Of a stretch of DNA of 64,000 bases, positions 1 to 64,000 are shown one piece after another (the stretch's first letter is position 1; each line of letters begins with the position of its first letter). Location: positions 20,482,083 through 20,546,082 of the forward strand of contig NC_049982.1 of the NCBI RefSeq assembly GCF_000003815.2. Direction: 5' to 3'. Made by a program: the position numbers and the translations under genes. Under the pieces are notes generated by a model that worked only from the letters and a program-made list of their open reading frames with translations, was not told the DNA's origin and made no database searches. This DNA comes from Branchiostoma floridae. Lineage: Eukaryota; Chordata; Leptocardii; Amphioxiformes; Branchiostomatidae.

Positions 1-303
1 TCCAATCACGAAAAGAAACATGACCCCTACACACCTACCAAATCATCAAGATCCATGTTCAACTTCTCGAGTTCCCTAACCATATCCCTAACCCTAGGCT
101 CATATCTCGAGTAGAAAGCACGCGATTTGAAAGAGTTTTCCGGATTACAACTACGTTTCAAAAGACCAATCACGAAAAGAAACATGACCCCTACACACCT
201 ACCAAATCATCAAGATCCATGTTCAACTTCTCGAGTTCCCTAACCATATCCCTAACCCTAGGCTCATATCTCGAGTAGAAAGCACGCGATTTGAAAGAGT
301 TTT
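1..303. repeat. 164-bp tandem repeat, two copies
   Basis: Positions 2-139 and 166-303 look identical over 138 bp at an offset of 164 bp; 140-165 completes the first unit. The array is cut by the window start, so more copies may lie to the left. Each unit holds two XhoI-like CTCGAG motifs and a short run of CCCTAA-like repeats. No coding potential was seen. Confidence 0.9.
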
Positions 304-904
304 ACCTCCTTCCCAATATGTTGTTGGCCTTTGTTTCCGATTTAAAACAACACGCTCATAACATTCTTGTGTCAACTTGACTCATAATAAACCGACCATC
401 GACAAAACCACAACACTACTTTCACTTTTCCATTCCATGCTAGGTCATGCTAAAATCAACATACATATCAATCACATCGTAACGTTAATAACGGGAGGGG
501 TCCAAAGTCCGGTAGGGGTCCAAACTCCGGTAGGATTTTAAAATCATTTTTGCGGAGATATGCATAAGTGTCTGCACATGATAAGTACAACTTGTTATGG
601 ACTAAACCTTGTTGTAAATATCTGAAAAGTCAGAGTATGTGTCCAATTTGGTAATCCCCAACAGATAAACGATTGAAAAAATTGCACAGTGAAACAGATT
701 GTGGGTTTTGTCGTCGATTTCTCTCCACACAAGAAAGATGGCTTGCGTGCGACGTAGGATCTAACATGGTGTTGGATCTAACATTTGCTACCACTGACCT
801 GTAATTTCCACATAACGTTAACGTTACAAAGGAAACAACTGAATTGCTCAAAACTCTCAAAATCCGGCTGCTAGCAGACGACCCACCACATGTGCACATG
901 TTCT
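304..904. other. intergenic / upstream region of the drebrin-like gene
   Basis: No gene is visible here. A short direct repeat of an 18-bp unit (core GGGGTCCAAA, then TCCGGTA) occurs twice around 497-533. TAACGTTA-type palindromes occur near 480 and 815. The transcription start of the downstream gene probably lies in the last 100-200 bp, but no TATA box could be identified. Confidence 0.5.
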
Positions 905-916
905 GGTGACGTCACC
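905..916. promoter_or_regulatory. CRE/ATF-type palindrome just upstream of the drebrin-like start codon
   Basis: A 12-bp perfect palindrome GGTGACGTCACC contains the full CRE core TGACGTCA (907-914), with a further half-site CCACGTCA immediately downstream. It lies about 20 bp before the ATG at 937, so it is in the core promoter or a very short 5' UTR. CREB/ATF binding is established for this motif in animals; its use here is inferred. Confidence 0.5.
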
Positions 917-931
917 ACGTCACACACTCTG

Positions 932-944
932 CCAAGATGGCGGT
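932..944 (+). promoter_or_regulatory. YY1-like motif overlapping the start codon
   Basis: CCAAGATGGCGGT overlaps the initiation codon and matches the AAGATGGCGGC-type YY1 consensus often found just downstream of animal transcription starts. It also provides a good Kozak context (purine at -3 within CAAG, G at +4). A regulatory role is an inference. Confidence 0.4.
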
Positions 945-3900
945 CAACCTGAGGAAGAACGAGAGGGCGATGTTAGCGGCCTGGAAGGACGTCTGTGATG
1001 ACCATTCCGACACAGATTGGTAAGAAAGCGATGTAGGGATACATAGTCTACATAATGTACTGGGGCTGGGGAACGTTTGGTCACCGTAGAGTCTGTGGAA
1101 AGTGTGGAATTTCTCCTTTGCTCTTTGCACTCTGAGCTACGCATTTCCGTCTTTAGTTCGTTCGAGACAACTAAACGGATGAACATAATTCAATCCTAAC
1201 GGTTTACGAAAAGCGTGGTTACATACACTTAGCTATTAAGGGAAATTATTCACGCAATTAACAGGTTAAGTCCATAATTTCCACACAACTTTGCTGGCGT
1301 TGCGATGCTCATGATTAGGATTTTATCAAGTCATTTCCGCACAGTCCATGGCCAACCCTCCGCGATCCATTCATGCCTCCAGTCGTGTAAACTAGCCACC
1401 CGATACGTGTGCACCACCTCTGCAAACAAGTTCGCTTGTACAGCTATTTTCTTGCCAGTTTATCTGGTCAATCATTTCTGTTTAACGTCCATCCTGTTGC
1501 AGAAAACGGCATGTTTTGAAGTTCACATCTATGCGTGTGTATGTAACGTTATGTGTGTATGAGCTCGCACGTCAAACTTCCGTCCTTCATGTTTTGATCT
1601 TTGTTCCGCTCTTCGCCCTTCCCCCTCGGCCTAGCTACCCTGCACAGGCGGACTTGTTTGTCTCTCTGTATGACCCGATTGAAAAGGAACCAGTTCCCAA
1701 ACGCGTGCCACCCCGCGACATGCCAAAGACTGTCGTAATCGTGATAACGCCAGTACCACACAGTAACGTTCCTGGATGATCCAAAAATAGCCCCCCCAAA
1801 AAGCAGCCCCCCTCCTGTCTGTAACATGACCCCTGCGTGTCTGCCAGCTTTACACACACATACTGCAGTTGCTGTTGTTGTCCTGTGCAACTCTGCCAAG
1901 GGTGATGGAAGCGATGTCTGTCACTCACCTGTCCTTCCTTGTCATGCTTTCAAATTACATAAACCTGTCAAATAGTTACAGATAATTCAATTATATGAGC
2001 TGCATTGGTAATAACAAGGAAGTGAATTGCGAGCTATTTTTACAAAGTCCTGTCTCATGCTTGACTTTGATATGACAGGAAAATTCAGATTTTTTGCCAT
2101 CTCCTGCCAACCTATCCAAATTGGAATTGGTACATTCCTAATCCAGCAAAAATGCCTTTGCCATATTTGCACAAAAACAGTAAAGCCCCAGTGGGATGAC
2201 TTGATGAATCCCTTCATAGTACCACAGTGTTCTGCTGAAGGGTGTGGCTCTGGTAAGGCTCCATCTATGTTGTCTGTATGTTTCCTGAATAGAATTGGTT
2301 CAAAGTACTATAATAACATTGGAATCAAGGTTTAATCCATATGTATTTCAAAATTTGGGTCACATATAACTTATAAGCATAAGTGTGTTGACTCCAAAAT
2401 TCCTGGTGTTGTGGATGTTTACTTAGTATATAATTATAACAGTTTGGCAGCTTTACAAACATGCCATTGTGTTGGTAGATATATACATTTACCCACTACT
2501 TACTTCTAAAGATTATTGTGCCATTGATAGACAAATTCGGAACTTTTATTCGGAACAAATTAGGAATGAATTATCATGACAATATCATTCTTTACTCGGG
2601 TGATTTTATAAAGTATTTCTTGCCATTTTTGCAGGGCGCTGTATGGATATGAGGCAAACACAAATGATCTGAAGCTGGTTTCGACTGGAGGTAAGAGATT
2701 CTCTGACAATGACAATGAAGTTTATTGCATATTCATGCCCCATTGGGGCTAAAAGCAGTAAGTTAGATACAAAGATAATAATTCGACAGCTATGCTAATT
2801 AGCTATGCTATTCTTTTATCTATATTTTACATGATTCTTCTTTCTTGTAGATATGTTGTCAAACTTACAGAGTTTATCTATTACATCCTTTATTTGCTGG
2901 TAACATGAGATACTTGAGCAAGTCTTCCTTTGTTAGATGTGCATCACATTTCTGTTTTACTCCTGTAGAATCTGTAGAAATAGACATCAGGGTGATTTTT
3001 ATGATCCAATCAAATAGGCATTTCAATCAGGCAACAGATCTATTTCAGGGCTACTAGTACTAGTATCTACATGTGCATGGTTTGTCTGCATATTTCTACT
3101 ATCCCATGGCATTCCTGTAGACAAGTGACTCAGTGCCTTTGGGATTCCATCAGTAACAGATGGTCTTCTAATTTATTATTCAATATCTCTGCCCAAATTT
3201 GTCTGGACTAACTGGGTGAAACATGAGCTTCCCCTTATGTTTGTGTCCCAGAATGCAGGTTTGAGTCAGACTTTTTGAAAAATTGGAAAAAAATTTAGGA
3301 TTCTGGACAAAATGTTAGAATGATTATAATATTTGAAATATCTAGACATTCTTTACATGTTTTTTTTCTTCCTTCATTTTTTTATAAGAAGAGAAAAGGT
3401 TGCAGAAATTTATTTCACTTGGTTCTGAAACTTATTAAAAGTTAAAAGTAGGCGAGAGGACAGTGTAAAGAATTGAACTGGGAGGAAAACTTGAATCTGA
3501 CTATGTTCAATGCTATAAACATTTCCATCAACTCTGTTGTCACGTTGTGTTTCCAATTCGGAAATCATTATTTTAAGTCTGTGGACCAATAAACTATATT
3601 CTTGACAGTTGTGCACTAAGTGTGACCCCAGTGCTTATCCTCTATCTGGTAATCGTATTTTGCACCCAGCCTGATGACATGTGAGATAGATCGATAGAGA
3701 CTGATGGTGTACTGCTGATAGCAGAGCTGATGTGTGTTAATGACTTTGTCATTGACAGATGGCGGTCTGGAGGAGCTAGTGGATGACTTCAGCAGTGGCA
3801 AGGTCATGTACGCTTTCTGCAGGGTCAACGACCCCAATACCAATCTGCCAAAGAACGTCCTCATTAATTGGGTAAGCACTCAGGAAAATCTAGATGTCAT

Positions 3901-6900
3901 ATTTTATTGCAACATTGAAATATCATAAACTTGTCATGTAGTCGACTTTCTATGTTAACGTCTCAGTATCACAGTCTCAGATAACCTAACACCTCAACAG
4001 TATTAAAAGAATTGAAAACAGGCATAGGTTCATCTCAACAGAAGTATAATGTGGATGCATGATAATGAGATGAAAGCCTGTCATTTAGCATTACGACTGG
4101 TATTTGTCATCAATGTAAATCATGCCAGTCACTGTTGGTCTGGTTGGGTTGGGTTTGAAGTAGTGTCACATGTAAACTGTGCCAGCCTCTGTTTGCTTAT
4201 TCCTGTTGGGTTAAGGATTCTGCATAGATATGAACTTTATCAGTGCCCTGTTTGTGTTCCAGTCTGGGGAAGCTGTTCCCACTTCCAGGAAAGGAGCCTG
4301 TGCCAACCATGTCAGGGATGTGTCCAACTTCTTCCATGTAAGGAGCACTCAAGATTTATCTTCTGACCTCATTACCTTAAAGGTTTCCAATATGTTGACC
4401 AGATTTTTACCCCTGGCCGCTTATTTCAATATATCACTGTTGAGTGAGGACACTTGATGTAGGAGCTTTGCAGGAAAGTTCATCTGAGTTGGTAAAATAC
4501 ATAACAAAGAATTAAGATGTTCTCCAACTCAAACATTTGTACACACAGAAAGTTTTGACCCATTGATGACATCACAATAGTGAACTGTACAGAATGATTC
4601 ACCCAGAAAGCTGAGGAATGTACAGAGTGGTTGGCTTGGAAAGCTGACGAAGACAGAGTGAATCAGTAAAAAATTCTGGTGATTATAAATTGTTGAGTTG
4701 GAGAAGAATTTCATACTTCTTAGAATATAAGAGCTGACTAAAATTTTACTAATTTTTGATGACTACATGGTGGGAATATGGCTACTTACTTTATGCTTTT
4801 TGGAAGCCCCTTAGAGGTGGATACATTTCTGTACAATTAGATTTGTGTAAAATCAGTGGTACTAATAAACCACCTCCCTGCATTCCCCAGGGAGCACATG
4901 TAACTGTGAATGCCCGTGATGAGGATGATGTTGACCCAGAAGCTATCATGGACAAGGTAGCCAAATCTACATCCTCCAAATACCCAGCGTTTGGCAAGGG
5001 CAGCAGTCAGCAGCAGAGGATTGAGAACCAGGGACCTGTGGTGAGTCATGTGTGCAGTTTGTTTGTGTTAAACACTGAGTATGAGGTGTTAACTTTGAAA
5101 ACCAGAAGTCTGAGAACACAGAACAAAAAATGCTACTGAAAAAGCAACCGTTCAAAGAATAAAGTTTGAAGACATTATATCGTTGTAATTGTTCTTACCT
5201 CCAACTTTTGTATGGTGTTCATAACATTCTGAAAGAGGCTCTCACATATGAATTGCATGAACGTGTATGTAGTTATCTTTGAGTCTAGATATCAATGCTT
5301 GTAAATTATTAAGGTTGAGTAATCGTTGCTAATGATAGCATGTGTAACTATTAGACAAGTTGCTATATTCCTTCTGCCCACAGCCCAAGATTGCACCACG
5401 CCCACCCCCCACATCTAACGCAGAGGTACCGCACTTGGAAAATTTCCAGTACCCCCTGCCCCCCAAAATAATCAATAAATCTGTATGCATTCTATCTTGT
5501 GGAAGCAATGAATCAATAGGCATGAGATACAAAAAAAGTAATAAAACTCTGATCATCCAGTTCAAAACTGCATGGAGTATTCTCTCACACCTTAATTATG
5601 TGATGAAAATTGAGATCACAAAGAATACCAGTATTTTCTAAACCTGAAAATTGTTATGGCTATTTCCACAGAGGAAGGACCTGCATGTATGTGTTATTCA
5701 TCAACCTACAGATATACTGAACCTGATTGTTCAGTGGTAACACATGATTTGGAAACCATGATCATAACTTTTCACCCAACTTCTAAATGTTGCCTAATGA
5801 TTTTTGTTTGTTGTTTCTGGATATCAATGAAGTATCATCACCTTCAAAAGATGTCTTAGTAAAGAATGTCAACCAAACAAGATTCAAATCAAAATCATAC
5901 ACCTGCTTTGCTGGTTTTCAAGTCAGTACAAAAGACTGCAGGATTTCTTATGTTCCAAGAGATTTGATGAAAGTGGGAGTGTATCTCTCCGATCATATTA
6001 ACTTATTAACTTAGAGGTATCCAAACAGAAAGTGAAAGAAACATTGACTTTGTTTAGAAAATCTTGATTTAATTTCTTGTCAACTTGCACAGTTGCAGGC
6101 CTCTTAATGAACACAGTACCAGAGCCCCTTTCTCTCAACATGAATAAAGATGCACAAAGACTGTTAAAAAACTTTGGGAGTATGATAATTGACCAAATAC
6201 TCTCTCTCTCTCAAGCAAGGGTTTAGAATCAGTACAGTGTGCATGTAGGCTGACTTGTGTCTTGTCTCTGTGTAGGGTTCTGTGTACAAGAAGACTCAAG
6301 CAGCATCCGAGATCAAAAGTAGTCAGAAGCAGAGGGAAGATTTCTGGGCCCAGCAGGAGGTGAGATGGACTTGTCAGTACTGTAGGGTTCCAGTGCCATA
6401 GTGTTATACTAGTAGTAGGTGTCATTCTAAAAATAGGATAGAACCATCTTCACCTACTACCTACCTTTAGTCAAGACCTGCCCAAGCTAAGGAACCCTGG
6501 TAAAAGTGGAGGACTACATTTTACTGTGGTATCGAGAACTCAACTGACCCCACAGATTTTAAGCCACAGTAGATTTGCTAACTGCAGAGTTTTATCATAG
6601 GCATCTTTGGGTTAAGAAAAGCAGGAGTCAGTGTTTTTTTCATGTTCAAAAGTAAGGAATGACTCAAAATGATAATTGAATATATTATGCTAATCATTAT
6701 TTCAATATTTACACATCAATACTTTGTTCTACACAGCCAAAATATCTGATAGTTTTGTACTGTAAAATGTTGTATCAGAAAGAGGAGAAAGCACGTGTTG
6801 CAGAGGAGAAGAAGCGGGCGACGGCAGAGCGGGCAAAGCGCGAGAAGGAGCGACTGGATCGAGAGAGAAGGGAAGCAGAGGAGAGGGAGAAGAAAGTCAA

Positions 6901-9900
6901 GGAGAAGGACCTCATGACCAGGCAGCAAAAGTAGGTATCAAGGAGAGGAACAACGTGTGACAGAAAAAGGTATATTTCTGTCAGTCAAGAGAAGATTTAC
7001 CCTAACAGTGAAAGAGACATTAAAGATTGGAACTAATAGAAAAAGAAAAAGGCTGTTTGCACTATTATGATTTGTCTCTGCCATGTTAACTTTGTAGAAT
7101 GTTTTTAATGCAAACTACTGGACTACCATTTATCTTCAGAGTTAGAAGTTTAATTGTTTAGATGTTGAGAAGTGGTAATCTTAAAAGATTTCTGTTGAGT
7201 AGTTTATGACTCTTTATTGCATTGTGTTTGCAGGAAAGAAGAAGCTAACGTTGACAAGAGCATGATGCAGAGGGAGAGAGATGTGGAGAAGGCCCGATGG
7301 GTGAGTAATGGCAATGTTTTTTTCTTGGTAGTCATACTGAGCTACTTTCCAATCATGTGCTATTTCATGATGATAAAAGGTTAGGGCGTGGCTGATCACA
7401 ACCCTACCTCCTACAGAAGCTGAGGATGTTGATGATCTGTAACAAACTTTGTTTATTTTCTCAAGGACTTTCATTTCCAAAATTTTACTGCCACAGACAT
7501 TCAACTCTGAACAGTGAAAATGTGAGGTCGAGGTTTTTACAGCTGCAATATGTCTCCACCACAGGAGACCATACAGAAGGAGGAACAGGAGGAGGACAAG
7601 TCCAGAAGGAAGAGGAGCGAGTCTCTTACCAAGGCTGCGGTAAGTCTGAAAACCAGAGGTGTGATTGGACTGGTCTGGACACTTGTCAGGACTTGTCTCT
7701 AAGGCTTCAGAAATTAGTTTGCATATTTTGCTACCTGGATGTCTATCGTTCATTGAAGGACGTTATAAACATTTAATGAGTATCTTTTCACACTACCAAA
7801 AGTATCTGCCAATGATTCAGCAGTCTGCCTGCTATCCTCCTGATGGCAACAGTGACTTGAGTCATAAAATATGAACTGGGCAGGGAGTACCTAACTTATA
7901 TTTTCAACTGGTACAGTTTAGTTTATGTGTTGATGGAACAGCACAGATTAGCTGACTTGTTGATTACCAAAACAGGTAAGCTGTCGTGTTGATTTTCAGT
8001 ACAGCACTGGTGTGAACAGTAAGTGAACGGTACAGGTACATGGTCAGGTATGACCAAGATAAACAAGCTGACAAAATACCCTTCCATTCAAAACAACAAA
8101 GGAAGTGCCTTAAAGTCAGTTTTAGCTGTAACGTTTTTATACAGTCTCTGTTTTGTTGTTTTCATGCCTTTTTATTTATTCCCCTATGTTGTGTGGTGTT
8201 TATGTTGTACTGTCAATGCTATAGCAGGAAGACAGCAGGTTGCATATCACAGAGCCGCTCTCTCCCAGTGACAAGAAAGGGTATGGGAACTGGACTGCCA
8301 AGCCGTGGACGGGGCAGGCGTCCTCCGGGGGGTTCCGTAGCGTCAGCTTCAAGCCCGCCACGCCCCCCTCCAGCCCGGGGCCAGGGGTGTGTTTAATCTA
8401 TCCGTGTGTGTGTGTGCCTGCTGCACTGTCAGGGTTAATGCATGGGTACTGCTCCCATGGCACAAACTTGCTGTGGCCTGCCACCAACACTGACTCTTGG
8501 CCATGAGGCAACAACAGTTCTTGTTTCTATGGCACAAACTTGATATGGCCTACCAACAATACCAACACGACTCCAGGCCAATCTAGGAATCACTTGTAAT
8601 CACAATGGCCATGGTTTACCAACTAATTCAGTCTCTTCCCCATGGCACAATTTTAGTGTAGCTCACCAACAGTACCGGCATGGCCGAATTGGACTTCATC
8701 ATGGCCATGGCTCACCAGCATGTTCTTATTTCCATCGGCCCAAACTTGCTGTGGTTGCCAACAAGACTGCCATGGTTTCTGCATGCCTTCTGGTGTTCAT
8801 AGCAACTGCATGGCTCCAAGAAGTTGAACTTAAACATGTCCATCATTTGTTTTGCATATATCCACCAATTTTTTATACAGAAACTTTCCTTATATAGAAA
8901 CTTTCCTTATATAAAAACTTTTGCACACATTGGAATATTCACAGCCATTCTATGGGATATCAGCAGATTTACCATAGAACATTTAAAATGGCATTAAAGA
9001 ACACCCACAAGGCACCCACTTACACTTCTCACACCATGAAATATTCATTGTTGCACCATGGGATACCCACATGCTGCACTGTCTGACATGATATCCCTTC
9101 AACTTTTACACCTGATTTCAGACAGACACATAAAACTTTGGCTGCACAGTTTCCATCTACTCTTTTCATGTGCATGTTACTGGGATTAATCTTAAACAAA
9201 ACAGACATATACTAAGTTTTTCCATTGATCTTTGATTCATACATTTCATCATCCTTTGAGTGGATCTCATGATTTTTTTTTTTTTGCCCCCACCTTACCC
9301 TAGGTTAACCCCACAGATAAGCCAACACTCTCCTCCTTTAAACCCACCCTTTCCCCATTGGCTGTTCGAAAAGTTAACTCTCCGCAGTCATTTGCATCGG
9401 GGCCAGGGTCGCCGGGCATATGCGTGCCGCCTAACACACCGGTTGGTTGTGGTTTGGTCCATTACACTTGCCGTAACCAGTTGGAATGTTTTCATACATG
9501 CTTGTGTTCAATGCTGTTAAGATTGAAGTAAGAAGTCCACACAATAAGCTTGCACTCTAAGTTCATATCATTAAAGACTTCATTAGATCTAATAAGCTTG
9601 TCATAGCTTGTACTTGGAATGGAGTGTGTAATACATCCATCATGTATAGTTTGAGATGTACTAAGGTACAGTCAGAGTTCTGTAAGTGTGGCTGAGTTCA
9701 AATTTTGGTGCATTTTGGAAGCATGGAGTTATGAAGTACAGTACAGTGCTGAAGGTATTGTATGTCCTGTTATATAGACGAACATTTCATTGTAGTAAGA
9801 CAGGCTGGTTGTTGGTTTATTTCCTGTGTTGGTGTGTGTGACCAGGAGGATTACGGTCAGGAGTACCAGAACACGGTCCAGCAGCTCATGGCCAGCCGTC

Positions 9901-12900
9901 CTCCGCAGACGAAACATGGCAGAACATTTGTACTGACTGGAACCAAGGAGACCAGAACCACAGAGGGAACGCAGGCAGAGCTGCACAGAGTAGTCACCAC
10001 AGAGACTACTCAGAAGCAAACTGTTGAGACCAAACTTGCACGGAACCCGTACATTGACACTACACCGATCGTTCAGTACAATCAGCCTGCTGATGTCTCT
10101 GCTGACCTGAATAATGATGATGATGATGATGTGGAAGACCCAAACTCAATTACTGAGATGGTGAGAAAACAGTCCAGATTCATCCATGGCAAGAAAAAGC
10201 CGACCCTCCTGGCTAAGCAGGTTGGAATGTTTGAGAAACCAGACGAACCAGAGGTGAATCCGTTTAAAGTTCAGTTTGAAGCAGAATCCAGAAGTTTGCG
10301 GCCTCGAATCATGCCAGGAGACGGTGCACCAAAGGCTGGGTTTCAACCAACTTGTGTGGTCTCCAAACCTGTGTGTCACCCGCCCACCCCCTCCCACATC
10401 ACACCTAACAAACCTGCACACAAGCACCCACAAGCAGCACCCACACACATGAAACCACAGCATCCTCTAGCAGCAGCCAGTAAAACTGCACAGCCTCACC
10501 CTGCACAGCCAGCAGTACAGTCCTACTTACCCCGCAGTACACCACACGGTCATACAGGACCCAAAAACACACCCAGCAAAGTGGGCTACAATCCCACATC
10601 ACAGCCAGATGCAACACAAAGCCAGCCTGTTCCCATGGGAACTTATCTACCAAAGAAAACCCCTGCACCCTCCCAGGCCAAGCCTCAACCCACAGGAAGT
10701 CAGGAGGATAGGAAAGTGGATGGTGTGTTTGAGTCTCACCCATACACAGAAGAAGAGGACGACGGGCCCCCACCCAACACTGCCCTGGTTAGTCAACAGG
10801 TGTAACGCATGTGGCTGGTTTGTGGCCAGGTGTCCAATATCAGGTGCTTGGCATGCACCTGATGTGTTGCAATTGTCTGGCATGTGACTGATTAATAAGG
10901 AAGTCATAGGCATGGTGCTGGTGACTTCCCCAATTTATGATAGAATGTGTATGCTTGTCAGGTTGTCATTATATAATCGGTAATTAGGGCTTGTAGTTTT
11001 GAAAGTTAAGATGCTTGTTACAGGTTCCAGAAGATTATTACTGTAAAGGCAATTATGGCATTGATGCATCGTGATCAGTCTTGCTCCTTGGATAAGGCTT
11101 GTTAACTTTGCCCAGCAAGATCTTGTGATGATTGCTGGACAAAGCTACTCAGTTGTCATATGAAGACTTCTCCAAAGTATCAAAAGGCTTGCCTTACTTT
11201 GGGTTAAACATACGTTTAAGATGAACACAAGAAGATACACAGCTTGATAAGTTGGGAATTGGGGGCTTAATGTAAAGATTGGACATGATATATGCCACTT
11301 TTGTTACTTATTTCAGTTCAGTTTCTAACTTTTCAGAAACCTTTTTTTGTGCAATTTTTCCACCTGTCTCTCCACTGGTACCTGTAGGAGGCAGCAGCAC
11401 TGGTTGCACAGAGAGGTGACTTTAACCCGCGGTCCATGTGGCAGCAGCACAACGTCCCCCCTCCCCTCCCCAGCACCCGTCCTACAGGCCCAGGCAGCCC
11501 TGCCAAGAAGGTGGCCCAGTCTGCACTCTTTTGACTGTCCATTTGTCATTGTGTTCTTTCAAACTGAGACCTTGTTGTGTCTTGCTGTTTTATCACATAT
11601 CCTTCATGATTTGCATCTTGTTTTTTTCTCTATTCCTACTTTGTTGAGCTGAATGAATTTGTATTTTTTTCCTATTTTCCTCCTCTGCTGTGTTGTACTT
11701 CATGTGTTTGTGTTTGTTGCTATTTCTGTGCGTCCTTGTGTGTGGCTGTCCTGTGACAGAAGCCTGTAGGGTACCCCCTCCAACCTGTGCCTGACATGAC
11801 CAGCAGTGTAGAGGCCCCTCCCACAGAGGAGAGTCGTGAGCTGCCCACCAACACAGCTTTGGTGTGTAGCCTCATCAATTTGAACCAGAGTGTGTGAACT
11901 GTACTAAAAGCATTGGATACAGAATTTTTAAAACTATTTGCTCATTTACATGTTTTATCTCTTGACCCAAAAGCTCCTAGGCAAATTCACATTTATTGGA
12001 AGCCCAATATAACACTCTTATTGGTACAATGTACATGTAAACCAGTCTGATCAGCCTTAGTACAGTCAGTAAATTTGGTTACATCATACTCTGTCTTGCT
12101 TCCTTGAGCAGCCTTTATCTCAGCTGTAGCCCATAGCAAATTGGGTGCACAACAAGGATGATGCACCCTGACAATAGGCAATTAAGTGCCTTGAAAAAAA
12201 CTACTACTGTATCAGACTTATTCATAGTTTTATTAAGTTGACAATGGTATTATCCACTTAAGTACAGCTGTCTGTATTGTTTTGTGTTCTCTGTTCTGCT
12301 TCTTACCTTTCTCTCTACTTTTTTTCCATGATTTCCCACAGGAGGCCAAACTCCTTGTTTCTCAGCGAGAGAACAACCCTAAAGACATGTGGAAGGACTT
12401 CCACGTCCCTCCCCCTCCCCCCAACATGCCCCTTCCCCCCAGCCCTGTCAAGGTGGGACAGTCCTACTCTGAGGACAGTGTGTTCGCTAAGTGTGGCATC
12501 TGCCTTGTGTATGTAGTTGTGAGAGGATGAGAGTACTGGGTTTGCTTTGTAGTTTCCATCTCACACTAACTTGTAGTTGTGAAAAGATGTTAGCATGAGG
12601 GCAACATGCTTAATGGTACAGTTTAGTCTCAGTGTAATATTGGCATGATGGCTTGGTTCTACAGTGTGATCTCTGTGAACTTTGTAAGCTGTGACACAAG
12701 TTTGGAAACTGTTAGGCTAGTTAAGTCTGTGATGTACATGTAGTGTATGTGGTTACCTGCTTATTCCTGCCTGTCAATTGGAATGCTGGAAACACATTTG
12801 ACTGTTGCGAATGAGCAGTTAATTTTATTCATATGTGCTTCTCTCATCTTCAGTTGACATTGTCTTTATATCTGTACTGGCATACACTTTCAGTCCACTG

Positions 12901-15900
12901 TATATGACATTCAGGCCACACCAGCAAAGCCTCTTGTTTATTTGACTGTTGAGGGGTACAAGTTGGAAATGAAATGTAATTTTTACCAGATTTTTACCAA
13001 CAGATTTGGAACAAGTCGTTTTGTTAATGTGGCCACATATTTATGTTCCCATCACCTGTACATGTGTGTGTGTGTCGTCTCGTTTGTCATCTATATGTAT
13101 GTGCCACACTACAAACACTGAGTTTCTACTTCTGTCTCTGTGTTGTAGAAACCAAAGACACAAGAACCTAGACTAAAAGTGGTATATGAGCCGGCCATTA
13201 CGGAGCCTCTGGTACAGTCCTGCTCCTGGCACGCTTCCTCTCTGCTCGGAGACACTTCTTTCTCCTCAATCTATCCTCAGGTTCTCTTCCTTTGACTCTG
13301 TCTCCTGTCTATCTCCACTTTCTGGATTGTTGTCTTTTGTTACCACTACTTCCTCTCCTGTCCTGCCCCTTTAAATCCTACTTTTGCACACATCCTGTCC
13401 CTGTGTAACTCAGCCTGTGGCAATCATCCTGTCCTTCCCCCTTCCCTTTGCAGTGACGACTAACCAGATGTTGGAATTTTATGCTGATCTTATTCTGTTC
13501 TGAATGTGATTTTGTTTGTGCAACACTTACATTTTAATGTTACTGTACAGTAACTGTTCAAATCTTGCTGCTACTGGTACAGGACACAACAGTCCCAGCA
13601 GTTCCCCCCATGCAGAATGGTGGTCCAACCCACTCCACAGAACAAGCCACCCTTCCAGACAGGCTAGACACCCCTCCAACCAACACTGCAATGGTCTGGT
13701 CCTTAAAAAACATACACTGTATCTGTGCAGTTTGATATTGCATGTCATCAAATCTGATCATCTCTGTTATTGCACTACTCATGTCACTCAAATCTTTGTA
13801 TGTTCCGAGGTTTGAAAAATCTGATGAAGTTTGCTGAATGCTTCAGAGTCATTTTGTTCCTGTTCCAGCTTGTCAGATGCTTTTAAACAGAAGAATTCTT
13901 TACAAGTGGTTGTTTGCAACATGTAATCTTTTTGGCTGTCTTATTGATGTATTAGCATAGCAAATGCCTTTAAAGTGTTGTATGGTCAAAGGCAAGTTAG
14001 CATTGTCATTCCATCCAAATCTGCATGTACAATGTACATCTTGATGTCTTTGGTCTCATTGTTAGTCAGTGATCACTAACAGGTTACCTCGGTATCATCA
14101 TATAACAAGTTTAGTCATTAACCTGGCTTGGGAAGCTTAGTTACCTCACCAAACAAATGTAGAAGCCATAGGGTCTTGTTGCCTGACGAGTGTGTGTTAC
14201 TGTTGTAGCAGCTGTGGGTACCAATCATGATACATAGCAGGTCTGGTCATCTTCACATAATGCATTCACCAAGTCTGATCATCAACCTGATGATGTAGGC
14301 TTGGTTATCATCACTAACCTGATACAGTAGGCTTGGTTATCACCACTAACCTGATACAGTAGGCTTGGTTATCATCACTAACCTGATACACTAGGCTTGG
14401 TTATCACCACTAACCTGATACAGTAGGCTTGGTTATCATCACTAACCTGATGCTGTAGGCTTGGTTATCATCACTAACTTGATGATGTAGGCTTGGTTAT
14501 CATCACTAACCTGATACGCTAGGCTTGGTTATCACCACTAACCTGATAAAGTAGACTTGGTTATCACCACTAACCTGATACAGTAGGCTTGGTTGTCACT
14601 GCTAACTTGATATAGTAGGCTTGGTTATACAACAATATGTAGTTTTTTAGGAACCTGCAAGGCACAATGAGTATTGCTATGATCCAACTTGCAGTGTACA
14701 GTATCTAGAAGTTGATTTTGCGGAGAAACATTCTTTCCTTACTTTGGCTAAAGACTTTTGAGAAGTTGATAATATTGATGTTCTGGGACTGCCACAGGAG
14801 GCAGCGGCACTGGCAGCACAGAGAGGCAGGAAGAACCCTCGCACCAAGTTTGAACAGAAACCCCAGGAACCCCTGCCTCCCATCCCCAGCAACCCCACTC
14901 CCAATACTGCCATGGTCAGTAGGCAGGTCTGCTGTGGTCTGTAACGTCATTAGTGGCATGAGAACTGTAGAACTGTGGTGGCACCGGTGTGTTGTAGTCT
15001 GTTAAATTATAGTAGATTGCTGTGTAGTTCAGTCAGCATGGCAAGTAGAGCTGTGAAGGTGTAGCTCTGTCTCAGTGTCAGTATCATCAGTTCCTTTAGA
15101 ACTTATTGTGCAGTTGAGCTATTGAGGCATGGTTTGTAGAACTAGAAGTATGATACTCTAGTTCACATGTAGTTCTGTTGCCACAGTAGTATTGTGATCA
15201 TGCAGTTCCATAGTTCTGGCACCATGCTTTGTAGAACTTCAGGTGTGATAGTATAAGCCAGTCAGAATAATTTATTGCAATGCAAATATGGTCTTACACT
15301 ACTGATATTCTTGTCTGTATGTTCTGGTACAAGTAGCTGGTCCCAGTTATGCCAATGTAGTCCAACATGAAAGAATGTTGGCAGGCAGTCGGAAGACATT
15401 TTCTCCTGATTTCTCTGTGTACCTTCCTTCCTGTCCCCTCCTCACAGGAGGCAGCATCCCTGATACACCAGAAGGGAAGCTTCAACCCAGAATTAGCTCG
15501 TCTAAAGTTTGATAACAAGGAAGCATCTCCCAACACAGCTCTGGTTGGTGGTCGTCTTTTGCCAGGAACTTTGTCATAAGTCAAAGCTAACAGTAGCCTA
15601 CACTAGCACGGAAGATCTCATGGCTGACTGATTCAGAATTTAGAGTAACATGTAGACAAGTACAAGTAGTTAATATTGATTTGTGCTATGTTTTGGGATG
15701 CCTGTGCCTGTTTCTGCATGTGAGACATATAACCTCAAGCACTGTGGTAGAATTTTCCAGGTTTGTCTTGGCTGTGCGAATTAACCTTTTTTCCATCTAT
15801 TAGGTCCTATGGTATTGTCTATGCTTACAGGATGTAACCATCTATCATGGGGTTCTGTGGCATTGATTATCGTTGTGAGACTAACACTTTTGCCATTAGA

Positions 15901-18241
15901 CCTATGGGCTATGGCACTATTTTGTAGCTGCAAATTTTGTCTATTGCATGTCATCTTGGTAACTATAGTGAAGATATTGTAACTATGTATTGTATGTAAT
16001 GCTGCTTCCTCTGCATTTGAGAATTGCCCTAAGAATCTTGAAATCTAGTCTAGGTAGAACTGCTTGTGTAATTGATGCACAGTACCCACAAAACACATAG
16101 TGAGTTCCTGAAGCTGTTGGTCTGTATGAATTTTATACTGGGTTTAGTATGATAATTTATACACCAATACTTATATCTGTGTGATAGTTCACACCTTTTA
16201 GCATCTTCACATCAAGGTAGGGGATTGGTCCTAATTGCAATACAAGTGTTTTACAGCAAACATTGACAGTTATTCAGTCTGCCAGGTCTGTCTATACCAT
16301 GAGAATAAGTGGTACAGTCATATTGTAGAAGATTGCAGTTGTAACTGCACTGCTTTTATAACCTGATAACTAACAATAACTCTGCACTACAGAATGTATT
16401 CATTCACTGCAGGGCCTGTTTCTGCAGAAATATGGTCCTTCTGCAACAACCTGACTGTTAGAAAACTAATGCTGCAGGCTTCTGCAGAAACACCTTGTGA
16501 TTGGATAAATGATGGATTGATTGACCATGATTTGCCCTGCAGGAAGCAGCTCAGTTGGTGTCCCAGCGAGGAACGTTTAACCCAAGGGCAGTGTTTGAGC
16601 AGGAGTCTTCCAGTGTTGCACCACCAGCCAGACCGTCGGGAGCACCGCCACAGAAACTCAAGCACAGCTGGGGCCAGTCGGTGAGTTTGGAACTGTCCTC
16701 ATTCTACCTTGATTTCTCTAGTGACATGTTCACATACATTGTTTACCAGATTGTTAGTGCTGTATTTTATTGCAACTGCTGGAAGGGGTACAGTATGCTA
16801 TATACTAGATGGGTTATAACCTTGTCAACTATGGATTATTTGAAACCATCCCCATATAATCTCCAGAAATTCCATGTATAACCTCCAGACTATATACTTT
16901 CTCTTTTGTTACAATTCCATCTTCACTTTTAAGTTTGCACTTGACATCTTGTATATTATTTGCCTTTTGTTTTCTTTTGCTCATTTCATCAGCAACAGGA
17001 AGCAGAACCGGTTCGTTCGTCCCCTCCCGCCCGTCCTGCCGCCCCCGCGCCGGCCCCTCAGCCCAGCCCCGCCCCCGTACCCCAGCCAACCCCCGCACAA
17101 GTGCCTCCGCCACAGCCGCCGGCCCAGCCAGAGCCCGCACCAGAAGTACCACCTGCGGAGCCGGCTCCCCCCCTGCCTACAGGGAAGTCCCCCCTGACAG
17201 AGTCCCTCTCTGTTCTACAGAAGGTTCGCAGGCAGCAGGACTCTGATGAGGAACAGGATGACCAGGACTGGGACGGTAATTTGTCTCACACTTACACGTT
17301 TTAACATTGTAGTTTTCAATAGAACTTATAGTAGTGATGTTCCATAACAACTTAATCTGGGACAAGTACAACTGTCTTAACAAAAATAAGTCTCAAAAGT
17401 TCTGGATGATGCTAATGTAGTGGTTGTATGTTGCAATAGAGGATGAAGGTGTGTCCCAGCCCCCTGTGGTCCAGCCTCCTGTGGTCCAGCCTCCTGCCCA
17501 ACCTGCGGTACACCAGGAGGAACAAGTCATCACACAGACAGGTGGGAGTGCTAGCAGATGACATTTAAGATAATGGTCATATTTACAACTCAGGTCACAT
17601 TTATGCTCTGGATAAAAAGGATGACAAGTCAGACTTGGTCTTTTGCTTGTTTAATTCAGAGGAAACACATGAGGCCCAGTACCAACAGCAGTACCAGCAA
17701 GAGTATCAACAGGAATACCAACAGGAGTACCAACAAGAGTACCAGGAAACTCAGCCTGCTCAGGACTATGTTGATGACCAAAGTCCTGTGGAAACTGGGC
17801 TGAGAGCCAGGGCTTTGTATGACTACCAAGCATGTAAGGACACAAGCAGACATTTTTCTATTTATGTGAGCTTTGTCTTAACAACGTAGGAGCCACTATG
17901 CCTGTACATTGTAGAAATACATGACATGCATGTTTCCAAAACCAGTATATCACAATTGTACGTATGTATACTATACCGGTACCCCATAGATGTAGAGGTA
18001 AATGTATTTATATGATATATACCAGTACACAATAGACAAAGATTATCATACCATATAGAGAAAAGGCTGTTTGGAGTGTTGCTAATGGCTGTTTTCCCCT
18101 ACAGCTGCAGATGATGAGATATCCTTTGACCCTGATGAGATCATCACTGACATTGAGCAGATTGACGAGGGCTGGTGGCGTGGTGTGGGGCCTGATGGGA
18201 CATACGGCTTGTTCCCTGCGAACTATGTGGAGCTCATTTAA
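937..18241 (+). CDS. DBNL: drebrin-like protein (ADF-H ... SH3), 25 coding exons
   Basis: Actin-binding adaptor of the drebrin/Abp1 family, linking F-actin to endocytosis and signalling at the cell cortex. Coding exons read from splice sites: 937-1019, 2635-2690, 3759-3871, 4263-4337, 4891-5040, 6276-6359, 6779-6930, 7234-7300, 7565-7639, 8228-8386, 9304-9441, 9846-10787, 11388-11510, 11760-11861, 12342-12452, 13149-13211, 13583-13693, 14798-14914, 15448-15543, 16543-16680, 16993-17275, 17440-17541, 17660-17833, 18105-18241. An optional exon is 5384-5425. All junctions keep one frame, giving about 1,216 residues against about 430 for vertebrate DBNL and 650-700 for DBN1. The start at 937 opens [12 protein letters not shown], matching the vertebrate MAVNL start. 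Order: ADF-H about 1-140, charged helix about 165-285, very long Pro/Gln-rich linker, SH3 about 1161-1216. The family call is secure; exon 9304-9441 and the boundary of 13149-13211 are the least certain. The gene probably corresponds to the single pre-duplication ancestor of DBN1 and DBNL (inference). Confidence 0.93.
1020..2634 (+). other. intron 1 of the drebrin-like gene
   Basis: Splits codon W28 (TG/G). It contains short open frames around 1305-1930 on both strands, including one on the plus strand up to 1779 with a Pro-rich end. None has splice context or recognisable homology, and I treat them as chance. Confidence 0.8.
2700..2860. repeat. probable interspersed repeat in intron 2
   Basis: Just after the exon 2 donor the sequence reads TGACAATGACAATGAAG, followed by a compact GC-balanced stretch (TTTATTGCATATTCATG...). 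On the minus strand this would be the 3' end of a short retroelement with an ATTGTC-type tail. Boundaries and family are not established. Confidence 0.3.
5384..5425 (+). other. DBNL: candidate 42-bp proline-rich cassette exon of the drebrin-like gene
   Basis: A good acceptor (cttctgcccacag) is followed by 14 codons reading [14 protein letters not shown], then GAG|gtaccg. It is phase 0 on both sides and sits between exons ending and starting at phase 0, so it could be included or skipped without a frame change. The donor is weak. It would add a PxxP-type SH3 ligand between the ADF-H domain and the helix. Confidence 0.45.
6276..7639 (+). other. DBNL: charged helical / coiled-coil exons of the drebrin-like gene
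   Basis: Exons 6276-6359, 6779-6930, 7234-7300 and 7565-7639 encode residues 160-285. They start with [14 protein letters not shown], matching the conserved segment after the ADF-H in vertebrates, then [11 protein letters not shown] Glu/Lys/Arg-rich helix follows ([20 protein letters not shown]-like), ending in [14 protein letters not shown], which carries basic RRKRS-type phosphosite context. Single-helix or coiled-coil behaviour is known for the family and assists F-actin binding. Confidence 0.88.
7214..7753 (-). other. antisense open frame over exons 8-9, not a gene
   Basis: A 179-codon open frame on the minus strand overlaps two drebrin-like exons and their introns. It has no recognisable family and no splice context of its own. 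It is explained by the codon bias of the purine-rich sense exons. Confidence 0.7.
8228..8386 (+). other. DBNL: exon 10 of the drebrin-like gene (start of expanded linker)
   Basis: The only acceptor keeping frame is the AG at 8226-8227. It gives [17 protein letters not shown], then a Gly/Trp-rich part ([13 protein letters not shown]) and [14 protein letters not shown]. It ends CCAGGG|gtgtgt, the first of a run of non-consensus donors. Phase 0 on both sides. Confidence 0.75.
8430..8830. repeat. degenerate tandem repeat in intron 10
   Basis: Diverged copies of a motif resembling ATGGCACAAACTTG...TGGCCTACCAAC recur near 8457, 8529, 8640 and 8733. It looks like an old minisatellite. No coding potential. 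Confidence 0.4.
9304..9441 (+). other. DBNL: exon 11 of the drebrin-like gene, tentative
   Basis: After cttaccctag an open phase-0 frame encodes [18 protein letters not shown], later [18 protein letters not shown], ending at ccg|gttggt. Its SFKPTLSP...SPG part resembles exon 10 ([12 protein letters not shown]), and its end resembles the NTA[LM] ends of later exons. The exact donor is uncertain; gtcgcc at 9412 is an alternative. Confidence 0.5.
9846..10787 (+). other. DBNL: large 942-bp exon 12 of the drebrin-like gene
   Basis: Encodes 314 residues (about 385-698), starting [15 protein letters not shown] and ending [10 protein letters not shown]|gttagt. The middle has an acidic run from a GAT microsatellite ([10 protein letters not shown]), two NP-containing segments ([19 protein letters not shown]) and a Pro/His/Gln/Thr-rich disordered tail with PKNTPSK and PKKTPAPS motifs. 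It is far larger than any exon of the vertebrate linker. Read-through past the donor gives VSQQV and a stop at 10803-10805. Confidence 0.85.
11388..15543 (+). repeat. DBNL: array of duplicated phase-0 exons in the drebrin-like linker
   Basis: Seven exons, B (11388-11510), C (11760-11861), D (12342-12452), E (13149-13211), F (13583-13693), G (14798-14914) and H (15448-15543), all divisible by three. B, D, G and H (and exon I at 16543) open with an EAAxLxxQR-type helix followed by an NPR/NPK/NPE motif: [73 protein letters not shown] and H end in PTNTAL, PTNTAM, PNTAM and PNTAL just before the donor. The unit appears to be [EAA/NPR exon] plus [KP...NTAL exon], fused in G and H and split in E+F. 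The NPR part resembles the single NPREFF/HPREIF motif of vertebrate drebrins. Confidence 0.85.
14270..14632. repeat. 32-bp minisatellite, about 11 copies, in the intron between exons F and G
   Basis: Unit AGGCTTGGTTATCATCACTA plus ACCTGATACAGT, with TTGGTTAT recurring every 32 bp at 14301, 14333, 14365 and onward to 14621. Alternating TCATCAC and TCACCAC variants suggest a higher-order period of two units in part of the array. Confidence 0.93.
16543..16680 (+). other. DBNL: exon I, last repeat-type exon of the drebrin-like linker
   Basis: Opens [20 protein letters not shown], the most vertebrate-like form of the NPR module (compare NPREFFRQ and HPREIFKQ). It continues Pro-rich and ends KLKHSWGQS|gtgagt. 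Unlike the earlier module exons it lacks the NTA[LM] end and has a good donor, so it is the likeliest constitutive copy. Confidence 0.85.
16993..17541 (+). other. DBNL: proline-rich exons J and K of the drebrin-like gene
   Basis: Exon J (16993-17275) is mostly Pro/Ala/Gln, then turns acidic ([18 protein letters not shown]). Its acceptor is a tandem catCAGcaaCAG, so two in-frame starts differing by QQ are possible. Exon K (17440-17541) carries a repeated VVQPP motif. Such Pro-rich linkers bind SH3 and EVH1 domains in related adaptors. Position matches the Pro-rich region before SH3 in vertebrate DBNL. Confidence 0.85.
17660..17833 (+). other. DBNL: exon L with YQQE repeat and SH3 start
   Basis: Contains a four-residue YQQE/YQQQ repeat (about 17684-17746), six to seven copies, then [23 protein letters not shown], which starts the SH3 domain. 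Ends phase 1 at gtaagg. The repeat is a 12-bp coding minisatellite and may vary in length between alleles. Repeated tyrosines could be kinase targets, as tyrosines in vertebrate DBNL are (inference). Confidence 0.88.
18105..18241 (+). other. DBNL: terminal exon M, SH3 domain and stop codon
   Basis: Encodes the rest of the SH3: [20 protein letters not shown], then [20 protein letters not shown] and I-stop. The ALYDY (previous exon), GWW and PANYVEL motifs needed for PxxP-ligand binding are all present. The stop is TAA at 18239-18241. In vertebrate DBNL this domain binds dynamin and other endocytic partners. Confidence 0.93.
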
Positions 18242-19699
18242 ACATCATGCTCTCAACACGCTAAACTGGTGTAGAACATGTCACCTGCAGGTAGTGCTAC
18301 GGAATGGTTCATAGATATATTTATTCTTCTGTCTAGAGTTGATTCTTCAGCAGGAAGTGTCAGGAATGAAATGACCAGAAGTGTTTTATATCGCCTTGAG
18401 AACTGGAGAAACGATGATACCAGGTACATGTAGATGTTTTTCAGGTGACCTGTTTATGCAAGGTCTCTTTGTCCTGTTTTGCCAGGTCAGTTTTAAGCCT
18501 TAAGATGAAAATTATTTCATTTTCCCTTAAGATTTTGCTGTCTGATTCTTCTCCTTATATCTGTGTGATTTTCATTTCAGATAAAAGCAACTACCACAGT
18601 AGTCCTTAATGTGCATGGTATCTGGGGCATCATGTGGACTTGGGATTAGATTTCTATCTGTGAAAGTCATTATTCAAGGATCATAAAATGTAAGGTAAAG
18701 ATTTCAAGCTGTAATATGACTTTCCTGCAAGCTTATGTAATGTTTTAATCCATGAACAGAAATATACATTTGACAGAATAGACCACTTTATATAGGTATA
18801 TATATTACAGAGCCTGGGGAATCCATAATGGACAGTCCACATCATGTGAGCTGACTACAAGGGGTTTCCCAAGGGTCCTCCACATGCAGTTGGGTGGACA
18901 ACCAAGGGTTGGCAGGGATTCATGTTTTATAATATGGGAGGCTCCTTGCTTGGTGCTGAACATTTTCTAGTTGTGTCGGATTATCATCAAACCATCTATT
19001 CACAGACAGGTAATTTCTAGTCAGAATAGTACATGTAGTAGTACTGATATCAGATGTGTTAGGGTAGCAACATTCAAAATCCTCGACACCACAGGTGTTG
19101 GCCTTGTTGTTTTAAGGTACAGGTAAGGCATTTATTGGACTGAATGAAGAAACGATGTCAAAGGGATGTCTTATCATCTTCATAGTTAAGTGTTGATCAA
19201 GCCTGAATCAGTAGCCTTCGTTTGACAGGTATGATTCCCTTACAGTTATCTTTTTATACCAATGTAATCATAGTTAACAGCAAAATCAGTGCAGGTCAAC
19301 ATTATTATCATAGCTAGATATATAATGTACCTAGTTCCCATATTGGAGCAGGTGTTGTACACTGCCATTGTAATGTGTAGTCTTTGCCTTTGTACTCTGA
19401 ATTCTTTAGCTTGACTAAATGTCACAGGAAAAAGGTGAATATAGTATAAAGGAATTGTTTTTGATCATTTGATATGAATTGTATTTAAGGATTGTTTTGA
19501 AGCTATGTGGATGCTTGCATGCTACATAAAGTTAAGATGCAATAAGCCTCTTGCCACTACAATTTTAAGAATATATGTGACATGTGATATTTCTTCTGAG
19601 ATGATTTTGCTTTTGATCTTGAAAAAGTAACTTGCACTGTGATCAGACGTAAAAAAAAGTTCCTAATTAACGGAAAATATGGTAAACTAGAAAAATGCT
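18242..19699 (+). other. 3' UTR of the drebrin-like gene
   Basis: No open reading frame of note. AT-rich sequence with several TACATGTA-type motifs. It runs about 1.46 kb to the first clear polyadenylation signal. Confidence 0.55.
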
Positions 19700-19745
19700 A
19701 ATAAATTTTTTACTATTCGAATTGTGTGTGGTGTGCAGTTTGTTA
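19700..19745 (+). terminator. probable polyadenylation site of the drebrin-like gene
   Basis: AATAAA at 19700-19705 is followed by a GT-rich stretch (GTGTGTGGTGTGCAGTTTG, about 19723-19741), the usual downstream element. It is the first canonical hexamer after the stop that I found. Two later AATAAA motifs, at about 20091 and 20259, lie in a short direct repeat (ATGGATTTTC..AATAAAGTCT) and could be alternative sites. Confidence 0.6.
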
Positions 19746-20646
19746 TGGTTGCTTCATTTATGGTATGTTATCTTAGGAGGATGTCTACTAGTAAGTAGAA
19801 TAACTCAGCCAGATATACATGTAATTACTAGTATTTGGTTTCTTTCATTAACACGGTCTTGAAATTACATGTATCTTCTCCTGTTTCTCTTAAACATTAC
19901 AAAGAAATTAGTAGGGAGAAGATAATCATTGCTTGTCAGCAAAGATGGAAATATCAAGTGCTTTTGTTTTGACAGTATAATGGAAAATCTTGATTGGACT
20001 TCAACGGTGTAATGTAACAACACATGTGACAACATAATTGCAATGAGGTCCATTGCAGAAGATCAGGCCAATCTTTAATGGATTTTCTTAATAAAGTCTT
20101 CAGTCGAAATAACAATATAAATGCATTTGCATTAAGAGTACAAGAATCAAACAAGTTGTTTTTAATTGACATGTATGTAAATAACGATCACTGTATGTAC
20201 TAGTATGTTGTCTGTATGAAGTCCAGGAAGATTAGTGGCGTCACAAATGGATTTTCGAATAAAGTCTCAAAGTCTCGCTTGGCCCTATAAATCCTTTCAT
20301 TTCAAACTCTCACCATACAATGAGGGACCATTCAATAGTAATTACTGCTGTGTCAGAACAAGGGTGTTATGTAGGACCCACACAATGTCCTTGGTCTGAG
20401 TTACTGGGTATTACAAGTTGGCAATCTCACAGTAATACACAGCACCACATGTAGCTCCAAAGGCAAAGTATGCACAATGTCCTGTACAGAAACACACCTT
20501 TTCTATATGTATTTAAAGGTTCTTCTGTAGAAGTACAAAGAGACGAGATGCTGCAGAGTTGGTGCACAATGGTCTCTCTAAATGTATAATTATTTGTTTG
20601 TTATACATAGCTGCATGCCCCCTACAGACTTACAGCTACGGGAATC
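19746..20646. other. convergent intergenic region between DBNL and UBOX5
   Basis: Holds the probable 3' UTR of UBOX5. On the minus strand a candidate ATTAAA lies at 20165-20160. A direct repeat of about 22 bp occurs near 20078 and 20246. No other gene was seen. Confidence 0.45.
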
Positions 20647-22600
20647 CTACAAATGCACATTTACAACATCCCCAGTTTGAAAAGTTTTCTGACACAAGGT
20701 ACAGATCAGCACCCTGTCCTGTTGCACCTGCAGCAGGCACCTGCGGCACATCAGGTGCAGACATGGCAGCTGCAAAAGGTTGCAGGAGTTTTGAGCAGCG
20801 GGTGAGCTGCATTTACAGCAGCTGCTCCCAGTAGCCCCAGCTGTCACTGTCATGTTGCCGTGGATTCCTGCATTGGATATGTGAAGACAGTAGACATAAT
20901 TTCAATACAAATCATCAGCTGCAGCACAAAACTACTCTGCATTTACTGCAATTCAAAAAAGATAGTGAGCCAAGTATAAAATGCCTATAATAACAGGTAA
21001 AAAACAGAGCTGACAGGCACACATGCAGGCACAAAGACTCAGCTGTAAACCCACCTTTGTTGATATGCAGTTTGTTGTTATCTTCATTCACTAAAGATGA
21101 GGCTGCTACTTGACCTAGAGTTGGTTCTTTTCTCCTCCTTTTGAATGCAGGAATGGAACCTAATGTTCTTGCTAAGGCAGCATCCAGGCTTTGACTCAAG
21201 GCCTCCTCATGTGACCCACTGTATGGCTTACACTTGGTCTGAATGTCCTGAGTTACCTTGGGTCTTTTCCTACATGGTCCTCTCAAATCACTAGTTTCAG
21301 CACATGCATGAACATTGGAATATCTTTTAGCCTTGTTTTCTGATTGTCCAGAAGAGTCCTTTATGCACTGAGAAGTATCAAGTTCTGACACTTTTGGTGC
21401 ATGGTTTGATGTAGAGGCAGAGTTTGAGATGTTGATATGACATTTTGAAACTTGGGCAGATGAGAGTACAGCATTGCTTGTTGATGGAGCCTGTTGGATA
21501 TGGGCAGTTTCTGTGTGTGAAGTATTCTGATTGGCTGTTGCTAAAGTGTGTGCTGTTGATCTTGTACGTCGTCCCACTGTGCGGCCAACATTACCAAGAT
21601 GCTTTCCCTCTTGCAGGAGAAACTTATCAATTCGAACTTTCAGTGCAGTATTTGGTATGGGATGTGAGCTTCGTGTGTACGGAACCCCTGTAAAAGGGTC
21701 ACTGGGTGGACGGCCCCAAACCTCCTCTGATTGGCTGTGCTTGTCTAATGTTGATTGGTCAACAGAATGACCAGATGGAAGCATCATGGGTAGGGCCATC
21801 AGCTCGTGGGTGATCTCATCCAGGTACTCCAGGGGAATTCCAGGACTTTCCTCAGATGGACCTTTCAGCAAAGTTCTTGCTGTATCTTGGACTTTTTCCT
21901 CCTTAGAAGGAGGAGACTGGACAGAAATTGTTGTGGACTCATTAGGAGGAGATTTCAGGCTTTGAGAAATTTGGTAGACAAGACTGATAACTTCCTTGTC
22001 ACAAGTTGCTGATGGTTGTCCATAAACACGGACGGACCTCAGCACAGGGATGGAAGCGTTCTGTGTGCGCACAATTCTCACCATCAGGTGGCTTACTCTA
22101 CTCAATGCTGGTGATTTCTGCCACAAGTTGGATATGTAAGCATTCCCATCAAGAGTTCCTGGTGTGAAGTCTTTTCCCACAAATGGACGTCTTGGACTAT
22201 ACCTGTTGTTCTTAAAGCAAAGGAATTTCCTTTCCTCTAGGAAAGCTTTTCCAACTAGATTGAATGTTTCAGGGTTGAATGTACTGTTTAGGGAGGCACA
22301 TGTGCTACCAGGTTTACTGTCTACAAGCCAGTTTTCTATACTTGTAGCTGAGTGTGTTAAAATCTGAAGCCCTAATGAAACATTTGACCCAACACATGGA
22401 TCAATGTCTATCCTGTGAATGTGGATGTGGAAGGGGAAACTCAGGATTACATTGACAGGAGGCTTGATGAAATATTCAGCTCGGAAACCCCTGGCACGGA
22501 CTCGTAGATCAGCTGACACCAGGTTTGTGATGTCGTACCCATCAGCACTCACTTTGTCACAATGGATTCTGGGATGCAAAGCAGGATGGCTGAGATCCAT
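20647..22600 (-). CDS. UBOX5: U-box domain-containing protein 5 (RNF37), E3 ubiquitin ligase
   Basis: Two coding exons, 22600-21055 and 20867-20647 (phase-1 junction AAAG|gtggg ... ccaatgcag|GA), give 588 residues against about 540 in human. The start at 22600 (CCCATGG) gives MDLSHPALHPRIHC, aligning with the vertebrate N-terminus; the frame is open further upstream but the length fits this ATG. The N-terminal domain contains GFRAEYFIKPPVNVILSFPF. The U-box is at about 255-332, with EYLDEITHELMALPMMLPSG, DQSTLDKH and PPSDPFTGVPY. A Ser-rich linker includes LSQSLDAALARTLGSIPAF, also conserved. The C-terminus is a degenerate RING (CKC, LPCLHLMCRRC, CTLCQ) ending VNVHL, like vertebrate VLRVHF. 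U-box proteins recruit E2-ubiquitin without zinc; RNF37 is reported as nuclear with UBE2 and VCP partners. Complete, no breaks. Confidence 0.95.
20868..21054 (-). other. single coding-region intron of UBOX5
   Basis: 187 bp, gtgggt ... aatgcag on the minus strand. It inserts between the linker (INK) and the C-terminal degenerate RING. The short size agrees with the compact two-exon structure. Confidence 0.85.
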
Positions 22601-22655
22601 GGGAAGCTTGTTTGCTGTGGTGCAGTACCCGAATCTCAAGCCACAAATCTGGGAC
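22601..22655 (-). other. 5' UTR part of UBOX5 exon 2
   Basis: On the minus strand an acceptor (tatccattccag|gtcccag) starts the exon at 22655, leaving about 55 nt of leader before the ATG at 22600. The leader is open in the same frame, so an N-terminal extension is possible only if the upstream exon supplies a start. Confidence 0.65.
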
Positions 22656-22796
22656 CTGGAATGGATATAGTCATGTTAAAGTTGCAGAAAAATAATGTTA
22701 CCTTTTGAATCAGCCTTGGGAGCTTTTTTTTATAAAGTAAGAATTTGATGATTCAAAACAAAGAGTGGTGAATTATGATGTCACTGTGTGGTAGGA

Positions 22797-22937
22797 TAAT
22801 CTCCAACCAGATCCGCGATGGATTAATACATGTAACGTTATATAGTATCAAACCCACCGTAAAAAGTGGGTTTGATACTACATATGGCAAGCTAACCTTC
22901 TTGGCCAGCTTTGATAGTAGGATCTGCTTGGAGATTA
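22797..22937. mobile_element. 141-bp MITE with 8-bp target duplication (hAT-like)
   Basis: Ends are TAATCTCCAACCAGATC and its inverse GATCTGCTTGGAGATTA (16 of 17 matching), flanked on both sides by TGGTAGGA (22789-22796 and 22938-22945). An internal foldback has a perfect 15-bp stem (TAGTATCAAACCCAC, about 22842-22856, with its complement about 22866-22880). No coding capacity; it lies in the 5' intron of UBOX5. The 8-bp duplication points to the hAT superfamily. Confidence 0.88.
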
Positions 22938-23399
22938 TGGTAGGATTCCCAACCATTCCTTTTTAGTTTATATTAAGGCATAGCAAAGTTCTCATACAAA
23001 ATAATTATATCCCTGTTTCAATACAACAAGACTATCAGTGACATCAGACAAGCAAATCATACAAAGTACAGTTACTCTACTCTCTACTCAAACTACTGTC
23101 TACACTAACGTTGAGAGTCGTTTGTATATATAATATATAATTAGACCTAACGTTAATGCTGCATATGTTATCTGCAAGTTCAAACTCCAACACTACTAGA
23201 ATTGCTTAATAAATATAAATAATGTTACATTCACTAGATCATGAGTCTCTGGTTGACTCCATGACATAGGAACTACTAGTATCAAATTCGCCCCCCTCCC
23301 ATTTTACGTCTCTGCTCTCACCGATATACACTCTGTCATCAGCTCCCAAGTTATGCAAACAACCGACGCTATCGGGCCGCTTTAAACCCTGAGGCACGT

Positions 23400-23560
23400 G
23401 CAGACGTGTCTACAAACCTGGCCGGGCCGGCAAGGAAGCAGGCGAGACCGACAGCTGTCTTCCCTTGTCAGGGTTAGTCACATACAACAGGGGCCGAGGG
23501 CTGAGACTTTCCACTGGCTGTTTTTACTCGAGCTCGAACCCGGAAGTATAGAGGACTTTT
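23400..23560 (-). other. UBOX5: probable 5' non-coding exon 1 of UBOX5
   Basis: On the minus strand the CpG-rich sequence ends in a good donor, GCCCGGCCAG|gtttgt, at 23418, pairing with the acceptor at 22655. The 5' end is unknown but should lie within about 150 bp, in the ETS-site region. No start codon frame continues into exon 2 that I could confirm. Confidence 0.5.
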
Positions 23561-23770
23561 CCACTCTTCGGGGGTGTTCAAACAGTTATATATTTGTGGG
23601 AATTCTCATTAAAAATTCAATCATGATATAGAACAGACCAAATAGAGAATTCAAAACTTATATATTATTAGAAAAGTATTTTGCTGCAACCATTTGTCTG
23701 TAAAACTTGATCTTCCCAAAAACTGGAAAATGAATGAAAGTGAGAGAGTTGGACGATCCCGGAAGTAGCG
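23530..23770. promoter_or_regulatory. divergent promoter with two ETS-type sites
   Basis: CCCGGAAGT occurs at 23539-23547 and again at 23758-23766, same orientation, 219 bp apart. This is the high-affinity ETS/GABP motif common in TATA-less bidirectional animal promoters. The flanks are CpG-rich, with UBOX5 exon 1 leaving leftward and a spliced transcript leaving rightward. Confidence 0.55.
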
Positions 23771-23850
23771 GTGCGGCGTGTGAAGTTTCAGCTGGCTGGA
23801 AGGCTGGAGAGAAGAAAGGACGGACGGAAGGACCCGCCGGCCAGGAGTTG
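23760..23850 (+). other. probable non-coding first exon of an unidentified rightward gene
   Basis: Purine- and CpG-rich leader running from the second ETS site to GCCAGGAGTTG|gtcagt. No ATG of useful length. The donor is imperfect. The gene served is not visible in the window. Confidence 0.4.
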
Positions 23851-23998
23851 GTCAGTACATCCCTTATCAACATCGCTAACCCTAAAACTTGCACAAGAAA
23901 TGAGATCTAGGACATCTGCGGCTTGGAAGAGTTGTCTTGGAGTTATTGTGGTTAAAAAGTCAGTAAATTTTGCACTTCTTTTGTGGCGGTGTCTCCAG

Positions 23999-24140
23999 AT
24001 GGGCGCGCTGCTGGCGGGAGGTGCGGGAACAGTTCTCGGGACAAGACAGACAAAAATGTCGACATTCTAATCCGCTGACGGAAGGACGTGACTTTCTGGA
24101 CAGTTTTACAGCAACCCAGACACACAGAAACCTCATAAGG
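23999..24140 (+). other. probable second 5' exon of the rightward gene, with a 20-codon upstream ORF
   Basis: Acceptor gcggtgtctccag at 23998 is followed by ATGGGCGCGCTGCTGGCGG; the frame (MGALLAGGAGTVLGTRQTKM then STF) stops at TAA about 24068. The exon could end at CTCATAAG|gtcagt (24140). If spliced as drawn this is a leader exon with a short upstream ORF, not the main coding start. Confidence 0.35.
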
Positions 24141-27039
24141 TCAGTCCTAGTCGTTTATATATTCACATAATGTTATATGTCACGAGTTGAATGTAAAACA
24201 GCGACTCAAGATTTGCTTGGCCCGGGCCGCGGACTTGCTTCGATTTCAAAAATAATTAATAACGGGAAAAAGAAGCTTCTTTTCCTGTTGTCAATTATCT
24301 ACATTGGAGTGTTTTTTGTTGTTTATCCCTGATTGCCATAGAGCTAAAGAGATAACCAACAACAACGCCGAAACTTTTCATCAGCACGGGAATGATAATG
24401 TTGTTATAACCCTAACACAATATTTTGAAATTTGACGAACATAAGGTGCTTTTTGTCCAATAGGAATGCAAGTGAGTATGTTGAATTGTTGACATCGTGG
24501 TCGCTACGAAATATCACTTGGAAATATAGGCCACCAAGACACAGTAAGAATGTATTACTGGCGCGTTAGGGTAATATCGTTAGGGCAAATTATAATTGGT
24601 ACAAGTATAATTGATTAATCTTATTTATCAGAAAGCAAACAACCCAATCCAGATTAAGCGGTAGCTTATAAATCCTGTAGTTTTGAAACAGTGAGAAAAA
24701 CTATGGATAAGTCAATACTATAGTTAAGCTAGAGTTCTTACACTATGTGACTTGGCTGTTGTTGCGTTTTTTTCCTTGATCAGAAACAAAGCATTCACAT
24801 AATTGGTTGCTCTCCATCTCCACCTTATCTATTTATTTGTGCAATGTTCTATGATAATAACAGCTTATCATCTATGATTTGTTGTGGGAAAGGGTTGACA
24901 AATTTCTAAGCAAACTACTTTGTTTGGTTTGCAGTATTCTTCAGTTTCTCCATTATTATTTCAGTCTCACTCTGACACATGATATACACTGGTCTTGTGT
25001 CCATGGTTGGGAGTCTTTTGGGAATTTAGTTTCTTTGAGCCCAGATTTTGCCCTCAGGCTAAATTCCTACATCTCTAGGTCATCTTACCATGTTTATTAA
25101 CACCAGTCCTGCAAATGTTTTCCTTGTTTTAACAACAGGGTCTGAAAGTATGTGGTGATCCCTGATCCTTTCTCACATAATTCTCCGTCTTTGAGATTAT
25201 TGTGTCCCAGTGTCTTTTGTCCCTTTTCATCCATTGTTGTTCTCACTGTTTGGGAACAACTACTATGTAAATGGTACATTTAGCTCAAGTTGATTTGCCC
25301 ATTGTCATTATAACAACAGGCTAATATTTTGGTAATTAAGCCCATGACCAGCCTGAGTGCTGGGAACTAGCACTTTTATTGGTTGACTTGTCCGCAAACA
25401 CGATTTGTACGCTGTTATCCAATACGCAGCGAGCGAACCTTGCCATTGTTTTGATCCACATGGCTGAAATTTCATTGTTCACTCCTGGAAAAAGATAGCA
25501 AGGCAGTGAATTGTGTATAAGCTGTGGTATTTGTTTTCTCTGCAGATCAGTTTTCAGATGTAAATGGTTTTGAGAGAAGAAAGTGGCTACTGTTAAGAGG
25601 TGTAACAGGAGGAGGGGAGTATTAGCATGGCTAATGGTGGGGTGGGCTTACTGTGGGTTGAAGTAATCTGGCCTGCTGTGTTACCTCAAATATTTGTGCC
25701 AGCCTGCTCCATAGAAACAACCTCTTTGATAGGAATAAAACTCCTTCATCCTTGGATAAAATCAAAACATGATGGTGTGTTATGGAAATGTGTTTCTGTA
25801 GGGTTTGCAGCTTTTAAAGTTAAAAATTCACTTATTTCAGAGCAGAGATCTTTTTTATCTACTTGTCACTTGAGCTGAAAGTGACTTGGGCATATCAAAT
25901 GGTGAATGAATGGTGTGAAATACAGCCATGCAGATATGTGGGCATAGGATTCATAGAATTTCATGTGTTCTATTTTTTTCCTGTTGAAAATCCCCAAGAA
26001 TTCTTCTCCTGTATCTTCACAGTGTGAAGTAAGACCGTTGTACATTGATAATGTAGAAGTTGACCTATTTATATAGTTACTAAGTTAGCTCATGATACGG
26101 TTAGAGTGCTGTTTGCGGAACCCATCTGTTGTGATGACCCCTGACCTTCCCAGAGCCGGGGTTGTCGATGCCGATGTTGTGAATGTGAGAAATTTGTTGC
26201 CAGTATGTTGCTGTGTCATAGAAGCTGTGTCAGTGTGTGTGACATATGGAGGGGGAGGGGCGAGGTTACAATATATGAACAACATCCAGTGAGTCTACTA
26301 CACTGTATGACTAAAACACAATATACACAATTTCTAACTATCTGTGAGTTTGATGACACTACAAGTGTGTCAATTTATGTTTTTAACAAGATAAAAATTT
26401 TAACTTTTGAAAATCCTACTTGAATGTTCTTGAAAATAAACCTTTTGATGACGATTAGTACTGTACTGATTTACTTGTACAAAATGTATTTCAGTATAAC
26501 AAGCTATAGTATGCATTTTAAAAATATGAATTACATATGTATAGCATACAGATCAGAGTTGTGCTACTATGTAGGTATGTAGTAGTGAATAAATATTTGA
26601 AGTATGTATGAGTTATAACTGTACTATGATTTCACATACTGAAATGAAAAAGTCTATCCTACATGGATACTTTCTGCATTAAAATATGACTTTTTAAGAA
26701 AATAGTATTCAAAGAGATATTGTGTCAGTGTATTTCAGTACCAGTATCCGAGTATGACCAGTGATAGGGTACCAGCTGATAACTTTATCGATATGTATTT
26801 CATTTGTAGAATCAATATTGTTTACTGGTAGGGACACTATAGATGAACACAAGTCAAATGACAGTGCTTTGATAATCATTGTAATCCCTTGCAATACAAA
26901 CATGCTGAAGCAGTAAACATAACTAGTATGTTGGTTACAGACACAGAGTACCTGTTGCCAGCTTGATTTTGTCTGCTGTAGTTTTTTGATGCAGATGATA
27001 GGGGGCCTCATTGCACAGGTCTGCCCACCTCCATCAGGG
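24141..27039. other. non-coding, probably intron of the rightward gene
   Basis: AT-rich sequence with only short chance frames. A strong acceptor (ttgttttctctgcag) lies at about 25544, followed by sequence with stops in all useful frames. A minus-strand open frame occupies 26709-27011 next to the paired frames at 27040-27492 (separate entry). Confidence 0.5.
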
Positions 27040-27492
27040 TCAGAGTCTATCAGTCTTATCTGTTGTGGCAGTAACCTGAGTAAGCATTTGATTTTGGATA
27101 GACTCTATTTGTAAAGCATTTAAAACTAACTTTTGAAGCTGTTCTTTTAAAGTTTTATCAATGATTTTCAAGTTGTACTTATCACCTGTAAGAAGACTTT
27201 TGATTTTGATCCTGGGAGTGGGAGGTCTCCCTCCTTTGATTGTTAAAAACATTCAATAATTGTTGATATAGATAAGATTACTGTCTGCTGCACATAAGTT
27301 ATTCACATAGTACCTGGGAAATTTCTGTTGCATTATCGAAATTCCATTGTCTCTCCAGGGATATTCCTGTAGGGAACATTCTATTGTTTCCTTGATCAGA
27401 TGATACTTGTGCCGCTGTATGTTGTATACCATGCCAGAGTTCCCAAGTGACTCCAAAATGCCCCAGTCTGTTGTACTGGAGCTGCCATACAA
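27040..27492 (-). pseudogene. possible decayed coding segment, one frame with a single stop
   Basis: On the minus strand one reading frame stays open for about 150 codons with a single TGA at 27253-27255. The upstream part has ESLGNSGMVYNIQRHKYHLI; the downstream part has GGRPPTPRIKIKSLL and a heptad-like TLKEQLQKLVLNALQIESIQ. In another frame upstream, MDQTIEAKSKDFLSSEW also looks protein-like, and a further open frame follows at 26709-27011. No family recognised. It could be a retrocopy or transposon remnant, or chance. Confidence 0.3.
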
Positions 27493-30400
27493 AAACCGCT
27501 ATGGCCTTCTGTAGTAGATGTAATGTTGAATTGATACAGAAGTATGTGTTTCTAGTGGGGCAAGCTAGCCATCATTTTCACATTTGTTACCAAGTGGACA
27601 AAACAGTCACCCCCTCAGCTGGATTATTCCATTCTGATGACAGAAAATCCTTACTTTTTGCTTCAATGGTTTGATCCATAAACATAAGCCACCCTGGGAA
27701 TTGTTCATGGGTCAGCTGATCTCCATTCCAAAAGTTTTCCCCTAACCCCGCCTCCCCTAGCCCTGAGCACTGTGTACACTTCCCAGTAAACCTATCTCAG
27801 CAAACAGTGTGCTTTTGTACCACGCCGCTGCCGCTGGGCCTGTCTTATAGAACAGGGGCTCGCCCAAGTCAGAAGTGGGTTATTCTACCCACTCTCAGCA
27901 CCGATTACTTACACAGTGAGGCTGTAATTGATTTTGGTGGGGTCCTGATGGTCAGTTTTCTTCCCGCCCATTAGAGGACAGGAAATAAGAGTTAGCAGTG
28001 GAGGTTCTCAGTCCTGACAGTTCTGATTGCTTGTTCCTGGAGCCGGACTTCTACACTCAAAACTCCACCGGGAGTGCAGCAACCAAAGATGGGGGTCAGC
28101 AAACAGCAACATGGTAAAACTTTGCTTCTCCTTTCAGTTTGTGGCCTGAATAATGGACCCCATGTCAACCTTTTCAGTGCCTCCCTGCATGTTCTGCAGG
28201 CCCGGAGTCAGTAAAAGGTCGGGGAAATTTGGCTCATTGTTGGGATGTGTTTGATTGTGATTTGTCACTCTGTGCGCTGGTAACGCTTGCCTGAACATAT
28301 TGATCAGGTTGGCATGAATGTCACCGTTTTCCCATGAAAGTCATAGGAATAGGAGAACTGTATGGGTGTGACAGTACGTGTGATAGTACTCTGAATGATA
28401 CTTGAGTTTGCACAACAAATGTCAAATGCTGGCTTTGTATGTTTTGTACTTCTGGATAAAAATATTTGCCCAGAAACACCCCAAACCCAGTATTAGGCTC
28501 TTATATTCATCAAGTTCAAAAATAACTTACCAGTTGTTGTTTGAGATGATCTTGGATGTTTTTTTCTTTTAAATATAGCATAGGTCCATGCCAGCATCAT
28601 TTAACAAAATAATTACAGGAATATCTGATTGTAACCTCCATTTATTGGGTTTACTTTCCACCTCAGGTGACCCTAATCAAAGTAGACCTGGATGTATATT
28701 GACTGCAGTTTCCAAGCACCTTAAGTGAAATTTCATGGGTTTAATTTTAGGACCAGTGCTTTTGGATACAGGGAGTGCCACAACACTTGCCCTTCAAGCT
28801 TTTGTTGTGTTCTACAAGGATAGTGCATAAAAGGTTTTAATTGTGATAGTACTGAGAACACACCACGGTTCATACTTAACTGTGTAAACAAGACCTTGGT
28901 GTGTCTAACTTTGTAGATACTTCATCCTACTGTTTAGAAAGGGTAACATAAACATCTTTTATGCTCTTAATTTTACTATGTGTGACACTCCATAATGGCA
29001 CTGTTAATGACTTTACCAACTGAACTAACATCATCACCCTCAGTGAACAGTTTCGATGTGGTACAGAAAGGTGCCTCTACAGGATGGACTGTAGACTCTA
29101 AGACTGTTGCAAACAGAACTGCCCAGTCTTATTTGCTTGCTGAACAACATGTCAAATGTTTGCTCTTCTTTAATGTTGCAGCTCTATTGGAAGCTGTATT
29201 GAGATGAGGACACTCAAAACTTGAGAACTGTTTCTAAATATTTACTGGATACTTTGTGCCTTCATCATTGGAGAAGGGACTGGTTTGTTTGTGAGGGACC
29301 TCAAACGATTAGATTTCTCAGGGTGTGTACCTGCAAGGTGGGATAAATGGTGGGATATCGCCTGCGTGCCTGCAGAGCGAGTATTCGCGGGGATTGACCT
29401 TTCTCGTGTCCCGGGTTGGTTTACAGAACAATCCGTCAAGCTTTCTCAGGATTGGTTGGTCAGAGGTCCTGAAATAGTAGATGGTGTTTTGGGTAAGGTA
29501 TGGGGTATAGAGATGGTTTATTGCATCATTCCCACCACCCAGATTGAATTTCTGCTCCTGTATTTTTCCTTTCTTTGAGCCAATTTGTCTCTTCCGCTTT
29601 GAAAGGTGTTTTTCATTTAAAGTCCTGCATCTAGGTACTTAGGTGATGTTTGTTTGCAAAGGCATTGTTAGTGTTGTAATTTTACCTTGAATATTTGGAC
29701 CTGGTTGGTAAATTAGCAGTTGCATGGTACTTTGATGGCTAAACCTTTGAAAAAGATACATTCACTGTATCGGTTATCGCACAGCAATCATCAACATTAT
29801 CATATACCACTTGGCCGGTCTGATATAGGACTGGGTGAAGACTTAAGTCTTTACTTTGAATAATAGATGACCAATAACTTCCTGGTGTTACTTGTCTTCT
29901 TTTGTGTGTGGATATGTCAGTGGATAATTCATGAATATGTAGTATGAAGGAATTAAGGGATTGGAAAGCACTGTCACTTATCAGTGGTCCTTATGTGCAT
30001 AACCCTTTATCACGTACATGTGTAATTTCAGTACATTTGTTACTTATTTTGTATGACAAGTTTCACAATGGTGGTGTCATATTAGACACCTGATCACACT
30101 GACCGTACCTGCAGTACCAGTATCATTTATCACAAGGGTATACATTGACTATCACTTTGGTAGCTATCAGGTTTACTAGTCATCAGTTGGGTTATAGTTT
30201 GACCAATACAACATTATCAGCATTCATCATCATCATCAAGATGTACACGTCAGCTCTTTGTGGTAGAAGAAGTGATTGTCCTGTGTGTTGACTTTTGAAA
30301 TTGAAGAAGACCTACATTTGTATGGTCAGTGAGTCATCCATAACCAACAAGATGTCTGTAGTCCCCTCCCTTTGTATGGACTTAGAAATTTGGTATAGCT

Positions 30401-30650
30401 AGGCAGGTGGAGTTCCTTAGGATCTGTCCAGGTAATACCTACAGGTTATAAAAACTGCAGTTCTAAGGGATTAGGTACAGGTAACTCCAGTTGCTATTAT
30501 TTAACCAAACATAAAACAGGATGTAGGACTTAATTTGTTCAGCTTGCTGATGGAATAAATGATTGTATCATCTCCCAGACCAGAGGTCTCTCAATTAGGG
30601 GGGACATTGCAGACTCCTATTCATTGGAAATGTGATTTTCTTGTCTTCAG

Positions 30651-30702
30651 CGCCAGCTGAGACGCTTGTCATGTCTGACTGATGAAGAAGTACTATTGAT
30701 AT
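30651..30702 (+). other. candidate small exon interrupted at its donor by a retroelement
   Basis: Acceptor ttttcttgtcttcag is followed by an open phase-0 frame (RQLRRLSCLTDEEVLLI) and a consensus donor, AT|gtaagt. The donor lies in the left target duplication of the adjacent non-LTR insertion, and a second copy of the donor occurs at 30876. Without transcripts the exon remains a guess. Confidence 0.2.
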
Positions 30703-30707
30703 GTAAG

Positions 30708-30859
30708 TTATCCTACACCATGTACATACAAATGTTCTTTCTTTTAATTTGTATTGTTTATGTGTTTGTCAGCAGGGCTAGCCCTTTGTAATAGCCATAG
30801 GCTAGTTGGGCAGCCCTGGCTGTGTGTTCGGTGCAGCCAAACCAATAAATAAATAAATA
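30708..30859 (+). mobile_element. short non-LTR (SINE or truncated LINE) insertion with AATA tail
   Basis: 152 bp ending in an (AATA)n tail and flanked by near-identical duplications: AGTACTATTGATATGTAAG at 30689-30707 and AGTACTATTGAACATGTAAG at 30860-30879. The body carries GGGCAGCCCTGGCTGTGTG. The long duplication and A-rich tail show target-primed reverse transcription. Confidence 0.85.
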
Positions 30860-31189
30860 AGTACTATTGAACATGTAAGAACTGTTACTTCTGACATAGA
30901 ACAAGGGGTTAGGTAGTTTTGTTTGGCTGTTTCTGATAACTCTGAGGTTCCAAATATAAGTACATGTACAATGTAGGCTCGGATCTGTACAGAAAATACC
31001 AAAGTTTATTATCTGTTGTGGCAACAAAGAACAGGTGGATTGTTGGTTGTTTTTTGCATGTGGACTATTGCTTACCTCTGGACATTTTGTGACATACAAT
31101 GTAGGGTGTGAGTGATGGTAGTACTAGTATGGTGAACCTGCAGCTACTCAGGTTTGGGCAAGAGAAGGAGTATGTGAAAGTATATTCTG

Positions 31190-31220
31190 TGTTTGTGTGT
31201 GTGTTTGGGGGGGGGGGGGG
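31190..31220. repeat. GT repeat joined to a poly-G run
   Basis: A short GTGTGTGTG tract leads directly into TTT and about 13 consecutive G. Prone to sequencing error and length change. Confidence 0.9.
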
Positions 31221-33479
31221 TATGAGGTAAAATTACCAGCACTATGCCTCAACAAGTTTGATAGAAGAAGAAAAGGGAAATAATTTGCCTCTGCAGTGCC
31301 ATCTTCCCTTACTTATAACCTAATTCTTGCTCTTCCTTCCTGTTCCTTTAGACACACATTTAACAATAACAGCCTTACTTTAAGGACCACTCCCCTGTTT
31401 GTTGATGGTCAGGAGGTAATTACTTGTGAAATACCAACCTCCAGCCAGAAAGGCAACATTTTTACTTATCAGTTCAAATCTCAGAACTGGAGAATCCATT
31501 CCTTCCCCAGGTGGGACCTAAAGATGTAAGAAGTTTGCTGCAAACCATAAACTTTTACACCTGAGTGATAACTGGTTAATAGAATGTAATTAGTGCTTGT
31601 GTCGAGTTAATGAGAGGGGAAAATTGTATTATAATTGTCAGGGGAGAGCCGAGGGGAGATGACCTAGAGCAACAGGTTGCCTATCTGGCATGTCGCCCAC
31701 CCATGGTCTACTGGGTACAGTAAACAGTAGGGGTTATCCACAGAAGGGCATAGGATAGGCACCTGTGCTGCGGGTGTGAGTTACAGTTGGTGAGAATCCA
31801 AGTGACATGTGAGTGAAGAATTCTGGTGAGGAACTTCTGGGAAGGGCTCAGAGCAAGAAATTTGTTGGAAACGTGGTGGTGGCGCAGCACCTACAGAAGT
31901 GAGAGACACTTGTTAGAAAACAGGTGAACATTGTGACAGTTAAAAAATTCCAGTGGGATTACTAGTATATAGTATTACTGGACAAGGAATCCTGGAAGGC
32001 TGGTAGGAAGCGGTAGTACTCCACCAGAATCCTGGCAGACATAGGGACATTGTGGTTGGACTGAACTGTAGGAGGACCTCGCTCTGTGATGGATTGTCCT
32101 GGTAAGATAGACCTTTATGTCAACTCCACCTTCCTATAAGACGTGTCAAATATGCACAGTCTGACATTATAATGAGAGAATTTCCTGATATCTGGTGTGG
32201 CAGTAGTAGAAACTTGGAGAGAAACTGGGTTTGGAATGAATGATGATACTGTAATTTCTTCCCTCTTGAGGTCAGTTTTGTACACTGTACTTGGACCTCA
32301 AAAACTGCTTAACAACTTAAATAGTACAGTGATGTGAGTATGGATATGTCATACAATCACAACACCATGTTACTGTAAGAGGAAACTACATGCATATGTA
32401 CACAAGGGTAAATTATGCAGGGATGGATTTGGAGCTCACTTAGCTACACACAATATCATGGACAGGAGAGAAAGTGACCACTTCTGTCTAGTTTTCGTCA
32501 ACAAAGGCTTAATTGTTGTTTAGTGGTTGTTGCTATCAAGGCAAGTAGACAGGTAAACTACCAGGTGTATCATTACCTGGCTACAAGATTGCTCTTACCT
32601 CTGTTCAAGTGTGTTATTACCTTAGCTCAAGACACTTAAACTAACCTGGCAAGCCTTTTGTGAGGTGAAAACATACACCATCTGACTTTCCACTTATACT
32701 ATGCATTAGGAATATCATATCATATTTCTCTGCAGTACTCAATGTAAGTTATAACAATATTCTAGTGGCTTCTCGTTTAGCAAGGGTGCAAAATCTCCTT
32801 GGGACCAGTGAGGATTATGCTGAACTATCAATCATCAGGCAGATATAAAGTCATCATTATGGAATGTCATAATATCCTTTTCTATCCACAGTTGCTATGG
32901 CAGGAATGTGAGATGCATATTCTGAAATACAATGTACTTCTGTACAAAGTAAACAGCAGGTTTATTGTGCAGAACTGTGTGATATCACCATAAGTGGAGG
33001 GGGGTTGCTTGAAGACCAGTTGCTCAACCCCCTTATTTACCCCTGCCGTAGGGCCCATGTATCCCTGTAGTCAGGATGTTGTAGAAACATCAGGAAACAG
33101 GTTGTTGCCACATACCTGTCCCTAATCTGCAGGTTGAGATCACCTGGATTCCTGCCCACCTGTGTAATGTGGGTTGTCATAACAATGCTGTGGCTGTGCA
33201 AAAGATTTTGGCTCTCTGATGTTGTGAAGTGATAGTAGGAGTGAGGGAATAATGCACACATGTGACAAAAAATATCTGACCTGTTCATGCATTCAAGAAC
33301 CTAATTCATGTTAAAATGGTTCTTTTCTTTTTAAATCTTTTTAAATCAAGTGGTAACAACAGTAATTCCTACATCCGGAGGGATGCCAGTACTGTTTCCA
33401 CAGACTTCAGATCATTCAGGTATAAAGATTGATATCTAACGTCACCATTCAGTAACGTAAGATTTTACAGTTACACTTT

Positions 33480-33515
33480 GCAAATTATGTTTTCCCGATA
33501 GGGAAAAACATATTG
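33480..33515. repeat. short imperfect palindrome
   Basis: TATGTTTTCCC, a GATA spacer and GGGAAAAACATA form an 11-12 bp stem with one bulged base. It resembles the core of a small foldback element, but the outer ends were not found. Confidence 0.35.
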
Positions 33516-35149
33516 CTTTTGCTAGTGTGTTTTATTTCTTCTTCATCTTCTGTCATGAGCCAATCAGAGCTTAGAACTGCCATGAACTAATTAGAACTTA
33601 GAATTGCACATTAGCTGTATGAATAAATATGGGCAACAGCAAAACCTGATTTTATTTTACTTGCATACAATACTAAAGGGCAAGCCTAATGGTATAGCAT
33701 AATCATGTTAATGACTTGGTCCAAAAACCAAGTAGATGTGAGGTGTCTCTGTTTTGTACTCACACACAGTACTATAGGGCAAGCCTAATAATTAATTGTA
33801 TAGTATTGTGTGCGAGTAGTTTGATGAAAGGCTACAGAGAAAACATTTTGAATTTGGTAAAATTTTTGCCTTTTTTTAGTTTTGATAATTTTGATAGAAA
33901 AAAAGAGTTTGATGTTCAGATTTTTCAGAAAAAAAAGCATTGTTTACTGTATAGAACAAAAAGGTTCTTTGTCTTGCTGGGTAGTGCAATTGAAATTCCT
34001 GCTAGCCACAGCCTATGCTGAGTAATGCTTATCACTAACTCCTTCTAATCTGCACCTGTCCAGTAGGGTGTACATCTGTCGATGCATAGTTACAGGTACC
34101 TGAAGGACTGTATACCTGTGTTAGTATGACCAGGTAAGGAAGGATGTGGCCTGTCCTCACCTTTATGGCTCCACTGGTCTGTCAAGACTTCCTGAACGCC
34201 AGCCAGGCTGTCTCAAGGACAAAGCAACTTCTCTTTCCCTGGGAATTTTTTTCAAACATCTTAACAAATCACTTTCCAGAGAGACTCTGTTAAAAACTAG
34301 ATGAATATGACATTTTACTGTATTGGCTCTTAAAGACAATTTTGCATAAAACATTATACATTTGTGATTTACTGTAGCTGCTCTTAGGGATGATTCATTA
34401 CAACGCTTGAACGTCTTGTTATACAATACGGCAATCTGCTTCAACTCTCACTTTCCACAGTATACAGTACCTCCTCCCAGATACTCTTAATTGCCATTTT
34501 TTTCCATTAGATAAAGACCAATTATCAGTTTACCTGAGGTTGTAGGTTTCTGTCCTGTTTTGTCTCATGGTTAGTTAAGCAGGAAGGGCTAATACCTGTG
34601 CCGACATACCGTAACAACAAAAGTGGCCCTGTGAGCAGTGTAGCTCACAAGGATGTTGTCCCACGGTCTTAACCTGAATGACTTCACAGGAAGCCCCGAA
34701 CTGAGCCATGTGTCATACCATTACCAGCAAGGTACCATTACATGATTATTTTGATGGGAAGATATCTTATAAGACTTAAAGTGACAATGCTTGGTTTTAT
34801 CCTGTGGCTTGTACAGATTGGCTCAGAAATTGCACACGACAGCATATCAACAGGTATTAGATCATTGTATGATGTCATGTTGTAGCAGACTAGCTGAAAA
34901 GGTCAAATGAAGAAGACCCCTTGGTATTTGTGAAGTATGGGCTGTGAAGTTAGTGATGAGTCGGTGATGACACTGTGAAGAGGTTGAGTTGGCGGATGTT
35001 TAGACACCACCAGTGTTGTTGTGCTGTGTTGTGTAGACATGCATTAGCAGAGACAACAGGAAAGTGTCATCAGCCTGGTTCTCATCGTTGGGAGGGCAGA
35101 CAGGTAAGTAGGCTGCCATGCCATCCTGACTCACAACAAACTGGAACAA

Positions 35150-35380
35150 ATACATACTTGTGCCTGGAATAGACACCTGTCCACCCCTAGATGTGGCATT
35201 TACCCCTTCCTGGAATGAAAACCTGCTTTTACCTCCTCACCTGCACTCGCTTGGAACAAACACCTGTTTTCACCTGGAAGTAATACCTGTCATAACCTAT
35301 AACAACCTCCTGCCCTCACCTGTTGGATCAAGCACCAACCCTTACCTGGACCAAGTACCTGTCCTTACCAAGGGTAGGTT
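35150..35380. repeat. diverged tandem repeat around ACACCTGT / TTACCTGGA
   Basis: CACCTG, ACCTGG and AACAAACACC motifs recur at irregular 20-40 bp spacing. It looks like a decayed minisatellite. The long plus-strand open frame across it is a by-product of the repeat. Confidence 0.4.
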
Positions 35381-37424
35381 GCTACCCACACCTGCGACAT
35401 GTAGCATTCTTCTTCACTGGATACCTCCCATTCAAATTTCTCCCATTTGTACGTACTTCAATTCTTTCCTGTTGTACCTTTGTAAATATAACGTACAAAA
35501 GGCTTCCATGGCCTGCACACGAACAGTTTAGGTGAGACCCATGTCTTTATTCTGTTTGGACACATGACTATATCCCTGTATGACATCACCAGTTTGCTTG
35601 AATACATATCATTTGTACAGTATATCCCAAGAAGAAGCCAGCAGCTTAGACATTGTTGACACAGTTACTGCTCGTGGTAAGTTGCCATTTCAACTTGTAA
35701 ACAGGTTTTTTCTGTACATTTGAAAATACAGTTAACGTTACACAGAAAAAGGATCAAACAACTCCAGAGGTAACATGTTCCAAATCATAATTTCTGACAA
35801 TTCCTTTTGAATTGCTTTGCAAGTGCATTTATACCTGTCACCTTGTATATAATTTTCTGAGATACAAGCAGTCATCCATAACATTAATTTCGGATTGCTG
35901 TGTCCATTCATGGTGTCTGTATGTAACTGTGTCAGCGAAACTGTAGGATACTAACATGCAAAGATACATGTACTGCCCCATGCTCCTTTAGTAAATTTTT
36001 CCAGCACCAGGTTGTGTTTTCTGTATTTAGAGTCTTTCCTGTATGTAAGTTAATAGCTGTTACCAGTGTTAGGGATTTCTCACATGTTCTATTATCATAG
36101 CAGCATGACTGGTTCTTGGAAGTTGGAAGGAAATATCATACAGTTGCAGGATGAAAACTAAACCAACAATCTTTTTTGACATGTAGCTTGCAGAGCTACA
36201 TTTAGCAATTATGTTGTAGAAATCATGAAATTCATCACTCTATAACCTCAAAATATTGGACACTAGCTATTGGACACAGTCAATGTCAACATGCCTCTTT
36301 CATGTTTTTTGTTTGGAATATCCATTATATTTGGCGTGTACCAGTGTCAATGCCTGATTACAAACACAGGTCCCTCAAGGTCAACTGGGTACCTATGGGT
36401 CACAGTCATCAGTGTCACACTGTCACTCTTTTTTATCTTCAGCTCAGTTTTATGTGTTACTACTTTTGATAATTGTAAATGTTGAATTGCATAGATAAGA
36501 GACATTTCAGACATAACATTCTTAATTAGATTATATGTTTATATTTAACATCAGACAGGAGTTTTACTGTGTTTTCGAGGTCCACAAGATAAAAGGTACA
36601 GAATGGTGGGAATGTTATCCCCCTTTTGAGTTGTCCTGTGGCCATGAGTTGTTACCTACTTTGATGTGGGACTTCAAAGCATGGTGTTTTGAGCATGGCC
36701 AGCAGGGTGAGATATACTAAGTGGTTTAGGCATCAACAAGTCAACTTCTTGCTGCTTACTGTACTTTCGAGTATAACTCAATTTTGGTGAGTTTGTTTCC
36801 AGCTTTAAAAGCAAATGACTTTTCCAGTACCATCACGCACCTGTTTCATCTGTCGCCAACTGACTTTCAATAGTTATCAGACATTGGTCTGGGCACCTTT
36901 CTGGGCACCAGCCAGGATGGCTACATTAGCCCCATACACATCATTCCTGTAAGGCTATGGTATATTTGTTGTTGCACAAGTATCATACTGTTAAGTCAAA
37001 ACTGTCAATGAACACCACTAAGTTAGGGGACAGGTATGGTGTGATCTAGGTGGACAGGTGCTCACTATAGACAAAAAATCGGAAGAAAGGTTGTAAGGGA
37101 CCACCAAAATGTGGTCACATTTGCCAATTTATGTGGTCACTTGTAGTTATACAGGTTTGACTATATCTTGAAAGGGAGAGAAGAAAGTGAAATCAAAACA
37201 TCTAGATGTGAACGAGGTGTCTCAATTGTTCTTGCCATTTGTGTCAGACTTTGTGAGGCCTGTGGGGTCTGGGAGTTTGGAATGACTTGAACTGCTGCAA
37301 GTCGTGCCATGTCTCAAGGCAATCTCAAGACATGTCAGCAGTGCAGGAGTGTTGTGTCTGGTGCAGACATGCCTGAGGAACAGACAGGATTGTCATGCTG
37401 TGTCACACTCACACCTCCCCACAG

Positions 37425-37527
37425 TACAGGCCTGGAGTTAGTCAGCACCTGTGCCTTCCATTTACTGTCAGAACCATCAAGGTACATGTTGGGATTGATC
37501 CCAGGTGGATTCAGCCTAGGCTCTCAG
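37425..37527 (+). other. candidate exon of the rightward gene
   Basis: Acceptor cacacctccccacag is followed by a phase-0 open frame (YRPGVSQHLCLPFTVRTIK ...) ending CTCTCAG|gtaagg. An alternative donor lies after ACCATCAAG. Signals are good at both ends, but the peptide is not recognised. Confidence 0.2.
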
Positions 37528-38219
37528 GTAAGGAGCAGAATGGCAAGCTCACTAATAGTATGTACTGTACTAATGGCCTAACATTTCTGTACTAAACAGT
37601 TTATTTTACTGCTTTCTGAAAGCAAGAGAAAGACTTATTATTAGAATGACTGTCAACATAACATAATGAGTAGTAGTATTTAGGGAAGGGTGTTGTCATT
37701 AGGCACATGTACTCCTGAGGTCACCTGATAGAAATCACATACCTGGGTCCATAGTTACAAAAAAATGCAAGAAAATGGGATCCAAAGGAAACTGGTTTAC
37801 TACCAATATTCAGTACATTGTTCGCTGGTCATAACATGACCCCAAAATTATAACTAAGTGTTTTAACTTTAAGCCATGTACCCAGCTTGCACATGTAACT
37901 TTTGTCAAAATAGAATTAAGCTCTTGCCAGGTAGATTCATATATTTGTTGAAGACATTTTGTCAAACTCAAAGTTTATCACGCACAAATCCCATTCTGGA
38001 TAGAGGTGACTCAAACTAATCACCATAAATTATTAGTTTTAATCAATTAGAAAAAAACTGAAGTAACAGTGATAGCATCAGTGCATGTTTGAGTGCAGCA
38101 GAAGGCTCAGCTCAAAGTTATCCTCAGAATCTATGGTATTGTTGTTATTTCTATTTTACTCTTTCAACACAATCTTTCTGCCTGTGTGCCTTTCTGTAAC
38201 TGGTTTAGGTTGGCTGTGA

Positions 38220-38690
38220 AAGCCCTGCTTACGTCAGTGGGGTAAGCCTTGTTTACAGACCCGGCGCTGTTTGTCATGCAGTGTTCTATGGTTAGTCATG
38301 AGAACAGAGGCAGAGCAAACGTTAACGTTTGCCGAACGTGCTTGACGAGAAGGCTCAGCCAACTGGCGAAACTTGCAATTAGGTCCGCCTTGTTTACAAC
38401 CTTGATACGTGTGCCTGCAATCTTGCAAGACGTCCATTTTGTGTGTAGCGACAAGACCATTCGCCATGCTCCATTGTACTCTACAGTGATGGTGAGATAA
38501 CGCAGCACCACCAAATCGTGGCAACCGCTGTGCTCATTCCCAGCACAGCCTTGCGCTCCCAGTACTGCGCTCGTTGAGTGCAAACACGAGAGGGCCCTTG
38601 GCGGGTCAACAGGACGAGACCAGCACGACCTCGCCACGAACCGTTGGGCCCGTTTGTTGATCACTGATGTTTACTCTGTCAATTGAAAAG
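38220..38690. promoter_or_regulatory. CpG-rich block with an 18-bp palindrome; possible internal promoter
   Basis: CpG density is clearly higher than in the surrounding 10 kb, as in the promoter at 23.4-24.1 kb. It contains the perfect palindrome GCAAACGTTAACGTTTGC (38315-38332) and two long minus-strand open frames (38296-38664 and 38234-38524), which I attribute to GC content. It could be an alternative promoter of the rightward gene or a younger insertion. Confidence 0.3.
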
Positions 38691-39925
38691 TCTGTCTAGG
38701 ATGGTGCAGGCCAGTCCAACATCAGTTGTTGTGGATGGACCCATAGATGACACATTTCATTAGAACTGCAGAACCATTCCAAATGATCTGATTGAAATCT
38801 TTGAAACTGAAGGTTGCTTTACTGGGCCTGATCTTTTGAAGAAAGAGACTTTGAACGTGGCAGATTTGTAGAAGTCAGGAGTCATACATTTCCAAGGTCT
38901 CCAGTCCACACCATCAGGACTGCTTGCAACTAGCTCCCACCATGCAGACTGTAGACCAAGGTTTTGTGCTGGTGAGGTTCAAGATCACTTCAGGTGAGTC
39001 AACCAGCTTCAGGAGACAGGAGGGTTCTTGTCTGCTCTTAACATCACTTATTCACGTACAAGTACCCTTTTCACTTGTTCAGGACTTGTCATGGCAGTCC
39101 CTCTACCCTGTCTGTCATGTCCTACAATATGTTATCAATACAATGTTTTTAATACACTAATCTAAGATTGATACTGGGCATAATACATTTACAGTAAGTT
39201 TGGTTGCATATCTTTTGGTTCTGATTTAACTTTGAAAAGGACCCTTGGCAAAAGAATCAATGTTTCTCAGGTTATTTTCCAGTGGTTGTCAGTGTAGTGC
39301 ATTGCAGCTTTGGTTTGACTGAGTGTCGGAAGTGGGGATGTCTCCTTTCCAAAGGCACTGCCCTGGTGAAACTGTGCAGGACTGCACTGGACAGTCTCAC
39401 TGCCACCACGGGCAAGGTCATGACCAAGGTTACATGTGTTCCCTAGTGTTGGACTGTATAATGTCATAGCCAGACAGCTGTAATCTGTAAGGGAACATTT
39501 TATGGTCATGGTCAAGGTTTTCATGTTTTTCTTCCCTTAAAGAAGGGAATGTTTAGGTCTAATTTGCAAGTGATTTTGGAGGAAAATTCTTTGCCATTTT
39601 GTGGCTAAAGCATTTTTCACAGATAGCTTGGTTAAAAAAATTATTGTTATTTTTCCTCCAAACATCTGCTTGGAGATCAGCAAGGTGAGGGAGTGAGCCA
39701 GCTCTAGCCTATCAGACCATCTGTCCTGCGCCCCTACCCTGTTATCCTTGTTGGATTGGGGCAGGAAAGTGTGAAATGGAGAATTCATCAGGGCCCAGTT
39801 GGTAGGCCAGGTTATCTGTCACACTTGATAGGTGGATCTACTCCCACTGCTGGAGCCTGGCAGTAATAATGAAAGTCAGTGATGCTCAGGTGTAGCTTTA
39901 AACAATGTATGGGTAATCAGTGGCA

Positions 39926-39946
39926 GGGCGGGAGGGGAGGGAGGGG
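39926..39946 (+). other. G-quadruplex-forming motif
   Basis: Five G-runs of 3-4 separated by single bases (GGGCGGGAGGGG then AGGGAGGGG) satisfy the G3+N1-7 rule. It is isolated in AT-rich sequence. Confidence 0.7.
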
Positions 39947-41689
39947 TTTTGTCACTCAACAGTAGCATTGAGTAGGAGTGAATAAAAGTAACTTTTTCAG
40001 AAAAATCAAGATGGGGCTAAATGATAAGAATCCATCATAGCTTTTCAAGAGCTTGCAAGATTTTGTTGTATGACTCTGAAACTGCACAATGCAATCCTGT
40101 TTTTTAATAATTTTTATGATGATAAATGCAGCACATTATAATATGGTCCTATTTTAAGGAAACCACATACATACACAGGGCAGCCATTCATTATTAAAGT
40201 GTACTGACATTTTCAGATAACAAATATGTTTATGAGCCTATAGATCATATGTGGACCATGAGAAGTCCAACATGCTACAAGGCGCCTTGACTGCATGGAA
40301 GTACAACATTTATACAAGGACGTGATATAATCACTACATGTATAACCATAGATCTAGGCACTGGGACACATTAATCAGCTCACCTGCTGAGTAAAGGCCC
40401 CCATGGGTTACCGTAACAATCCTGTCTTTATTGGGGTCAAACAAAAGTCATGATAATGAGAGGGGAACAAACATTAAGTAATCAATTGAAAACCGTGATT
40501 GACATTCACTTTGATTTTGGTGTAATGAAAGGAAGTTAACCCACACGTCTGTTGCAAACTGTTACATGATAAAAGACGTTCAATCAGTAGTTTGATACAT
40601 GTAGATGAATAAAATCTTGATTATATCAAAGGCATTCTGAATTTGAACAAATATTAAAAGCTGTGCCTCATTTTTTTGCTTATTAGCTAAAAATGTGGAC
40701 CTTTGAAGCTGCTAATGACTTTAGGCTGGCTTTAGTTAACTCTATTTTGTAAATCCATGTTTATTTGTTATGTACATGTACATGTCACATGCAGAGACTG
40801 CGTATTTTGTGTTAGGGCAGTTTTGTGTTGTCATACATAATACTGTACATAGAAAAAAGCATTTTCAGATTAATTGAAATGCAAATTAGATCCGACATGC
40901 CGCCCACTAAGTGAATTTGTGACTCCCATCTCCCACCTGAGGTACCAGGTATGAATTGGTAACGGAAAGAAGCAGGATAACTTGAGCCCCACTTCCATTC
41001 TAAGCTCTCCTCTCTACCATTTATCATGGTTACAGCTATATTAAGCTATGCATGTAATGTTACTATGATAAAGTGTACAGGTAGAGCTAGACAAAGCCGC
41101 AGAAATCCCATCTTACCTTCCTCTTTTGTAACCATATTGATTTTTCAGTCTATCTTACTCCTGGTAAAATGGAGTTCATTCATCTTCCTAAACTGAGATG
41201 AACCAATTTCTAACCATTCAGTTACAACAGTGTTGCTACCTTCCACCAGGTGCACGTAGGGCTGGAGTAAGGGTTTCATATGGTTGGTGGTGTTTGTTGG
41301 GAACTAGTGAAACAGTTAAAACAGATGAAAATGTGTACTTCTTGCCGACTTCTTGCAACCAGAGCCACACAAAAATTCATTTCTTATTCAGATACTGGGG
41401 ACTAGAAATGGTATCAGTACAGCCTGGTTGATATAAATGGATGACTTGTTTACCACAAAGTCTACGATGATTGTCAATTGCACTAATTATTGTGCTTATT
41501 TTACAATGACATTGCGTATGGGTATTGCTTCATTATTGCATGCCTGCCAGACATGGCAGTTATAGAAGTTCATGATTTGTTATTACGAGGGTGCCCTTGA
41601 TTAAACTTCGGTAAAGTCATCACGTCGTAAATTGAATTGATGCAAAAGTGTTTTGACAAATGATTATTACATAATTAATTTGCTGTGCA

Positions 41690-42140
41690 CAGAGCTCATC
41701 AGAAAGGAGTTTGTTACAAATGAATTATCCTTTAATAAATGTTATGGTGGAAAAGCTCATCAGAAATTGCTTTATTAAAAAAGAATTACCCTGTAATAGA
41801 TGTAACTACAGAAAGCTCATCAAAAATTGGTTTGTGATGAATGATGATAATACTATTTGTAATATATGTATATGTAATAGATGCAACTACAAAAACAATT
41901 ACACCCCAACCTCATCACGATGTGTTTTGGTACAATGAAATTACCCTTTGATAAATGTAATGGAAGAAAAGCTCATCAAAAAGTAGTTTGTTAGTTACAA
42001 AATAATTACTCTGTAATCAGTGTAACCTGCAAGTAGAAAATCTCATCGGAAAATAGTTTGACACAAAAGTATTACATACTAGTAATAATAAAAATTAATG
42101 CAACTTTGGAAAATCTCATATGAAAAAGTGTTTTCTTTCA
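41690..42140. repeat. diverged tandem repeat, unit about 60-78 bp
   Basis: AAAGCTCATCAGAAA-like motifs followed by GTTTGTTACAAATGAATTAC recur near 41692, 41751, 41811, 41968, 42037 and 42109. Copies are AT-rich and much diverged, with one stretch (about 41840-41960) altered or inserted. Confidence 0.6.
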
Positions 42141-44079
42141 TAATCAGTGCCTTTAGATGATGACTATAATTATGTTTGATGATGTTTGCTTGCAAATGTA
42201 TATATACACAGGTACATGTATGAACATTATTTATGAATTCAAGGAAATGTAATTGTAATTATCAAAATATTGTAACACTGCAGTATACATGTAGCATCTA
42301 TGAAGCAACAGAATGTTTCACTGGGTAGTTTGTTAACTATTATAATAGTAAACTTAATGTATAGCAAATCAATTTTTGAAGAGCTTGAGTTTGGAACTTG
42401 TGACATTAATTGAAAATTTATACATGTGAAATTAGTTGTACTGGACACTTACAATCTTTGGTTTTCGACACTGCAAAAGTTGATTAATCGATAGCGGAAT
42501 TACCCTTTATCAAGCCGGATGGAGTTTATTGATTATGGCGCCAAACACTACCGGTGTTCATAAAAGAACTCTGTGTACTCAATAAGAGAAGATGTTTACT
42601 TAGTCTGATATCTAAGTGTCTTTTCTGGCTGGTGGCCAAAACAAGCTCATCTCAAGCTTTTAGCTGTACATTGACTGGGATCAGTGCACGTTTATTGGAT
42701 ACCTACTTATTGCAAATATTGCAAAGTAATACAAAAGTACCTTGTTACACCACTGCATTGTATATCTTCACAAACTTTTCAATAGATACAACTGCTATAT
42801 AATGAGCTGTGTATCTACTTTTGAATAGGACAGCTGGTTCCTGTAGTTAAGTGTTTCTGTAGCACTGACGACCTTGAACTGCAGCCAACTTAAACTTAAT
42901 CTACAATGTAGCTTCCAAATAGCATCAACACATGTCAGCCTCCCACCACTCATGTTACAGATAACAGACATCCTGCTGGAACAGACTGGGAGATAAAGTT
43001 TAAACACTGCAGACAATACCATGGACTTCTTGTGCTCCTAGACTTAATTTGGAATCTATCAACTGTATCTGCAAAGTTGCAAAAGAACTAGTGGTAGAAT
43101 AAACTGTTTTTGGCAAAGTCATATGTATGTTTAAAGGATACATCAACCCAGGTAAGTGCAACCTGCATGCCATCAACATGGTAGGAAACAAACTTTTATT
43201 CTGTATAATGAAAGTTAATAGCAATGTCATGATCATGATCAGGGCTTATTGCAAAATGGTTATTGCAATTTGTTTGATATCTCTCATTCTCTGTTATTGT
43301 TTATTCAAATTGCTCGTTTGTAATCATAGGATTAAATTATTGGTTTCTCATCAACCAATGTATCAATTAAGCTGTCGGTAAATGTAAATCAATCAATCAG
43401 TTAATTAATTTTTACTAATTAATCATTATGAAACTGTCAACAGATGCTAGCTCTTCTCCATTGAGTCATTCTTTCATCTGTCCATCATTAATCACCCTCC
43501 TACCCTGCTGTTCTGGTATTCCTATCAGGAGCTATTAATAAAACATACAGCAGTCTGGAAGGGCTTTCAAGTGGATAGGCTAAGAATGATACTGTAGAAT
43601 TCAATCTTTGTCTTTTTATATATTTTTTTCTGTCAGACAAGACAGACCAAATATTATGAAGCTGTATCAGTTATAAGATTACATGTGTAAGAGATCAGTC
43701 ATACAAAAGACTCTTATGTCATGATATTTATGTTAATATTAACTTAATCATTCGAACATCAAAAGAGCTAACCATATTAGTTCAAAGGAAACAGCTGTGT
43801 ATGAGGATCATAAGAACTTAAAGACTGACAGTTTTACCACAAGCCCTTTCTCTCGTGATAGGTGCTACCATAACCCTTTCTGTCTCAAAGGCTTCAGAGG
43901 TCTTTGGGTCAACTTCAACTAGCCTGGGGAAAATGGCCCTGTTGGGACTTTACAATCTGAGTATGCTGTGGTTCAAATGTAGCTAAGGTTTGATGCAGAA
44001 GTACATGTGCCACCTAAAGAGAGGACTTAAAGTTCATGGAAATAGGGAATCTTAACTTGGCTTCAAGTCAGCACCTTGT

Positions 44080-44160
44080 TAGCCTGGATACCAGACCCCA
44101 GATCCATCTCAAAAACATGATAGATATTTTTGAGATCGGGCTGGGGTCTGGTATCCAGAC
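44080..44160. mobile_element. 81-bp foldback element with 11-bp flanking duplication
   Basis: The arms CTGGATACCAGACCCCAG and CTGGGGTCTGGTATCCAG are inverse complements; the inner arms TCTCAAAAA and TTTTTGAGA pair as well, leaving a small loop. CAGCACCTTGT flanks both sides (44069-44079 and 44161-44171), a likely target duplication. Confidence 0.8.
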
Positions 44161-45421
44161 CAGCACCTTGTGGGATTAAAACAGCAAGACATATATTGAT
44201 TATCCAACATTTCACAGATTCCTCACATATATTCTTGAGACCTAATCAGGGAAGATCATGATTGCTTGAGATGAGACAAAATCCTGTCCTATCAGCCAGA
44301 TGCTATATTAAGCTATGGTGATTGGGTAGTAGTCTTTGGTTTAAACTTAAAACTTAAAGCAAATCAAACCAATACGGTTGTGTCTTGGACAGATGGACAG
44401 GCACACTGGGGACTGTAAGTCTTCAGATACTGTGCCCCAACACACTACACAGGCAAGTGGCTGTCAAGTTTTCTGCCGTTTAGTCTGTCTGCTAAGGTGC
44501 TTACAGGTTTCATCTCTAGCGGTTTGTGCTGAGTGCTTATTTTCTTGTTCCATGGAGAATGTGTAGCACGTCATGTCATTGTTAGCCTGACAAGCACAGT
44601 TCGTGTGGTCAGCACTAGTCAGGATATTTAAACAGATGAGGAATTTCCTGGCTGTCCTCAAACATCCTCCTTATAAAACAGTGGAACAGCAGTTCTTACA
44701 ACATGACCTCTGACTGTTCCTAATCTTTACATGTGGCAGTAGGCTCCACTGCTCTCCCCACAGTGGGACTTCTGGGTACAGAGGGATGCGTTGGTCGGGA
44801 ACCTGACCAAGCCAACAAGGGTATCTGCACATGTAAGATCCTATTGGGAGTTGATGTTAGATGGGCTTCAAACAAGTCAGGAAATATCATATCAGTGATG
44901 TATAGACAGCCAAGACAGATGAATGTACTTATGTGTAATACATGTATGTGTCTGCTCAGCTTGATGACTGTTTGTACCAGTTGACCAGTCCTAGTCTAGT
45001 GACTCCGAGTCTACCACAGTGACTGCTAGACAAGCTATGTTGGGCCCAAATGACTAAGCTATTGCCTATGTGTTGTCCATATGTTCTTCACATTAGTGGC
45101 CATTCTAAAGCTGCATGTAATGGCTATGTATGGTCCTGGTATTTCTCACATTAATGGCTGTTCCTACTCCTAGGCTAATGACTTTGTGTGGTCTTTACCT
45201 ACCATCTGTCCTGTCAGGGGTCAGCACTGAAAACTACCCCAGGCTATTATTTGGAGTTCCACATGATCTCCATGACAACAGACTTCCAGCTGACCAATGG
45301 ACTCTAACATGGGTCAGGACCTGTCCTGCTGGGAGGGTCAGGTATAGTTTCACATCCTCCCTTGCTTGGTAGTCCTCTGTAGCTCCTGCCTCCTGCTTCT
45401 GTCCTATTTCTTCCCTCGCAG

Positions 45422-45460
45422 CCAAGCTTGCCTATCCCCTCCAAGTCAGCACAGACCAAG
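45422..45460 (+). other. candidate 39-bp microexon of the rightward gene
   Basis: A long pyrimidine tract ending cttccctcgcag precedes 13 codons (PSLPIPSKSAQTK) and a consensus donor AAG|gtaagc. Length is divisible by three. The splice signals are among the best in the 40-kb non-coding region. Confidence 0.35.
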
Positions 45461-46770
45461 GTAAGCAAAGGGTGTGTTTAGCAAATAACAGTATAATTAT
45501 AGATAGCTGTTATCAATATCATCCAAACATTATTGTGTGAAAGCAAATATGCAGTAGTCTTATTTTTTGATGAGGGATTGCTACTACAATGGCTTGTTTT
45601 TCTTAAAGGTATCTGGAAGTAGTTTCCATTCATTTTCAGTCAAATATATTATGGGTTGGTTGTGAGATTCCTCGATAAATTGGGCCACATGTAGCTCTTT
45701 GTGTTGTTGTTTTTTGTTCATTATGAATGTAAACATTATCTTTTTCCTGTTCTGATTTCTCGTCTGCCTGTATTGTAGCTATTTTTGCTGCCATTTGCTG
45801 ATAGTTGTAAGACAAAAGTAGAAGCACTTAAGAGCCCTGTTCCATCAAATTTTCTCTGCCGGAATTAACCATTTAACCTGGAATATAAGGCTCTACCCCC
45901 ACCCATTTCTTCTATACTCACATGTACAAGTGGGCTTTCCTCAGTAAGTAAGTGGGCTTTACTTTATCTCACAAACAAAGCTGTCTCCATACTGGCTGCT
46001 AGGCTAGCTTTGATATCTGATAGTGGTGGTCCTGGTATTTGGTATAGGTTGGAGTGGATGTGCTCCCAGGGGGATGCAACTTCAGGATTGTATTTAAATC
46101 TGGCCGGTAAAACACTTTGAAATGCATCAGTCTGTAGTTGGGTATGATTTAGCATTGTGAGGCTGTGAGTTGACAGGGCCACACTGGTCAGGAAAGACAT
46201 GAAGCCTACCAGCAGTGCTAAATCACCAGTCCTAGGGTAGCTGGGTATGTGGCCTTGGCCCTTTGGCCTCTTGACTAACTATGAAATATGGCATCAGTGT
46301 TCTTATAGAGGCTTTTCAACAAAGAACCATACAAAACAAGAATGACTTTGTTGGCCCACCTCCAATACATGGCATGTCCTACTGTTTCAGGGACCAGGAA
46401 AAATATGACATCATGATCAGAAAATGCTGGATGTGTACGTGTACATGTACCTGTATCTCAGATATATTTGTGAGTTAAACATTCTACTGTTGACATGAAA
46501 GTATATTACAGCATTCTTATCACAACCAGAGATAGAGTAGCATCACGTTATGTAATGATAGGATGGGCTTAACTCTATCCAGATTCCCTTCCTTTACAGG
46601 TTTGGACACTTAAAATTTTTGATGATACTGTAATTTCATGTATTTTTGGATAAGAAATAAAGAATAAAATTTCACGGAAAAAAAAGAAAAGAGGCTTCCC
46701 CTTGTTTATAGTTTGCTGTTGATACTATTTGATTAGTAGTAATACATTGGACACTCATGTCTGAAATGTT

Positions 46771-47256
46771 ATGAAGCCATTATTGAGCACTGGATGTGTC
46801 TTATCTCTCCACAGGTTTCCTCCCAGGTTTCCCTTCTTCTTGTTCCTCATGTCTGTACGTTCTTGTCCTTTTAGTCATGCTACTATTGTACGGAACATCC
46901 TTTATTATACAGAAGAAAATCACATATTTTTGACAAAATTGTTTGTCAATTCAGATGAGCTAAGAAGACAAATTTTATACTTAGTTGTTGACCTGGTCTT
47001 TGAGCATTACATGTTTATGATTCTGAAACATTCTTGGCAAGGACTGGTTTTCCTTGTACCATGTATAAAGTACATGAGGGAGTCTGTACTCGAGCTATTT
47101 GCAACCATCTGGTCATGCAGTCTGTCCCCTTATAGTCAAAACAACAACACAGAATCTGATGTAAATATTTGGATTGTCAGCTATGTGGAGTGGGGGTTGT
47201 CAGCTTTGTGGGGTGAGGGTGGGAGGTGGGCATGTGAGGGATGTCTGTCAGTATGA
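46771..47256 (+). other. 161-codon open frame, probably chance
   Basis: The longest frame in the 24-64 kb region. Composition is hydrophobic and AT-driven, with no splice context, no recognisable family and a stop shortly before the transposon at 47404. I do not call it a gene. Confidence 0.3.
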
Positions 47257-47689
47257 TAGTCAGCTCAGCACATGGTATGTGGAATACATCACAACACACC
47301 TGTGAATCTTTGAGGTGTGGTCTGGGATGTTTTCAAGTCTTGTCTGATCTGATGTCATCACATCCTTTTAAACACGATTGCATTGTTAGTACATGTGTAC
47401 TAAGACCCTGTTCACATGAAAAAATTGCAAGTGAGTTAAACAAGGAATCCGATTGAAATTTTCTATCGGATTAAAAAAAATGTGTTCACATGAGTTTTAT
47501 ACAATCGGATTAAACTCAAACTTGCGACCGCGACCACACAATCGGATTAAACTCTTTACCGCGGCACGCGTCGTGTTTCCCAGAGGCGGCGGCAGGAAAT
47601 TTCGTCTGGGGGGGCGAACTTTTACTGACAGAATTTTTCGGCACACGCTTACGTAGCGCCGGAGGCGCGACCACCCTAGGGGGGTCCGG

Positions 47690-48450
47690 GGGCATGCTCC
47701 CCCGGGAAAATTTGAAATCTAGACCCTCTAAAACGGCATTTCATGCGTTTTGACGGGCAAATTTTGCTGCCAGACTAAGCTAAGTTTGATGGCAATTCTG
47801 TTAGAAAGACACATGGTTTTAGCGAGGGCGATGCCCACAAAATATTTTCACGATTTCGAGTGCCGAAGGTGCGAGCTGTTGCAAGGTTGGTCTTTGGAAA
47901 TTTCGAAATCTGCACCCTCTGAAACGACATTTTCTGTATTTTGAGGGACAAGTTTTGCTTCCAGACTATGCTAAATCTTATGCCATTTTTGTCAAAGAAA
48001 AAGATGTTTGAGGGCGATGACCTAAGCTACCACGCACAGATTTTCACCATGTCGTTGTGAGCGCCGGAGGCTAAAGTCATCGCTAGGGAGGTCCGGAGAA
48101 AATTTTAAAATCTTGACCGTCTGAAACGTCATTTCCTGAATTTCAGTGGCACATTCTGCTTGTAAACTAAGCTAAGTACGATAGTACAATTTCTATTGGT
48201 TTAAAAGATTTTTCAGAGCAACGCTCCCGCAACATATTGTCCTGCGTCGAAGACGCAGTCGTCACAAGGGAGGTCTGGCGAAATTTTGAAATCGGGACTC
48301 TCTGAAACGCCAATTTTCTTGCATTTTCAGGGGTAAACTATGCTGTTAGACTAGCTTGATTTTATGAAATTTCCATCATCAAAAAAATACACAAGGTTTC
48401 AGCTTGATTTTTTGGGGGGGCGACGCCCCCCCCAACATATTTTCCGGGGG
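47690..48450. repeat. about 190-bp tandem units inside the transposon
   Basis: The motif GAAATTTTGAAATCT..ACCCTCTGAAACG recurs at about 47708, 47897, 48091 and 48279, spaced 188-194 bp. Each unit also has a CAGACTAAGCTAAGT-like part and a GGGCGA(C/T)G..CACCATATT-like part. Copies are 60-75% alike by eye. The array runs into the gap. Confidence 0.75.
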
Positions 48451-48451
48451 G

Positions 48452-48551
48452 NNNNNNNNNNNNNNNNNNNNNNNNNNNNNNNNNNNNNNNNNNNNNNNNN
48501 NNNNNNNNNNNNNNNNNNNNNNNNNNNNNNNNNNNNNNNNNNNNNNNNNNN
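48452..48551. other. assembly gap (100 N)
   Basis: Exactly 100 N, the usual placeholder for unknown length. Both flanks are C/G homopolymer-rich (CGCCCCCCCC and CCGGGGGG), which would explain failed sequencing. Proteins of X spanning it are artefacts. Confidence 0.99.
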
Positions 48552-49450
48552 CGCCCCCCCTGCCCCCCCGGGGCCGCGGCCACTGTTTCCAACGACCACC
48601 GCGGGCACGCGTAGTTTTTTCAAAATGTTGCCAGACTACCTCATAATTTTGAAGGATGTAGCGACATCGATATTGATTATAACTTGAGAAATGGGCCGGC
48701 TTTTGGTCAGATTTTGACGCGTCGATGGTCCGCAACACACACTGACGAAAGTGGCGGCATCTGGGTCATACGGGGTCATTGGGATAGTCTATTAGACTGG
48801 GGGTGGAAATGTTACGCGCGGTGTGATTATACTCTACATTTAACTATATAAAATGTATCTGTTGCAGAAGTTGCATAAATAAGGCAAACTGCTACCAAAA
48901 CATTTGACTTCATCACGTATTTATCTGAAATAAAAGTCTGTGTTTCGTTTAAAAAAACTGCTCGCCCATGCTTGCATGCAGTGAAGTGACCCAAGCTCGA
49001 AATTTCTGTTTAGACACGCTTCCGACTGTTTTTCTCGTAGAATATTTGCTTTTTTAGTGGTGTTGGGACATTGGCTCCAACAACAGGAGAGAAACGAAAC
49101 CATACATGTTATTTTCATGGGCAATATTGCCAAAATTAACCAGTTGGTCTTCTGCCACACTGCCGATTTTTGGAAAGAACCGGTGCACATGTTCCGGCGA
49201 ATCTTGCGGCGTCCGCAGTTGTTAACCATAGCGGTAAGATGATTTTGCAAGCAAACTTGCCCATAAACTTCTTTTCTAATCCGTGTATCATACTTTTTTG
49301 CCATGTTGTAGGTATGGTTGTATGTCTAATGTCCACTGTACCCGTATGTATGACGTAAAAACCATGAAACAAGCCCGAATCCAATCCAATTGTGTTCACA
49401 TGGCCGATTCCGGTCAATCGGATTGCGCGCCAATCGGATTGCGCGCGCTG

Positions 49451-49472
49451 AATCCACCTCCGGAGGTGGATT
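49451..49472. repeat. 22-bp perfect palindrome in the transposon sub-terminal region
   Basis: Core CCACCTCCGGAGGTGG flanked by AAT and ATT, perfectly self-complementary. It lies between GCGCGC-rich sequence and a cluster of ATCCA direct repeats. Confidence 0.9.
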
Positions 49473-52400
49473 GCAATCCTATCCAATCCAATCCAAAATG
49501 GGCAATCCAATCGGATTAGTTCTGTTCACATGGCTTTGGATTGGTCATTTTAATCGGATTCCTCGTTTAACTCACTTGCTTTTTTCCCATGTGAACGGGG
49601 TCTAAGACATCAGCAAATCACATGAACAGGAAAGAATATTGTAAGAGAACATATGTAAAGTGTTTTTTCTGTATCTCCTGTCCACAAACCAAGCGATAGA
49701 ATTACTGCTGCCTTGTCCTATTACGGAAGGTCCAGTTTTAGACCTGTGTAAGTCTGCAGTGTCAAGGTTAATCCAACTCCTAATCTGTTACAAATCTCCT
49801 TTGTCAGAATGTCAGGATGAATATTTTATAAAAAGGAAGTGAAATATACCCTGATAAGAGTCATATTTGACACAAGCGGTCATGAAAAATGGATAGAGTT
49901 ATTCGGCCAGACACTTCCGCAACACTGCAGTGTTCAAGTCTTCATTTTGGTGCCTTCAACCATATGATTGGTATCGATCTATGGCGGCTAGATCTGATAA
50001 CAGATACTCAGTCCTTTACCTGCCAACAAATCCTACTACTTCTAGAATGAGCAAGTTTGTCTGTAATTGTAGACTCTTATGGTCATTACAGGATAATATG
50101 TAGGGGGAAATGAGGATAATGGTTCAATTATTTCTTAACAGCCAGGAAAATGAGCTGTATATATATCTACATGCGTGTGTGTGCCAGCCCAGAGCTGGTC
50201 CAGCCTCTATATTTAGGAACATCTCTAGGCATATTGGGTGTCCATGCTGTGTGCTTTTCCTCCCTTTCATGGAGAGAGGACCAAGAAAAAAGGGCCAAAA
50301 GGTAAGGCAGGTCTGTCACAAATTTAGCAGGAACAGCATTTCAGTCTTTCTGACACATGATAGATTTGTCCTGACAACCTATAGGGTCAGCCCAGAGGCA
50401 ACCCACACTTGAGTTAGGATTGTTGCAGATCAGAGACATCGTTTCTCACAGTGAGATCTACCGTACCGCCACAGCGTGATATCTGTGCACATTCTGGCAT
50501 TTATACAACGATTATCCTTACTTCGTGACGAAAAGCAGTGGGGTCTTCAGTAACTTTGGTAAGGCAGAACTTTTTACCAGCTACCTTTGTGGGAAATATT
50601 TGTGTCAGTTATTCTGTGTCGGGTAGGTAAAGAAATCAGTGCTGCAGTATGTTACATCATGGTCTGCTATTCTTGCAGTTTTATGACTTTCCCCAGAGGG
50701 ATGGCTAGATTCATTTCCATTTTGATAGCTTTTATGTTGGCTGTCGTATAAATGTTTCCGCTCAGCTCAGAACCAGCACTTGGCTGTCATGGGGGTGATT
50801 CAATTTCAGTTAACATCTAGCTCATCAGGGATAGAAAATACAGGGATTAGTTTTAGTCATGTAATTAGAGTTTTAGAAGAGTGTCTATCCTGCAAATCCA
50901 CTGTCTTCTCTTTGGTTACTTTCATGTTACAATTCAATCTCGGATCACTGATCACACTGAAATTGCATACCACATGTACATGTGTTAAAATGCAATATTA
51001 TTGCCTACTCAAAACCAGTTGTCAGGCTGACGTTTTGGACCTTGTTGCCGTTATCAACGTCTCCATCTTAATATTTTATGGGCTGGAATGCAGTGGCTGT
51101 GACTTTGTCTGGTGGTTTTGAATATTTCCGCCCCGTCTAGTCTAGACATCACGGAAGCCCACTTGATCCCAAGTATTTGGGAATCCCATAAGAGCTAGGG
51201 GTGATCCCCAGTGTGATTCATTCTGTCCTGCACTTGGCCTTGTCTGTTGGATGGTTGACAGGTTCTCTTGGACACCCCTGCCAAATAATGGTACCTTCTT
51301 GCAGACCAATAAAGTACAGTAGACAGACTTGGAGCGAGTGAATGGGGCAATCCTCATAGGCGAGGTGGATATATTTTTTTTCAATTATAATCATAAATGG
51401 AATACCCTTGTTATACTTTTTATGTTTTAAATATAACATTCCAGGTCCAATCCGCAGTTATGTTTTCACTCAGTGGTTACCAGTATGGAGATCATGACTA
51501 TAGGGCATCTTAACTGTTGTATTCCCCAAAATATGTTCAACATTTGGCATATGGTCTTATCTTCCTCAAACTGCTGTTTTCCATCAGTCACTTCCACACC
51601 AACAAAGTTTCAGTGGATACACCAGTTTTCAATAACCTTCTTACCCTAGCCTAAAGATGGAAGTGACCTTGTGGAAGGTTCAGTCAGGAAAATGAATTCC
51701 TGCCGCTATTGAAGACTATTCCATGTGACTCAAAGGTCAGATCCAACTTTGGGGTCAACAGTTTTCCAGCAGCAATTACTTGATAATTAACTGATAATGA
51801 TCAGCCCTGCAGATAAAAACAGTTTCTGTTTTCTGTGTGGTTACCATCAGGCTTGTGTCCATAAATACTACAGGAAAGGATCATGAGAATAAACACTAAT
51901 CTTGGAATTAAGATGATTTTCAATCACCTTGTCAAGTTTCTTAAGTTTTTGAAACATGATAGGAAAAATGAAGATATGTTTGTTTACATTCTTCATTTTC
52001 TGTGCTGAATATCACATTCAAGACATTCAGTGTTCACTTTGTATGTTGTTGCTTCTTTTTACCCTCTTAGTTAACGTGCCATGTAGTACTTACTGAAACC
52101 TGGTCAAGTCATGTTTCTAGAATGTTGAACTTGATGGTAGAAGCATTCTCAGCTTTTGATATATCAGAACCATTTTCAAAGTGTCTGGACTGCTGTAATC
52201 AGACACTTTACAATATACAAAAATGGAATGTTTCTCCTGTCTCCATTTCCAGTTATCTGATAACATTCAGATGTTTTAGGTGACCTTCTGACTAGCTTGA
52301 CCCTGATAGAGGGTGGTGTTGGGGATCTGACAGCATGGCTAGAGGTTACACAGGTCTGCTACATGGCCTGAGGGATGGTTTAAGTTTGCTACTGGGTTAG

Positions 52401-53270
52401 GTTATGGATTTTCCAGGTGATTTAGTGTAGATAAGTGCAGGTCTTTGATCTCAAGATAAGGATTAAGGATATGAAGGTAGAATTACATGAACTGCCACAC
52501 ACACACCTAGGCAAAGTATAACATCTTATCCAGCCTTGTGAGGTTTGTCTGCTGCAAGAAGAAGAAAACCCTCAGCAAAGATTGTTAGGGAGCAAGTCGA
52601 TGCTGTACTTGGTAGATGCCAGGCTAGACAAAGTAGAATGTAAGGCAGAGGATGAAACCAGGTATGTCTGCTGAGGAGTGGGATTTAAAAGTTTGTCACA
52701 TTTGTTGCTGGACAGTGGTCATAATATTTACTGAATGACGGGTATTTTCTGGTTTAATTACCAACTATCCATATACGAGTAGATAGTTTCGGAAAAGTTC
52801 AGCTTTATCAGCAAGCTGTGATTAGAGTAGACATTTTGTAAGTTTTTCTTATATGATAAAGATCTTTTTTCAATCAGGGTGTTTCATTAGTGGTGTGTGG
52901 ACAAATCAGTGGCTTTGTTGATAACAGGTCCCAGCTGTCAGTGCTGAGGATATTAGGAAGCAGTTTTTGTCACAAGCTGGCCCATGTCTTCATAATATTT
53001 ACGTATGGAAATTATCCCTAAGATTCTTTTGGACTCAAATCATGACAGGTTGATATCCATACCACCACATGATATGCCCTGCAGCTTATTCAGAGTATTT
53101 GGAAGAGTCTCCCTCCATTTGTACAGTTTTACAAAATAAAGTCTTGACTCTTGTTCCATGTGATATACCATCATATAATTTAGATTCATTGGGTATGATC
53201 ATGGAGTAAAGACCCCATCCTTTACCAAACCGTTCCTTTGCTTTGCATTTTCCATACGTAGCCCATTTTA

Positions 53271-53462
53271 CAACAAACCCTTGCCATATCCAGTCTCAGC
53301 TACACCCATCTTTTGCGGCACCCACGTTTTGCTTTATCCAGCCATTGCCACACCCAGCCCTTGCCACACCCAGTCTTTGCTACACCCAGCTTTTGCAACA
53401 CTCACCCAGCTTATGCATTACACCAGGCCTTGCTACACCCAGGCTTGCTGCACCCAGCCTTT
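53271..53462. repeat. 18-19 bp minisatellite CACCCAGCCTTTGCTA
   Basis: About ten diverged units of (C)ACACCCAGYYTTTGC. Overlapping open frames on the plus strand encode the repeat (e.g. HPAFATP) and are not genes. Confidence 0.75.
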
Positions 53463-56388
53463 GTTGTGGCTGGTATTGGTACTGTGCTGCTCCAAAGACC
53501 TAACGTCCTCTTTCATCCCCTCTTAATGTTGCAATTTGAATTCAACAGCTGTGAAAGGCAGTCTTCATGCATGCATATGGGCAAGGTATGAAATCAGAGA
53601 ACTTTTTTTCGTTACATTGTTGTTTGGTTGTGGACCAAACTAGCTATATTAGGAGGGAACCACACAATGTTACTGCCAGACCCCCTATGTGTAGTGCTAA
53701 TGGTTCATTTGGGCATAAATTTAAGACTGCAATGTCCAGAAGAAAGTTTCCAAACAACATGTAAGTGTATCTTTGTGGCTATGAATTATGATACACCAAT
53801 ATGATGATGATAGATTGCATTTGCCCTATGCTTTTGAAATGAAAAATGAAAGCATATGTTGATTACAGATTTGATTGAGTTATTAAATGCTGTGTGATGG
53901 GAATAGACTATTGGGAAGAAAGACTATAATGAGTCCTGAGGCCTTAACCCAGTATATGGAAATTCACCATGAGTTTTGAAAATAAACAGATGATTTTGTT
54001 ATAAGGCCTCAGGACCAGGGTAATAATCTCTCTGTCAAGTCATGAGAACAAGTAAGAAGGATCTTGCTGTTATTTGTTGCGGATGTTGGAGGGAGATGGA
54101 GAGGGACGTGCCCCCTATCCTGCCAGGTCAGCTGATTGGAGTATTTCTGCCCATCAGCCGGGTGCTCCGGTGACCTCTCCTGCCATTTGCTGGTGGTTGA
54201 CTTCGAGTTATGACTGTTATTTTCCAGCGTAATCTACATACAGTAACGGATTCTAGTTCACTCAGACTCAGATGGCAATAGGTCCTATGATAATTCTCAC
54301 TGTCTGCATTTTTAACCTATTTCCTTCTTGAGTAATATCTGTTTCTTCTTTTGTGCATTTTCATCCCCTAGCCCTTACTAACCAATCTAGTTTGTGAAAT
54401 GCTAACTTGAAGGGTGATTTTTTAGCTTTGCTACAGAACATTTTACTGGAAAAATGTGATGTTATCTATAGACTGCCTGAAACAGCATGCATAGGCTACT
54501 GTTAAGGGATAGGGCCCCCTTTAATTAAAGTTCCCACAACAGATATAGTTTGCACTTTTACATTTTGTACACCTTGAACCTACCTGAGGCATACCTGTCA
54601 CAGAGAACCTGATATTCACACTTAAAGTCTCCTGTCCTAGTCTCCATGTTACTAATACTAAGTACCCCTTTTCTTCTTGCACTTGACTACAAGTACTCAT
54701 TATTGGGTGCTTCTGGTGTATCAAGTATGGAGGCTAGACCCTACCACACAAAGAGATATATTTTTGCCTTCTCTGCTATTAACATTGCATGTGTGTATCA
54801 CAGATTATACCTGGTACTTACATGTACCTGGAGCACCTGGGACAAACACGCTTGTTGTTGTTGATATCTGGGACACAATTTAGTCACACTTGGGGTGCAC
54901 CAGTCATGGGTGCTGCACCTGTAAGCTTCCCTGGAGGAACATGAAGCATTCTTGGCTTGAAGTGTTACACTGATGGACAGGTAGTTTATGTTCCTTGGGT
55001 ACCAAGCACTACTAATGTACCATGGAAGGATGGTGGTCACCTCTGGTCACAAAGACTTGAGATGAAAGCCTGAGGGTCTCACCTGTCTGTACAGGTGCTC
55101 CCTAAGACGTAACCTTATCCCAGACCTGGTGTTGCCACCTTCACAGTTGTTGTCCTAATACCCTGCTTTTGGAGCTTTCAGCATGACTTGTTCTTAACAT
55201 GTTGGGAAGTCTGTGAAACTGGATCTTTGTGGGACAAGAGACGAAATACTCTGAAAGTTTAAAGACAACCGTGAGAAGACATGCAGGACTGGTCGTCCAT
55301 TGTAGAAACAGTAACACCCCTCCGCACACACATTATCTCTTCCCCCATGCCCTCATGCCCTGGCCTTTCCCAGACATACCGAAAATGTCATTCTGAATCT
55401 AAATTTAGCATCTAAATTCTCCCCAAATCCAATTTTGGAAGCTCTATCCTTTTGAATAGAATTCTCCCTGAGTAAGATTTTACCCTTGTGCTTGTCTAAG
55501 TTTCAGACAAAAGACCTGGACATCACCCAAAGTAATGGGTACAGATCTGGTTCTGTTACCATGGCAATAGAGTGGGTCCACACCCACTGATGCAGTTGTG
55601 TCAAATGGACCTCGCTGTTACCATGGATATGACACTCACCCATGGATAAGATGACAAACTGAATAATTTTGTCACTCCTACCCATGTATAATGTTGTCAT
55701 AGAAATGGCATGACTTTCCATCAGAAAATATGGACAAGTCAATAGGGATAGGTGTCTTTCATGGGTGACAGCCTGAAATATTTAGGAGTTAGTGAGGATT
55801 TGTGATGCATGGGCTAAATGTGAAGATTTTGCAACATTGCGAGGGAATTCAAAGGGGTTCATAACAGCTTGTGATGTACTCTAACTTGTCTGGTGAGGAC
55901 ATGCCAGTTTTGTTCCATGATCGTCAGACTTTGATATTTAATGTAACCACCAGGAAGACAGAGACATTAGGCAGTGCGTGGAAAGCTAACTTCTGTAGAA
56001 ATAAAGAGGCATCCTAACATTCACCAAGTAAAGCTGACTTTTTGCATCAAATTTGTGTCATTTTGAGATAAAGTCGCAAATTTACAGTTGTGTCCTACAT
56101 TTGTATATTGTTGTTGTTAGCTTGGAACCAAGAAGTAAACTTAGTTATGCCTGATATTGACAAATTGTCTCTTGTTGTAGAACTTGCCCCCCACAGCAAC
56201 GGTTGGGTGGCAAAGTGATAATCTGACATTTGGAAAATGTCAAAATGTGATCCTTCCATCTACCAGTCGTAGATATTCATGTCTTATCCCAGGATTTTGT
56301 ATCTCCAGCTGAGAAAAGGTGGGGACAAAAATGATGACTTTTAGGCTCCAACATCAATCAACATTAGGACTCATGTTACAGTTTGATG

Positions 56389-56745
56389 CAGGGTTGTAGC
56401 CAGCACCCGTCCTTCCGTTCTTTGACGGAATTTTGCAGCTCGGGACGGAAAATATTTTTGCCCATGCCGTCCTCAGTGATGGACAAAAATCAATATGTAA
56501 AGTCAGTAAAGATATAAAAAAAACTGTCTCTCTTGTGTAATTTTTCACCAAAAAAGATGAATAACTTAGTCTACCAGCAAAATTTACACCTCAAAATCCA
56601 AGAAATAGCATTTCTGAGGGTCTAGATTTCAAAATCTTCCAGGAAAGCATGCCCCAAGACTCCTCTAGGAACGTTGTGCCTTCAGCGCTCGATAGGATTC
56701 AAAATCAAGGGGACGGAAAATGATTTCAGGCTAGCTACAACCCTG
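56389..56745. mobile_element. 357-bp hAT-type MITE with 8-bp target duplication
   Basis: Ends CAGGGTTGTAGCCAGC and GCTAGCTACAACCCTG are inverse complements bar one base; GTTTGATG flanks both sides (56381-56388, 56746-56753). CAGGG ends and an 8-bp duplication are diagnostic of hAT. No coding capacity. Its 56600-56660 part matches, in reverse, the 190-bp unit at 47690-47740. Confidence 0.93.
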
Positions 56746-56904
56746 GTTTGATGGTACACCAGTGGAAGTTGTATATCATAGTAACAGGAGATGGTAATAA
56801 AATGTTATTGCAAGTTCGTGCCCAAGGGCTAATTAGAATTAACAATTTTGTTAAATAGTAGTGAAAATATTCGTTTTGACAATGTTTTTTTTTGTTTTTA
56901 ACAG

Positions 56905-56977
56905 TATAGCTTGAACTATGTAGAATCAGCACAACAGTGCTCAGACTGTGTGTTGAAGAAATCTGAATACCTTAAAA
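56905..56977 (+). other. candidate exon of the rightward gene
   Basis: Acceptor ttttttttgtttttaacag is followed by a single open frame (YSLNYVESAQQCSDCVLKKS then EYLK) and the donor AAAA|gtaaga. The other two frames are closed at once. Starts phase 0, which would join the phase-0 end of the microexon at 45460. Family not recognised. Confidence 0.3.
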
Positions 56978-57114
56978 GTAAGAGTGGACCCAGTGTCACT
57001 ACCAGCTGCCTGGTTGTCCCACTTCCCACTGGTACCTATTGTTCCCCTGCCCTTTTCTTCACCCTTCTTTATTGTATGGCAAACTGGGTTACATCTGTGA
57101 ACCTCCCCTTTTGA

Positions 57115-59900
57115 TGTGATTTAATAGACTTGTGTGGGAGGGCGGCAGTGATTTCACAGACAGGTGAGGGGACAGATCAGTAAGGATGGTAGGGGAGGAG
57201 GGCTGGACTCTTTTAATGACAGACTTGTGACAAATCTGTAGTTACAGTTGTTGGGGAACAGACAAGTAATTGATACAGGAGAAGTGAGGATGAGGATGAA
57301 CCTTTGAGTTATGCTGGCACCTTTGAACATTTCGATGTCATATCAAAGAATTTTTTCTGTGCATCAAATTCTTCACTTGAGATAGCTGATTCCCCATTTG
57401 GATATCAAATGAACCACCCAACATGGCAAATGAGTAGAATATCATGCTGAGGGACTCAATTGAGAGTTTCAACCATGTCCACACTGGCTTCCACAGATTA
57501 GAATCTGGTGAGTGATCTGGTGAGCGGTGCAAACTTTGTAACCTACTGAATAATCTAGTTGTATACATGTCAAGTATGTGACATCTAACTTAGCGCAAAG
57601 ACGTTTAACCATGGATACGGTCAGTATTATAACTGGGTACAGTCTGTCTCTGCTGTGTGATATTTTGCACTGTAAGCACTGACCAATGTTATGTCTAGTA
57701 TTACAGGGTGCATGTACATGTATGCATGTCTCAGACAGATGCGCCCCTGTCCTGACATATTTACTTCAGTAACTGTGTATTGTTACATTTGGTACCTGGA
57801 TATCAGTTTGTTTTGGTGCCATCTGCCATCCTTTACTGACATGAAAACAACACTTACCACAATAACCTGATGTATGGAGCTTATAATTAGAGGTCGCAAC
57901 AGACTGTCCTGCTAGCAATTGCACAATACGTCTGCGCCTGCCTTTGTCGCTTTTGTGTTTGCCACTGACTTGAACATAACTCTGAGTTTGGTCAGCACAC
58001 ACTAAATGTTTGGATGTACATTAATTAGGTTGTTGATCATTTCCCTGTTGACAGTTGAGTACAGGCAAACAGAAGTTACGCTTTCAATGATGAAAAGTGT
58101 CAAGTTTGATAAGTCTTCTCTTCAACTTTAACGAGTTGTAGTCGCCTTTGCTGATCAAAGACATTGTGTCCTAGTCCTGACCAATGACAAAGTTTGCTTT
58201 TTGTTGAGCTATAACTAAGTCAGTAATACATTTATTAGATGGAACTGGAAATGGATCGTTAGTAGTGAATGACATGCAATCTAGGTTTATCCAATTTAAG
58301 ATTTTATATTGTGTACCAGAGATTATCCCACCGCAAATAGCCCTTGTCTGTCCTATAATTGAATAGAAAAATGTTCTTATGGCCATCTTTAGAATTGGTC
58401 AGCCTGAAAATGTTTTTTTCAGAATCAAAAAGAAATGTCATTCACTTGCGCAGGGCAGTGGAGGCAAGCCTTCCTGGCTTCCCTGTGTGCATGTCGGTAT
58501 TAATGATGTAGAGGAACAATCAGAAAACATCATTAAATCTGCCTGTAGAGATAATAACCAATAAGCGCATGATTGGTAATAACACATGCTAATTAGTGGG
58601 AACAAAGGCCCCCTATCAGCCTGTGTTGTTGACATGGTGTCCATTAGGCCTTGGAACCTTTTACTGGGCCTTGGGCACAACAAATAAATCTTGTGGTTTT
58701 CAGGTTATTTGAAATAAAATTTTAAGAAAGGATACAAAAGATTCCATTTAAAGTTAAAGACTTCAAAATCAAAACACATCAATTGTATCATCAGATTGCA
58801 AATCTAGAGTAACATAACGTAACTAAAACCTAACATGTACAGAACTGATGACATGACAAGAATTTAAGGAAATGATAAGCTGTGAGACTTTTGTTTTGAT
58901 GCTTTGATTATTTAAAGTATGTCGTCATTGACATACCGGTAGGTGTAAGAATTAAATGATAGCTAAAGGCTCTTGTCATCTTGAACATACATGTATCAAC
59001 TGTGAGGACCAAGGAGTTTTGATATGGCCCACTAATGGCCCACAATAAAGCCATTCTCCTCCATATCGGCCCATCTAAATGGCCCTGATTATGATGGAGG
59101 TGCGATACGGCGGGCCCAGGGGCACTATCAGATGTTATTGCATTAATAACAAGGTAACCACCAGAGACCAGCCCCAGTAGATCTCACATGATTGTGGAGG
59201 AACATCTATCTCACATAGTGTGCAGCCAGAGCTGGCTGGGATATCAGCAGATCGAGAAGCGAGTGGCTTGTTGAACAATGTTTCTGTCACAGGTGCAGGA
59301 ACGTTCAGGACAGTGATCCATTCACTGGCATTCTTCATCTTCATCTTTAGGTTCTAAATTTTATTTACTATCCAGTCTAAGATCATAAATCTTATGCTTT
59401 CAGTTTACTTGTACAGTGATGCTTCTGTTTTATCAGATATTTTATTTTACCGTAATACATTATCATAGAATTCTTTGTTAGCTTGTAAAACATGAGCCTT
59501 ATGTATATTGTAATGTACATTTTGTACCTGTAGTTTATGTATTTGTTTTTGCAACAAAGTTGTAATAGTTATTGATAAGCCTAGCACTTAGGCAGTATCT
59601 GTATAGCAGATGATCTGATATCTCAGCACCAAATTTAGGTTGGTATTTGCTAACAGGCGGGGCAGCGCTCTCATGTCATGAATATGGACCCATGGCAAAA
59701 TAGAGCCCACTTATGCTGGAGTGGTGGGTTAATAAGAAGTAAGCTCATTTAGTGTAGCCTAGAGGCCATGGTATACTGCATTAGATGGTTAAAGAATGAG
59801 CCTTAGGTGCAGCCTAGCTGGAATTAAATTGTACTGAAGTGAGAGTGTAGCCAGAACGTGCTCTAATTTAAAGTTCAGATTGTATTGAAGTGGAAAGTGG
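57115..59900. other. non-coding stretch
   Basis: Only short chance frames. No splice pair with a convincing open frame and no delimited repeat was found. Confidence 0.5.
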
Positions 59901-59902
59901 TT

Positions 59903-59938
59903 AGCTTATGTCGTGTAAAACTTAACACGACATAAGCT
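59903..59938. repeat. perfect 14-bp hairpin with 8-nt loop
   Basis: AGCTTATGTCGTGT (59903-59916) and ACACGACATAAGCT (59925-59938) pair fully. A second inverted repeat, TTTTCTAACC / GGTTAGAAAA, lies just downstream (about 59951-59993). Transcription is unknown; the stem is too short for a miRNA precursor. Confidence 0.8.
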
Positions 59939-60184
59939 GGGCTGACGTTTTTCTAACCCTTTACTTAAAAAAAAGGTATAAGGTTAGAAAATGGTTCTGT
60001 AACATGGCCTGGGGCCCAGCTTATTGTGGTAGCACTACAAAATCAGTTCCTCTTGCAAATCAGGTATGAAGTGTGACCTGTGTTGGGTGGTCTGGTTCCT
60101 GGGAGCACTGAGACTTGGCACAGTGTGTGTCAGAACTGACATAAGGACTATTGCTGTGTATATGTGTTTGTGTACCTGTATGCA

Positions 60185-60212
60185 TGTGTATATATTATAT
60201 ATATATATATAC
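60185..60212. repeat. AT dinucleotide microsatellite
   Basis: Run of (TA)n in TATATTATATATATATATAT context. Confidence 0.9.
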
Positions 60213-61149
60213 ATTCTCAATACATACCAAAGTCATCACCCCTCTCTCTTCTTCGCTTTACTTTTAAATTTACTATTTTAGTTCAATGAGCACATTGTAG
60301 CTGAACAAATGAAGACTAAGTGGTCTTTTCCTGGTTTACTAAACAGGTGATCATCTCAGGTGATGTGAAGGCAGGATTAGTCATCAGAAGATTATGTGCG
60401 GAAGTGTTCCCTATTGTTCAGACTTAAGTGTTTTGCTAGTAGAGATGGGTAAGTTCCTTACAACGGACAGGTGGGCTTGATTCCTGTAAAGAATAGATGA
60501 TTCCAACCCATTAAACAGGAGTTATCTCAGCTGATGATGCTAAGTGTTTGAATGGTGTTTGTAAGGCCATGTGTTTGTTCAGAAGTGGCGAATAGTTGGA
60601 TTAATGGAGTCATGTATTGTAAGGAGTGAAAAAGAGTTAATGTCTTGGCAGAAATAAAACTGTTTGTTTGCTGCTGTCCTGAAAAAAAAGTATCTTGTCT
60701 GTACTGATCCTTTCGAAACTCTGGTTTGGAGTAGGTTACCTATTGTGACTAGTAGCAAGTTACATGTAACCCAACGTATCATTGGGTTAGAACTCTTGAG
60801 CATCAATCAGTAATTTACATTCAGGTCAGTTTTCTCCTGACTATCAGGGGAGAAAAAGAGGAGGACCCCCCATCATGGGCTCATTACCGCTGCTAATCAG
60901 GCCTGTCAGGTGCTGGGTCCTCAGGGAATCATGGGAATGGGCTGTGCTTTCATTTTTAATGCTGCCCTTCTAGCCCTAGATTAAACTGATGGTTACTGAC
61001 CACAACTGTACGCCGTTGGTTTTTTTGTTACAACAATGCTGTTCTCAGAGGATTTTAAAGTATTTATTTGTTGAAGCATTAGTAATTTGAATGGTTGGTC
61101 AAGTATTAAACCGTGTTTTGATAATGGAGATTAGAACATCTCTAACATC

Positions 61150-62024
61150 CATTGGCATAATACCGGTCGGTTTACTGCAATTTCTCAAGCAATGCTAATT
61201 TGGCAAATGATCAACGCATCATTTTCTCCAGTTACATGTTGCTGTTACAGCTTACCTTTGCCACTTCTTCTGTGTAAATTATTTTGTCTCTCTGGTCCTG
61301 CTAAAAACATAATATCGTAATTGGAACACACCGCGGAATTGCACGGAGAACGGGCGCGTGGTTGGAAGGGGGTGCACTATACCGGTCGAACGAAACACGG
61401 CACAATTAACTGCCGCTATGTACCTTTATACATCCTCTGTTGTTCCTTTCTTTCCTGTTAGTAGTTGCACAAAACAAAAATCTACATGAGCATATAAAAA
61501 GTCATGAGAAAATGGGCGTATACTGACAAGAATTTTCAATTAATTTTGGTCCGTCACAACCGCTATGACGTAAAACTTTACTGCTGGCCATAGCATTAAA
61601 AATGGCGGGAAAATGGCGGCGTACGTTCAATTTGACCCATTCAGCCATAGATCCGGGCGATAATGCAACGGTTCCTCACACTTTTACACGAGTTGTAGGT
61701 CACCAAAAGAAATTCAAGATTGCTGTTGAATCATGCTCGTCTTGTGCCGTGAGCACATGTGATTATTATCTACAAATCTGGCGATGAACGTGACAGTGTG
61801 TTTGTCCCACGACGAGCTCGCCTGCCCCGAAAATGACCTGAAAACTTTTGGCCTTGTTGTCTTCGAATGCGTTGTTATCGATGCTTTGTAAATTATGTAT
61901 TGGACACCTAGATGTCTGAAGTGTGCATACCTCAGAAATAAATATTGTTGCATGTGTAGATCTCTTTAAGTTCCACTATTTCTAATCGACCGGTATAAGG
62001 CTTATGACCGGTATTATGCCAATG
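61150..62024. mobile_element. 875-bp inverted-repeat element
   Basis: CATTGGCATAATACCGGTC (61150-61168) and its exact inverse complement (62006-62024) bound a CpG-richer interior; ACCGGTCGA-type motifs repeat inside both ends. The target duplication is not clear (at most AT). It contains a 61-codon frame at 61602-61787 starting in a double YY1-like motif. Superfamily unresolved. Confidence 0.65.
61602..61787 (+). other. 61-codon open frame inside the inverted-repeat element
   Basis: ATGGCGGGAAAATGGCGGCG starts a frame (MAGKWRRTFNLTHSAIDPGD ...) with a Cys-containing end (CSSCAVSTC) and TGA at 61785-61787. It could be the first exon of a lost transposase or a chance frame. No homology recognised. 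Confidence 0.25.
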
Positions 62025-64000
62025 CATGTTACTTTTTTTTTAAATGATTTCCAAGCAAATCTTTCGGACAGTGTCCATAGCCAACCAGTATACCACACAT
62101 ACACTCCTGGCCTGTTGTATACTCCTTTAAGTCCCATGGATATTGTCCTGCCACCTGTAGATTTGCTTGGAGATTACACTTCCCTTTTTTTCTCCTTCAA
62201 GAAAGAAGGTCATTGTCCGAAATGTAAGTCTCCACAGGAAGTTCCTCCTGCTGCTGCTATGTTGGCTCACAGCATACTGAGGGGTCAGTAAGGTCATGCC
62301 AGTGCTGCATGGATTTTTTTAGATAGAAACAAATTTTTATATCATGGACGACTTGTGATGACTGTGAAATAAAGAAGTATGCGTGTGAGCAATGAAGACT
62401 GCCCAACATCAGTGTAAGAATGATTGAAAAAAGACTTAAGTCATAATCTGTTGGGTTAAAGTTTCAAAATGTCTCAATACCAAGACATTTGGTAGATGTG
62501 GCCTTCATGTCTTAGAAACTCTCCCACATTATCCTCCTGTTCCTTGCCCACAAGATGAAGTCCTTAGACAAGTCCTTTACAAGATCCTTGATTGGTGATC
62601 AGACACCTTGGATTAATGACCTCCTTAAGTCCTCATTCAGCATTAAGGTTTGTTTGATCACTTGGATTAGGTTCCTAATCACCTCCTTCCTCTGGGTCGA
62701 AAATTGGTACTTTTGTTATTTACTCAGGCGTCCAAAACGGGGCAGTCTGAGGAAGTCTGTCCGTTCTTTGTGTGTTAGTCAGCATGTGGCTGATTCACAT
62801 TCCAGTGCCTGCCCTGGGCCTCTCAGTATTTGGCACAGGATACATGTAGCTCCAGTCTCTGCAGAAGGGAGTTCCTCTCTCTGCTCAGTCACTAAAGGCT
62901 TTGCTGGGCAGGAAAAACACTAGGATGGAGTTCTCGACTGTTCAAGGTAACTTGTAGCAGAATGTTGATCTTCTCAATTTGGGATGATTTGTTCCATGTT
63001 TGTGTGATGATTCTTTGTGTAGTGGCCCCTGTGATTGCCGGTCAGGGTAAAAATAGCGGTACCAATACAATGCTGTACTGTGGATGTCCGTTCGCACTGG
63101 GGTCAGTATGTTGTTAGGACTCGGGACGCGTATGTCGTTTCCTTCTACTTTTCACTAGCTTTTCCTTGAATCTTTACCCAGTTTGTTAATGCTGTGTGAA
63201 TACTGAGTGTAGACAGGAAGATGTGGTGGACATTTGAAAGTACTTTGCCAGAGTTGGATAATGATGGGAAGTTGTGAAAGTTTGGCTGTTGGCCAGGACA
63301 AGCTTGTAAAGAGACAAAAACTAGCTGGAAGGTCAGTGATGTGCTATGTTCCCACTGGAAGTTTCCAGTCTTCCCGTATCCTTACGGTAGAAATGGTCTC
63401 AGGCTAGACGGACATGTAAGTACGGATCACAACTTCAAGTGTTCTCCAGTTCTGTTAAGGACGGGGTTCGTTTTTCTCCTGTCACGACATCATGTTTACC
63501 CAGCGCTTGTTTTAAGTGCCTGTTGCCGTGGTTATGTGGCCAGGATTTGCACGATCTTGTTTGCAAATAAATATAGAACAAAACGAAGTAGCACCTTTGT
63601 AAAGAAAGAGGAAGTGCTTCTTATACATGGAAACTTTAGCCTGGGAGCATGGTTTTTGTAAGCCCCCCTCCCCAAGTTTATCTATTTTTACAGTCACATG
63701 CAGCCAAATGCTCTGCCAAGGTTATGACCTCTGTGTCTGCTGAGAAAATGTGTCAGAACTGATGAGAAAGAGAGTGGAAACAAATGGAACTCACATTTTT
63801 GTTCCATTACTTGTTACTGATGGGGGCAGCTAGGCCAGTATTGAGATAAGACTTGCAGCATGTGTGGGATGAAATTCTTTCTCTTACAAATGGCTTGATC
63901 GGCAGAGAATAGGTAAGACAGAAGCAGAGAAGAAGCATTAGAGGAAAGAGACACAAAAGAGGGGGCTGTAATATGGTATGAAATATTTGTCAAGATTTCT
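62025..64000. other. non-coding stretch to the window end
   Basis: GATTTGCTTGGAGATTA at about 62160-62176 matches the right end of the 141-bp MITE at 22797-22937, so a fragment of that family may lie here. Open frames at 62555-62923 and 63341-63661 lack splice context and family signatures. Confidence 0.45.

Follow-up and report, generated by a model that had tools for sequence, protein, structure and literature searches.

Five intron-split copies of a drebrin-type motif in a drebrin-like gene of Branchiostoma floridae

A drebrin-like gene with a run of phase-0 exons

The window analysed here is a 64,000-nt stretch of the Branchiostoma floridae genome (NC_049982.1, 20,482,083 to 20,546,082, forward strand), and all coordinates given below are positions within it. 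Its plus strand carries a drebrin-like gene (937-18241), for which 25 exons and a protein of 1224 aa were modelled from splice sites and reading frame, read by eye without a gene finder. The predicted protein comprises, in this order, an N-terminal ADF-H head (residues 13-131, Pfam PF00241, E 1.8e-29), a charged helix-like region, the motif array described below, and a C-terminal SH3 tail (residues 1173-1222, PF14604, E 3e-13; PF00018, E 8.8e-13). The nearest PDB match of the head is the drebrin-like ADF-H domain 1x67 (E 1.3e-50), ahead of drebrin itself (5y1z, E 1.7e-35), and the charged region (residues 168-295) matches, by sequence only, drebrin 9tg8 in its helical part (E 9.2e-7). These matches confirm the drebrin-like gene that had been proposed from an inspection of the DNA letters (hereafter the sequence-only reading). 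The features of the drebrin/Abp1 family are present, namely the N-terminal ADF-H domain, the C-terminal SH3 domain of the DBNL/Abp1 branch, a charged single-helix region after the ADF-H domain and, following this helix, an EAAxxxxQR..NPRxxF stretch, which occurs here in five copies.

The nearest ADF-H match and the C-terminal SH3 domain are shared with DBNL (mAbp1, HIP-55), but the protein differs from DBNL by the about 870 residues between exon 9 and the SH3 domain, which include the five motif copies; vertebrate DBNL probably has a single HPREIF-type site. PPxxF is the Homer-binding motif pattern of vertebrate drebrin (DBN1). Unlike vertebrate drebrin, the drebrin-like protein ends in an SH3 domain and has no such site, and neither PPxxF nor LPxxF of the Homer type is found in the 1224-aa model.

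The exons of the model are listed below. Exon letters are labels of this analysis, with B, D, G, H, and I chosen to fit the sequence-only reading; where two scores are given, the first is the score of the held-out motif copy and the second that of the best non-module placement in the same scan.

937-7639, plus strand: exons 1-9, including the 42-nt exon 5b (5384-5425); ADF-H head and charged helix-like region
8228-8386, plus strand: exon A, 159 nt, phase 0-0, without a module copy (open frame, AG/GT sites)
9304-9423, plus strand: candidate exon A2, phase 0-0, tentative (donor PWM score -8.8)
9846-10787, plus strand: long exon of 942 nt, ending in NTAL, the first half of copy 1 (splice sites and frame)
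11388-11510, plus strand: exon B, second half of copy 1 (scores 53.5 and 17.2)
11760-11861, plus strand: exon C, spacer, ending in NTAL, the first half of copy 2 (splice sites and frame)
12342-12452, plus strand: exon D, second half of copy 2, one residue shorter (scores 32.0 and 19.5)
13149-13211, plus strand: candidate exon E, 63 nt, phase 0-0, tentative (poor donor)
13583-13693, plus strand: exon F, spacer, ending in NTAM, the first half of copy 3 (splice sites and frame)
14798-14914, plus strand: exon G, second half of copy 3 and first half of copy 4 (NTAM; scores 42.7 and 17.8)
15448-15543, plus strand: exon H, second half of copy 4 and first half of copy 5 (NTAL; scores 36.2 and 21.2; weakest drebrin match)
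16543-16680, plus strand: exon I, second half of copy 5, strong donor (scores 49.9 and 16.2)
16993-18241, plus strand: exons J-M; Pro-rich, acidic, QEY-rich tail, SH3 domain, and stop (splice sites and frame, Pfam)

The array consists of 11 consecutive candidate exons (8228-16680; A, A2, the 942-nt exon, B, C, D, E, F, G, H, and I), all of them in phase 0 as the sequence-only reading had stated, although the candidates A2 and E, which have no motif copy and poor donors, may be wrong calls. Phase 0 is found in all 12 introns between exons 9 and J, compared to six of the 12 elsewhere in the gene (those after exons 3, 4, 5, 5b, 6, and 8; Fisher p 0.014), although the test is to some extent circular, given that keeping the frame was one of the reasons for accepting A, A2, and E.

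Further features of the window include a neighbouring gene on the minus strand (20915-22675), whose 586-aa open frame matches DUF5918 (E 3e-59) and a U-box (E 5.5e-18) and is U-box-ligase-like; the one NTAL in this frame is probably due to chance. A perfect 164-bp tandem repeat of 1.8 copies at the window start (2-303) is either very recent or an assembly duplicate, and a coding 12-bp repeat (5.6 copies, 17678-17744) forms the QQEY run in exon L upstream of the SH3 domain. A scan of viral contigs with exon 5 found no relatives.

One motif cut by an intron, in five copies

Exons B, D, G, H, and I open with EAA or EAK, with QR or QK and then NP further on, and in all five cases the exon directly before them (the 942-nt exon, C, F, G, and H, respectively) ends in NTA[LM]. 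Together these parts form one motif unit, NTA[LM]EAAxLxxQRGxFNPR, in which N, T, A, E, A, L, Q, N, and P are invariant among the five copies, and in every copy a phase-0 intron interrupts this unit at the identical point, between [LM] and E. The sequence-only reading had regarded the NTA[LM] ends as the mark of a second module. This part of it was not upheld: the NTA[LM] ends directly precede an EA- start in five of five copies and represent the upstream half of the same motif. Two separate module families were accordingly rejected in favour of a single motif whose halves, NTA[LM] and EA...NP, are split by a phase-0 intron. Compared over their full lengths, exons C and F show no significant similarity (p 0.152, whole-exon shuffles).

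The relatedness of the five module exons is well founded. In a held-out scan, a profile of four copies was used to score the fifth in six frames and with two gap choices, corresponding to 255,788 placements per scan, and each held-out copy scored above every non-module place, defined as the best placement at least 60 bases from every copy (scores in the list above). The amino acid identity of the motif among the five copies is 43-73%. When the exons were aligned to each other, a check that the sequence-only reading had itself suggested, nine of the ten pairs formed by the five exons reached p <= 0.002 against whole-exon shuffles, the remaining pair being D-H (p 0.098). Besides these five exons, only A2-B (0.016) and C-H (0.03) have p < 0.05 among the lowest 22 of 55 pairs, which is as many as chance gives over 55 pairs.

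Further copies were not detected in a six-frame profile scan of the 64-kb window, in which only the five known copies exceed shuffled windows (best other start about 17 vs. 17.7-21.2 in five shuffled windows, off-register placements of the copies excluded). A Pfam scan of the five motif peptides (copy I with two incorrect leading letters) yielded no meaningful family, with one of the five matching at E 0.2. AlphaFold modelled exon I together with its four sister exons as two short helices, at low confidence (pLDDT 68.5, pTM 0.21).

Over the ten copy pairs, mean pS is 0.71 and mean pN 0.30, and no pair of different introns of the gene is similar at E <= 0.01 (BLASTN). Since synonymous sites are more diverged than the amino acids and the introns are dissimilar, the copies appear to be mostly old and kept by selection. 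The B-G pair has a pS of only 0.38, compared to 0.60-0.87 in the other nine pairs, so that the copies are not all equally old, and B and G may have split later than the others. A recent duplication or an assembly artefact was also considered for the whole array and is excluded by the dissimilar introns and by the pS values of these nine pairs.

The place of the intron within the motif has consequences for the proposal that any exon of the array could be skipped in frame. Skipping any one of the symmetric phase-0 exons would keep the frame, but not always the motif context. It is preserved only where exon 9 or an NTA[LM] end is joined to an EA- start, which makes B+C, D+E+F, G, and H the natural units, with lengths, and thus motif spacings, of 75, 95, 39, and 32 aa, respectively.

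Relation to the F-actin-binding region of drebrin

When a profile of the five copies, with its five alignment rows checked against the DNA, was compared to 177,635 distinct PDB sequences (hmmsearch), drebrin 9tg8 was the best match (E 0.0045), followed by methylmalonyl-CoA mutase (E 0.46). The 221-residue drebrin chain is matched once and only by the EA...NP half (profile positions 7-27), the matched stretch containing no counterpart of the NTA[LM] half. This stretch starts at human drebrin residue 278 (human letters as printed in PMC12513958). Four of the five copies outscore all 2000 shuffles of human drebrin 233-317, and for copy H, which has NPELA instead of NPR, 48 of the 2000 shuffles score as high or higher. 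The relation of the five exons to the NPREFF stretch of drebrin, as put forward in the sequence-only reading, is borne out by the profile match and by these four copies, and the motif is homologous to drebrin 278-298. With the whole array as the query (phmmer), there were no PDB matches at E <= 10, and drebrin was reached only by the five-copy profile. In vertebrate drebrin 233-317, as in the protein described here, the EAAxxxxQR..NPRxxF stretch lies after the charged helix that follows the ADF-H domain; the two differ in that the 9tg8 chain and human 233-317 have one copy, in contrast to five with unconserved spacers in the drebrin-like protein.

In PMC12513958, the primary F-actin-binding site of drebrin is given as residues 233-300 or 233-317 with a KD of 6.2-8.2 uM, citing Grintsevich 2010, and published localisations of the site are described as not concurring. 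The same paper reports a drebrin construct that is helical at its start and then mostly disordered, apart from a minor region of lower mobility near residue 60; a predictor gave an ordered segment of somewhat greater length, construct residues 50-70. Residue labels in a figure legend of PMC12513958, A53 to R58, are consistent with a numbering that counts a 4-residue tag, so that construct residues 50-70 correspond, by our numbering, to E278-E298. Judged by sequence, this is the piece that is multiplied in the drebrin-like gene. As the actin-binding region of drebrin spans 68-85 residues, of which only about 20 match, the motif may not suffice alone. Other sources describe two actin-binding regions of drebrin, coiled-coil and helical (PMC12627054), and a charged single helix (PMC12203971).

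These observations also bear on the description of the array as a linker. It is correct in terms of position, as the array lies between the head and the SH3 domain, but "linker" is too weak a term because the matching drebrin stretch falls inside the F-actin-binding region named in PMC12513958. The array is thus probably a multiplied filament-binding motif rather than a mere linker. A hypothetical join of exon 9 to exon I, which removes 648 residues, aligns with drebrin 9tg8 over nearly its whole length, including helix and motif (E 4.4e-13), and the tail of exon 9 scores 71 against drebrin 233-317 when joined to exon I, compared to 36 when joined to exon A.

Other known actin-binding motifs are at most comparable in their mode of working. 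The SFM, VxxLxxxFE, is a short sequence that adopts a helical form on F-actin, with affinities of 2-12 uM, according to PMC13364712, in whose main text the words "drebrin" and "DBN" are absent. As a short F-actin motif it is similar to the one described here in working only, since the SFM pattern [VIL]xx[LIM]xxx[FYW][ED] has no match in the whole predicted protein. A WH2-like pattern likewise had no match in the protein, and Pfam gave no WH2 match at E <= 1. Nebulin contains tandem actin-binding repeats, and exons G-H-I may resemble it in having filament-following repeats about 30-40 residues apart; here, however, only two of the four spacings are in this range, and no sequence relation is claimed.

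Splice sites and the possible role of the array

Variation along the gene is also found in the donor sites, which are weaker in the array than elsewhere. The predicted U1 pairing has a median of -4.7 kcal/mol for the 11 array donors and -8.9 kcal/mol for the 13 donors outside the array (p 0.006), and the difference persists without A2, E, and 5b (9 vs. 12 donors, p 0.02). A donor PWM gives p 0.003 with or without these three exons, and a pyrimidine at donor position +3 occurs in 4 of 11 donors in the array vs. none of 13 outside. Counts of consensus matches barely differ (p 0.05; strict 0.064). Individual donors depart from this trend, those of D and I being strong and, outside the array, those of 4, 5b, 7, J, and L being weak by U1 pairing. 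Acceptors do not differ between the array and the rest of the gene (p 0.81). Weak donors in the array suit cassette splicing or regulated inclusion, and their weakness may result partly from the coding constraint of NTA[LM].

Several additional elements near the splice sites were observed. A second in-frame GT lies 12 nt downstream of the donors of the 942-nt exon (10788-10799) and of exon G (14915-14926), the use of which would insert VSQQ or VSRQ between NTA[LM] and EA. Compared by eye, these two 12-nt extensions are identical at 8 of 12 bases and could thus reflect a related alternative donor. A minisatellite in the intron preceding exon G (14284-14628, 32-bp unit, 10.8 copies) has nine occurrences of the branch-point-like CACTAAC and 12 of TAG, and might therefore act as a splice-site decoy or regulator. 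Past the donor of exon B, a stop follows after seven codons (11511-11534, VAQSALF*), and retention or polyadenylation at this point would thus give a short protein without the SH3 domain.

We propose that a short motif, which in drebrin's filament-binding region follows a charged helix, was multiplied to five by mostly old tandem duplication of exon units whose borders lie in introns at one fixed point of the motif, NTA[LM]|EA. Each unit consists of an EA...NP half, an unconserved and mostly Pro-rich spacer, and an NTA[LM] half, and because it runs from the one half to the other, the removal of a whole unit would keep the frame and restore a complete motif where the flanking exons meet. With all units included, the protein would provide five low-affinity contacts to the actin filament, spaced at 32-95 residues and situated between the ADF-H head and the SH3 tail, possibly resulting in avidity or bundling, and the weak donor sites may let the cell choose the number of motif units that are included. 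We consider the chances of this explanation, with a five-copy filament-binding motif derived from tandem exon-unit duplication, five weak contacts, and a copy number set through weak donors, to be about even. A splicing-set actin ruler, in which whole EA...NTA[LM] units are skipped to yield proteins with one to five drebrin-type motifs that range from weak to strong filament binders or bundlers, is a tentative and somewhat doubtful extension; as every break is at the same motif point, each skip would rebuild an intact motif. The vertebrate drebrin region examined shows no such arrangement.

All array exons may instead be constitutive, giving a fixed long multivalent protein in which the phase-0 symmetry is a by-product of exon duplication and not a sign of splicing choice. 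Intron-bounded duplication of phase-0 units would be expected to yield symmetric exons without selection for skipping, and both the acceptors, which are as good in the array as elsewhere, and the six phase-0 introns outside it are in line with this; the weaker donors in the array and the drebrin-like arrangement obtained by removing the units in one step speak against it. This remains a possibility to be taken seriously, albeit not the favoured one. It is unlikely, by comparison with the proposed binding to filaments, that the motif binds another partner, such as an adaptor or a cytoskeletal regulator, and that the array tunes that contact instead of the one to F-actin: published reports do place the actin-binding domain of drebrin at differing positions, but the motif falls inside both of the primary F-actin sites, 233-300 and 233-317, named in PMC12513958.

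Multiplication of Pro-rich ligands for SH3 domains, either its own or those of partners, with the EA...NP stretch as a mere spacer, would account for the PxxP sites in exons B, C, D, F, G, and I. It is nevertheless quite improbable, as the conserved part is the motif and not the spacer, exon H has no PxxP, and the drebrin match falls on the motif. Finally, chance similarity or misread introns, and hence no true exon array, can be dismissed almost entirely, since despite the weak exons A2 and E and a model made by eye, the held-out scores, an intron at the same place in five of five copies, and drebrin as the best PDB match all point to a true array.

The drebrin-like family is known, but no account of a motif multiplied five-fold and interrupted by an intron at one constant position, of repeated drebrin motifs, or of lancelet drebrin was found among the papers listed from the open-licence PMC literature, judged by titles and the starts of abstracts. 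A relative in which one piece of about 20 residues has been copied five times and kept, while the introns and most synonymous sites diverged, constitutes evidence from nature that this piece functions as a unit of its own. This bears on the F-actin-binding site of drebrin, whose location is disputed in print according to PMC12513958, and the five copies are ready-made variants for binding tests. As the exons can be omitted in frame, the gene might make proteins with differing numbers of actin-gripping sites, and if units are indeed skipped in vivo, it would offer a straightforward example of cytoskeletal valency being tuned by splicing. Such motif multiplication may be more common among invertebrates than is visible from one genome.
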